Origin: Tetrahymena thermophila SB210
Taxonomy: Eukaryota; Ciliophora; Oligohymenophorea; Hymenostomatida; Tetrahymenidae
Assembly: GCF_000189635.1 (NCBI RefSeq)
Contig: NW_002476262.1
Coordinates: 186,001-250,000 of the forward strand
Length of the DNA stretch: 64,000 bases
Direction of reading: 5' to 3'
The notes under the pieces were generated by a model that worked only from the letters and a program-made list of their open reading frames with translations, was not told the DNA's origin and searched no databases. Both the position numbers and the translations under genes were made by a program. Positions 1-64,000 of the stretch are shown here, piece by piece (position 1 is the stretch's first letter; each line of letters begins with the position of its first letter).

Positions 1-2079
1 TCTATGAGCGAATCATAAAAAATAGAAGAGAATTAAATTGATGAAGATGAGAAAGGAAGTGCTGATAATTTAGAATAGCTTTACCATAGTAAATAATTTA
101 TGGAAGAAGGCTCTAAATAGCTGAATAATAGCAGCAGTCATTCTCCTGATTCTAAAAAATAATAAATTTCTAATGGATAAATCTGTTTAAACGAGATTGA
201 GAATAAAATTATTTAAAAAAAACTCAAATAAATGAATAAACTTCTCGAAAGATAAAATAATGAAATAGATTAAGACTCTTCTTCTCTAAAAGCTGCTTAC
301 CGATAAGCAGAGAAATCTAATTCTAATGCCTTTAAATATTTTCAAAAGCTACTTCGATACAAAAAAGAGTAATAAAAAAAATTCATAAAAAACTAACCTT
401 ACGGTATAACTAGCAAGTCTGTTGTTTAATAACAGTAAGAATAGCAAATTAGCGAGGCAGAAAAAAATATTTCTTATAAATAAGATCAGCAGAATGAAAT
501 TAAAAACAAGTAAATTATAGAAGATTTTTATATGTGCAACTAAGGAAAATTTAATGCTAATCAAAAATTTTAATTATAAGATGAGTTGCTTTAATAATAA
601 GGAGAGTTTGAGAGTAATTTAAAGAAATAAAGCTAATCAAACTTTTATGAGGATAATTTTTCTTTTTATGAAGGAAAATAAAGATTTTTGCACAGTTAAC
701 TGAAAAAGAAAAGCGAATAAAAAGTACTTTAATCATAAAATTAAAACTCTAATCAAAGCTAAAATTTATAAATTACAAACCACAATAAGTAATAAAGCTA
801 AAATACTTCAAGGAGTGTGGTTTATTCTAGTTAAACCCCTCCTATAAAAAACTAATCTTCCAGAGAATTCTCAGCAGAAAAATAAAATAAATAAAATTTA
901 AATCTTGATCATAACATTTAAACTCCTCATGTTTTAGATTTGCATCAAATTGCACTTTCAAAAGCTCATCAGATATCTCCTTCTAGATAAAATGAAAGTG
1001 TCTATGACAAGAATTCTTCAGTAACTCCATATAGAATGATTGGGTACAATACTTCTTAAATTTAGTAATAAAAGAATAGCTAAAATAATAAGTTACAATC
1101 AATAAATATAAATTCTAATAAAGTTAATGAGAGTTAACTGAACTCATCAAAAGTTTCATAGTATAGTAATAATTAGAATCCATCAAATTTTTATGCAAAT
1201 ATTAACAATACTGAGACTCCAAAATAAAATAATGAATCAATTTTAAATTACGAAGCTGATAAAAAATAGTTAACAGAGAGTAAATTATACACAACGAATT
1301 CAGAATTAGACTATTCATATATCCAACAACCTAGAAACAACGGTAGAATCAATTCTGAGTAAGATTATATATTTAGAAATACAAGTCTCGACTAAAAGCA
1401 GCCTTACAATTTATTTAATAAGAGTTTGTTTAACTCCTCTAAAAATAAAAAGAAAATCAGTTTAGGAGATATAATTAATCTAAATTACCTATATAAGCCT
1501 AATTTGACTTTTAGCGGAACTCAAACAAACAAAAACAAATAAAATGATCATCATGATTTATAAATAGATATCAAATCTTTAAAACCTGAAAACAAATTTA
1601 ATCAAAATACATTATTAACAGAAAGAAAGGGTTAAGGCTAAAAGATAAGATCTTAGACAGTTGGTTTAGGTGAGATTCTACCCTAAACAGTTCCAACTAA
1701 TTATAATAACGATTCAAAGGAAAGATAATCTGAAGAAAAGCTAAATAACAGTAAAGTATACTTGAAACCTATATAAGCATAATTTACATAGAAATACAGA
1801 AAATTAGTTAGCTAAAGTAGATATCTTTGGTAAAAATTTTTAGTAGAAGACGATTTATACAAAATAAATGATTACAACAAGTTAAACAGCTTTTTGGATG
1901 AACTAAAAAATACAAAAAATATTGATAACATTAAATAAATTATTTTAAAATATACATAAAACACTAAATAACCTATAAAAATTGAAACATCTTTGTATTA
2001 GTTTAAGATACCATATAATAGAAAAGCTGAGTTGCCTTTAATGTAGGGCAAAAATATGAAATTAACAAACAAAATATGA
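1..2079 (+). CDS. Low-complexity N/Q/S/K-rich protein, possibly 5'-partial
   Basis: One open frame runs from base 1 to TGA at 2077-2079 with dozens of in-frame TAA/TAG codons read as Gln. An in-frame ATG sits at 4-6, so the true start may be there (691 residues) or beyond the window edge. The protein is dominated by Asn, Gln, Ser and Lys, with short hydrophilic repeats and no membrane segment or catalytic motif that I recognise. The last ~100 residues (from about 1760) are less biased, with aromatic and charged residues including SRYLWQKFL and a predicted helical segment, and may form the only folded part. No intron is needed. Composition suggests an intrinsically disordered scaffold or regulatory protein; the function cannot be named from the sequence. 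It resembles the protein at 11584-14058 only in composition. Confidence 0.8.
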
Positions 2080-2546
2080 TTTATATTTTTACTATCATAA
2101 ATTAAGAGTAGATAAATAAATGTAAAAAAAAAACTGCCTTATATATCTTAAAATATTAACATAATTCCTACATATATATAGTTTTAAAATATCAAATATC
2201 TTTATGAGTTGCGTTTAATCAATATTGTGTTTATTTTCTTTTTTTACCTATAAGTATTTTATTAATTTATATATTTTACTACTTCTTTTGAGAAATTAAA
2301 AGTTCAACTAATTAATAAATTATTTAATTTATCATATATTTAAAATTGTATAGATTGTGATTGTTTATTGAAAAATTAGGGCAGTTAGTGATTTCTATTA
2401 ACTTCTGCATTGCCTTTAAATACAAAAATATATTTTAACTCTATTTTGATAATTAGAAATTTTTATGTGAGCTTATAGTAAGGTCATTCATTACATTTTT
2501 ATTTCTACAAATGTATTCTACTTAATTTAAAAATGTCAAATTGCTT
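2080..2546. other. Intergenic spacer, convergent gene ends
   Basis: A+T-rich spacer between the 3' ends of two convergent genes. It must hold both 3' UTRs and polyadenylation sites, but I see no coding frame or clear motif. Confidence 0.6.
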
Positions 2547-3413
2547 TCATTATAGATTCATAGCATAGACATGCATTTATTATGCCATTTATAAAAATTA
2601 TTATTTCTCATAAACTATTAAACTGCTGTCTTTTTAGATATTGTATTATGATAGCAAATTCATAAACCACACTGGTAAGCTGTTTCTCTTAATAGTTGAT
2701 TTTCTTGAAAAAATTTTTTTCTCTAGGCATAACTTTGCAAAATCTTTTATTTTGACCTTTAAATCCTAATCTAAGTATGGATTGATTTCAATTTCTTCCC
2801 ATAAATCATATGAGTACTAAAACAGCTTATCACTATTTATAAAATGTATTAGACTAACTAAGCAATGAAGAGTGTTTAAGATTTTTCTGCATTCAACATC
2901 TTGTTAATTAATTCTTCTAGTAATAAATGTTTCTAAATCAGAATAGAAAGCCTTTTTAGGTGTTTCAAGAGTATGATAAACAAATTAGTCAAACATTTAC
3001 TTTTCAAAAAGATTTATATATTAAACCTTACTAGTAAATACAGTATTTAGCTTTTCATATCCCTAGCATAATCTTTACTCAATATAATATCTAAACTCAA
3101 TAAATGAAAAATCTACTTCTATTTCTTTTCCCTAAACATTAATTAAAAATTTTTCACTCAAGTACGATTCTGGTAAGTCTGCTACCCCTAAGTATTGTGC
3201 TTAAGAATAAGTGTAAAAGCCCTTGATATCACAATCAGATTATGATGTGTGAAATCCTTAACCTCTACTTCCAGTTTCTGATGCAAATACTACCTTAAGC
3301 TATTTTTGATTTTCAAATTTATTCAGTAACTCAATTACTGCTCTATGTAGGTCTCGATCAAATAATTATTATTACTCTTAATTATCTTGGACACTTTGAT
3401 TATTCTCTGACAT
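2547..3413 (-). CDS. Nucleotidyltransferase, RlaP/DNA polymerase beta-like family
   Basis: A 288-residue intronless frame from ATG (3411-3413) to TGA (2547-2549). Around residues 42-67 it shows FASETGSRGQGF followed by SDCDIKGFY. This is the GS-x(n)-D-x-D signature of minimal nucleotidyltransferases, in the arrangement typical of the predicted-nucleotidyltransferase family often called RlaP (Pfam Nuc-transf_2), common in bacteria. A further acidic residue on the next strand (EIEVDFSFIEF) would supply the third metal ligand. The remainder is helical with no other domain, and the length fits a single-domain enzyme. By family it would transfer a nucleotide to an RNA end or small molecule; the substrate cannot be told. 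No signal peptide or membrane segment is visible, so it is probably cytosolic or nuclear. It may be a gene acquired from bacteria, which is inference only. Confidence 0.8.
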
Positions 3414-3803
3414 TTTTAAATATTTTAACTTAGTAGTATCTATATTTTTATTTTTTATGATTCAATTTTGCTATCAAAAAAAAATTAAAAAAAATATCAA
3501 AATTTTTGATATGAGACTCTCTATCATATAAAAGCCTCTAGTTAGTTTCAACATAATCTATAAATTAAATACAATAGTCTAATTAATCTAAATTAGCCAC
3601 TTTACAATATTATTTTTTTATATAAAATATATTTGAATATTTATCAAAATTTATTTTTTGAAATAGTTTTTAAAAACAAATAAGAATAATTTTACAATCT
3701 TATTATTTAATTATTTTTGTAAATAATTTTCAGCTAATTACATTTGATTAATTTATTTTAAGACTTATTATTTTCAAAAAATTATTTTGGAATTATTGAT
3801 AAA
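3414..3803. other. Intergenic spacer between divergent genes
   Basis: About 390 bases of A+T-rich sequence between two divergent starts, presumably a shared promoter region. No coding potential and no recognisable regulatory site. Confidence 0.6.
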
Positions 3804-6035
3804 ATGGATTTAAAAGTACTTGTAAACAGTTGCAATTTTAAGGTTATGGGTAATTTTGAAAGTCCTTTACTATTAAAATATATTTTATTAGCTTTAGTTA
3901 AAGTTTCCTAATTAAACAATTTAAAATTATAGGCAATTATTTCATAGTTGCTCAATTAGATGAATTAACATTTCCAGAGCAAAACAAAAAAGTTCAAAAA
4001 GCAAGAACAGAAATATAACTGAGAACATAAACTCCTACATTTTAAAAAAATATGCTAACATTTAAAGATCTTTCTTTTGGTACAAATAATTTGTTTTGAT
4101 CTTGTTTGTAATTGTTTTTGCATATTAAAATAATTTAATAAAATGTAGGCAGTAGATTAACTCTTAAATTAGGAGTATTTTTAACTAGATTACAATCAGA
4201 CCCTGGTGATAATGAGACTTTAATTGTATGATTTTATAAAATAAATTTTTTAAAAAGATTTTAATGCTAAAATAAGGCTAACTCTAAAGTTTTAGGATCA
4301 AATGCATTCACATTTACTACAAGAATGCTTTCAGTATTAAGAGAATAAAAAAATTTAGAGCAAGATATTAAAGTATGAAGTATCTATATTAATTTTGCAA
4401 TAAATGAATTTTTTATTAAATAAAATAAAGATTCTAGCAGTTGATGGCAAAGATGAAGAAGTTGGAAGAATTTAAATGTCAATTAAATATAAATCAACAA
4501 CTTTTGAAGATAAAATTGAAGATGATATTCATCTTGTAGAACAACTTTATTATGACCCATTTGAAACCAACTTAGAAAAAATTAAAGAAGTAATCAAATC
4601 TATTCTATAAAATTGAAGATTTATCAGTCAATTATTTTATTTTGTTATTTTAGAATTGTGCAAAAATAGAAAAAATTCTTGCAATCAAATAAGAAGAAGC
4701 TGAAAAAGTTTAACAAAAAGTAAATTATATGAGGAATGCTCACAAAAGCGTTTCATATGATCTAGGAAAGTTGAGAGAAGAAAGAGATAAATTAGAAGTA
4801 AGTAAACTTACTTACACAAAAAAAATGATGAGTTTTTCCATAATTATTAAAATTTAGAAAGACAATAACAATTTGAGGGATACTATTAAAAAAAAGAATG
4901 ATGTAAATGAAATTCATATTCATGTAGATGTTCTTAAAAATACAGATTAAGGTTTAGATGTGCTCAGATAAAAATTAGGTATTCTATTTTGTCAATTTGT
5001 ATTAACAAATTAATTCTTTTTGATATTATTAAAAGCACTTCTAATGAATAAATTGTAATTCGAACAAAGTGTATACAAAGAATTGACTGAAAACTATTTT
5101 TCAATAGAATAATAGCTAAAAGTAGCAAAAAGTAACTTATTTATGCTTCATAACTTAAATAAAAATTATTTCTGTGATAAAAAGATGTGAAAACAGATAT
5201 AGAAACTGTTAAACTTGCTATTGAGTAATAAGATTTTCATATATAAAGAGCTAAAGATTAATTACCATTAGTATAAGACTTAGTTTAAACAATAAAATCC
5301 CAAGAAAGTATTATTAATAATTTAAGGGAAATAATTTAAGTAATTTGCTATTATCAATAATCTGAAACTTGAAGTAAACTTTTAAATATTTTTTGAAGGA
5401 TAAAATGAAAGAAAATGATAAGATGACTTCTAAGGAATTAGAGTTAAAAGTAAAATATTTGAAACACGAAAGAGAAATTTTATAAGAGAAGGAGAAATAA
5501 ATTGATGCAATATATCATTTATCAGAAGGTGGTTAAATTCCATTTTAACACTTTGAAAAGCTCAAGAAAGATGAATATATTAGAGAGAATCCTTTAGAAA
5601 TTAAAAAATACAGAGAGAGATGTGAAGTATTACTTTAGCAGATTGAAAAGAATACACTAGAGTATTAATTAGTTTTGCAAATTATTAATTTTAATTTTCT
5701 ATTTTTTATTTAATAAAAGATTAGATAAATTAAATATGAAAGAGGACATACTTTAACGTTAGAACTAGCTTTTTTATAAAGATGATTAAACACAAAGAAA
5801 TAGAGAACTTTTACTTTTAGAAATAGAGTCTAAGTAGAATCAGGCTAATATACTATAAGAGGAGGTATTATTTAAATATATTTTTAGTTTTAATTTACTA
5901 TTAATTTTATAAAATTAGATTGTAAGAATGACAAGAACATATGCCTAAGAAGTAGCAGAGTTAAAAGCTAAAATAACTCTATTAGATAACTTAATAAGAT
6001 CAAGTGGTATTGATATGAGAGATAATTATTACTGA
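3804..6035 (+). CDS. C2-like domain plus coiled-coil protein, 12 exons
   Basis: Reconstructed as 12 exons (3804-3861, 3933-4079, 4149-4225, 4277-4372, 4431-4589, 4654-4797, 4858-4978, 5036-5131, 5185-5339, 5399-5661, 5720-5864, 5919-6035), giving 525 residues ending at TGA 6033-6035. All introns are GT-AG, 48-71 bases each, and exon phases agree throughout. The first ~150 residues look like a C2 beta-sandwich: a strand MDLKVLVNSCNF, then YFIVAQLDE, KARTEIQLRTQTPTF, LTLKLGVF and a QSDPGDNETL loop. The remaining ~350 residues are charged, heptad-like coiled coil. An N-terminal C2 with a long coiled coil is seen in CCDC33 and in several centriole/cilium proteins, so a basal-body or ciliary role is plausible but unproven. 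The first intron begins GTCCTT rather than GTAAGT and is the weakest junction. Confidence 0.7.
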
Positions 6036-7038
6036 AACCTCTTTAAATTATTATAAACCTTAACCATATTACTAAACAAATAAATTTTTATTGAGATTTG
6101 ATTTAATCTATAAATTGAGAAAAAGTTTTATTTTTTTTTTATAGAAGTAAACTTAAAGTTGCTGTTATTTTTGTTAGTTAAATTAATAATATTTATACTT
6201 GTTTAACAAATAACGAACTAATGTTTTTAAAATGAATAAAGAAATTTTTATCATAGCTCTATATTTAGTAAATATAATATGTAATTTAATTTTTTAACAA
6301 AAATATTTATTTAATTTATAAGTTGTGTATTTTAAATAAAATAATTAAAGTAATATATGTAATTTTATAATTTTAAATTAATATATTAGAGAAATGTTTC
6401 TAAATTATGACAGCATTTGATGTTTGAGTTATATAAAATAAGCTTAGATTTGCTTTAATATATATTTATTTAACCAAAGATAAAAAAATATAAATTAATA
6501 AAAATGTGAAATATTTTTAAATTATATAAGCTACATCATTTTAATTTGAGATCAAAAATTAATTAATTATTTTATCATTATTTTATTTAAAATGTAACTT
6601 TTAGCAAAGTAATCAGAATAAAATTATAAATAAATTGCTGACATTTGTGTATAATATTTAAACATTATTTATTAAGTAATAATAAAAATATACATATATA
6701 GTTTTAATAAATATTATAATTAGTATAAAATAAACTTGATTATAAAAAGATAACAATTCTTTCTTTCTTTTTGGTTATTTCAAAAGTTTTGCTTAAAATT
6801 TCAAATTATTTATTTAGTTGGCTTTTTATATAAATTATGAATTGGTGGTTATGTGAGGGAAGGAGTAATTAAATGGTAATTTGTTATTAATTTTTTTTCA
6901 GTAAATATTTTTTAGCGGTTAGTTCATTAAAGTATTTTTTTGTAGGTTTCAATCAATTTTTACTAACTTTTTGATGTTTGCTTTAAAATTATGTTTGTTT
7001 GTTTGTTTGTCATTTTCTAAATTAAAACAGAATATATT
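6036..7038. other. Intergenic spacer, convergent gene ends
   Basis: About 1 kb of A+T-rich DNA between two convergent genes. A short GTTT run lies near 6999-7012. I see no gene, RNA or repeat family in it. Confidence 0.6.
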
Positions 7039-10010
7039 TCATTTTATTTCTTGAATTTCTTGATGTTGATTATTTGGTAAATCTAGATTTAATTTTTCTA
7101 AATGTTGCTTTTTATCCTATTCATCTAAATCTAAACTACGGTCAATTTCTTGACTTTCATTTTATTCAGATACTTTGATGTCACTCTCTTTCTAGTTTTT
7201 ATTTTATTAGCTATTAAGTTTTGACAGCTTCAATATGGAATCTAATTCTTTCTCAACTTCAACGATAGTGTCACTCTGTTGTTTTTCTAAATGCTGTAAT
7301 ATTCCTATTTTGAAATCTTTTGGTACCAGCTTCATCTTTTTTCTAATATTAGGAGATTCGGTATCCTCTTCTTCCTCTTAGACTTTATTAAGCTAAATTT
7401 CTATTTTTTTAAGAATTTTATATAAATATATGTTTTGTTTTTTTTAAATTATTCTTACATTTTTTTTAGTCACTACTGCTCACCATTTCAGGATTCATAG
7501 GTTGCATGTAGGGACTTGAACCTAATTCTATAGATAATTTTGCTGATTCCATTATATTAGATTTGCCATCAGACTATTAGTTATTTCCTTTTGCAACACT
7601 ATTAGTCATGTTACTTTAGAACATATTATAAATATTATGATGGAAAGATGTGCTTATCTACTCTTAGCTCAAAGCATTATTAAAAGAATTAATTGCAGCT
7701 TCATTGTTTTAAGTTTACCCAGACCCTAAACTTGGAATATTCAAAAGATTATTTTTCAGCTGTTACTATATTTGTGATGTGCAAGCTCTTTTTCTTAAAC
7801 TTCCAGCTTATTTGTTGTTATTATTATTTAAACCAGGGCTCTGTTATTCAGTTTGCTAAACGTTTACAACGATTTCATCTTATTCTAATTTTGGTGCAGA
7901 AATGTTCCATGAACCAGCTTTTTTACGGATCTATTAAGTTTCATCTTCATCTATATCATAAAAGAATTCATGGTTTAAGGCCTATTAAGCAGATAAACGT
8001 TTAATTGGATCTTTCTCAAGTAGTCCTTTCATAAAATTCATAGTTCTTTCTGAAGTATTTTCATAGAGTTTTGAATTAAAATCGATTTTGCATTCTTTAT
8101 TTTTTAGCAATACATCATTAAATTTCTTTCCATAAAATACAGAAGAGTGATAAAGCCTTTTGGTAATAAAAATTAAGTAAGTAAAATTTATTTTTAATTT
8201 TTGTTCATTCATTATAAAAATCTATTTATTTATTTATCTTCCAAAATATTATTAACACACATTTTTTTGAAATTAATAAGAAAATAAAAAGTTTGCTTAC
8301 AATGTATGCAGAATAACACCAACACTGAACATGTCACATTTGGTAGTGTAACGATTTTAGAGTTCTTCTTTATAATTAGCAACTTCAGGTGCCACATAAC
8401 CAGGAGTACCACATTTGCTAAAAAGATATTATGGTTCATTTTCAAATTCAGCTAAACCAAAATCTACAATTACCAGCTCATCTAAGTTTTCTTTTCTTTT
8501 AAACATAATATTCTCAGGTTTTAAATCTCTATGCATGACTCCATATTTTTAAAAATGCAAGACTCCACTAATAATCTACTGAATGAAACTTTTTATTTTT
8601 TAAATAGGAAACTTTTCATCTTTTCTTTTCTTGATTTCATTATATAAAGAATTTCCTTCTATCAGACCCATAGCAACATAATATGTATTTTCGCCCTCAT
8701 AAGATCCAATGAATTCTAGTAAGTTAGGATGACTGCCAACAGTTTACATAATTTTTATTTCCTTTTCTAGTGATTTCTGTTTATTTAAATAATAAAAAAA
8801 CGTAAACAATAATGAAATTTTACTCACTAAAAGAATTTTATAAATAATTTTTCTCGAATCAAAAGAGTAAAAAAACTCAAAAATTTATAGTCACAAAAAA
8901 TCTAAGTAATATTAAAGTGGAAAAATGTGAAATCTATCTATTTTGATTGATTTAAAATAAATATGAGTTGAGGCAAAAAAAATTATATAGAAATTTTTGA
9001 TAGCTTTTATTTTATTAACTTTACTAATTAACTAACTAACTAACTAACTCCTTTTAATTTTTTGTCTAATAAAATCTTAATATTTGCTAATTCTTTTCTT
9101 CAATTTTTTAAAAAAAGGAAGAGTTTTTAGCAGTCGATTTATAATATTTTTTTATTTGGTTGAACAATTTTTAAACATAAAAAAAAGCCTATCGTAATAA
9201 TTAAATAAAATAAAATAAAATTACATATCCATTTTCTGTTTTTCTTAATTTTTCTTTTTCAAAACATTTTAGAGCAATCTTAGAACCTGTCTAGCGATGT
9301 CTTGCTGAAAAAACCTTTTAATTAAAATTGATAAGTATTAGATGATAAATATATAAGATATTAAAATTACTCTTGCATAATTTCCTTTTCCTATTTAAGC
9401 TTATATTATATACTCATCTTGTATCCTAGTTTAAAATATGTATCTACGAAGGTAATCTTTAACCTGTTCAAGGATGATTGAGTCTCCTATAAATTCAAAA
9501 TCTTCTATCTTTTCAAAAGTTTTATCTTCTTTTTCTTTTCTAATAGTCAAAATCATTCCTGTGTAGGTTAGCTAAGTATCAGATTTCTAAACTACCCACT
9601 TCACTATGTCATAAAAACCTAACTATATAATTCTTTTAGGTTTCTTTGCATATGCTTCCTTTATATTTTTTGCAAAAATTAATAAGAATATAGGAATTAC
9701 TTAAAAAGTTATTTTATTTGTAAATTAAGTGGTATGAGTGATATTTTTAATGAAATAAAGTTCAAATAATATTTACGTTTGATAAAATAATTTAATTTTG
9801 GTGGAAATACATGTTCACTTTCTTTTTAGTCATTAATCCTTTGATATATAACTAACAGTGCATTTGGCAACCAGAATAGTCAAAACTATAATTCTTATTG
9901 CTAGTATCAGATATACTTTTAGAAGACCTAGTTTCTATACTATCAGTTAAACTGCTCTACATTTGCTAACTTTGCATAGAGTTTGGACTTTATATAACAT
10001 CTTTATTCAT
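7039..10010 (-). CDS. CAMK-like Ser/Thr protein kinase
   Basis: Six exons on the minus strand (9777-10010, 9371-9658, 9225-9314, 8301-8776, 7459-8156, 7039-7400) give 715 residues. All junctions are GT-AG and in phase. Residues ~1-160 form an N-terminal extension with a beta-rich stretch. The kinase domain spans ~160-415: glycine loop GKGNYARVF, ATP lysine in IALK (K190), catalytic MHRDLKPEN (D288), VDFGLAE (309-314) and activation segment end CGTPGYVAPE. All catalytic residues are present. The order and the GTPGYVAPE motif fit the CAMK group, a large group in ciliates. The tail (~415-715) is polar and Gln/Asn-rich with acidic stretches. Intron 3 is unusually long for this window (8777-9224, 448 bases) and contains a tandem AACT repeat near 9026-9047. 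Substrates are unknown. Confidence 0.85.
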
Positions 10011-11583
10011 CTTTAGACAAGGGATGTACTTATTATGTATTTACAAATTATTTATTAGATTTATATAATGGATTTATGTATCTATTCTCTTTTGTTTTAA
10101 ATCAATTATATTTATGCGAAGTTAACAATACTAATATTATTAATTAATTAATTATTTATAGTTATAGATCATTACTAAAAAAACAAAAATCAGTGCTACT
10201 ATCTATTACATCGTAAAAAAAAATTTAGGTAAAAAATAGAACTAAATTTTTCAACCTTTTTAAATGGGATTATTGAAATTTAATAATATGTATTAATTTT
10301 AGAAACACATACAAATCCTATTTGGTATTTTTTTATTCATAAATTTTTGATATCCTACTTGATTTCATAGCTTCTTTTGGTATATAGTTAATTCAATCTA
10401 TAAAGCAGGTAATATTCCTCATTAGATCTTAAACTGAATTACAATCAAATCTAAATATAAAATTAAAAAAAAAGAGAGAAGAAAATACATCTAATTATTA
10501 CTAAAAAGAAATACAAAAAATTAGCTCATTCTTCATTATTATCATAATTAATAACGAATCTACAAATAAAGTTAAATACTTTCTAAATTAATTTAAATAC
10601 CAACTAAATTTGTAAGATAGAAAACAAATAATTTCATAGACTATTTCAATTATTACAAAAAATGTTATTATAATAATACAACAATAAATTTAAGAAGAAA
10701 AAAGTATTTAAGGTTAAAAAATTTAAGCAAAATGTAAAACAAATCTTTTTATAAATTTAATTATAAGGTATTTTTAGTTCTAAAAATTGTTTACTTTATA
10801 TCGTAATAGAGCAATTAATATTACAAATCTGAATTATAGTTATCGTATATTCTCTAAAAGAAAGTAAGTGAATTTAAAAATTATTATATATTTTTTATAA
10901 ACTTTTGAAATTTATAAACAAACCCTAAAATAATTTTTTTTTTTAATTTTACTTTATTAAAAATTACCATATATTAAATATTTGAATAGGAAATTTAACA
11001 AAACAAATCTTTTTATAAACTTAATTGCAGGATATTTTTATCTAAAAAATGCTAATTTGATATCTTAATAGCACAATTACAGAATTAATATTTTAGTTTT
11101 AATAAAAAAGTCATCTATATTTTGTTAATAAAAACTCAGGTATAACGCAAAAAAATCTTTTATGAATTTAATTGCAAAGTATTTTAAAAGTTTAAAAAAT
11201 ATTATTTTGATATTTTAATTTTACAATTAATATTTGAAATTAGAAACTCTATTTTAATTATAATAATAAAATACCACCTAATTTGCAATAATAAGTATTT
11301 TAAGTGTATAATAGTAATATGCAGGAATATTTATTTATCTCAATAATATTTAGGATAAATTATTTATCATGGGTTCTATCTATTTCAACATTATGCAAAT
11401 TTATAAAAATATAATTATGTATTGCTTTTTCGTTATTTAAATTAGTATATTACATTATTATATAGACTGATGGATGGCGTAATTTAATTAATATTGGTAA
11501 AGATTGAATACAACTCAAAAATCTTAAGTTTTTTTAAGATAATTAAGATTCTATCCAATTCACTAATAGATTAAATAAGAGCT
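10011..11583. other. Intergenic spacer between divergent genes
   Basis: 1.57 kb of very A+T-rich DNA between divergent genes. Apart from the degenerate direct repeats listed separately at 10736-11250, I see no gene or RNA. Confidence 0.6.
10736..11250. repeat. Three degenerate ~100-bp direct repeats
   Basis: Three related blocks start near 10738, 11000 and 11147. Each opens with a form of AAATCTTTTTATAAATTTAATTG, then TATTTT, a TAAAAAAT-like run and a TGATAT(C/T)TTAATA-like segment, and closes with CAATTA...AATAT. The order of these sub-motifs is preserved, so this is more than shared A+T richness. The blocks are spaced ~262 and ~147 bases apart and clearly diverged. They may be remnants of a local duplication in the promoter region of the flanking divergent genes. 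Confidence 0.5.
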
Positions 11584-14058
11584 ATGAGCAAAGAATTAGT
11601 AAATTAGCATCCCTCTAGTACATAAGGGCAAAACCAAATTAAAGCTTCATTAAGTAATAACTTTTTGAAATAGAGAGCTTAAGCAAGCGGATAAAAAGAC
11701 TTTAACCTAGATATGATGAAGTTGATGTAATATGATAAGTAGTAATCTTATTTAAATAAGCTGGAATCCTTAGCAACAATCCATTCTTAAGATAAGCATT
11801 AAGGAAGTAAGAAAAATACTTAGACAATTGCACAAAGTTAACAGAGTTAAGTAAATGAAACTTAAAGCAATATAGACAGAAATCTCTATCTAAAAGCCTA
11901 GCAAAAAATTTTTTCATAAAATCTCCGTATCCCTTCTAAAATAATTAGTTTTAATGATGCTAAAGAGTCTAATACAAATTAGTAAGATAATTCAAAGGAA
12001 TAACCTTCTGAGAATTAAAAGAATATAAAGATAATAAATATAGAAAGTATGAATTCAGAGATTGAAACGTAAAAGCTAAATGCAAATACAGATTCTCATA
12101 TTAAATCAGTTGACTCCCCTTTTAACAAAACTAAACAAAATCAAGTTCAAATAAGAAATGCTAATAACCAAAAGTACTTCCCTCAATCTCTTGTTAATTC
12201 TAAATTTAGAGATAGCCAGTTTTAGTGCGAAATAAAGGATTAAACTTCGAAAATTCAAATATTTAAGGAAGAAAAGTTAGAAGATAAATCCAATCAAAAG
12301 TTAGATCCACTTAGTAGAGTGAGACTGCTGAAGAACTTGAGCCCTTAAAGTTCTGCACCTTAGACATTTAGCTTGTCATAATCTTCTTTGATTGAAAAAA
12401 ATAATTAGTAAAACGGAAAAAAAATGTAAATGAAAGACTTAAAATTTGAGAGTATTTTCATCGATAACACAGGATCTCATCTCTCAAACTCAAATTAAAA
12501 CCTCATAGTATAGTCTAAGCAACAATTAAATGCTGGATAAAAGAATTTTTTAAATTCTTAAAGGAATTTTTTGAGTGTAATTTAAAACGATACAAATAAA
12601 TCTTCTAGATCACAATCTTAAAGTTAATAAAATAACTTAAACAAAAGAAGATACTCTGCAAATGTGAATTAATAAATCTAAACTCCTTAATACAATCAAG
12701 AAGAAAAGAAATGTTTTACATCTTTTCTAACAGACTATTTGTTAAATATAAAGGATGTTTCATCACCAAGCAACGGTTTACTATCACCAATAGATAAGAT
12801 AGCTAACTAAAATCCTAGCTTAATAAAGAGAGCTTAAATTATGAGTAATTATAATAAATAAAATGCTGATAGCTAGCTATTTTTTTCTTCAAAAAATAAT
12901 AATAAAGTTCCCTATAGCACTTTTTCACAAACTTAACCAATCCTACCTACTTAATTATAAGACAATAAGCAACCTGGATAAATTTCTATTTAAGCTTTGA
13001 TTCCCTCAGTACCATCTAAACTAATTTAGCCTCAAATCTCACTTAACACTAACATCAATAACAACAATAATAATAGTTAAAATAAAAATATAAGTTAAAG
13101 CTAAAGTGAGTACTAAATTTTTAGCATTTAAGATTTTGACTCTAGTAAATCTAAATCTAACATTTTTTATCACTAAAAAAACCTCCCTTCTTCACTACAA
13201 GAACTACAAATGATTAAAAGCGAAGAGGATTTAAAAACTTAAGAATTAAATGCTAATGTTAATTTCAAGAACTCAAATAAAATAGCAATAAATGTTCAAT
13301 CTCCTAAACAAATTTAAGATGCAATAAATAATTTCTAATTATCTAACAAAATAAAGGCATAAAGCTTTGGACACAACCACACTTTTTTGAATCACATTTC
13401 AAATTTAGATGAATATTAACAAAAAAATCTTAAAATTATAAAAAATGGCATTAGTAATGTGTTTTAAAAGAATAGGGATTATGAAGATTCTCCTTAACTT
13501 AAGTTAGATAACAAAGAAATCTAATTTTCAAAATCTGATAAAATAGTTTAAAAAAATTATGACTCAAAATAATTTGCTCCTATTGGATAGGTTATAAGTG
13601 ATTAGAAGTTAAGTGCTAAAGATTAAGGATTTTACAGCCTATCAACAAGAAGAACACATTAATAACCATAAGCTTAAAATTCTCCCAGCTCTCAATATCT
13701 ATTAACAAATAGATAATCTTTCTCTTAATCACAAATTCAGCCTAAAAAGAAATTTTTATCTTTTTAATCATAAAGGGAATTGCCTACATCAGATACATCA
13801 TACAACCATATAGACATAGCCCCTTTTTCTAATTAAAACAAAGAAAATACTCATCTTTAAAATTTAATGTATAAAGTAGAATAAGCACCTTAAATATCTT
13901 AAAATGTTCAACCAAAATATAGATTATTAAAATAGAATATTTCATTAGAGTAATCTTTTGATAATGAAGATGAAGATTTTTATAATTACACTTAAAATAT
14001 TAAAATACAAATTTAAAACTCTCCTTAAAATATAAATTTAAACATAGACTTTTTATGA
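11584..14058 (+). CDS. Low-complexity N/Q/S-rich protein, 824 residues
   Basis: A single exon from ATG 11584 to TGA 14056-14058, with TAA/TAG throughout as Gln. The protein is strongly biased to Asn, Gln, Ser and Lys, with an Asn run near 13058-13080 and many SP/TP dipeptides (for example SSPSNGLLSP near residue 393) that could be phosphorylation sites. There is no transmembrane segment, no Cys pattern and no catalytic motif. The N-terminal ~100 residues contain a moderately hydrophobic helical stretch. I do not recognise a family. Predicted to be largely disordered, of the kind ciliates use as scaffold, cortical or regulatory proteins; this is inferred from composition only. Confidence 0.8.
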
Positions 14059-14478
14059 AACAACAATAAAAATGAAGCTATGTAAAACACAATAAGAGAT
14101 GCTCGAGGATCAACTTAATTACTAATTAATAATTGTTGACCATTTTTTAGAACAATTCCTAAAATAAACAAATTATATTATATATCCAAAATTTTATACA
14201 AAGAAAATTACCTTATCAAATTTAATTTTTTACAAAATAAATCAAAAATATTCAAGAATCAATAAAATCAATTTAAAATGTTAAACTAATCGTTTTATCA
14301 AAATAAATTACTATTGATTAATCAAATATTTTATAAGAAAAATAGTTTATAAATTATAAGTTATGTTAATAAATCAAAAATTTTTAAAGTTTTTATAAAT
14401 TATAATGAATGCATATTTAACAAATCTCATTTTTATATTTAGTTTTAACACATATTATCAATTTTACTTTAATTTACT
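14059..14478. other. Intergenic spacer, convergent gene ends
   Basis: About 420 bases of A+T-rich sequence between convergent genes; nothing recognisable. Confidence 0.6.
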
Positions 14479-15726
14479 TCATAATTTGCTAAATGGTATT
14501 TTAGATATCAAAGGTTCTATAATTTTTCTTGTGTAAGTATGAGTTGTATCATAAAATGAATGGTGATAATTTTTATAATTGTTAAAATTTTTGCTATAGT
14601 CTACTTCAGTTACTTTTAAACTTGTGCATAGGTGTTATTTGACCTAATTTAAATCATCTAGCCTATTTTTTTGGGACAAAGAAATGAATTTTCTTTCAAA
14701 GTGCTCTTTGGTTGGATAAGCAAATAGTAAGATTAATAAATCTAAATTTTTATTCTTAAAAAATATTTCAATTTCCTATTCTAATTTTTCAGTAGAGTAA
14801 GTTTCAAATACTGCTTCTGGGGAAATCATAAAGACACTGTAGCCAACATTTGTATTATTTTGATAATTAAATTGCTTGTAATCTTTGGTAAGAAGCTTTG
14901 GAATACCTAAATTAGAATTCTTTTTAACATCAAATTTAAGTGCTTCTATTTTAGAAAATATTTCATTTTTATCAAAATTTTATTGAGGAAAAATGCCTTA
15001 AAGATAGCTTGTCATGTAATTTAAAACTGTACTATCTCTATTGTTCCATCTAATGTTTTCTAACTTTTTATCAAAATTGTAACTATCAACAATTATTGTT
15101 TTCATTATTGAGTCTGCAATAATTGGATCTAAAATATCTTCGTTTCCTTAAATAAAGTATTCACCTAATAATGTAGTAGCAGATCCCACAGTCGCTATAT
15201 TTTTGATAATTTTTTAATTTTTTTCGTAAAATTAGTCAGTTGTATCTTAATGATGGTCAGTAATTTCTACAACTCTGCTTTTAAGTGTCGGGTAAATAGT
15301 GCAATTATGATCATAAAGTATTACATCCAATTTACTTGCAGTAATAACTTCTTAAATATTGAAATCATCTTTAAAAATAATATCATCAACATGAATTTAA
15401 TGTGTTTCCAGCAAGTCTAAACTTTCAAATCTACTATTTATATCTTATCTATCACACTAAATAACAGGTAGGTACATATTTAAAAGATTTTCAAAATCCA
15501 TTTACTCATAAACAGAGTTTTCTTTCAAGTAATTTAGATAATTTTTTTCAGCCTAACAAAATTTGAAGTAAGCATATATCATACTCCCAATATTAGAGTC
15601 TAAGTCAGCGCTTTCGTTTCCCATAACTATACTAAGGTTTAACTATCCTTAAAATTTCCTATTTTTTTAGAAATCAAACCACTTTCTAGATAGTTTTAAG
15701 TATTGTTTGAACAAATTTTTTTGCAT
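14479..15726 (-). CDS. DHH-family exopolyphosphatase / prune-like phosphoesterase
   Basis: A 415-residue intronless frame (ATG 15724-15726, TGA 14479-14481). It contains the metal-binding motifs of the DHH/DHHA2 superfamily in order: VMGNESADLDS (motif I), VILYDHN (motif II) and ITDHHQD (motif III), followed by GSATTLLGE and a C-terminal DHHA2-like half (~residues 230-415). This organisation matches yeast Ppx1 and animal prune. Motif III keeps the full DHH, as in Ppx1, rather than the DHR form of animal prune, so an active Mn/Mg-dependent polyphosphatase or short-chain pyrophosphohydrolase is likely. The length is close to both relatives (~400-450). No targeting signal is obvious and the protein is probably cytosolic. 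Whether it prefers polyphosphate, pyrophosphate or cyclic nucleotide cannot be told. Confidence 0.88.
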
Positions 15727-16141
15727 TGATGATATCTTTTTTGAAGAAATAAAGCACCTATAGCTATCTTTTTATTTTATTTTAATATAAATTATTAAAT
15801 CAAAATTTATTAAATAAATACATTTAATGAAATTTACAATAAATAAAAAAATATTTAATCAAATTAATTTACAACCAATATCAAATTTGGTTAATTTAAC
15901 AATTAAAATATAATCTATTTTATTTTTAAAAAGTTAATGAATCAAAAAACGATCACCTTTTAATAAATTTAAAATAAGAGAAAATAAATAATAATATTAT
16001 ATAAATTAATTAATTAGTTAGTTAATTAATAATCATTTTAAATTAATTAAGAATTATCAAATTATTTTACCACACATAAAAATATAATGAATGTTTCACT
16101 TGAAAATATTTAAATTTTTTTAAAAATTAATTATTTTTTTT
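15727..16141. other. Intergenic spacer between two minus-strand genes
   Basis: About 415 bases of A+T-rich DNA, downstream of the synthetase gene and upstream of the exopolyphosphatase gene. No coding signal. Confidence 0.6.
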
Positions 16142-17881
16142 TCATTGTTCTTGTTTGGCTTCAAGTTGGTTTTAGGGTGTTTTGAATTTAAGAGGTCTGA
16201 TTTTCATGTACTCTAAAACCTTATCATTAGTGATAGCCTTTCTCTTTTCCTATTTTAAAAAAATGTATTTATTTATTTGAAATATAATATAAAATAATTA
16301 TTACTTGGTGATCACCAATAATCTTTTGTAAGATTCCTATTAATTCCTTCTTTACTTCACCAGTTAACATCTTACCAGTGCTATACTTAACTCTAATTTC
16401 TTCTAATCTAGCATCGTCTTCTAAGAAGAATCTAAGATAGTGATAGGGGATATCTACTGTTAAATCTGCACCGAATTATTCTTATTCTTCTTTAGTAGCT
16501 CTACCTCCACTTACTGATTTATTAATTTTTTCTTTAATTTGCTTGGGAGTATCTGTCAAGAAAATAGCACTGTTAGGAACTGTGCTACCCATCTTAGTAC
16601 CAAAACCTTGTAAAGATGGGAAAAATTTGCTGTGGATGCAAGCAGTTTTTGGAACCTTGAGCTTATATTAAACATCTCTAGTCATTCTAAAGTATGGATC
16701 TTAGTCAATACCTTAGGGGATTAAGCAGAAAACGTTCTTATTACCGAAAATGTGAGGGAAAGAAGTAGATATGGCAGGAGCGGCTTGAACTGCTGGGAAA
16801 GCAAATTTACCACAATTATCACTTGGAGTTACACCAAAAATACCCTTAAGCTTTTTTATAAAATAAATTAAAAATTAATTCCTATAATTATTATTTCATC
16901 TTTATTTAAAAATGTAAATAATATTTTATTTTACTTGATTGTAAGTAACAGCCTTTTGAATTTTGCAAATATTTGGGTACATATGACCAACATAATCAGT
17001 ATTTCTGAAAATAAAAGTTTTTTCAATATCGAAACCACAAGCTATAATATCCTTAGCATTTTCAATAGCTAACTTTTGGTATTCCTTTTATTTAATAATT
17101 TTTCAAAGTTAAATTTAACAATTTTTGATTTTATAAAATTTTACTTCTAAAGTAAAATCTCCCTTATGGAAGAACTTTTCATCATCAGTCAATTAAATAA
17201 CCAAAGGAACATCAAAAGCATCTTACAAATATTTAGTGAAGATGAAAGGCATCAAGTGACCCAAGTGCATAGATTCAGTGGAAGGACCTTTTTAAAAATT
17301 AAGTAGCTTTACTTTCCTATTCTATAAATATTGATTTATTTATTTATTTACCTCTACCAGTGTAAAGATAGAAAGGGATTCCCTTTTCATAATTATCTAA
17401 AATTAAATTTAAGTCTCTATGAGAGAAGAAGATTTCTCTTGTCAAAAATGGATGTGCCTTCTTTCCAGTAAGCTTTTCAACTCTAGAATAATATATATGT
17501 ACAGGTGAATATTGAAAAACTATGTTTAAAAAAATGAATTCATTACCTATCAATTAAACTTTAATCAATCTTTGAGCATCCAAATTCAGATATAAGCTTA
17601 TCGTAATCAACTATATATATATAAAATTAATAGTTATTTCCCTTTTCTTTAACTTTATTAGCTAAAATTGTTTACCATTTTCACCAACTTCATAAGGGTT
17701 TACAGAGGATGGCTTGACCTAATTAGTTTAGCAAAAATGATTTAATCTTTTAAAGTTTGAGCAGATAATAAATCTATCTTATCTATAAATTTAAATTTAT
17801 TACTTAATCTTCTTATTCTCCTTCAGTTGGCTATTGAACTTTTTGTTCTTCGACAACAGTTTCTTATTGTTGAGTTGACAT
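16142..17881 (-). CDS. WARS1: Tryptophanyl-tRNA synthetase, eukaryotic cytosolic type
   Basis: Eight exons (17804-17881, 17676-17718, 17547-17610, 17352-17482, 17145-17287, 16935-17084, 16305-16850, 16142-16249) join in phase to 420 residues. It charges tRNA-Trp with tryptophan. The core matches eukaryotic WARS through its whole length: [17 protein letters not shown] (class I HIGH-type motif), [35 protein letters not shown], then the KMSKS region, [14 protein letters not shown] and a C-terminal [11 protein letters not shown] helix. The appended N-terminal WHEP domain of vertebrates is absent; instead there is a short Gln/Glu-rich leader. The KMSKS loop reads [17 protein letters not shown], with Gly where animal and plant enzymes have Ser in KMSAS, see findings. 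No mitochondrial presequence is seen. Confidence 0.95.
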
Positions 17882-19800
17882 TTTATGCTAATTTTTAGTT
17901 ATTTTTTGGAATTATTTGTGTTTAAAATATCTTTTTAGTTAATTAAATTTATCAAAAATATTAATAATTTATTTCAGACTTAAATTAAATTAGTGAATGT
18001 TCGTTCATTGACATATTTAATTAGATATTATTGAAATAGAAAATTTAAAGTAATATACTAATGTCTACTCATCACAGTTTTTATCTTTTATTATAAATAA
18101 TATGTAATATATTTAATAACATACTCGTTAGCTTAAATAAAATCAAAAATTTTTAATTTTAGAATAATTTTTTGCAATTAAATTTTCTATTACATTCATA
18201 AAATCTTAGGAATGAAAAAAAAGCCTTTTATAATATATTTTAATTTTTGTTCTAGGATGACGAGTAAAGCAGTAAAAAAAATATTAATTTACTTACACAT
18301 TTTATTTAGAGTAGACCATTTTATGTATTTTAGCTTTATTTATTCACTTATTTCTTTTATTATGAATGTAATTAAACTAAATGTTAATGTGTAATATCTT
18401 CACTTTTAATGAATAAAATATAACAATATTACCAATTATACATTTAAATTATAAATAAAATATAGAGTCTACCAAAAATTAAAAAGCTTCAAATTAATAA
18501 TCTTTAATATAGAAATTTGAGTTAGATTTTTAAATATTAATCAACTTTTTGGTTAATTTTTTAATGATGGATAAAGAGAAAGTTATTTAATCATTTATAA
18601 TTTTTATTTATTCTAACATTTCAAATAGAATATATTCACTTATTGCTTTTAAAAATAAACATAATAAGTTAATAGATAATAGTATTTTGATTTAAACAAT
18701 TTTTTATTACAAGTAGTTACTTTAGTTATTTAATTTTTCTTTTACAAGCAAATATTGAATATTATTTATTAATTTTAATAAAAGAAAATGAAAATATTGC
18801 AAAATATACATACTCAAATTAATAGCTTAATTAAATTTAAAAGAGTCTAAATCTTTTAATAAATATATTTAATTACAAAATAAAAAATTAATTTTAACCA
18901 CATTTAAAATATTTTTCTATTTTATAATAATTTTGTTATTTCATTAAATATTTGACAAAGTAAAAAAATAAAAACTGGTTGTTAACTTAAAAAAGACATA
19001 TATTTTTTTGTTTTATAAAAATTAACTAAAATCTTTCACTAAATATTTGTAAAACAAAAATATAAAATCTAGTTGTTAAATCTAAAAAAATATGACCTTA
19101 ATTTAACTTCAAAAATATTAAAATTAATCTATGCATTTTATTTTTTTGTGTTAAAATTCAAAAATTTAACTGAACTATTTATTTATTCAACTGCAAATTT
19201 ATTTTTCTTATTAAATAATATTACTTTTTTAATTTTAAATAATGTAATTTACATAAAAGTTTTCCTTTTATTTTTAAAGAAGACTCATAGCAATAAAATT
19301 AAAATTTAAAAACATACCTTTTATCCTCGATCTATTTCCAACTATTTAAACAAAGTCTTTAAATATATTTTACAAAATATTTAATTTCCTAGTAAAAATA
19401 TAAAAATAATTTGATTTTAGTATTTTATATAAAATTTTTAAAAGTATTTAAAGTCATAAAATCTGAAGAAAAAAAAAGACAAGTTATTTATCATTTAAAA
19501 TTTTGGTGTTATTTTACAATTATTGTTAACTGTTTTATTTGGTAATATATTTCTTTTTATTTTCTAACATATGTTTCTTTTTGCAGATAAAATCAATAAG
19601 TATTGATGGCAAATTAAAATTTTGATTTTGTAATTTTTTTATTACATTTCTTTTAGCATTTAAAAATTACATATTTTTTTTTTATATATATTTGAATATA
19701 AATATTGAAATTTAGAATTAATAAAACAAATTTAAGGCATAGTAGGTTTAACAAATAAGTTAAAACATAAAGCAACATATTTAACAAGTATTCTATTTTG
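17882..19800. other. Long intergenic spacer between divergent genes
   Basis: 1.9 kb of extremely A+T-rich DNA. Short open frames at 18212-18394 and 19073-19309 are Phe/Ile/Lys-rich and typical of random A+T sequence. A ~60-bp imperfect direct repeat is listed separately. No RNA gene is recognisable. Confidence 0.6.
18935..19095. repeat. Imperfect ~60-bp direct repeat
   Basis: Two copies, about 18942-19000 and 19037-19095, share the ordered blocks CA(T/C)TAAATATTTG, an A-rich linker, AAAA(C/T)T(G/A)GTTGTTAA and an A-rich ATATG-like end. Likely an old local duplication in spacer DNA with no visible coding role. Confidence 0.45.
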
Positions 19801-22800
19801 ATGAATATTATCGGTTAGAAGCAATTCTCAATTTTTAAGTTAGATAAAGCTTTCTAGAGCTTTTATAAGTTAATAGTTAAAAGCTAGCTTAATTGTCCTT
19901 TAGATAGCTACATTTTAACAATTGCATGTTTTTGGATAGGATTCTTTTAAGTATCTTCAATAGTAGATAGCTTTCAAAATAACGGAAATAGCTTGCAATC
20001 TTCTTCAATTTCATGGAATGAATGTTGGAAAGTCTTCATTTATTTTATAAGGCCTGTTTAATTTATTTATTAGTAGTATAGTGACACTCAATAAAGCATT
20101 AATTCTACCGTAATAGGAATTCTATTTGTATATTTATTTTTCCATGCAATAATAGGGGTTACATCATCCTTTTTAATAAGCTCAACATTCAAAAAAAAAT
20201 AAAAGGTTGGATTATAAATTATGAAAATATTTGTCAACTGTGCTATTTATTTTAATTCCCTACTTTGCATCCCTATCATAGAAACATCTCTTTTACTTGC
20301 ATTTTAAGGTAGCTTGACAAATGCGTAAAATCAATCTACTACATCTTTGTCAAGCTCAGAAAATTAGATAAATAAAATATGCGGTTTTATTCTATTTGCT
20401 TTATACTAACTATATTCATTTATGTGCTCTAAATTTTATGAAGTTTCTTACACTTTGGAAGAAAAAGGTTTGTAGAAATACTCTTAAGACAACCTCTCAA
20501 TATTTATTAACCACATTAGAATAGCTGCTGTTTTAGGTTACACATATGATCCCTAAGGAAAAAGTAATGGCCCTATCATAGCTTCTTGTTTTTCATGTCT
20601 GTATTTTGTGCTATTGGTATATGAATACTTTATGAAAAAACCTTTTAGTTGCATCTCAAAATCAGACAACTATTTAGCATCTATTGTTACGAATTTCTTA
20701 TTTTTAGTTATTATTATATTCAACAAATAAGCTAAAATAACAGACGTCTCTATAAGTATGACTTTACTTCTATTAATTATACCAATTGTTGTCAAACTTA
20801 TGATCGGAGCAATCAGATAGGTTAACGACACTTATCTTTATACGAATTTGCTTGATGAAAATGAGATTTCATCTTAAAATGATGAATTACTTTCAAGAAA
20901 AATATCTATGCTTTACAATAATAGAAATCAAATATTACAAAATGATTAACTCAAGCTATTTGGAATATATGAATAGCATAAATTAAATTGCAGAAGACAA
21001 GTGTGCTTCTGCTAGTATAAAATAATTAAGTGCAGTGAAGATACTGTATTCTTGCTAAATTCAGATATTTTAGATAGATATATAAGGTACCTAATAAGAA
21101 TAGAGTTAAGTAATTCGAATTTGAATGAGAAAATAGATAGATTGGTACATTTCATAAGGTATTTATTTGCTTATTTATTTATATTACACACATTTTTAAT
21201 TTTAAGTGAATTAAAATTCCTAATTTCTTTTAGAATGATCACTTCTATTTAAAAATAAAAATAATAATTGAATATATAGGTACATGACATTTCTTTCTTA
21301 CTCTAAAAAGCACTCTTTTGCTATAAGTAGAGTTATTGATTTTATTAATGAATCTGAAAGAATGAGAAAAACTTATGGATCATATGTAAAAGTATGTGTA
21401 GATACTATTTTAAATGAATTAAAGCAGATCATGTTCAAGAATATCGTGCAAACTATTATTGATGACGAAGTTGAATAGCAGCTAGTGGATATAGACTCTT
21501 ACATTAGAATGCATATTGAGAAAGATATTTTAAAGGAAATCATTTTCAAGTGTATTGAAAAAAGAATAGAAATTTTTGAAAAGATGAGAAAAAATTTTGA
21601 GGATTTTACAGAATTGGAAAAGCTAAACAAAGATTATAATTCTCGATTAGATGAGCTAGAAAATAGATTTCATTTATTTTATGAGCGTTTTCCAACAAAA
21701 TAGAATTAATCTTTTTATGTTTTTTTTTAGGCTGAAGTGAAAGGAAATCTTAAAAAAGCTATTTAAATTTCAAACACAAGAAAATTTTAGTAGACATCAG
21801 ACAACAAAAAGCTGTTTAATGTTTTTGAACCAAATGTTTTGTATCTAACAGCAACAATGGGAAAAATTTGGGGTAAAATTGTTAATTTTTCTGATAAGCT
21901 TCCAAATGCTCTAGGTTACAAAAAGCAGGAATTTAATTATGTAACTCACATAAAAGATATTATGCCAACATCTATTGCTACCATTCATGATGAAATCATT
22001 AGATGCATGATGACTCAAGGAAATGATTCAATCATCAATAACAAAAGATAAATATTTCTTAGAAATAAAAGCAATTTTTTAATTAGAGTTAATGTATTTA
22101 TATCCATGAATCTATACTATACTGAAGAATTACCATTTGGAGTGTTTGTAACTCCAATAGAAACAAGAAGTGGCTTCTTGTTTGTAACTTCTCAGGGTAA
22201 TGTGGAGGGTATGGACAACAACATTTTAAGCCAGGTAATGAAAAATTTTTTAAATCAAAAACTAATTTTATAAAAAATATATTATAGGTAGGCTACAATA
22301 ATGTTTAAAACATGCCACCCTTCTACTAATTTAAAATATCTCATTGCATTCCTGAATTTGAGCATTTTACATAATTGATGGCTGAATAAAATTTAAGCTT
22401 GATGGATAGAGTTGATGTCCCATTTAATTTTTTTGCTAGGTCTCATCCATAATTCCAAAGATTATTCACGACTAAATCTCAAAGTGTAAACTTTTAATTA
22501 AAAATTTAAAAAATTTAAAAAATTAAATAAAAAAGATATCAGAAATTATAAAATTACAAAGCTAAAGTAGTTTTAAAAATTACTCTGAGTAAGAAAGCTC
22601 TTTTCGTCAATCAGTAAAAAAAATGGGATCCACTTCTAACAATTAGTAAAGTAATCTTATCAAGTTTAAAGCAGATTTGACAATTGAAAGACACAAAATT
22701 AAAATGCTAGACTCTGTGTATGTTTATTACATAGTTGAAATAAAATATTTAATGCGGGTGGTAAACAATGATGAATTTTATACTAGCACAAATAAAACTA

Positions 22801-25752
22801 TGAATATTTAGGGGTCTTCATAAAATAATTTGAAAAGTTAATTTATGCAAACAAAGAAGGTAATTAAATTTTTTATAGGCCTAAAATAAAATTTGTAAAA
22901 AATAATATAGGTTAACATGAAAACAATCAGCGAAACAGAAATTCTTAAACAAGAAAAAATTTTATCTGAAAAAGTTATCCAACCAGCTTCAAGATAAATT
23001 ATTACAGAAGAAAATACAGAGAGAGTTTAACAAAATCAATTCTTAGGAATTGATTTTACTAATCCTGACTTGAAATCTAGTCCTAATATTTCTAGCTAAG
23101 GAAATAATCCAAACACTCAAAGAGATCAATAACATTTTGAAGTTTTACCAAGTGATATCAGAGAAGAATTAAATCTTGATAAGGTTCATGTAACTTAAAG
23201 GCAAGCAGCGAATATAAATTCAAAAATTCAGAATCAAATTTAAGAATAAGATAAAAACAATGGTATAAGTTTTGATGTTTCTCAATAAAATCTTGATTTT
23301 AGTATGGTAAACAATGTAAATAATCCTTTATTAGAGTATGTTTAAGATAATAACTAAAATTTAAATTATTCCATGGCACATGATGCTAGTTAAGTATAAT
23401 CTGCTCACAAACTTTATATTAAAGAAGGCACAACAAGAGTAAATTACTTAAATCAAACTAACATTTTTCATTTTTTAATATTTTAAATAATTCTCTTTAT
23501 TTTTATTAATATTCAATTTATTATTTGAATTTTTAATATTAAAGGTATCAGCTGGTGAAATAAAAGAATAGGAAATAGCTCAGATTTTTATGAAATAATC
23601 TATAGAAGACAAAGATAAATAGATAGAAGTTAATTTAAGTTAAGCAAACAATAATAAGAAGAATGAACAAAAAGTTGAAAACAAAAAAAGAAGTTTCTCT
23701 TTACCTGATTAATAGGAAAGAGCAGACCTTAAAGTGAAATTAAGGAAAGAAGAAAGAGATGGAAGTTTAACAAGTAGTACTGATGCTTTAAATAGGAGTA
23801 TGGATAAGTATAATTACTATGAAGAGTTTATATCTTCTAAGCACTATCCAATTCATTTAAGAATTCTTAAAGTAGCTAGATTTACGGAATACTTAATTCT
23901 TTTAGTTGCTACCATAGCAAGCATTTTAACATTATACTCTTCATTTGATAATTTATTGTAAAATATTGACTCCCTTACTCTTCACTCAAATATTTTATCA
24001 CCCTATGGAAATACTATATGTCTATCTGATACTCTCTACTATTTATAGTAGTTTGGCACACCTACTCAAATCACCTAGCAGACTCAAATCTAATTTCAAA
24101 GGGAGAAAAATTAATATCAGCTATATTCTTCTATGTTATCATAGGAATGGTAAAACTCATATTTGACCTCATATTTTATAGATAACAGTATTGACATTTA
24201 TTCTTCTTTTTAACTAAATGGCATTCCATACCAAACACATGAAACACTACTAACAGCTTCTGCTAAGCTACTCTATTCTTTGAATGATAATTAATGTAAA
24301 CGTTTTACCTAATTAATTTAATTAGTTTTTTATTTTAAATTATGTTTTTATTAATTAGAATACACTTAAGCTTAGATTTCAAGTTAGTTTTATTTACCTG
24401 AAAGACAATTCTTGGCAGTGAATTATTCATAGTTCATATAGTTTTTTAAAGATGTTGTTTAAAGCACTCTTAATTCGTCATTGTCTTACTGCAGATCACT
24501 TATAACTAATATTGTTGTCCAAACTGTCATTTTAAACATTGTTACACTCTTTGTATTTTGTCTGAGCGGTTGGAATTATTATTAATTTTCAAAGAATATC
24601 ATGAGCATATTAAAAATGTGTGAAACTGCTTCAACTATTTCTGTTGAGAATGAAATGTTTAGATTTCAAAAAATTCAAGAATAGCTTGCTGAAAACGAAA
24701 GCATGCTATTTAGCTACACATTTAGTATTCATTAAAAAGAACTAGAGCTGGCTACCTAGCATGACAGAGGTATGATGGTTGACAGAAAAGGACTTTCTAA
24801 ATCAAGTGGATTATAGTTTGGTGGAACAAAGAGAAAAAAATTATTAGTAAATATTTAGAATGAAAGAATAAATTATACTGGATTTGCTTTATTTACGATA
24901 TTTATTTATATTCTTTTTGTGATTTTTACAATTACTACATATTCGGTTAATACAACATTCCTAAACTAATTTTAGCCAGCTATCTAATATTACAAATTAG
25001 TATCAGACTCTAATTTTGAGATTTCTTAACTACCTTCATTAAAGGCTTTAATTAGTGAGTACTACATCCTCTAAAATGATGTTAATAAACAGAAGAGCGT
25101 ATAGTATATCAATACTAATTTGAATACTCTTAAGTCCCTATTTGACACGTCATTGAATGATATACTTGAATATAGTTAAGATCTATTGAATTTTAACAAA
25201 ATTGATTTTTTCGATTCATCATTTAAGAGTAAGATGGATTCTTTAGTGAATGGAAATATTTGTAATACATCTGATGATGGTTTAGATAATACTTGGAGTC
25301 CTTCCAGGTGCTAATAAATTCACTAAGGAATTTTAACTTAGGGTTTATCTAATTCTATAAGTAAATGGTATGATTAATATAACTCCTTTAAGTAGCTAAA
25401 TTACATGGATGTTCTTTCAAATAGTTAGCTTTTACCAGTATTAATTGACTCAACATACATTTCAATAACTCTATCTAATTATACAACTAATATGAGAGAT
25501 TAAATCAAAAACAGCATGTCTTCAAGCACCCAAAATCAAAAAAATATAAATTTAATAATTTCTCTAGTATTTATATCAATAGTAACAGTAATTTACTTCT
25601 TTGAGCTATTCAAAGGAATGCAAAACGTGACAGAGAGATTTCAAATGGCAAAAAAAGTTATCTTCCTACTTCCTCTATAGACTGTAATGATAGAAGAAAC
25701 TTTTATTAAAATATTAAAAGCTTAATCAAATAGATTAGAAATAGTTAAATGA
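19801..25752 (+). CDS. Giant multi-pass membrane protein with PAS-like region
   Basis: One gene from ATG 19801 to TGA 25750-25752, about 1,850 residues after removal of introns near 21159-21281, 22236-22287, ~22485-22545, 22861-22911 and 23441-23544. The N-terminal ~330 residues carry several hydrophobic spans. A charged cytoplasmic-type region follows. From about 21810 to 22480 the frame resembles a PAS fold (LYLTATMGKIWGKIVNFSDK, then ALGYKKQEF, DIMP and IFLRNKSNFLIRVNVF). A long polar linker leads to a second membrane half (23820-25620) with a large loop bearing scattered Cys and further TM helices near 24520, 24890 and 25560. This layout is that of the ciliate-expanded TmcB-like (tiny macrocysts) PAS membrane proteins; the exact role (sensor or channel-like) is unknown. 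The small exon around 22485-22620 is the least certain. Confidence 0.75.
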
Positions 25753-27852
25753 AAAAGATTGATAAATTATAAATATTATATCATTAAATTCTTCCAATTT
25801 ATATTAAGATTTTAAAAAAATCTTAATAAAAAAACACATAAAAAATTACTTATTCTCATATAAATTAGTTAAACATAATTATAAAAAATAAAAGCTACTA
25901 GTTTTTTCTTCCATTTTCATTGTAAATAAATTAAAAAATTTAATTAATTTAATCCATACATCAATACCCAAAATTAATTACAAATTAAAATATAAATTAT
26001 CGATTATTTATTATTATTATAAATTAAATAAAATTTAGAAATTTAAAATTTTTAACTAAATCGTTTATTAAAAAAATTAAACGATCTTAAAAATTAAAGT
26101 TAGTTTTTATATATATTTTATTTCTTAATATAAAACATTTTTGAAAAATAAACAGTGAGCTAAATTTAAAATTTAAAAAAAACAAATTTTTAAAAGATAT
26201 TACTTTCATTATATTTTTATTGTTAATTACTTTTTTTTCTCTTTTACTTCTTTAATTAAAAAATCAAATTTTCCTATCTATTTTTGGTTCTCTCTGTTTG
26301 TCTGTCTAATAAATAAATTTTTCTTTTTTAATTTAATCAAAGAATTTTTTTGTGTAAAAGGATTATTTTTAAATCATCTTTAAAATACAAAGAAATATCA
26401 AATAAGTAACAAATATTCATTAATATAAATAAAAAAAGCCATTTAAATAAATTTTGAACTTAACTTTAATTAAAAATTGTAAATTTTAATTTGAAAATAC
26501 AACTAATTTCAAAATTCAAAAGCCATAAATATAAATCTAGTTATCTGTAATGTAAATGGAATACTAATTGCAAAGCATAGGGTAAGTCTATTTGCGATTT
26601 TTCCTTTTGGAAATAAATATTTCTTATAAGTGTAATCTACATATGAAAAAGTCTAAATTTAACCCTTCCACTTTTTTGTTTACACTCTTTTTTGTGGAAA
26701 ATATATTTTGTTATCATAAACTTTTCAATTAGATATCTTAGTGTATTATATATTACACATTTCGAAGTAATCATGCAAATCAAATCAATTTGTTAATTAA
26801 ATTTTCTTATTTTTGCAAAAATGATCTTCAATATATCATAACAAATGACTAAATAATTCTTCAATTTAAATCATGCTATTTTATGTATCGTTTATAATTT
26901 AATTGAATAAAATATTGTAGAGTAGTTAGTTTAGTAAAATATTTAAAGTAATAAAAAGAATGAAAAATTTACACTTTCATTTATTTAATTAAATTAAGAC
27001 TTCTTTTTTTATTTTTATATACAAACAAAACAAATATTATTGATTGTATTTGCTTTTTCGCTCGAACTTGAAATTATTGATTGATGCTCAAGTAAATTAA
27101 GTTTTTGAAGATAGATGATAAATGAATTTATTTATCTTAATGAAAAAGATACTGAAATTTAATTTAATTTCATGACAATATATCTAAATTAATTTAATCT
27201 TTCACCAAAATTATTAATTTGTTTGCTTCTTTCAAGTAGATTATAACAACAAAAAGAAGGGTAAAGTTGAAAATATCATATTTAACTTATCATTATGCAA
27301 GTAGGTAAGTTATAAAAAGTAGCATTTTTTAATTACCTTCTCAAAAGATATTTATTCTATTATTGTTGTTATGCTAAATAGTTGGATATTTCTTTTATAT
27401 AAATTTTGTTAATCTAGTTATTTTTTTTTTTGCGTATTAGATTCGTTAAGAAGTAATGTATGTAATAAGCAATTTCATGATTATTGACAACAATACTAAA
27501 AATTTACTACTACCTTTATTGAATAAATAATTTTATTTGGTGGTCAAAAGGATTGTTAAAAATGTGATTTGGAAAGGTAGAAAGAAGGGAGCTTAAGCAC
27601 TAAAAGAAAGATAATAATTAACTCTATTATTCTTTTAGAAGAATTGTTTTGATTTTATGGAATATAATTAAAAGATGTAACAACTAAGATATATGATATA
27701 AAAGAAAATACATAATAAGGTTAATATATTAATAAATATATGACGAAGTTTTTATCTTTTGTTAAAATAATTGATAATTTTATTCATTACAAACTACTTC
27801 AATTCATAAATTTAAACTTTTTTGATTAATTTTTTGTTTGTATGTTAATTTT
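25753..27852. other. Long intergenic spacer, convergent gene ends
   Basis: 2.1 kb of A+T-rich DNA between convergent genes, the second-longest spacer here. I find no frame beyond chance length, no tRNA-like fold and no repeat shared with other spacers. Confidence 0.55.
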
Positions 27853-29852
27853 TCAATTTTTTACAGCTGAACTTGTTTAATAACTAATTGTATTGCTAGC
27901 ACCATTTTGTAATTCAATCATACCAATCTTTTCGCCATCTATGTTATTTTTAGAACCATTTTATTCAGTAACGAGAAGAACTTAGCTATGAGGCATTTTA
28001 GGAATCTTAGTGATGATTTCTTCAGGATCTTCGAATCTGATTCTTGGGATATGGAAGGTTTCTCCATCTTCAAATAGTTGGGTAGGAGTATTACCAAGTA
28101 ATTTCATCATAAAGCCAGTGAATAAAGCTGAGCCAAAAGCAATACCAATAGTGATAAATAAGAATGCGACTTAAATTCCTCCTTACTTAGATTAACTCCA
28201 ATCAGCATCGCTTGATTTAGGATAAACTTCTAAAAGTTAAGCAGCATTATCGCCACGAGAGCTAGCCTTAGCTGCAGCAACAGCACCCCAAACACCACCA
28301 AGAATACCAGGCATGCAGTGCAAATTCATAATACCACAAGTATCATGTAATCCGATCTTGTTTTCAAGGAAGGATTATAATTTAGAAAAGCCAAAAGTGG
28401 AAATAATACCAGCTAATGCACCTATTAATATAGCCCAAACAGGAAGGATGTTCATATTTGCACATGTACCCTATTATTATCACAAATATAAAATTAGCTA
28501 AAATATAAAAAAGTAGAATAATATTAGGATGAAATTTGCTTTAGTTCTATTTGATATTTATTTCAAAGTATTTTCTTTTTTACTTACTGCTCAGTAATTA
28601 ATTGTTTTTTATTATCAAATCACTGAAAATTAAATTAATCTTTGTTTTTTTTTTTTTTTTGCTTATTTAACTATCTAAATAACTGACTTATTAACTTACT
28701 ACCATTCTAACTAACTAATTAACTAATATTTTTTTGCTTGTAAACCAACAATTAAAAACTTATGTAATGTCATTTTTAATCTCTTTTTTGCTTCTGATAA
28801 AAAAATATATATAAAGTAAACAATTTTTTATTACCATTGCTACACCACCAGCTAAAGTAGCATTCTAGATGTCAATCATATTGAACTTCTTATCCTCAGT
28901 TCTAGTGAGTAAAGAAATAAGGAATGTCATCATGCAACTTGCACTTAAAGAGAGCATGGTATTGATGTAAGCTCTATTTTGAGCCTATGAACCAGGTGTG
29001 GCAGGTCCAGCATTGAAGGAAGGCCAGTACATGTAGAGGAAAATAGTACCAATAAAGGAAGTAAGATCTGAAATATAGTTAGACTCAGCCTTTTTGTGAC
29101 CAAATGAACTTCTTGGGCTTAACATCTTTGCTAAAATTAGACCAAAAACTGCTCCATATGTGTGAATGACCATGGAACCACCAATATCAGCAACACCCAT
29201 GTTAATAGATATTCTTTCGTTAAGGGTAAATCCAATAGTTTCAAAGAATATGCAAACTGCCATCTAAAAGCCAGAAACTTTACCAATCATACCACCAAAA
29301 GTAATCAAAATAGCACCAGCGCAGAATGAGCTTGTCATAAGAGTTAAAGTGTTAAAATGAATTTTGAATGGAGCATCTAAGTCAAATGCACATTTCCAGA
29401 TAGCTTCCCAAATAGGATAGAGTTGGAAAGAAATAGCGCCAATGACAAATGTATAACCTATATTAATAATTTTTTAAATTATTTTTTACTTTTATACAGC
29501 TTTTATATATTGTAGAAGTATCTTTAAGATTCATAATAAACTTTACGAATATTCTAATAAAGATAATTCACTCATGCGATAAACAAATATTAAAAATATT
29601 TTAAGTCTTATTACCAACTGCACTGAACTAGTAAGTTCTGAGGAAGGTCATTAAGAAACCGAAACCAACGAAGATCATAACATTGATGTCTTACCACATA
29701 GGATAACGAGCAGCATTATCAGGTAAATCAGGATCGTTATCATAAACAGCAACGCATCCATGAATAATAACGCAAAAGATTTCAATTAATACGATAGCAA
29801 GAGCAAATTTCTTTTGCTCAGATATAGTGACTGCTTCAGCTAAGTGTCCCAT
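27853..29852 (-). CDS. Rh-type (Rhesus glycoprotein-like) ammonium channel
   Basis: Three exons (29615-29852, 28835-29457, 27853-28470) give 492 residues with about eleven to twelve hydrophobic helices. It should conduct NH3/NH4+ across a membrane as a trimer. Rh rather than Amt identity is shown by VADIGGSMVIHTYGAVFGL, where the pore histidine sits in IHT as in RhAG/RhCG, and by HDTCGIMNLHCMPGILGG, which carries the second pore histidine. PMWQDINVMIFVGFGFLMTFL and a cytoplasmic tail with IPRIRFEDPEE also match the family. The usual NLHG(M/L)PG has Cys in place of Gly. Length is close to animal Rh proteins (~410-480) plus a slightly longer tail. Introns 1 and 2 are 157 and 364 bases. Which membrane it occupies cannot be read from the sequence. 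Confidence 0.93.
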
Positions 29853-31153
29853 TTTATGAATTTATTTTTTACTCTAAGTCTAAAAGTTACTTATTTACAA
29901 TTATTTAGTAATTAAAAATATTATATGTTTCTCACAACCACTTTTATTATTAAATAAGATATTAATTTAGTATTTATTTATATACTTTCATCTAAAATGC
30001 GTGGATTTGATCTTTCTTTTATTTATTTTAACTCAACTTATCCTTTTTTGAAAATTTTATCAATTTCCCCACCTCATTAATTTAATTAAGCAGTCTACAT
30101 TATCACCTATTTTCTTTTTGTGTATGTTAAGAAAAAATTTATCAATTTAGATATAAACAGATAGATTGATTCTACTTATTGATGAAAGATCACTTAATTA
30201 ATTATTTAATAACTTGTAAACCTACCCCTATTTCAAATAAAAATCATTCAAAAAGTTAAGCTTACAGGCATACACACCATTTAAAAATAATTAATAATAT
30301 TTTGAAAGTATTCTGAGATTTATATTACAGCTTTTCATAAAGATTTTATTTGAATTCCTATTTATTTAATCTAGAATGAGAATTATGGTAAAATTTCTTT
30401 TAAGGATTTAAAAGATTATCAGTTGGATTTCTCAAAATTAAGGTTTATAGATTATTCAATCATCATAATTATTCTTGAGAATTTATTGTTTTTTTGTGTA
30501 GTCTTTATATTAAAATTATACCTGACACAAATAATGAATTACTCAAAAATATTTAAAGATTTAACATATTTTTTTAAATATCTCAATTTGGTAAATCATC
30601 CGTAATTTAATTATGCGATAAGTGTATTTATACAAGTTTATTTGCTATTTATCAGCTTTTAGAACGCTTTAATTTAGTTTTCAAAAATTGCTTTGCTATT
30701 TACAGTTTATTTGTAGAGATTAATATATGAGAAATCGTACGGATAAATACATCATGTATCAAATTGGAGTTTTTAGATTCACTCGCTAAATAAATCACAA
30801 AATTAAAAATGAACGACAAATTGTAAAATATTAGAGAATTATGCTTATTTAAAATATTTTATTATCTGAATCTACACTTTTTAAAAATTTAGTTCATTAT
30901 AATTATTATTACTTGATCCAGTGAAAGACAGACCTGAATTTTAAGGATAGAAATTACATCATCTTAATCTCATAAAGTTGAATAAATTTTATTAAATTAT
31001 TGAATAAAAAAAAAGGGATATTCCAAACAAAATTAATTTTTCCCCAAAATTAATTGAAATTAGGAAAAAATTTTAACGAAATTAATAGCATACAATTTTT
31101 ATATTAAAAAATATGATTTAACCATACAAATAATTGACAATATTTTGATTTTT
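29853..31153. other. Intergenic spacer between two minus-strand genes
   Basis: 1.3 kb of A+T-rich DNA upstream of the Rh gene and downstream of the EF-hand gene. A hydrophobic 60-codon frame at 30423-30605 has no start context or homology that I recognise and looks like chance. Confidence 0.6.
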
Positions 31154-34100
31154 TCAATTCTTTATTAATTAATTTGCAGTTTATAAACGATCTTTATACA
31201 CTTCTAAAAGAAGTTTATAATCTATGATTCCATCTCTTTCTGCAAATTTTATAAATTATGAAACTATAGAATCCGCAATTTAAATTCCCTAGCTATTTAA
31301 AATTTTCATAATAAGCGATTTAGCCAGATCATATGTGATAGGAATATTTGCTTAATTATACGATTAAAATAAATCTAATAAATATTTTCTATTTTTTGCC
31401 AATACATTAAGAATTAAATCATGATCTTTAACATCTAATGATTATTTTATTTGTGTTGCTAACTTTTATTTATTCCTTTCGCTATTTTAAGTGATGTTTG
31501 ATGTAATTCTAAAAACTGAATTTTTTTCTAATGACTTATTCCTTTCTTGTAGTTCGTCATTTTACTTTCCTTTGAGTTAAATGATCGACTTTTATTGTAA
31601 AGCTTCATAATTTTAATCTGTTCTACCATGATGGTATTACTTAATATGATAAGTATTGCTCATAGAACGATACTTCTTCTATCTAGTCAAACCTTCACCA
31701 GTTCCTTATTATATATTATCCTCATTATTGACTCTTCCTAAATAGAATTAAGGGGTATTTAAATTGCTGAGAACATCATTCCATTCTGTAGAGTCAATAA
31801 AACCATCTTAGTTTCTATCAAGAAATCCAAACATATCTTTAATTACTGACAATCCTTCTTCAGGTTCTCCATTTAACGTTTAAAGCTTATTAATAAGAGC
31901 TTCAAACTCTTGGAGACTCATTTTGCCATCTCCTTTTTGATTAAACTTTGATAAAAAAATATATCATCTACATCATCCTTAATTTGTATTAATCTGATGT
32001 AATAAATATCTAAAAAATGATTCAACCAGCTAATAATTAATAATAATCTTAATTTAATTTTTTTAAAAATTTATCCAATCAAATTTCTTATTTCATAGCA
32101 TTTAATTTATGTTAAAATTTTGAAAATAATTGAAATAATAGTAGAGATTAGCTCGAAATAAATTACCTATCTAAATGCATCTACTGGGGATATCATATAC
32201 TTATAAATTTTGCTTGAAATTTACTTCAACTTAGTTTTGCATCTCTTAACTATTATATCATCTTCGTCACTTTTTTATAGCAGCTCAATAAATTTTTTAA
32301 TCTAAAGACGTCCATCTAAACCGCATAGATTGATTAAAAAGAATATTTCCTAACTTTTTAGTCCAAGATTTAACTCACTAAGAGCCTTTTTAAATTGATT
32401 GTTAGTTAAATATCCTGACTAAGCTATGTCGTTTTTATTGAGTATTTCTTCTAAGTCAATTTATGAAGATGACCTAATTATTCTTTTAAGTTTTTATATA
32501 AGGATTTCTCCTTGCTATTGAAGAAAACTTCCAGATTCACGAGTGTAAACGCTGGATAAATTTTGTTGCACACTGTTTGAGTTTTGCTATGTTATATTAC
32601 CAGTTAAATTACTTCTTGATAATGAATTGTAATAATCATTTAAATCCGATTTGTCCATAAAAAAGCTGGTATTCTTTATTCCTACCAATCTTGGCTATAA
32701 ATTCTATGAAATATTATTAGCCAAATCTTACTTTTTAAGATCTGACATGTTTCGTTTTATTGGTGAGACATATTTTGGACCTTATATTATTTACCTAAGA
32801 TTTTGTTCTTTTTATCTTGATTACCTCTTTGGAGATTAGCTAACTTTAGAGCCAGTCACTGTGCTATATATAAAATTTAATTTAAATTTTTTAAAAAATC
32901 TTTGGTTTTGATTTAATTTACATAGGTGTATATGATCTAAATCTAATACTATCAATTTTTGAGTCAAATATGTCTATATTTTTTGTAAGACTTTATTGAG
33001 ATTAGAATATTTAACTATTTTGGTTGTTTGTTTTACTTGTACTTTCACTACTTTAAATATTGTTATTAAAATTCTTAATTATAAATCCTAAAAATTTATT
33101 GAAATCCATTCCTAATTATGAAAATTAATTTATTTCTCTATCCCAAACTTAGCTAATTTCATCAAATGTGAATCTCTTTGGATACAAATAGTTAATACCC
33201 TTATAGAAACCAGATAGGTAAATCAATTTCTAATTATCTGGATTGTCATTACGGGTTAAAAAGAATTCAAAAGCTTCTTTTGCCTAAGACTTTTTACTAA
33301 AGTGGAGGTAGATCAAATTTCTAAGTTCTTCTACCATTTGCTTTTTCCAGTTTATGTGTCCTTTGTTTTAAAAATTGGGAAAATATATTTAGCAAACTTA
33401 AAATGATTTTTTTAATACCAAATTAGTTTATCCAATCCGATTCTGTAAGAAAGCCCTTCTTATGAGGATCAAAATAAGCAAAAAGTTCTTACAAAAGAGT
33501 GTTTGTCAAATCAAACCCTTGCAGGGAATTGCTCTTTTCTACCCATGATTAAAATTAATCAAATGTTATTTTCTTCTTGTATTAGCTTACATCTAATTAT
33601 TAAAAATAAATTTATTGGTGAAATAAATAAATAAATAAATAATGATGATTGAATGAATTATTTGTTTACTTTCAAAGTTAGCCTATATCGATGGATAGTG
33701 TTTTGATATGTAAAGACCTAACTATTGCGAAACAGATTTTTTCCAATCAACATTCAATATTTCAATTTATTATGAGTCACTTTATTTGCTTGAGGAAGAT
33801 GATATATTTCTTTAATTTTAAGTTGAATATGATCTTTTAATTGGTTGAATGTCTGACTTATTCAAAGATCTAGAATTTTAAATAGCTTACTATAATTCTT
33901 ATTGCTACTTTACAAACTTAATAAAGTCTATAATTCCTATTCTTCCAGATTTGTAAAAATCTATTATCTTAAATAGTCTATTCACTCTAGCAATTGTTAG
34001 TTCATTTTCTTTTATTTTTAAGACATCTCTTAGAAATTTTTTAAAATCTTGAACATCAACTTTTTTAAGTAAAATTAAGATTAGGTAAATTATTATTGTT

Positions 34101-37100
34101 AACAAATATTTACCAAATCCTTTGTATTCAAAGTCAATAACTCTAAATGCTTCCTCTTCTGATGTGAAATGTCCTTTTGAGTACCACTCAAATATTCTCT
34201 ACACCATTAAATTCTACCAATTCCAGTTATCTTCTGTCACTTGATCTTATGCATTTTCTTTGACACTCTTTTCAAGAACTTTTAAAAAGTTGCTAATATC
34301 TATCATTCCTATATGCAATTTATCCATATAAGCAAAAAAACCATCCTTAACAGGCTAAGAAAGCAAAATATACTGTATTAATTATAATTAAAAAACTTAC
34401 TTTAAAATATTGATAAAGGTTAATAAAATTACTTTATCTAAACCATCCATAAATTCACTGCAAGAAATCATACCATTTTTATCTGTATCTAGTAAATCAA
34501 ATAATTATTTGAATGTTATTTTTTTATCTCTAATATTTTTTCTGAGATCTCTCAAGATCAAGTTAATCATTTCTTCTGATAAAGGGTTTGTAGGGAAACA
34601 AGGAGGGCTGTTATTAATGAGCAATTATCTATCTTCATTTTATTTTAAACTAGAGTTAGTTGTAAACTAATAAGTGTAATTGTTAATAAAAGTAGAATTA
34701 GAGTGGTTATTGGTCTACTTTTCAATTTTCTTTTAATCATATTAAACAGCAGGAAGATAATCTATAGTTTGCATAGGATTTTATTTGATTTGACTTGGAA
34801 GTGCAAGGACTTACTCAATATATTTCCCATTTTTTATGTATTACTGTATATCATAGATATCAATAAAATCATCTCTGCTATAATCAATCTACTTTACAAA
34901 AGATTCTAAAAACTCTAAATTCTCATCTTTAAATATGTTATTTCCGAGATAAAAAGCAAACTTTTCAAATTAAAAAATATAATCTCTTTACTAAAATTAA
35001 AAGAAAAGAAAAAATTACTTTTTAATATGAAACTTTTAAATTATTTGAATTATCACCTTCTAATTTAACACTTTTGTGTACTGACTTTAAAAAATGTTCT
35101 GCAGACTCAAATTATTAATAATGATTTTTTAGCTTTTACATGAAATCACCTCTATCAAAAATTCTTTCTTTTGGAACTCTTGTTGCTTCTATTGTTGAAA
35201 TGGATTGTAAAAAGTTAAAATAATCTATTCTCTCATTAGAATCTTTTTTTAAGTATCTTATCATTCTGTTTACTTCAGATATACTAAGCTTTAGCTTACT
35301 TTTTATCATACAAATTTTAAAGCTTGCAACATCTAATAAGCCTTATTAATGCTCATCATATTACTATTATTTTATTAAGTACATTTTAATTTTTTTAAAT
35401 TCTCAAAAATATTTAGAAATACTATAAAAAGTTGCTTTAAATCTTCAAGCAATTCTTAATCAGTAAATTTTAGCTTCAACCTCCATAGCAAATTTTTAAA
35501 CCAAGAAGGATCGTGCTCTTTATCATCTTTATAATCATTAAATAACATTTAATCTATAATTATCAAATTTTTGATTTATTTACCTTCTTCAATAGATTGC
35601 AAATGTTAGACTAACTAATGAACTGATATCTAACTTTATCCTGTTATTGATAAGATAGTGTCTGCTATTTTTTCAGCTTTTGAATCATCAATTGTTAAGC
35701 AAATTTATTTCATGCTTTATATGAGGTCTTTTTTATTCAAAGGTGCAGAATCTCTACTTAATTTACAAGTTTTTAAGATATCATCTGTCCTAAGTCCTTT
35801 TTTAAAGATGACATCTCTTATGTAATCTAAATGCCTAACTTTTTATTTTTAATGAAATAATATTATGTTCTATTTTAATATAAAATGTACTTTAAGAGGG
35901 TAAATATTCTCCAAAAACTTTTTGCCAGTCTATATAGTCAATATAATTCTTTTACTTTTCATCTAAAAGTTTAAAAGCTTCCTATATCTAAAATAATAAA
36001 AACATTTTATAATAATTAACAAGTCAATAAAATAAATAAATCTTTTCTTAAATAAAATAAAAAAAATGAATCTTTTATTTAATAAAATAAAAATATTATA
36101 CCAATTCTGGTGTTAGTTTGATTTCATTTTATTAAATGCAGGTCTAAAAATTTTGAAAATCTAACTTTAAGAACTAAAAATTTTTAGATGAGGCAAAGCC
36201 CTTTTCACACAATTGTATAAAACCCTTTTAATTATATTTATGTTATTATGATATACAAATAACAAATTAAATACTCTTTCTGCATCTAAATGGTTTTATC
36301 TCATCCAGAATTATATGATTCTTTAACACATTGGCTTGTTTAAGTTATAGATTTCACTTTGAAAACTGAGTTAAGTTTTCATGGATTTATGAGATATTTC
36401 GGCTTAAGAAAGATTTTTTTTCTTGTTGCTTGGATCTCTTGCAAATTAGTTCTCGTTAATAAAAGATAGAGATTTTTATTATTGATTATGATTTCTTTGT
36501 TTTATAGGTGAAAATTGTTCTTCGATTTAAACTTATTTTTCTATTTTTTAATATAATTTTTATTTGACATTACTACAAATACTATTAAAATTCTACTTTA
36601 ATCATTAATTATGCCTTATAAATTTATTCCGAGATTATTCCTTAAGTAAGAATTAACTGATGAAGCAATATCAATCATAGATTTATTCTGCTCCAACTTT
36701 TCTGGCGACAAGCTAGAAAATTTATTTCTGTATTCTAACACACTCAAATTAGCAGCTGTTAATGTCATTTCTCCTTTTTCTTTTCTTTCATCAAGAGCAA
36801 GGTTAGTTGAATACTATTTTAATAAAATATGATTAGTTATAAATAAATGTTAAAAATAATATTCAACCTATGTACTAGCTATAAAGCTCTGATGAAAATT
36901 CACTCCACACATATTATTTCTAACAATTAAAAAGCCTATTCCAGGAATTTCCAAATCAGCTTATCCATTCTTTTTTTGTAAAAATAATATTTTTAAACTA
37001 ATTAGCAGGTAGTTATTATTTATAACATACACTATTTATTTTGGAAGCCAAAGTAGAAATCATCCTATTTACTCCAGCTTTGCATTTTATTGGGTCTACT

Positions 37101-37748
37101 GATATGAGATTTGAAATTTCACTAAAGTTAACTGTTACTTATTAAACTTATCCACTTGTAACTAAACTATATGGTCTAAGTTATGAGGTCACTTCGCTAT
37201 AAATACTTTATTTTAACCCTAATCCTTTTACAAAATCAGCAGAAACTAAAAATACTGGTTATCTCTTTTGTTTTTCTCTTAATTTTTAAGATGCAAATCC
37301 CTTCATATAAAATATGTTTTAGATTTTAATTTTAATTCTACAAGATCATAAAACTAAAAATAAATGCAAAGTCTAAAAAGTTATGATTACATCTTTGTTA
37401 AAGTCAGTAGGACCAAATGTAAACAATCCAAATTTATGAATTAAAACACCTCTCCCCATTCTCATCTATCTTGAAATATGCAGGCCTAAATTAAAAAATA
37501 GATTGGAAAGTCTAATTAGTATTTTAAACTTAATAAAGTAATACCTAATCCTCCCCATATTTTATGCATTGTATCATCATCTATGTCTTCAATCATTTTA
37601 TAAAGTCTGATTTAATAATAATATTGAACTCAATTTAAGACTAAAATTTATAAATGCAATACTTATTATCATTCAGCTGATATGCTGATTTGATTAAAGC
37701 AGCAGAGTTTACAGATAGCCTTGATATATCTGAAAATTGAGATGCCAT
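31154..37748 (-). CDS. CCDC81-type HU domains fused to multi-EF-hand protein
   Basis: A long gene from ATG 37746-37748 to TGA 31154-31156, roughly 1,700-1,800 residues over some 16-20 exons. The first ~200 residues match the two HU-like domains of CCDC81: IWGGLGLHISRQMRMGRGV, then FGLFTFGPTDF, RQPVFLVSADFVKGLGL and DLEIPGIGFLIVRNNM. A polar linker with EQFSPIKQRNHNQQQ follows. The rest is an array of EF-hand pairs, some canonical (DTDKNGMISCSE near 34470, DRNQDGFIDSTE near 31800, NQKGDGKMSLQE near 31930) and many degenerate (DFYKSGRIGIID, DPHKKGFLTESD). The array recalls EFCAB6-like axonemal/centriolar proteins. Phase-compatible junctions linking the two halves run through 35990-36620, and no TGA separates them. 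A calcium-responsive structural role at basal bodies or cilia is inferred. Some of the minor exon borders may be off. Confidence 0.75.
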
Positions 37749-38255
37749 TTTTATAATATTTATTATGAAAATTAATTCTATAAATTTTATTTTATTATAT
37801 TTTTCTATTTACTTACAGATTAATTGCTGTAAATTTTTTTTGTTGATAGTTTGTAAATTAATAATTTTTATAAATTCGCACTAACTTTTTTTAATAAAAA
37901 TAAATAACACTTTCTATAAAAAGTAAATGATAAATAGTTAGTTAATAATTAATTTATGGTTTGTATGCGATATCTTCTAATTTTTAATAAATTTATTAGG
38001 AATAAATTATTTTCAATAAGTTCTTGAAATACCATTAAATATTTGTTATAATAATAACATAGTTCTCTTTTTCATTAGTGTTTTACCTTATATTTGCTAA
38101 TTATTAGTATTTTGATTAAAATTGCTTATGCAGAATACTCTTTGTCAAAAAATTAAAAATAATCTTACATTTTTTGCTTTTAATTAAAGTTAATATAATT
38201 TATTCAAAATTTTAACTTATCAAAAAATAGTCGTTTATATTTAAGTAATATCGTA
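37749..38255. other. Intergenic spacer between divergent genes
   Basis: About 500 bases of A+T-rich DNA between divergent starts; presumed promoter region without recognisable sites. Confidence 0.6.
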
Positions 38256-38980
38256 ATGAATTAAACAGCAGAAAGCTAATTAGATTAAAAAATATGTATA
38301 GAAATTTTATAAGAGTCAGAGCAAAATTTCAAAAAAACTCATTCATTTGGTAAGAATAAATGTATTTTTATTGTAATCGTTAATCTTATTTTATATTTAA
38401 AGAAGAGAGATTCATAGAATACTAAATAATAAGATGCAATTATCCTGGATTTATACCAATAGCTTGCGAATTAGAGAATATAACAGATGTTGATGTATCG
38501 AAGTAAATTGAATATTTTTAAAATATAGCTTAAAATATATTAAAAATATTTAATAGGCATATCAATTTCAGGTTTTATGTATCTGATGATATCTTTGTTG
38601 GTAATATACACTAAATTATATTGTTTAATATAATTTTTCTCAAAAATTATCCTCCATTTAAAAAAAAAAATATTTAGGCCACCTTAAGAATTATTTGAAG
38701 GAGTTATTTTAAAAAAGAATAAAAACAATGAAGAAATCTCACCGCCTTCATTTACTGATTGAAGATGATGTCATAATTAAACGTAATTGCTTGTTTATTT
38801 TAAAAAAATAAATAACTAAATTAGATTTTTATATGAATAATATTTCAAGCTTTAAAAATTTAGTTTTGTATTAAATTTAATAAATAATAAATAATAGATG
38901 ATATTCCAATAAAGGAGGTTTATACTAAAAAAGTTGAACCTGATGGATGGCTTTATCTAAAACTATCAATCGATTATTGA
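38256..38980 (+). CDS. Divergent Atg8/LC3/GABARAP-like protein without terminal Gly
   Basis: Five exons (38256-38349, 38403-38502, 38557-38600, 38678-38782, 38898-38980) join in phase to 141 residues. The order follows Atg8: an N-terminal helical extension, FKKTHSFEERFIEYQ (Atg8 FKxxHPFExR), a short loop, YPGFIPIACE (YPDRIPVICE), FYVSDDIFVGHLKNYLKELF (the LVPxDLTVGQF strand-helix) and a closing DGWLYLKLSIDY (DGFLYVTYSGE). Core hydrophobic positions are kept. Atg8 proteins are ubiquitin-like modifiers conjugated to phosphatidylethanolamine on autophagosomes through a C-terminal Gly exposed by Atg4. Here the chain ends LSIDY with no Gly and no further exon is visible, so standard lipidation seems impossible. 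It may be a non-conjugated paralogue or a decoy; that is inference. Confidence 0.75.
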
Positions 38981-39236
38981 TAAATTGATGCTATTAATTA
39001 ATTAAATACTTTATTTTTATTATACTAAATACTAGATAAATACAAAAAACAAATATTTATTTTGAAAATTGAAATTCAAAATAGATAATATTTTATTAAG
39101 TTATTTTGATAAAATTGTTGTATTTTTATTTCTGAACTTAAGATAAATTTATTTATATAATATAAAAAATATTAAGAGAGATATAATTTTTTATTGATTG
39201 AATAGAGTTTTATTTATTAGAAGTTATTTTAAAAAT

Positions 39237-40625
39237 TCATACTGACTCTTCTTAGTCTTAGTAACTTTATTTATTAATATGTTTTTATTCAATGTTACGA
39301 GCCTCTTTTATAATCTATAAAATATCCATTTTTTCTATTTTTTATAAATTTGTCATCACAACTGCAAAGTCTTCGTCAAGTAATACAGATCTATTTATCT
39401 ACAATATAGCTAGCCCAACATAAAAAACATAAACTAAAATATTTTTCCTACTTAACAGTGTATCCCAAAGACGTATAACATCATTCAATTAAAACTCTTA
39501 AGTATAGAGCAGAAGTAACCACCTTAAACTATAGTACTAGGGGTCAATTTATAGCTTTTCAAAATGGAACCACAAGTCATTATCGTATGCCTTGAGATAG
39601 CTGTTGAATTCTTAGCATTATCTTTTTATACCTTACTAGCATTCATCCATTTACCTCATAAATCTATCTTTAAGGAGACCCATAACTTTAATGAAACAAA
39701 AAAAAGTATCAGCCTCTATTTATAAAAATCCTTCTTCTTGGAATAAAGGAAAAGCTCTTTCTTTTTAGAAGACGTAATAAATAGGAGCCAAAACTTCATT
39801 CATTCCTTAAACGTATTATATTCCTTGATTTAATTTTGCATAAATAAATAAAATACGACTTAATACATCACAATGTCTTTCTTCCTAGCTTATATTTTTC
39901 TTCTTCTTTTCTTAACGAATTTAAGTGATAAAAGGTATTTAGAGTCTCACTTCTCTTTATGTATGTGATGTAAAAAAGTGCATATCAGCACGAGTTCTTT
40001 CTGTATCTTTCTCTATTTATGTAAAAAGCTCAGAGTCTTAGAAAAAAGAATTCCAGTTACTCTTGCTGCATTTGCTTAAAGGATGATCAACTACTTTTTA
40101 AAATTTCATTTTATTTTAGCTGCTCCCTTAACTTAATCTATTTGGATGATTTATTATTGAATTTTTAGAGAATGGATCGCTTTCTTATTTTTTTATTGAT
40201 AAATGATTAGCTTCGCTTTAATTCGCATTATTTTCTTGCTTTTTTTTTAACTCTTCTTCTTCATGCTCATCAATAATTTTTTAAGGAGGCAACTTTTATT
40301 TTCTGAGAAAATCATCTAAAAATTAATTATAAAAAACTCTGCTATCTTATAGCTATTTTGTCCAAGTTGATCTATCTGGTTTAAAATATTCTAAAAGTAT
40401 CTTCCAGACTAAAGCCCTTAAGCCTATGCATTGATCTGAAATACCTAAATTAGCATATTCTCTTAATTTTACTACATCTACAATATCGTTATTCAAAACT
40501 TCTAAAATGTTTTATATATTTTAATATTCAGTTTAAGTAGTCTTAGCTTTCAGTTCGCTATTCAGCTAAGAATTCAAATATTCTAGCGAATAAAAATTAT
40601 TTGCTTATTCATGATTTAGCTACAT
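39237..40625 (-). CDS. TBC1D13: TBC1D13-like Rab GTPase-activating protein
   Basis: An intronless 462-residue frame (first in-frame ATG 40623-40625, TGA 39237-39239). It contains a full TBC domain: GISDQCIGLRALVWKILLEYF near the start, then DHPL, IEKDTERTRADMHFF (arginine finger in D-x-x-R), RILFIYAKLNQGIQYVQGMN (glutamine finger in YVQG), EADTFFCFIKVMGLL and LRWLLLLYTQEFQLNDVIRLWDTLL. The insertion pattern between the two fingers and the IYAKLNxGIxYVQGMNE string are those of TBC1D13. It should speed GTP hydrolysis on a Rab (Rab35 for the animal protein) in endosomal traffic. Both catalytic fingers are present. The frame extends open a little upstream of the ATG, so an extra 5' exon is possible. 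The C-terminal ~25 residues are a charged tail. Confidence 0.9.
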
Positions 40626-41793
40626 TGTATATTACAAATAATTTTGGATTATTTTCGCTAATTTTTGTATTCCTACTTAAGTTTTTTATTAATCTATCTT
40701 GTCCAAACAAATAAATTTTTTTCTTAATAAAAATAAGATTTAGAAGTCTTATTAAGTTTTATCTTAAAAAACTATCTTTCAACCTCTAAAAATCTTAAGA
40801 TGTAAATTACGGGTTTTTAATGAACACAAATTATAAATTATAAAAGAGTAAAACATAGATAAAATTGAAGGAAATTTCATCATCAGATTGCGATTTAAAA
40901 AAATATTCTAAAGAAATTTAAGAATTGCAAAATAGATTAATAAATAAATAAATAAAATAAAATTAAAGCCCGTCCAGTATGATATTTTCTATTGAAAATA
41001 TTTTTTCTATTTCTCAATTGTAATAAACAACTCTGACTCTGCATTAAATATATAAAAAATAGTCTCTTTTACTTTAGGAATAATCAATATTTATAAAAAA
41101 TAGATAGATAATTAAAAAAGAAATTTCTTTAGAATAGTGTTTGTTTGAACAATAAATTAAAAAGAAGTGTCTTTTTCTAAATTTAAAATATTCATATAGT
41201 AAATTATTATCTAAAATCTATTAATACTCAGTAAAAAATATTTTATAATTTAACTTTTTAAATAAATATTCTCACAATTTAATACATAATTTTTTAAAAT
41301 ATAAAAACTATTTTGATATTTGATGCAAGAAGAAACAACTTTTCATTAATAGGATTTTTTAATTTTTATAAGTTTATTTGTAATAGTTAAATGGATTTCA
41401 AAATATTGATTATTTTCTATCTCTATTAATTTTTTTAAGAAATTAATAAAATAAACATAAAAATGAATATATATTACTGTGAGTAATTTAGGTTAGTTAA
41501 TTACTAAATCAAGTATTTATAATATAAATTGAAAAAATTTATTAATTGATAAAAGAACAATAATAATATTTAATAATTAGCAATAGGCTATCAAAATAGA
41601 TTAAAAAACATATCTTATTAACTTAACAGCGATATTAGAGGTATATTTTATATCTAAATCTAAACATTAAAAAGAATTATATTCTTTATTAGTTAATTAA
41701 ATATTATATATATTTATTATAATTATTAGGCAAACCAAATAAATTTATTAAGTTTATCAATTAACAACTGAATAATAAGTGTTAGTGTTAAAT
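40626..41793. other. Intergenic spacer between divergent genes
   Basis: About 1.2 kb of A+T-rich DNA between divergent genes, with no coding potential that I trust. Confidence 0.6.
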
Positions 41794-43309
<1,516 letters not shown>

Positions 43310-44842
43310 AGAATCTACTAAAAATTTTAACTTAATTCTTTCCTTTATGGTTATCATCCTAAAATAATTTAAACAATAGTTTCTAATTATATTAGATCTA
43401 AATTAAAGAGTAGTTTTAAACAATAAATAAATGAATAAAGTTCTGTAATTTTATAATGTCATCACACCAAATAATTTGGTAGTATATTAAATATTGTCTA
43501 TATTATTTAATTTAAAATCTAGTTTAAGATAAGTACATAGGTAGATATTTCTTAAAGAAAAAATAACCTTAATAAGGTTATATGCTATTCAATAGAGCAA
43601 ATTACTTAGAAACTTATATAAAATATTCTAACGAGGTACAAAAATAAAAGCTATTTAAGTATTACACATTTTTTATCGATTAACCATAATGACAAATTAA
43701 ATTTTGCTGAATTGTGTTATAGATAGAGAGATAGAAAATCTGAATTATATTAACAACAATTATTTTTGTAAGTTATAAATAAATAAATATTAATAAAATA
43801 ATTATCCTATATTTTTATATCTTTAGTATTTTGTTTCAAAAGTTTGCAATTATTTTAAGAAGTAAAATAATATTTCAATAACTTAATTAGATAAAATTTT
43901 CATATTTTAATTTGAGATATTTATTTATTTATTTACTTTTATTTTAAAGTGTAATTTTAATTTAAAAATATAATAATGGCTATTGAAATTTCATTCAAAA
44001 TACCCAAAATATATTTCTCCTTAATAACTTAATTTCTAAAACTCATAACTTATTTTAACCAAACTTAGATTTGTTTTTTTGGAAGAACTGCTTTTTACAT
44101 ATATAAATTAAATCAAAAGCGCAAAATTAGTAATAAATAATTTACCTTAATATGTTATTAATATACAAAAAACTTTATTGTAAATATATAAAAGTTATTA
44201 AATAGTATTTTTTATGAAAATCATTAATAACTTTCAAAATATATTTATTGATTAGATTGCTGCTCTAAAGATTGTAAAATAACATTTTTGGTTTTTTAAG
44301 AAGTAAGTATAAATACAGTATTTCTGGTTAATATTTCTTATATGAATAACTCTTTTAATATTTTTTATGAAAAATAAAACTTTTAAAAAAGACTTGTAGA
44401 CATTCATGTATAGAGTTATTTTTAACGAACTGTATGATCAATTTTATTTTAGCCTTTTAATGAATGTAGATGAATTTTTATTTATATTATAGACAATAGC
44501 TAGATTATAATTTAGATAAAAAATTACAAATAACTATCTTGATATAGATGAATCATCTATTATCTATATTATCAAAATAAGACAGAATATTAAATAAACA
44601 ATTTTTAAAAAAATTGAATGGATTTTTCTTTAATAGAATTATTTTTGAAATTTGGCTCTCTAATGCGATATCTCTATTAAATAACTGAGTTATTAAAGAT
44701 TTAGTGAAGATCCTAGATTGTTTGCTCAAAAATAACTAAACCTTTTATGATTTTTTATAAAGACAAAAATTTGATTATATTAAGAATAATCAATTAAAGC
44801 AAAAAAAAATTTAGTTTATTACAATCAATATTTTTATCTAAA
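43310..44842. other. Intergenic spacer between tandem kinase genes
   Basis: 1.5 kb of A+T-rich DNA between tandem paralogues. I see no degraded third kinase copy and no RNA gene. Confidence 0.6.
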
Positions 44843-46138
44843 ATGGGATAAATAGCTAGCCAGCTTTGTAATTAAAACAGCAAACCAAATTAAGAAACAG
44901 ATCCTATAAGGTAATCTTTACCACCTCCTCCACCTCCTCTAAGTAATGGAGTCGCTAAAGCTTAGCTGTCTTACAACGATTTCGAAATTGTAAAAAGTTT
45001 AGGATAAGGAGCTTATGGAAATGTTTATTAAGTATAAAAGAAAACAAGTAACAAGCAATTTGCTATGAAAGCTATTAAAAAATCTAAGCTTTTATAAAAT
45101 GGGATGGATTTGCAAATGTTAATGGAGAAAAATGTTCTCCTTAAAAATAAACATCCTTTTTTGGTGACTTTGAAGTATTCATTCTAATCAGATAAAAAAT
45201 TATACTTAGTTATGGATTTATGCAAAGGCGGAGAATTGCTTAGCTATATTTCTTAACTTAATAGATTAGGAATTTCATAGGAAGTAGCAAAGTTTATAGG
45301 TGCAGAAGTATTATTAGGTAAATAATCAAGTTTTAATTTTAGCTTTTTGCTAATAAAATTAGTTTATTTTTTATATACTTATACATATTTGCTTATTTAT
45401 TAAGTTTGATTTTCAAACTCACATAAGCAAATAATTGTTGAACAACAAAAACGAATTTTAATAATTAATTATGATACTTTTATTTAAATAGGATTAGAAT
45501 ATTTGCAAAGAAAACTGAAGATTATGTATAGAGATTTAAAGCCAGAAAATATACTTGTATGTGAAGATGGCCATATTAAAATTGCAGATTTTGGTCTTGC
45601 TAAGCATTTCTATAGTGAAAATGAAAAGTGTACTACGGTTTGTGGAACTTTGGAATACTTAGCTCCTGAAATTATTTAATCTTTATAGCCTGGATTTTAA
45701 GGATATGGGATAGAAGTCGATATATGGGCTTTTGGTATATTTTTATTTGAAATCATATCAGGCCAACCTCCATTTACACATCCTAAGAGAAACCCAGAAA
45801 TAATAATGAAAAAAGTGCTATAAAATAAAGTGCAATTTCCATCTTATTTTAAAGAAGAAAGTAAAGATATTATTCTAAAATGCCTTTAAAGTAATCCTTA
45901 AGATAGACCAACATGGGATTAACTAAAAAATCACCCATTTTTCTCTAGTATCAATTGGGACGATTTGTATAATAAATAAGTTATTAGTCCTATATTAAAA
46001 CATATTCCTAAACGTTAAGAAGTTAAAAAATTAGCAAGACCCATTATAGAAACATAAACAGATGAAATATATAGATCTATTAAAGATTTTTATTATGCAC
46101 CATAAAGTCTAGTCAATTAAAATTCTAACTAAAGCTGA
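44843..46138 (+). CDS. AGC-type Ser/Thr kinase with N-myristoylation signal (copy 2)
   Basis: Two exons (44843-45317, 45492-46138) give 373 residues. MGQIASQLCN again offers Gly-2 for myristoylation, with Cys-9 close by. A short Pro run (residues 27-32) precedes the kinase domain: LGQGAYGNV, FAMK (K76), [33 protein letters not shown] and [10 protein letters not shown], ending [13 protein letters not shown]. It is clearly a tandem duplicate of the gene 1.5 kb upstream, sharing the phase-1 intron position, the [14 protein letters not shown] string and the C-terminal IPKRQ...IETQTD segment. GTPEY is changed to GTLEY, so the P+1 loop differs from copy 1 and substrate preference may have moved. 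The linker before the domain is shorter by ~44 residues. All catalytic residues are intact. Confidence 0.9.
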
Positions 46139-47508
46139 AATAAGTTCTAGTAGATACTTCATTTATTAGTTTAATAATAATTTTCAATACTTTATCTAAC
46201 TAAACAATTTCTAATCAATAAGTGTCTCAGTAATTCATCCTATAAATTATAATAAAAAGTAAAAAACAATTATTTTGAGTTTATCTATTTTACTAAAAGT
46301 CCAAGTTAATAAGTTATTTATTATCAAAATTATAATATTTAAATAAATTGTTAAATATATTATTCATATTTTATTTTAATCTTTCTAGTTTTAAATCCTA
46401 ATTTTAATTTCAAAATCAGTTCCACTTTCCAAATAAAAAGAAGTACATAAAAGATTAATTTATTTCTATAGTCTTTAATTGTGTTCCACGATTGTAAGAG
46501 AGAGTAAAATTTCTATAAATTAATTATCTTTAATGAATATAATAATTTTGTATAAAAAATATTTTATTTTGACCCTCACTAAATCTAAAATTTATTGAGA
46601 GAAATTAGTTTTTTATTTAAAAACTATAAACCCTCTTCAAAATAATTTCCATCGCATTTATCTTACTGTAATTCATATGTTAAATTTATTATTTTTTTTT
46701 ATCAACTTTATTAAATTAATTTTATTTCAAGTGTTTTTTATCAATATTTACTGATTTATAAACAAAAATGAATAAAAAACAATTTAAATATTAATCAAAA
46801 TTAAAAAGTAATAAATATTTTACTAATTTTTTATGAAAAAACTATTTAAGCTAATTATGTATTTTTATTGGTCAAATTTTTTATAGGCCTTATATTTAAA
46901 TTCTCGTTTATTTTTTAAATACTCTAATTAAAATATTTATTTTTGTCAAGTTCTTCATTCATTAATTACTACACTAATTTATTCAATATTTCTTTTTGAT
47001 ACCTACATAATTTGATTATAAATTAATGGTTTAAAATTTATTATTGGTTAAGGCATTATTTGGAGTTTAAATGAGGATAATTGTTATAAAAATTAACTTT
47101 TGAAAAAGTGTAATTATTCTTTTTTAATAATCAAACATGCAATTTAAAAAATCAGTTTTTTCATTTCTGCTTTTTAAGTAGAGTATTATTTTGACCAAAT
47201 AAGTATGAAATTGATGAAATTTCTGTCTTTCAATTTTTCTTGAGAGAAATCCTAAAAGATTAACATTAAATTCAAATGTATGTTATTTAAACAAATTAAT
47301 ATATAAAATTTTTGATTAAAGTAAATTAAGTGTAAAAGTTAATAATAAATTGAAACAAGTAAAAATTACACTAAGAAAGAAATTAAAAATTTGTACAAAA
47401 AAATAAAGTTTATATTACCTCTCTCTCCTTTCATTTACTAAATTTTTTAAAATTTAAATCATTTTATTTCATAAAAACTACCAAAAATTCCATAAAAACG
47501 CTTTAGCA
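46139..47508. other. Intergenic spacer
   Basis: 1.4 kb of A+T-rich DNA between the kinase pair and the hydrolase pair. Nothing recognisable. Confidence 0.6.
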
Positions 47509-48923
47509 ATGAATTATGAAATTACTAAAAGAATATTTAACCTTATGAAAAGTAGAAGGACTAATAGTCATAAGCATCAAACTGAATAGCCTTCGTAGAT
47601 GAGCTAGTCAATCACTAAAAGATAAAATAATAAAATAGAGTTAAAATATGTTAAGAATGAAGTAAATGAATCCAGAGTAAAAAAGCTAAAACTTTTAGAT
47701 GAACATATCTATAAACCTACTCCTTACATGTCTAATTGTTTTCTATAAAGCCTATTTAATATAGCTTTTAGTGATAATCTTTGTATTAACTATAAAAGAG
47801 AGCTTGTTAAGCTGCAGGATGGGGGATAAATATCTCTAGATTGGGCTCTACCTATTAATTTAAAAACAGCACAAGAATATAATCCTAGTGACGACACAAA
47901 AATTTTATTTGTAGTTCATGGCTTGACAGGTGGCTCTAATATGAACTACATAAAAGAAATGATTTAATAAGGCTAAGCTAGTGGCTATAGGTATGTATTT
48001 ACTTAGAAATAATTTATATAACAATAATTTATGAAATAGATGTGTTGCTTTTAATTCAAGAGGTATTAATACTTAGTTGACAACTCCTGTTCCTTTCAAT
48101 GGCGAGTGTCTAGATGATCTTAGTTATGCCCTGAATCTTATAAAGAAAAGATATCCTAAAGCTCCTCTGTTTGCCGTTGGAGCAAGTTTTGGCTCTAATA
48201 TGCTCCTTCGCTTGGTAGGAAATATGAAAGAAAGGAATTTTTTAGATGGAATTGTAGGTTTATCTACTCCTTTTAATGTTATTCAGTGTATTGAAAAGCT
48301 TGGTAGAGTTTATGAAGAGTTTTTTGTTTACAGGTAAAATTAATATTATTAATGATCAAAATAAATATTTGATTTTGTAATTTAAAATTGTGGCTTATAA
48401 TTGTATATATAAATAGGTATAAGGCAAACTGTATAGATCCTCATTTAAAAATTTTGAAATCTTTAGAGAAAACTCATAACATAGACTTTAAAAAAATAGC
48501 TAAAGTTAGAAGTTTAAGAGAATATCATGAGCAACTTTCAATTAAATTATTTAATTATTCTTCAGTTGATGAATATTTTGAAAAATCAATGGTCAAATCT
48601 GAATAATTACTGAATATCAAGTGTCCATCCCTCTTACTTCACTCAAAAGATGATCCTATTGTTACATATGAATGCATTCCTTAAGATATTTTAAGAAAGA
48701 ACCCTTTTATAATCTAAGCAGATACAGAAAATGGAGCTCATAATTGTTGGTTCACAGGAATAAAACCAGAAAGGGTATATTTAAATTAAATTAAAATTCA
48801 ATTTTTTGAACATTTTTTTAATAATTTTAGTGGTATCCTAAACCTGTTATTTAGTTTTTTGAAGTACTTTTAGAAGAAAATTAACAAGAGACATCATTTG
48901 GTATGGAAGAAAAATGCGATTGA
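47509..48923 (+). CDS. ABHD1/3-type alpha/beta hydrolase (copy 1)
   Basis: Four exons (47509-47990, 48040-48333, 48417-48774, 48831-48923) give 408 residues. The fold shows the YheT/EMB8/ABHD1-ABHD3 pattern: LQDGGQISLDWALP, oxyanion loop VVHGLTGGSNMNYI, VAFNSRGINTQLTTPVPFNG, nucleophile elbow FAVGASFGSNMLLRLVGN (Ser in G-x-S-x-G), catalytic Asp in LLHSKDDPIVTYE, and His in ENGAHNCWF. The triad is complete. Animal ABHD3 cleaves medium-chain and oxidised phospholipids; here the substrate is unknown. The N-terminal ~90 residues are basic and polar, with no clear membrane anchor. Intron positions are identical to those of the next gene, marking a tandem duplication. Confidence 0.9.
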
Positions 48924-49343
48924 AACTTGTTCACCAAACATATTATTAATTAAAAAATTTATTTACAAATTAAAGCTAGTTATACTATATAATATATTTT
49001 TTATAATAATCTTATAAAATTTAGTCGAAATTTTAGTTTTAAATTCTAAAAATTAATTACTGTGCATTCTTTTAAATTACCACCCATCACTATTACAAAT
49101 TTTTTGTTATAATTAGGATTTTTTTTAGAATTTTAAAAAATTTTTAAAAATAATGTGGCTTTGTATTTAAATAATTTACAATTTGACTAAATGTTTTTAA
49201 TTCAATAAATTCATTAAAAATTGTAGCCCACCACTTATTTTTGAATAGTACAAAAAATATATTTGATTATTATTTATTTTTGTGTATAAAAGTAGGATTT
49301 AAAATATTTATTAAAATACATAAAGAATCTAAGTTTAAATAAA
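48924..49343. other. Spacer between tandem hydrolase genes
   Basis: About 420 bases of A+T-rich DNA; it should contain the 3' end of copy 1 and the promoter of copy 2, but no motif is visible. Confidence 0.6.
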
Positions 49344-50873
49344 ATGAATCATCATTTTGCGAAAAAATGGATACAAAATTTGAAAAATAAAGTAATTCAT
49401 CATGTAAAACCAAGTTTAGGACTTCATCATTTTAGAAAATAAGAGTCGTTGAAAATCAAACCAAAAAATTATAAAATTGAATTAAAGTATGTGGAAAATG
49501 AAATTAATTAATAAAGAGTAAGTAAATTAACTCTATTGACTGAAAATAAGTATAGTCCATCTCCTATGATGGCTCATTCTTTCATGTAGAGCTTGTATAA
49601 CATTAGGTATAGCAGAACTTTAAAAGTTAATTATTCTCGTGAATTAATCAAATTAGAAGATGGAGGGTAGTTTTCTTTAGACTGGGCTCTTCCTATTAAT
49701 TCTATAACAGATGAGGAATATGAGCCTTCTCCTGAAACAAAAATTTTATTTGTCATACATGGTCTTACTGGTGGTTCAAATATGAATTATATTAAAGCTA
49801 TGATTTAACACGCTTAATAAAATGGCTATAGGTAAAAATTGTTTATAGTTTCTTAAAAGTATAAATTTATTTTCAACAATTTCAAAAAATTTTATTTAAA
49901 TTTTATAGGTGCGTAGCTTTTAATTCAAGAGGTATAAATACAGAGTTAAGCACTCCCGTTCCTTTTAACGGTGAATGTTTAAAAGATTTAAACTTAGCCC
50001 TTAATACAGTAAAATAAAGATACCCTAACGCTCCTATTTTTGCAGTGGGAGCAAGTTATGGGTCTAATATGCTTCTAAGATGGGCTGGGAATATGAAAGA
50101 AAATAATTTCTTAACTGCAATGGCTGGCCTTGCTACTCCATATAGTATAGTATAATGTGTTGATAAAATGGGCTATGTTTATGAAGGCTTTTTTGTCGAT
50201 AGGTATATATTTGAATATTCTACTTTTTATGATAGTTTGAAGAAATAATATGCTTTTTTTCTAGAAAGTGCCTTTGTTATATTACATTAAATTTAATAAA
50301 TTTCCAATAAAATTAAAATATAAAAGGTACAAAGCTAATTGCATAGATCCACATAAAGATATACTTAAGTAACTTAAAGAATCACATAATATATGCTTAA
50401 AACGATTAGCCAAAACTAAAAAATTAAGAGAATTTCATGAAGAAATAACTATTAAATTGTTTGGTTATAAATCAGTAGAGGAGTATTTTAACTCATCTAA
50501 TGTTTAACCTGAGTAAATTAAAAATATTAGCCGCCCTTGCTTGTTGATGCATTCAAAGGATGATCCAATTGTTACATATGATTGTGTTCCATCTGATGTT
50601 TTAATATAAAATCCTTAAATAATTTAAGCTGAAACTACTCATGGTGCTCACGTATGCTGGTACACTGGAAAAACTCCTTAAAGGGTAAACAAAAAATATC
50701 TTTGATTTATTGTTCTTTTAAATTATTTTATTTAATTTAATTTTGTTAATAATATATTTTCGTAATAAATAAAGTGGTATCCCAAGCCAGTTCTATAATT
50801 CTTTGAGACAGTATTAGAAGAGGAGTAAATTAAAAAATAATAATTAGTGTAAAAAAATAATTAATAATTATGA
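49344..50873 (+). CDS. ABHD1/3-type alpha/beta hydrolase (copy 2)
   Basis: Four exons (49344-49831, 49909-50202, 50327-50684, 50775-50873) give 412 residues. It is closely related to the upstream gene: the two middle exons have exactly the same lengths (294 and 358 bases) and phases. Triad motifs are FVIHGLTGGSNMNYI, FAVGASYGSNMLLRWAGN (Ser nucleophile), LMHSKDDPIVTYD (Asp) and THGAHVCWY (His). The N-terminus differs and is His/Lys-rich (MNHHFAKKW). The last exon ends in a Gln/Asn-rich tail absent from copy 1. Synonymous and amino-acid changes are spread throughout, so the duplication is not recent, yet all catalytic positions are preserved, suggesting both copies are functional. Confidence 0.9.
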
Positions 50874-51512
50874 AAATTGGAAAAAATGTATTCTTTTTAT
50901 ATCTTACACATATTTTACAATTTACATTTCAGATAAATCAGTAAATTTACTTCCAAAATTATAATTAGATATCCTCATTAAATTATTAGTTATCCTAGTC
51001 TGATTTGTAATTTTATGTTATTTTATTAGGTTGAGTTATCAAAATTTTAATTCAATTAGCTGTAAATATTTTAAATAAGCAAAAATAATAACCATAAACA
51101 AAAAAGTAAGAGGTTTAAGTTGATTGTAGAAGTTATCAAAATTAATAGTCATTAATTTCATCTGTTTTTAAATAAATGTATTAATTGTTAGATTATTTAA
51201 TTGCATTTTACTTTACTTTATTTACACTATTAAAAAGAATTTTTCAAAAACTGATATTAAAAATTGTAAAATTAATTCATAAATTTACCATTCAAATTTT
51301 TTGATTACTCGTAAAGATTTGAATAAATTTATATTTTAATTTGTTTTTTTTCCCTAATTATTTTAAACTTTGAATATCTTTCACTCATTCATTATTAATT
51401 TCAAACAATACTAATCTCTACCAAATTATTTATTATTTAACTATTTTTTAATTGTTTTTGTTTATAATTAATTATATAATTATTTTTAGATTTTATTAAA
51501 GAAGTCAATAAA
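50874..51512. other. Intergenic spacer
   Basis: About 640 bases of A+T-rich DNA between same-strand genes; no gene or repeat seen. Confidence 0.6.
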
Positions 51513-52872
51513 ATGAGGTAGCAAGAAAGCGAAAGCTTTAAATAAGCTAAAGTGTCAATAAACTCGGATTAAAATTTGTAGAATTAGTATGAGAACTTAG
51601 AGTAGGAGTAAGGAATAAAATAAAAACTGTTATTGCAAGAGGAATAACCACCTTAATAGATAGTTATTTAAAAGGATATTTAATAACCTGCTGCAGCTCC
51701 AAAATAACGTTTGGAATGCTTAGATATTTATAGAGGCTTGACTATGGTTGGCATGATTTTAGTTGATAATATGGGAAATTCATCAGTTATTTGGCCTTTA
51801 GATGAAACAGAATGGAATGGATTAAGTACTGCAGATTGTGTTTTTCCTTCTTTTTTGTTTATTAGTGGGATGGCAATTACTTTAGCTATTAAGCATAATG
51901 GAAATAAAAAGCAGTAATTTTTTAGAATTTTAGAGAGATTTGTCAAGCTATTTGTTATTGGAGTGGCATTAAATGCTGCTTGTGCGAACTATAAGCAACA
52001 ATTTAGAATAATGGGAGTATTGCAAAGAATAGCCATTTGTTATTTTGTTACCTCTACTTCTTACCTATTTTTATAAAATTTTGCTGTTTAATTTGTATTA
52101 AATGGAGTTTTTCTTTTGATTTATATCTATTTCATGTATTTCTTTGATGTTCCTGATGGATGCGGTGCAAATAATGTTACTCCAACCTGCAATTTTGGAA
52201 GATACTTGGACATGTAAATTTTTACTCTGAATTATATGATGAAGCCCAGTGATCCTGAAGGATTATTTACTACTTTAGGAGCATTAGTTACTACTTTTAT
52301 AGGTAAGTTTTGAATATTAAAAAAAATCTTTTACCTGACCAAAAATTTTCTAATAATATAATTAAGGGTTGTGTTATGGACTTGCATTGTAAGAATTCAA
52401 ATCATAAAAGAAAAGATTAAGCTGTATCTGGTTTGTAATGAGTCTTGTACTAGTTTTTATAGGAGGCATCTGCTGTTTTTTAACTCCGATTAATAAAAAA
52501 GTATGGAGCCCTTCCTTTGTTTTTATTGTTGGAAGTATGAGTGGAGCCTTCTTAAATTTGTGCTTCATTGTAGTGGACATATATAATAACTTAAAATTGA
52601 ATAAAGCTCTAGAATTTTTAAAGTGGCTTGGCTTGAATCCTCTCTTTGTGTTTGTAGCTATGATATGGTTAGAATTAATTATGCTGCTCAATATTCATTT
52701 CTATGTTGATGGTACACGTTATAGCCTTTGGAATTTTATTTCAGAGTACGTATTCTTAGGTGCATACATAAACTCTTATGTAGCTTCATTGGCTGTTTCT
52801 ATATTCCATCTTTTACTTTGGATAGGAATATCTTACTATCTCTATAATAGAAAAGTATTTATCAAACTCTGA
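51513..52872 (+). CDS. HGSNAT/DUF5009-like membrane acyltransferase homologue
   Basis: Two exons (51513-52302, 52367-52872) give 431 residues. After a Gln/Glu-rich cytoplasmic leader (~66 residues), RLECLDIYRGLTMVGMILVDN begins the first helix, followed by WNGLSTADCVFPSFLFISGM, RFVKLFVIGVALNA, IMGVLQRIAICYF and, near the C-terminus, WLGLNPLFVFV. This order is that of heparan-alpha-glucosaminide N-acetyltransferase (HGSNAT) and bacterial DUF5009/NagX proteins, polytopic enzymes that carry acetyl groups from acetyl-CoA across a membrane to glucosamine. About ten hydrophobic helices are present. In the motif H-x-x-W-N-G the His used by human HGSNAT (His269) is Glu here (DETEWNG), see findings. 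The lumenal N-terminal domain of the animal protein is missing, as in bacteria. Confidence 0.88.
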
Positions 52873-53395
52873 TTAATAAAATGCTAATAAATTATAAATA
52901 AATTCAAAATAATAATAATAAATTTTATAATAACAAAATTCAAGTATCAATTTTGCTTATTTAATGTTTTTAATCTAATTTAGATTTTAGTATAATATTT
53001 TTTTACAATAAAAAGCTTAAATAAATCAATTATTTAGTTAGTAATTTACATGAAATATTTTATATAATATTTTAGACATTTTAAGCTTGTTTTCAAAATT
53101 TAATTTAATATGTCAACTGATTAAAACTTTTTATAGCATTCTAACTTAGCAGCAACTGCAAATAATTTAGTTATAGAATTAAAATTAATTTAAATATCTG
53201 TTACATCACCCATAATGAGCATAAAAATAAAAGTAGCTTTTATGAAAATTTAAGCTTTATTTTCTGATAAATTCAATCAAATATTAAAGAGAAATCATAA
53301 AAATAAATAAAATAATTTAATATATAGATAGACAAAATTGTTAGAATTAATAAAAAATATTGAAATAAATTATTTTTATTTTTGATAATTAAGAA
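52873..53395. other. Intergenic spacer, convergent gene ends
   Basis: About 520 bases of A+T-rich DNA between convergent genes; no feature recognised. Confidence 0.6.
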
Positions 53396-55273
53396 TCATA
53401 ACATAAACTTTTATTTATTTTTAACTATTTCTGCTATTAAGTCATCCTTCTACTTATCCATATTTTTAGCTTACCAAAGAAAGATGTTTGTATTAATTTT
53501 TCCTACAACAGGGCCTTACTTATCCAGTTCAAATATTCCCATAATTTCTTTACCCTAATTTAAGTTAAAAAGAAGATATAAATATTACTTTAGATCCATA
53601 TTTATTTATTAATTTTTTACGTCAATTAAAGGTTTCATTGCATATACTTTTTCGATTTTGTTAAAATAAATAAACTCAATTAACTTATCATAACTTGAGG
53701 AAAATTCATCCTTGAATTAGATAGAGTCACTTATTCTAGCAATAGAAAACGCGAGCTCCCATGTATTTCCTAGCTTTTTAATTAGTTGAGCTATATTATT
53801 AAATTCTTCATCGAAATTTTTCTTAATAATTTCTTAAATCTTGAGAGCATTTTCACAAGTTTGAGTTATAATAGTGCAAACCTTCAAGGCTTTATCAGGG
53901 AACTATGAAAAATATTTTTTATGAATTTTTATATTTAATGTAATAATTTTTTAATTAATTAATTACTTTAAGGGATTCAAAAGCTAAATATTGAGGAAGA
54001 GACATTATTGTTTTATTAATTTTATACTAAATTTTAGCGAATGGGAAAGAAATAGCAGACATTAAGAATAATAATTAAACATCTTATTATTAGAAGTCCT
54101 GTGATAAAATGGGCATATCTTATACAGTTTTTAGTTCTTAAACTGATCTGATTGCAAGGTTATATGATTCTAGTTATTTTTAATCATAGAACACTTTATC
54201 TTTCAATTCGTCACATTTATCTGGCATCTAGAATACAATTGACCATAAATTATTTTAGAATATTAAGTTCAATCCTATCTCCACATTCTTATCTTTCAAT
54301 ATTTTTTCAAGCTCAGTTCTTATTCTTTCTCTGCTAACTTTTTCTTCTAAACTAATCTATTTTTTTATTTTAATTAATAATAAATAAGTTAGTAAAAGAT
54401 ACAAAAATTTAATACTCTTATTTATTCTTATTTAAGTGCTTCAATAATGTCTGGAACTATTGAAAAAGAATACTTTGTTGCGAATCTAAATGTTCTCAAA
54501 ATTCTCAAGGGATCATCAATAAAGGTCTTTATTTATTATTAAATTAATTTCAACTTAATATTTCAAGCTATTTACTTATGTAGGATCTAATGGAGTTCTG
54601 ATGATTTTGTTTTAAAGATCACTAAGACCTTTACCTGTAAAATCTTCTATTTAACAAGTATTAATATTGTAGAACATTGAATTTATTGTTAAATCTCTTC
54701 TTTCAGCATCTTAAAGTGGAGTACCAAATTTCTTTTAATATTATTTGCATTATTTTTTCATTAAGTTTAGTCTTTTTGAATGTAAATTTTGATTACCATA
54801 GTAGGAATTCTAGATTTTGTATATTCTTCATGTCTTAAATTAGCGATATCAATGTCGTATCCAAAAATTTTGAAAGTGACTGTTTCTAAATGCTTAGATT
54901 TATCAGGGTTACTTTTAATAACACCATGACCTGATATAAGGTCTTCCTAACCCTTTTCCTTGAGGTAGTCAATCAATAAGTTAATAAACTACTCACCAGT
55001 CATAGTATCTAATGTAATATCAATATCATGACATTCTTAGCCTAAAATCTGGAGTTAAATACAAAAATATTTTTAAGAAAAATCATTAAATAAAAGTAAA
55101 AAATAAAATTGTATTTTGATTTAAATAAAAAATTTTACCTTATCACGAACCCAACCTCCAGCTGAACGAAGTACTACTTATATATTTTTGGCTTTAACAA
55201 ATTCTAGTAAAAAGTCAAATAATTACTTTTCTTTTTCATTTAAAGTAATTTTAATATCAGATTCTATTTCCAT
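53396..55273 (-). CDS. TRNT1: CCA-adding enzyme (tRNA nucleotidyltransferase)
   Basis: Six exons (55139-55273, 54797-55048, 54576-54731, 54416-54526, 53967-54356, 53396-53902) give 516 residues when started at ATG 55271-55273. It adds CCA to tRNA 3' ends, needed for the tRNA-His genes nearby, which do not encode CCA. Class II CCA-enzyme motifs are all visible: motif A SAGGWVRD, catalytic HDIDITLD, motif B/C RRDLTINSMFYNI, motif D base-selecting DDPLRILRTFRFA, and motif E VSRERIRTELEKIL. The C-terminal ~250 residues are helical as expected. The frame stays open upstream of the chosen ATG with an Arg-rich stretch (NRLRACARR), so a longer mitochondrial-targeted form with one or two more 5' exons (possible ATG at 55639-55641) is possible. 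Confidence 0.92.
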
Positions 55274-57688
55274 CCTTCTTGCACAAGCTCTTAATCTATT
55301 AAATGAATACTATCCTTAGTAAAATAGGTGTCTTTATTATTCTTGCTAATATATTTTAATTATATTTTGATTACTTTTTCCTTCAAACTAGGATTATGCT
55401 TTTTAATGATATTTTAATTGTTTATTATATTATCTGTTTATATTAAAATTGAGACTAAAAAACTATTTAATTTGATTTTTACCAATAAAGCTAATCATTT
55501 ACTTATGAAGATATGAAATTTTATTAGATATTTTAATTATCCTACATTCTAATCATTATAAATATTCTTTCCAAGTTAAATAGGCTTATAGACGCAATAG
55601 GATAACTGAATTTCTACAATATTTTCTATTTCTAAATTCATAAAAATTAAAATAATTACCAATATTAAAATAATTTCTTTAAATAAATCATTTTTAAAAT
55701 AAAATAATGAATGTTAATATATTTTTGTGTAGTGTTAATTACTTTTATATTTTAATTTTATTTTTTATTTTTAAAATTTTATAAAAAATATAATTCAATA
55801 TTAACAAGTGTATTCAATTTAAAAGTATTATCTGTTAAAAAATTAAACGATTATTCTTAATATTTATTTTTTACTTTTAGCCACAACTTATAATCCATTA
55901 AAATTGTAAAATATGTTTTAAATTTATTAAAATTGATAGTTAAAAAAGAAACTTTTGATAAACTAAAAAATTAAAGAAGTAATTTTAGAATATAAATAAA
56001 TTAACAAAAAGAAATCGCTTTTTACTATTAATTCCTTAACTAACATATTTTTGATATTTGATAAGTAAATAACATCAAAAATATTTTCAAAATAATTTTC
56101 ATAATTTTTTAATAGTAAAAATTACAAAAAAATTAATTTACAAATAAAAATTTGATATTATTTAATACCATATCATTTAGTCTGTAAACCTTATAGAAAT
56201 ACAATATTATTATAATTAAAATTTAATAACTATTTAAATTAAAGCTAAAAAATTAACTTTAAATTTACTTTTAAAATAAAAAAGTGAATGAAAATATATT
56301 ATTATTCATTTTTTATCTTATCTAATTTTTCTTTGTGTGATTAAATGACCTACTTAAAAGTTTAATCTTAAGATTTTATAAAAATTTATTCGACATTTTA
56401 AAGATGAATATCTTTTTGAATAATTTTAAAAAATATTTATTAGCTTTATGGTGTAAAAACCTAATTATTATTTAATGATTCCATTTCATTGATAAAAATT
56501 GAATAGCAATACAATTTTAAAGAGAAATATCTTTACTAATTTAATAATAAAAATATCACATGAGCATATTTGGTTGGCTGGCTGAATTAAAAGTACAGAT
56601 ATTATGTAAACATCAATTAAATTTGATTATATAGAAATAAGAATTAATTGAATGTAAAGGATTGATTATTTTCCTGTAAATAAATAGAAATCAATATATC
56701 CTTTTATATATTTTTTTACTTTAAAAATATTTGGTACAGAGTAAAATCAATACATTTTTATTGCCATAAAATTGTCAGTTGTCTTTTAAACATAAAAAAA
56801 ATACAAATTTCTTTTTATTTTTTTGTGCAATTTTATGCTAAGATTTAAGATGTAAGTTTTATTTCAAGTTGGTAGCTTTAAAGAATATTTAATAAATTAA
56901 AGACTCTTCTAGATCTATCTCTTCTAGTTAAAATAAAAATGTTGAGTAAATATTTTATGTATCACTCAAATTATACTTTTTTTAAATTTTATTAGATTAA
57001 TTAATCACTCTAGAAATTTATTTTTTCTTTGATGCATTTGATGATTAGAGTTTTTATATTTATATCTTTAAAAAAGCCTATTATTTTTTGAATAAAATCT
57101 TTTCTTTTATTTGTATACTTTGAGAAAGACTGTAATATATTGTATGGTTATAAAAAATATTTGATTAGATTTTTAAAGTTGAAGAAATTATTTATATCTT
57201 AAAAGTATGTATGATACATTATTAGTTGAGTTCAAATTAATTATTTATTTATTTATTTCTTTGTTATTTATGATCAATTATTTATTTATTAATTTCTTTG
57301 TTATGTATGATCAATATACATTTTTAAAAAAATATTTATGAAAAAAACTTGAGTTTTTGTTTATTTTTGTAGCATTTGATCAAATAAGTTGATTTAGTTT
57401 AAAATTATAAGTTAAATTTACAAATAACGATTTAATTATTTAAATATTTCAAAATATTTTAGTGTTGTTCAAGCATTTGTTCTATTTATAATATAGCAAA
57501 TTATATGGGCTTTTAATTCTAATTAGAATAGATAAATTTGAAACACTGATAAATAAATTGCTGGCTGAACTAATCTATCAAAGTTTATTTTAATTTAATT
57601 GAATATATGTAATTTAAATTTCTTCATAATTAATTAATTAAATTATTATTATTTATTTTTTATTAACAAAAAAAAAATTAAAAGTAAA
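55274..57688. other. Long intergenic spacer between divergent genes
   Basis: 2.4 kb, the longest spacer here. The first ~370 bases may hold 5' exons of the CCA-enzyme gene. The rest is A+T-rich with no coding frame. A short tandem duplication at 57236-57316 is listed separately. Confidence 0.55.
57236..57316. repeat. Tandem ~39-bp duplication
   Basis: Two adjacent copies of a segment built from TTATTTATT, TTTCTTTGTTAT and TATGATCAAT (about 57240-57279 and 57280-57315). They differ at only a few positions, which suggests a recent slippage or unequal-exchange event in spacer DNA. Confidence 0.6.
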
Positions 57689-59373
57689 ATGTTCTAAGCA
57701 AATGTGTTTAGAGTATTATATAGTATTTACTCTTTGATTATTGGAATTTTAATTTTTATATTTTCTATACTGATATACACAGGCTTTTCCTCTGATAAAA
57801 GCATTTATTTATAGACTCTTTAAGACTGGGAACAAAATCCTATAGTAGATATTTATGTTTTAAATGATATTACAGTCAACTGTTAACCTGGTGAAGACTC
57901 TGTGTTTTAATATAAGTAATTAGTTAATCTAAAATTATTAAATTAATTAAAATTAATATGATTAGTTGGCCTGGGACAAAAGAAGGATGCTTATGTACTT
58001 TAACAAATTAAATAAGAGAGGGATAGTGCTGCACTGAGTAAAATAAAAGTGATTGTTGTGAAGGAAAACCAATAAATCCCGTAAAAAACGAGACCCTTGA
58101 TATTTGGGATATAAATGGAAATAAGTTTAAATTATGTGCAATAAGATTAGATAATTACTCATTTCGAAACAATGCACCATAAAGCCTTAATTGCTTAGCT
58201 AGTGAAAAATGGTGTGGTAAAGATTCGTAGGGGAATTAAGATTAAAATTATGGATTTTGTGTTCCAGCTAACTAGAAATGTGCTGTTTAAGAAATTTTGA
58301 TAGGATAAGTTAATCCAAATCCTTAGCTTTATGATCAAACTAACATATATAATAACAGTGATGGGAGTGGTTTTTGGGTTTTTATAGGTAGAGGAGGCCC
58401 ACTTAAACTCCCTCTTATAAATTTTAAAGTCAGTTCTAGTGAATAAATTTGCACTAGTGATGATGAAACTATTGGTATTAATTAAGGTTATTAATTAAAT
58501 AAAATGATTTCGTCATGCAGCTCAGACGATTATTTATATGAAAAGACTAGCATATCAATTAATCAATAAGATTTCTTGAATAGCAATAATTTATCTCAAT
58601 AATTATCAGCTCTACCTAATTACTAATATTCATCTGACGAGCTGTATCTATTCTCAAAATCTTATCCAAGCTTAAAAATGAAATGCAGAGGCAGTATAGA
58701 AACATTCTATGATAATTTAGATGTAATTTCATAAATAGAGTAGTTGGCTCTTCCTAATTTTATAACATGCTGTGTATATTCTAGCATCCTATTATTTTTT
58801 GATTCATGGATTGGATTTAAGTACAACAAATTTTCTTGGGGAGTCATAATATTCAAAGAAAAAGTTAATAACTTATTAAGAGGAATCTACATTCTAAAAT
58901 ATATATTATTTTTATCTTGCAATTTCTTGATTATATTTGAAGCAACCTACTAAATTTAGATTAATAATTTTCTTTCTGATATAGTCAATAAATAATGTAC
59001 AGACTCAAATTAAAATTTTTTTAATTTTCTGTAAAACGGGTAGATAAGAGATTACACAGTAGGAATATTACTCTGCGCATGGATGCATTTTCTTGCCGAG
59101 CCAAATGTATTTTTTGTAATTAATAAATTTTGTTGCTCTCAGATTCAAGATTTTATGAGATAATCAACCGTGAGCCAGCAGGCTAAAAATACTAACAATC
59201 AAACAGTCTCTAAAGACGTCTCTATAAGTATGGACAAACATGAAGAAAAACCTCTTCCATAAAACAACAGCATATCATTTTATCCACCTTACAAGTCTCC
59301 GTCAAAGAAACCTTCTTCCTTTATTGGAGGATTGAAGAAGACAGTCTCATATAAATTAGAACATAACTAATGA
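57689..59373 (+). CDS. Cys-rich multi-pass membrane protein, unknown function
   Basis: Two exons (57689-57915, 57966-59373) give 544 residues. Residues ~10-33 form a strong hydrophobic N-terminal anchor. A ~330-residue region follows with many Cys (for example CLCTL, CCTEQNKSDCCEG, CLASEKWCGKDS), expected to be extracellular or lumenal and disulfide-bonded. Two to three further hydrophobic helices lie between residues ~345 and 480 (FITCCVYSSILLFF, YILKYILFLSCNFLIIFE, VGILLCAWMHFLAEPNVFFV). The last ~75 residues are polar, Ser/Pro/Lys-rich and probably cytoplasmic. I do not recognise the family; the layout, two terminal membrane segments enclosing a Cys-rich loop, is reminiscent of ciliate lineage-specific membrane proteins and superficially of P2X-like channels, but no diagnostic motif supports a channel assignment. 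Confidence 0.8.
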
Positions 59374-60038
59374 AATAAGTTAAAACTCTAATTGATTTTT
59401 ACTGCATACATAAAAAATTGAAGCTAAAAGTCTATTAAATATGTTAAATTATTAGCTATTTATAATGTTTGAGATAATTAAATTACTAAAAATTTAACAC
59501 AAACTTAATTAACCAACCTGATGATTTCTAATATCAAATAATACAGTATAAACCAATCATTTACTTAAAAAATAATTTTATTTATATCTGCAATTAAAAT
59601 CTTTATTGTAAAAAAAGCATATTTTTATTAAATGAAATATTATCTTAATATACTTTCTATAACTTTCTTGTTTCATTACTTCATATTTTTTAATGAAATA
59701 GACAATCTATTTTAATCAAATTATTATATTTGATTATTAATTAATGTATTGATTTATCTAAATATGATGCTTAATAACATAATATAATTTGATAATATTT
59801 AATAATCACCCAAAAAAGAATTTTTAAAATATATGAGTAATTCACAATAAATAATAAAATAATACTCACAAATTGTATTTATTTTACTACTAAAATAAAC
59901 CTTTTCATCATTTAAAAATATAATCAGTATTAATTATATTTATTATTTGTGTTTTATTTTTTAAGATTTAATAATAATACACATGAAACAAAAATAAACT
60001 ATTTTCAATTTATTAAGCTATTTAACAAAAAAAATAAA
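59374..60038. other. Intergenic spacer, convergent gene ends
   Basis: About 665 bases of A+T-rich DNA between convergent genes; nothing recognisable. Confidence 0.6.
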
Positions 60039-60692
60039 TCAAAGTATTACTTGCTTTAATTATGTTTAATCAAAAATATATCCTTTTTCTAGCATACACA
60101 TCACTACTTAGCAAATATTTCTAGCATCATGCAAAGCTATATGGGGATGTCCTGTCTAAGTTAAATTTAATATTTTAAGCATATTTTCTAAAGACTTAGC
60201 TTTTACATTGAAGAATCTATCAAACAGCTCTTTAAGGTTAAAATATTAGTTGAAATATGGAGAATGCTTTAGATTTTTTAAATTAATTTCGGCTCTCAAG
60301 TATGTTGCATCAGAATCACAATCAAATATAAAAAAAGTAGAATCACTGTCATTGGTGTTTTATTTTATCTCTTAAGTGATTATCTCAAATACTTCTGAAA
60401 TAGTTGGAGCTTAATCAACATCTTTTTATTCAATATACGTCAAATTCTTTATAAAATTAGTCAACTTTGGATGATAAGTAGGCTTTACAAAAGTTGTGAA
60501 CTCTTTGATTATCTTTTTATTCTTAACATCAACTATTACTATTGGAAATTCAATTATTTCATGCAAGACAAAGCCTTTCATTCCACTATTACATTCAAAG
60601 TCAGATATAACCAAGTAATCTATGCAATCTATAAAAAAAAAATTGTTGAATTGATGAATTATCAAATAATTTTGTTTACTTAACTTGTCCAT
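60039..60692 (-). CDS. ERI1: ERI1-like DEDDh 3'-5' exoribonuclease
   Basis: An intronless 217-residue frame (ATG 60690-60692, TGA 60039-60041). It shows the DEDDh exonuclease core of the ERI1/3'hExo family: YLVISDFECNSG (first Asp and Glu), HEIIEFPIVIVDVKNKKI, then EFTTFVKPTYHPKLTNFIKN, FIFDCDSDATYL (second Asp) and GHPHIALHDARNI (His and third Asp). ERI1 enzymes trim 3' ends of histone mRNA, 5.8S rRNA and small RNAs. The SAP domain of animal ERI1 is absent, so this is a bare catalytic domain as in ERI2/ERI3-type relatives. All four acidic residues and the His appear present. In ciliates such a nuclease could act in small-RNA pathways, which is inference. Confidence 0.88.
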
Positions 60693-61169
60693 AATAAATA
60701 TCTTAACTTCTACTTACCAAATCTTCAATATTTATCTTAATTAATTAAATTAATAATTTCAAATTTAATATACAAGATAGATTTGCTCACTTATAAAAAT
60801 TTAATTTTTAATGCAAATTAACTAAAAATTAGCTTGGCTAACAATTTTTAATAAAGACAAATATTTTAGCAAGATATTATATTTTAAAAATACAAAATGA
60901 TAAGAAAATATGTGAATCATTTGTATCTATCATTAAGATAAATAATATTAGGCTCTTCTAACCTAGTTATATCCATAAGTAATTTCATAAAATTAATTAT
61001 ATAAATAGTTATTAAAATAATATTTTTTATAAAATTTAAATTAATTATTTAAACAATGCCTATTTATTGTTCATTTCTCATTAATTATAAATTAAAATTT
61101 TCAAAATTTCCAAGCAAAAACAATTTATATAAGTGAAAAAAATTTAATTAAAATATAAAAAATGATAGT
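60693..61169. other. Intergenic spacer before tRNA cluster
   Basis: About 480 bases of A+T-rich DNA upstream of the exonuclease gene and downstream of the first tRNA-His; nothing recognisable. Confidence 0.6.
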
Positions 61170-61241
61170 GTGGATAGTGGGTTTCGATCCCACGACCTTA
61201 AGAGCCACAATCTTACGCTCTTCCAACTGAGCTATATCCAC
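61170..61241 (-). tRNA. tRNA-His(GTG): tRNA-His (GTG), copy 1
   Basis: A 72-nt cloverleaf on the minus strand. The acceptor stem GTGGATA/TATCCAC, D stem GCTC/GAGC, anticodon stem TAAGA/TCTTA and T stem GTGGG/CCCAC all pair fully. The anticodon loop TTGTGGC gives GTG, reading His codons CAC and CAT. The discriminator is A73, no CCA is encoded and G-1 is not encoded. The RNA polymerase III stop is a T-run just after the gene. The T-loop is ATCGAAA, not the usual TTCGAAA. Confidence 0.95.
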
Positions 61242-61405
61242 TTTATGAAATTTATTAATAAAACTAAGTGACATTTTACTATAATTTCTTTTTTAAATTT
61301 ATTACTTAAAATTAAAGTTTGATAAAAAAACTAATAAAATTAAATAATAATTTTTAAATCATTAATCAAATTGACAAACTAAAAAAGTATTCTTATTCAA
61401 AAAGT

Positions 61406-61477
61406 GTGGATAGTGGGTTTCGATCCCACGACCTTAAGAGCCACAATCTTACGCTCTTCCAACTGAGCTATATCCAC
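61406..61477 (-). tRNA. tRNA-His(GTG): tRNA-His (GTG), copy 2
   Basis: Identical over all 72 bases to copy 1, followed on its strand by ACTTTTTG, a polymerase III terminator. Flanks share no similarity with copy 1 beyond a few bases, so only the gene itself is conserved. Confidence 0.95.
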
Positions 61478-61628
61478 TTTATGATATTTTTTATTTTTAA
61501 TTAAAAAAATTTTGTTTAATTTGATTAAATAAAAATTTATTTTAAAAATATTGTATTTAATGGTTCAATATGTATTCAATTATTTAGATAGACTATCTGT
61601 TTTCTTTTTAAAAAGTTGGTTAAAAAGT

Positions 61629-61700
61629 GTGGATAGTGGGTTTCGATCCCACGACCTTAAGAGCCACAATCTTACGCTCTTCCAACTGAGCTATATCCAC
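61629..61700 (-). tRNA. tRNA-His(GTG): tRNA-His (GTG), copy 3
   Basis: Identical to copies 1 and 2 in sequence and fold, with A73 and a five-T terminator immediately downstream on the minus strand. Confidence 0.95.
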
Positions 61701-61879
61701 GCCACGAAATTTATAATTTTGAATATGAGACATTTTGTTATTATTATAATTAAAAAATTTTTATTAATTGAAAACAAATTGTGTATGTAAAATCTTCTAC
61801 ATAATAAACTTTTAAATCATAAAAAATATTTAAAAATGTAATTACAGTCATCTAATTTGTGATAGGTATAGTAAAAAGT

Positions 61880-61951
61880 GTGGATGGTGGGTTTCGATCC
61901 CACGACCTTAAGAGCCACAATCTTACGCTCTTCCAACTGAGCTACATCCAC
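61880..61951 (-). tRNA. tRNA-His(GTG): tRNA-His (GTG), copy 4, acceptor variant
   Basis: Same as copies 1-3 except that the last acceptor pair is G-C (GTGGATG/CATCCAC) in place of A-T. Both sides of the pair changed, so the stem is kept; this compensatory change argues for a functional gene. A73 and a five-T terminator follow. Confidence 0.95.
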
Positions 61952-62535
61952 TTTATGAAAATAAAACTTTATCAAAAGCTCTTGCATTTTTTTATTTAAA
62001 TATAATTTATTGAAAAAATTAGAATAATTTATTAGAAATTAAAGTAGAAGTAAGTATTTATTTCTTTGAAAATAAAAAAATATTTTTCAACTTAAATCTT
62101 TAAAATTTATTATCTATATCTAAATTAAAATTCAGTTTTAATATGTAAATAATTCAAATCAAAATCATAGAAAATTCTGACTAATAAAAAATCACAAATT
62201 ATTTTAAGTATTAAATATCTAAAATATTCAAATAATAATTTAATATTGTTTGTTTTGTTACCAAAATTTTATTTTAAATAGACTATTACTTTCATAAATT
62301 GATTTTAAATAATTATTTTATATATTGAGTTACATAAATTTAAATTAAAACTTATATTTTAAAAAACTTCAAATAAATTTTTAAAGAAATTTAATTTTTA
62401 TATTTTAATTTATATGGTTTAACTCATTTAATTTATTAAAACACCTTTTAAAATTTAAGAAAAACATTTTAACATAAATTTAAATTAAATTTAAAGAATA
62501 AAAATAATTTTTAATTTATTTTATTGTTTCAGGTC
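61952..62535. other. Spacer within tRNA cluster
   Basis: About 580 bases of A+T-rich DNA separating four tRNA genes from the last two; no further tRNA or fragment seen. Confidence 0.6.
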
Positions 62536-62607
62536 GTGGATGTAGCTCAGTTGGAAGAGCGTAAGATTGTGGCTCTTAAGGTCGTGGGATCGAAACCCAC
62601 CATCCAC
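62536..62607 (+). tRNA. tRNA-His(GTG): tRNA-His (GTG), copy 5, opposite strand
   Basis: The only plus-strand member. It carries the GTGGATG/CATCCAC acceptor variant of copy 4, the same GTG anticodon, A73, and a TTTTTT terminator at once downstream. It faces copy 6 across a 45-base gap, so the two genes form a large inverted repeat. Confidence 0.95.
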
Positions 62608-62652
62608 ATTTTTTATAATTTCTATTATAAACTATTAAAACAAAATAAAAAT

Positions 62653-62724
62653 GTGGATAGTGGGTTTCGATCCCACGACCTTAAGAGCCACAATCTTACG
62701 CTCTTCCAACTGAGCTATATCCAC
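62653..62724 (-). tRNA. tRNA-His(GTG): tRNA-His (GTG), copy 6
   Basis: Minus-strand copy with the GTGGATA/TATCCAC acceptor of copies 1-3, anticodon GTG, A73 and a TTTTT terminator downstream. Convergent with copy 5. Confidence 0.95.
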
Positions 62725-62945
62725 ATCACAGGAGTGATTTTATTTCATACTTTGATGAAAAATTTTATTTTAACTTTTTCATAGAAAATTTACATTATTC
62801 AATATTCTGTTATTATGTTTTTTTCATAATTAATAAATCAATTAAAAAATAAAAATAAGAAAAAAAAAAATTAAAGGAAATTAAATCACCTTTGGTGAGG
62901 CATAATTTTGAGATGAATTTTTTTTTTTTAAACAAAGTATAGTAA

Positions 62946-63116
62946 TAGAGAGAGAGTTTCGCCTAGGAAGTTTTTAAAATATGAACCCGTTCCACTAAAA
63001 TTTACAAATTGATCACTCTCATGCATCAACCAATTATATTTTACAAAACCTCATTAACATAAGCACTGAAGTAAAATAATTAAAACGTTGATACAGATCA
63101 ATAAACTCTCTAAGGA
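62946..63116. ncRNA. Candidate structured non-coding RNA, strand unknown
   Basis: This stretch is less A+T-rich than its surroundings and shows nested pairing: AGAGAGTTT (62951-62959) with AAACTCTCT (63103-63111) closing the whole element; GGAA (62966) with TTCC (62990); AATTG/CAATT (63007 and 63031) with inner GAT/ATC; and a TTGAT-ACAG-ATCAA hairpin (63088-63101). No long open frame exists. It lies next to polymerase III genes. I cannot match it to U1-U6, SRP RNA, RNase P or telomerase RNA. Short pairings arise easily in A+T-rich DNA, so this is tentative. Confidence 0.25.
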
Positions 63117-63724
63117 CTATTATACTTTTAATAAATTGTTTTAAGAAGATTAAATCTTCTAATAGGTACTGAAATTGCATGTTACTATTCAGTCCTTGGA
63201 ATTGTCATTATTTAATCATCTCAAATAATCTATGCTATTCCCTATGCTCTCTTTTACTTATAAAAAAATAGGAAAAAAACTGAAGAGAACAAAAAATAAA
63301 TAAATTTTAAAAAATCCTCTCTGATCTAAAAAAAATATGAAAAAATAAAAATTAATTAAATAAAAAAATAAACAAATAAAATCAAACAAATAAATAAATA
63401 TTAATTAATCAAATGAAATAGACACAATAAAAATAAAAAAAAATAAAACATGAATTAAAAAATAAATAAATATAAAGATATGATTAAACAAAATAAATCT
63501 AATAAATTAAAAACACCATAAATTTATTTAAAACACACTGGAATACAACCTATTTTTTAAAAATTAACATTTTTTCAATCGTTCACAATTGTAAATTTTT
63601 TAAGATAAATTCTAATATATTTTGTTTTTATTTAAAGATTTTATTGATTATAAAACATTTAAAATTAAGATAACTTCTTGGCATAAAATAAATGTGCTAA
63701 ATATTGCAAAAAATAAGGATTAAT
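63117..63724. other. A+T-rich spacer
   Basis: About 600 bases, including a stretch of near-continuous A with TAAATAAA repeats at 63280-63500. No feature recognised. Confidence 0.55.
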
Positions 63725-64000
63725 ATGAAAAAAATATGTTATAATTATAAGAAGTAATGGATGGATATAATATTAAAGTATGCAAATTCTAAATTTTCAT
63801 TTTCAATGAAAAATGCTTATGAAAAACTCATTTAATAGAATCTGTTTATTTTAAGCATATCTTCATTTAGCTTTACTTGCGTTAAATTATTAATCAAAGT
63901 GTTAACTCATAATCCTTTTTCAAAAGAAGATACTAAGTACATAAAGATCTAATATTAAAAAGACTCAAATATTCTTCTGTGGTTTGAAAATTAATTAAAT
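63725..64000 (+). CDS. Possible start of a gene running off the window
   Basis: From ATG 63725 the frame has no TGA to the window end (92 codons), using TAA/TAG as Gln. Sequence complexity and G+C are higher than in the spacer before it, and it contains a Ser/Phe/Leu-rich hydrophobic stretch (LFILSISSFSFTCVKLLIKV) that could be a membrane helix. Chance openness over 92 codons is possible since only one stop codon counts, so this is uncertain. No family recognised. Confidence 0.35.

Follow-up and report, generated by a model that had tools for sequence, protein, structure and literature searches.

A diverged Atg8 paralogue lacking the conjugation glycine, most likely the orthologue of Tetrahymena thermophila TtATG8F

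Processing of Atg8 proteins by Atg4 and their lipidation through Atg7 and Atg3 need a C-terminal glycine, which is either exposed from the outset or made so by Atg4. ATG8 homologues that lack this glycine reportedly occur in more than ten species, a finding said to come from Zhang and colleagues in 2022. The closest described system is Tetrahymena thermophila, for which PMC12153319 describes five ATG8 homologues, TtATG8A to TtATG8D and TtATG8F, and cites Zhang et al. 2022 (Autophagy 18:2969) as the source of this count. In that account, TtATG8A and TtATG8B have an Atg4 site and the glycine, TtATG8C has an exposed glycine, TtATG8D has a transmembrane domain, and TtATG8F (TTHERM_00500940) is without a C-terminal glycine. 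EGFP-TtATG8F is reported to be present in the cytoplasm and nucleus during both growth and starvation and to form no granules, and the TetraFGD data quoted there give no starvation induction of TtATG8F (PMC12153319). A separate account counts three glycine-bearing Atg8 genes in Tetrahymena (PMC5244887). PMC7615515 reports functions of Atg8 that do not depend on lipidation, in yeast (Hfl1) as well as in Drosophila, and describes nuclear roles as emerging. Ciliates of the Tetrahymena type combine Atg8s that have glycine plus tail, an exposed glycine or a membrane-type tail with others that have no anchor at all, and a glycine-less Atg8 is a natural handle on the question of which Atg8 roles require membrane attachment. 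Because such a protein is already published for T. thermophila (TtATG8F; PMC12153319), the novelty of the gene analyzed here is low; what we add is the gene structure and the docking-site changes of a glycine-less Atg8 from a genome that is probably that of a relative.

We analyzed a window of 64,000 nucleotides, that is, the whole stretch of DNA under study (GC from 0.167 to 0.305 in 2-kb steps), using for translation the ciliate code in which TAA and TAG specify glutamine and TGA is the stop. Five exons spanning positions 38256-38980 on the plus strand join into a frame for a 141-amino-acid protein with the C-terminal sequence DGWLYLKLSIDY followed by TGA. This five-exon frame is present at the coordinates proposed by the first-pass annotation, and all four of its introns run from GT to AG. 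Exon 1 (38256-38349) starts with the first in-frame ATG downstream of an in-frame TGA and encodes an N-terminal arm that, at about 23 residues, is longer in the alignment than those of two Atg8 paralogues of the same genome (C114 and C117, named by working contig labels), and then FKKTHSF. Exon 2 (38403-38502; EERFIEYQIIRCNYPGFIPIACE...) aligns to the N-terminal part of Atg8, and exon 3 (38557-38600; HINFRFYVSDDIFV) to the strand bordering the LIR docking site in LC3B. Exon 4 (38678-38782) carries a four-residue insertion relative to the other aligned Atg8s, and exon 5 (38898-38980) ends in ...DIPIKEVYTKKVEPDGWLYLKLSIDY and the TGA at 38978-38980, with the conjugation glycine absent. The introns, likewise on the plus strand, comprise intron 1 (38350-38402; 53 nt, phase 1, 15.1% GC), intron 2 (38503-38556; 54 nt, phase 2, 9.3% GC), intron 3 (38601-38677; 77 nt, phase 1) and intron 4 (38783-38897; 115 nt, phase 1). 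Overall, GC is 12.4% in introns versus 27.5% in exons (Fisher p = 8.2e-7), and GC at codon positions 1, 2 and 3 of the coding sequence (37.6, 21.3 and 23.4%) follows a coding-type pattern. When the coding sequence was base-shuffled, 1010 of 20,000 versions (5%) were without an in-frame TGA, so the openness of the frame alone is weak evidence. The length of intron 2 is a multiple of three, and by eye the intron holds no in-frame TGA; its retention would add 18 residues and leave the protein end unchanged.

Judged by sequence comparison, the similarity of this protein to Atg8 exceeds chance. The Pfam ATG8 profile (PF02991) matched residues 34-138 with an E-value of 6.3e-8 and 33.2 bits against a cut-off of 27, and the best chain in a PDB search was 3h9d (E 6.3e-9). 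At E <= 10 this search matched 114 distinct sequences; among the best 60 of them, 58 are named Atg8, LC3, GABARAP/GATE-16 or fusions thereof, and two (9j5g and 9f2m) carry the name 'Autophagy-related protein' only. An hhalign comparison with a profile of the four other Atg8s found in the same genome gave 94.8% and an E-value of 4.8e-8. The Atg8-like identity first suggested for the frame is thus backed by Pfam, PDB and paralogue comparisons. The protein shares few residues with the other Atg8s: 26 to 30 positions are identical in alignments of 115 to 133 columns, in which it carries one four-residue and one two-residue insertion.

The protein ends in LSIDY. Its match to the ATG8 profile reaches position 98 of 104, with three residues (IDY) beyond it, and the glycine of the exposed-glycine paralogue on C392 falls at profile position 104; about three more residues would thus be needed to reach the conjugation glycine. 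Translation and the end of the profile match together confirm what the first-pass annotation had read at this terminus, a stop at IDY with no glycine. Its remark that no GT donor is visible near the end held as well. The only GT dinucleotides in exon 5, at 38918 and 38933, lie upstream of DGWLY, which begins at 38942; a search for a GT donor from 38934 to 39099 found none, and the following GT is at 39100. Read-through of the TGA would add 42 residues up to the next TGA, none of them glycine. A hidden glycine-bearing exon is therefore very unlikely on the sequence at hand, and this candidate was rejected. Given the known mechanism, a protein without the conjugation glycine can neither be processed by Atg4 nor be lipidated through Atg7 and Atg3 at the usual site.

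The first-pass annotation had also proposed looking for glycine-bearing Atg8 genes in the same genome. Our search of 101.0 Mb in 445 contigs found three of these (C114, C117 and C392) among four further Atg8 genes, the fourth being on C443. The resulting total of five is a lower bound: exons were searched one at a time, and with Pfam three genes were caught while the one at 38256-38980 was missed. The C114 protein ends in FGSI and the C117 protein, as modelled, in FGKNI, each a glycine followed by a short tail, and the C392 protein ends exactly in FG, leaving the glycine exposed. At C443:126396-126734, an intron-free Atg8 domain runs into a hydrophobic stretch that by eye is transmembrane-like. 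The nine bases GTAAGAATA at the intron 1 donor of the glycine-less gene recur in the last codons of the C117 gene; the KNI tail may therefore belong to an intron, which leaves the end of C117 uncertain. Two weak matches, at C310:222661 (E 0.36) and C10:187932 (E 0.73), gave no Atg8-like frame when all six frames were inspected by eye for stretches of at least 40 amino acids, and are not counted among the five.

The genes on C114, C117 and C392 have two introns each, which share two alignment columns and are in phase 2 and phase 1. Introns 1 and 3 of the glycine-less gene are without counterparts in these three genes. Its intron 2 has the phase of their first intron and lies 5 alignment columns upstream of it, and its intron 4 has the phase of their second intron and lies 1 column upstream. 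When four introns were placed at random, 420 of 200,000 placements matched the agreement of introns 2 and 4 as well, under tolerances that were chosen after the offsets had been seen. The phases and near positions of these two introns are compatible with an origin of the genes from one ancestral Atg8 gene, allowing for slight displacement in loops or in the alignment, but do not prove it.

Sorted by type, the set found in this genome comprises two genes with glycine plus tail, one with an exposed glycine, one transmembrane-like and one glycine-less, and equals the published T. thermophila set. Like TtATG8F in its published description, the gene at 38256-38980 encodes an Atg8 homologue without the glycine, stands beside glycine-bearing paralogues and belongs to a five-gene set of the same types. 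On the basis of this matching by type, orthology with TtATG8F is the most likely relationship. On C443, about 25 kb separate an Atg4-type domain from the transmembrane-like Atg8, and the T. thermophila genes of these types are given as TTHERM_00526270 and TTHERM_00526360 (PMC5244887, PMC12153319), so that the linkage agrees for ATG8D. The TtATG8D-type gene on C443 is likewise without a conjugation glycine at the usual place, but it has a hydrophobic tail and an intron-free Atg8 domain, whereas the glycine-less gene has four introns and its product ends in IDY. Elsewhere in the genome, matches to the Atg4-type peptidase (PF03416) occur in neighbouring pairs at C255:145089-148631 and C17:914847-919093, a layout that suggests tandem Atg4 copies.

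We then compared the 13 LIR docking positions (HP1 and HP2) given in PMC7615515, with LC3B as the reference. The correspondences are D19E, I23I, P32P, I34A, K51R, L53Y and F108W in HP1, and F52F, V54V, P55S, L63L, I66Y and I67L in HP2. Five of the 13 positions are thus identical, four are conservative (D19E, K51R, F108W and I67L) and four are clearly changed (I34A, L53Y, P55S and I66Y). Moreover, K49, R10 and R11 of LC3B are not conserved in the glycine-less protein, F80 corresponds to H104, and L82 is kept as leucine. With four of the 13 positions changed, the groove may accept different motifs or be filled in part; as K49, R10 and R11 are not conserved either, it may be closed. The glycine-less protein resembles canonical Atg8, LC3 and GABARAP proteins in its above-cut-off Pfam ATG8 match and in the nine docking positions that are identical or conservative relative to LC3B, but differs from them in having neither the conjugation glycine nor an Atg4 site and in its four- and two-residue insertions.

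Together, these results favor a diverged paralogue of Atg8 that is most likely orthologous to TtATG8F and probably acts as a soluble binder of partner proteins in the cytoplasm and nucleus; we assign this reading a probability of about 0.72. Without the glycine there would be no Atg4 processing and no Atg7/Atg3 lipidation at the usual site, and the protein would probably stay soluble, both cytoplasmic and nuclear. Partners would be bound through the partly kept, altered LIR-docking groove, and partner binding would thereby be uncoupled from membrane marking. Such a soluble partner-binding role appears to be the simplest reading, and the non-lipidated Atg8 paralogue that the first-pass annotation had considered emerges as the best account of the gene, in view of the Atg8 homology, the glycine absent by sequence and the glycine-bearing paralogues in the genome.

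We considered whether the gene could be a duplicate in decay, transcribed yet functionless, which we regard as unlikely. The sequence is highly diverged, the functional glycine is lost, 5% of shuffled frames are also open, and TtATG8F, relevant here if orthologous, is without starvation induction in the data quoted in PMC12153319. However, the frame is joined through four GT-AG introns, all five exons contain sequence that can be aligned to Atg8, the GC at codon positions is of the coding type, and a glycine-less member is on record in T. thermophila (PMC12153319), so that, if the two are orthologous, the gene has outlasted the separation of the species. An intact frame with its splice sites argues against a pseudogene, and this candidate was set aside. 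It is barely credible that the model is instead too short and that alternative splicing or read-through supplies a glycine-bearing tail: the published TtATG8F is also described as lacking the glycine (PMC12153319), and although our model was derived from the sequence itself, 38934-39099 is free of GT and the read-through is glycine-free up to the next TGA.

ATG12 binds ATG5, and the glycine-less protein could be the 'missing' ATG12 of Tetrahymena, a non-covalent ATG5 binder like that of Apicomplexa which supports the lipidation of the other Atg8s; this we consider improbable. Among the ciliates studied in PMC5244887, ATG12 is listed for Oxytricha only, Tetrahymena is credited with an ATG10-like protein, and absence of ATG5 is noted for Ichthyophthirius only. 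The genome analyzed here contains matches to Atg4-type, ATG5_UblB and Atg3/Atg10-type domains, with a single ATG5_UblB match (5.5e-14; the control match was below the cut-off in 1 of 14 genomes), and Pfam APG12 found no match over the genome. This last result is weak evidence that ATG12 is absent, as the control was also without a match and introns fragment matches. Apicomplexa have a known non-covalent ATG12 without the glycine (PMC11764061, PMC10104450), and the glycine-less protein itself matches ATG5_UblB below the threshold (E 0.0099). It resembles the apicomplexan protein in being an autophagy ubiquitin-like protein with a lost glycine; the latter, however, is described as binding ATG5 (PMC11764061, PMC10104450), whereas the 38256-38980 protein is without an APG12 profile match (none at E <= 1, against 33.2 bits for ATG8). 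The glycine-bearing paralogues on C114, C117 and C392 do match APG12 above its cut-off, but the transmembrane-like paralogue on C443 does not, so divergence alone may explain the absence and the test is not a strong one. The intron phases, moreover, resemble those of Atg8 genes. An identity as ATG12 was set aside on the missing APG12 match, with the reservation that C443 has none either. A related scenario, in which a glycine-less Atg8 paralogue took over the place of ATG12 and binds ATG5 non-covalently in a lineage that has ATG5 and lacks a recognisable ATG12, strikes us as highly improbable. The soluble Atg8 paralogue of the TtATG8F type remains our preferred reading.

Several other features of the window were also recorded. 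Downstream of the Atg8-like gene and convergent with it lies a RabGAP-TBC frame (39237-40778, minus strand), beyond which a protein kinase is encoded in two frames (41533-43309, plus strand). On the other side, two minus-strand stretches at 31154-31963 and 33506-35260 are similar to PDB CCDC81B (8v3l), with E-values of 1.5e-30 and 1.8e-35; a stretch of CCDC81B has its best genomic match on C135, so the frames in the window look like a paralogue. This stretch of the T. thermophila protein is matched at 96% and 84% in two pieces, and the genome is therefore probably that of another species. Two plus-strand stretches, 47218-48117 and 49245-50096, have very similar sequences (..VHGLTGGSNMNYIK..), which suggests a pair of tandem genes that by eye look like the alpha/beta-hydrolase type, and the intervening frame at 48373-49266 gave no Pfam match at 0.001. 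Finally, ARAGORN placed six tRNA-His (GTG) genes within 1.6 kb at 61168-62725, five of them on the minus strand and the sixth on the plus strand.
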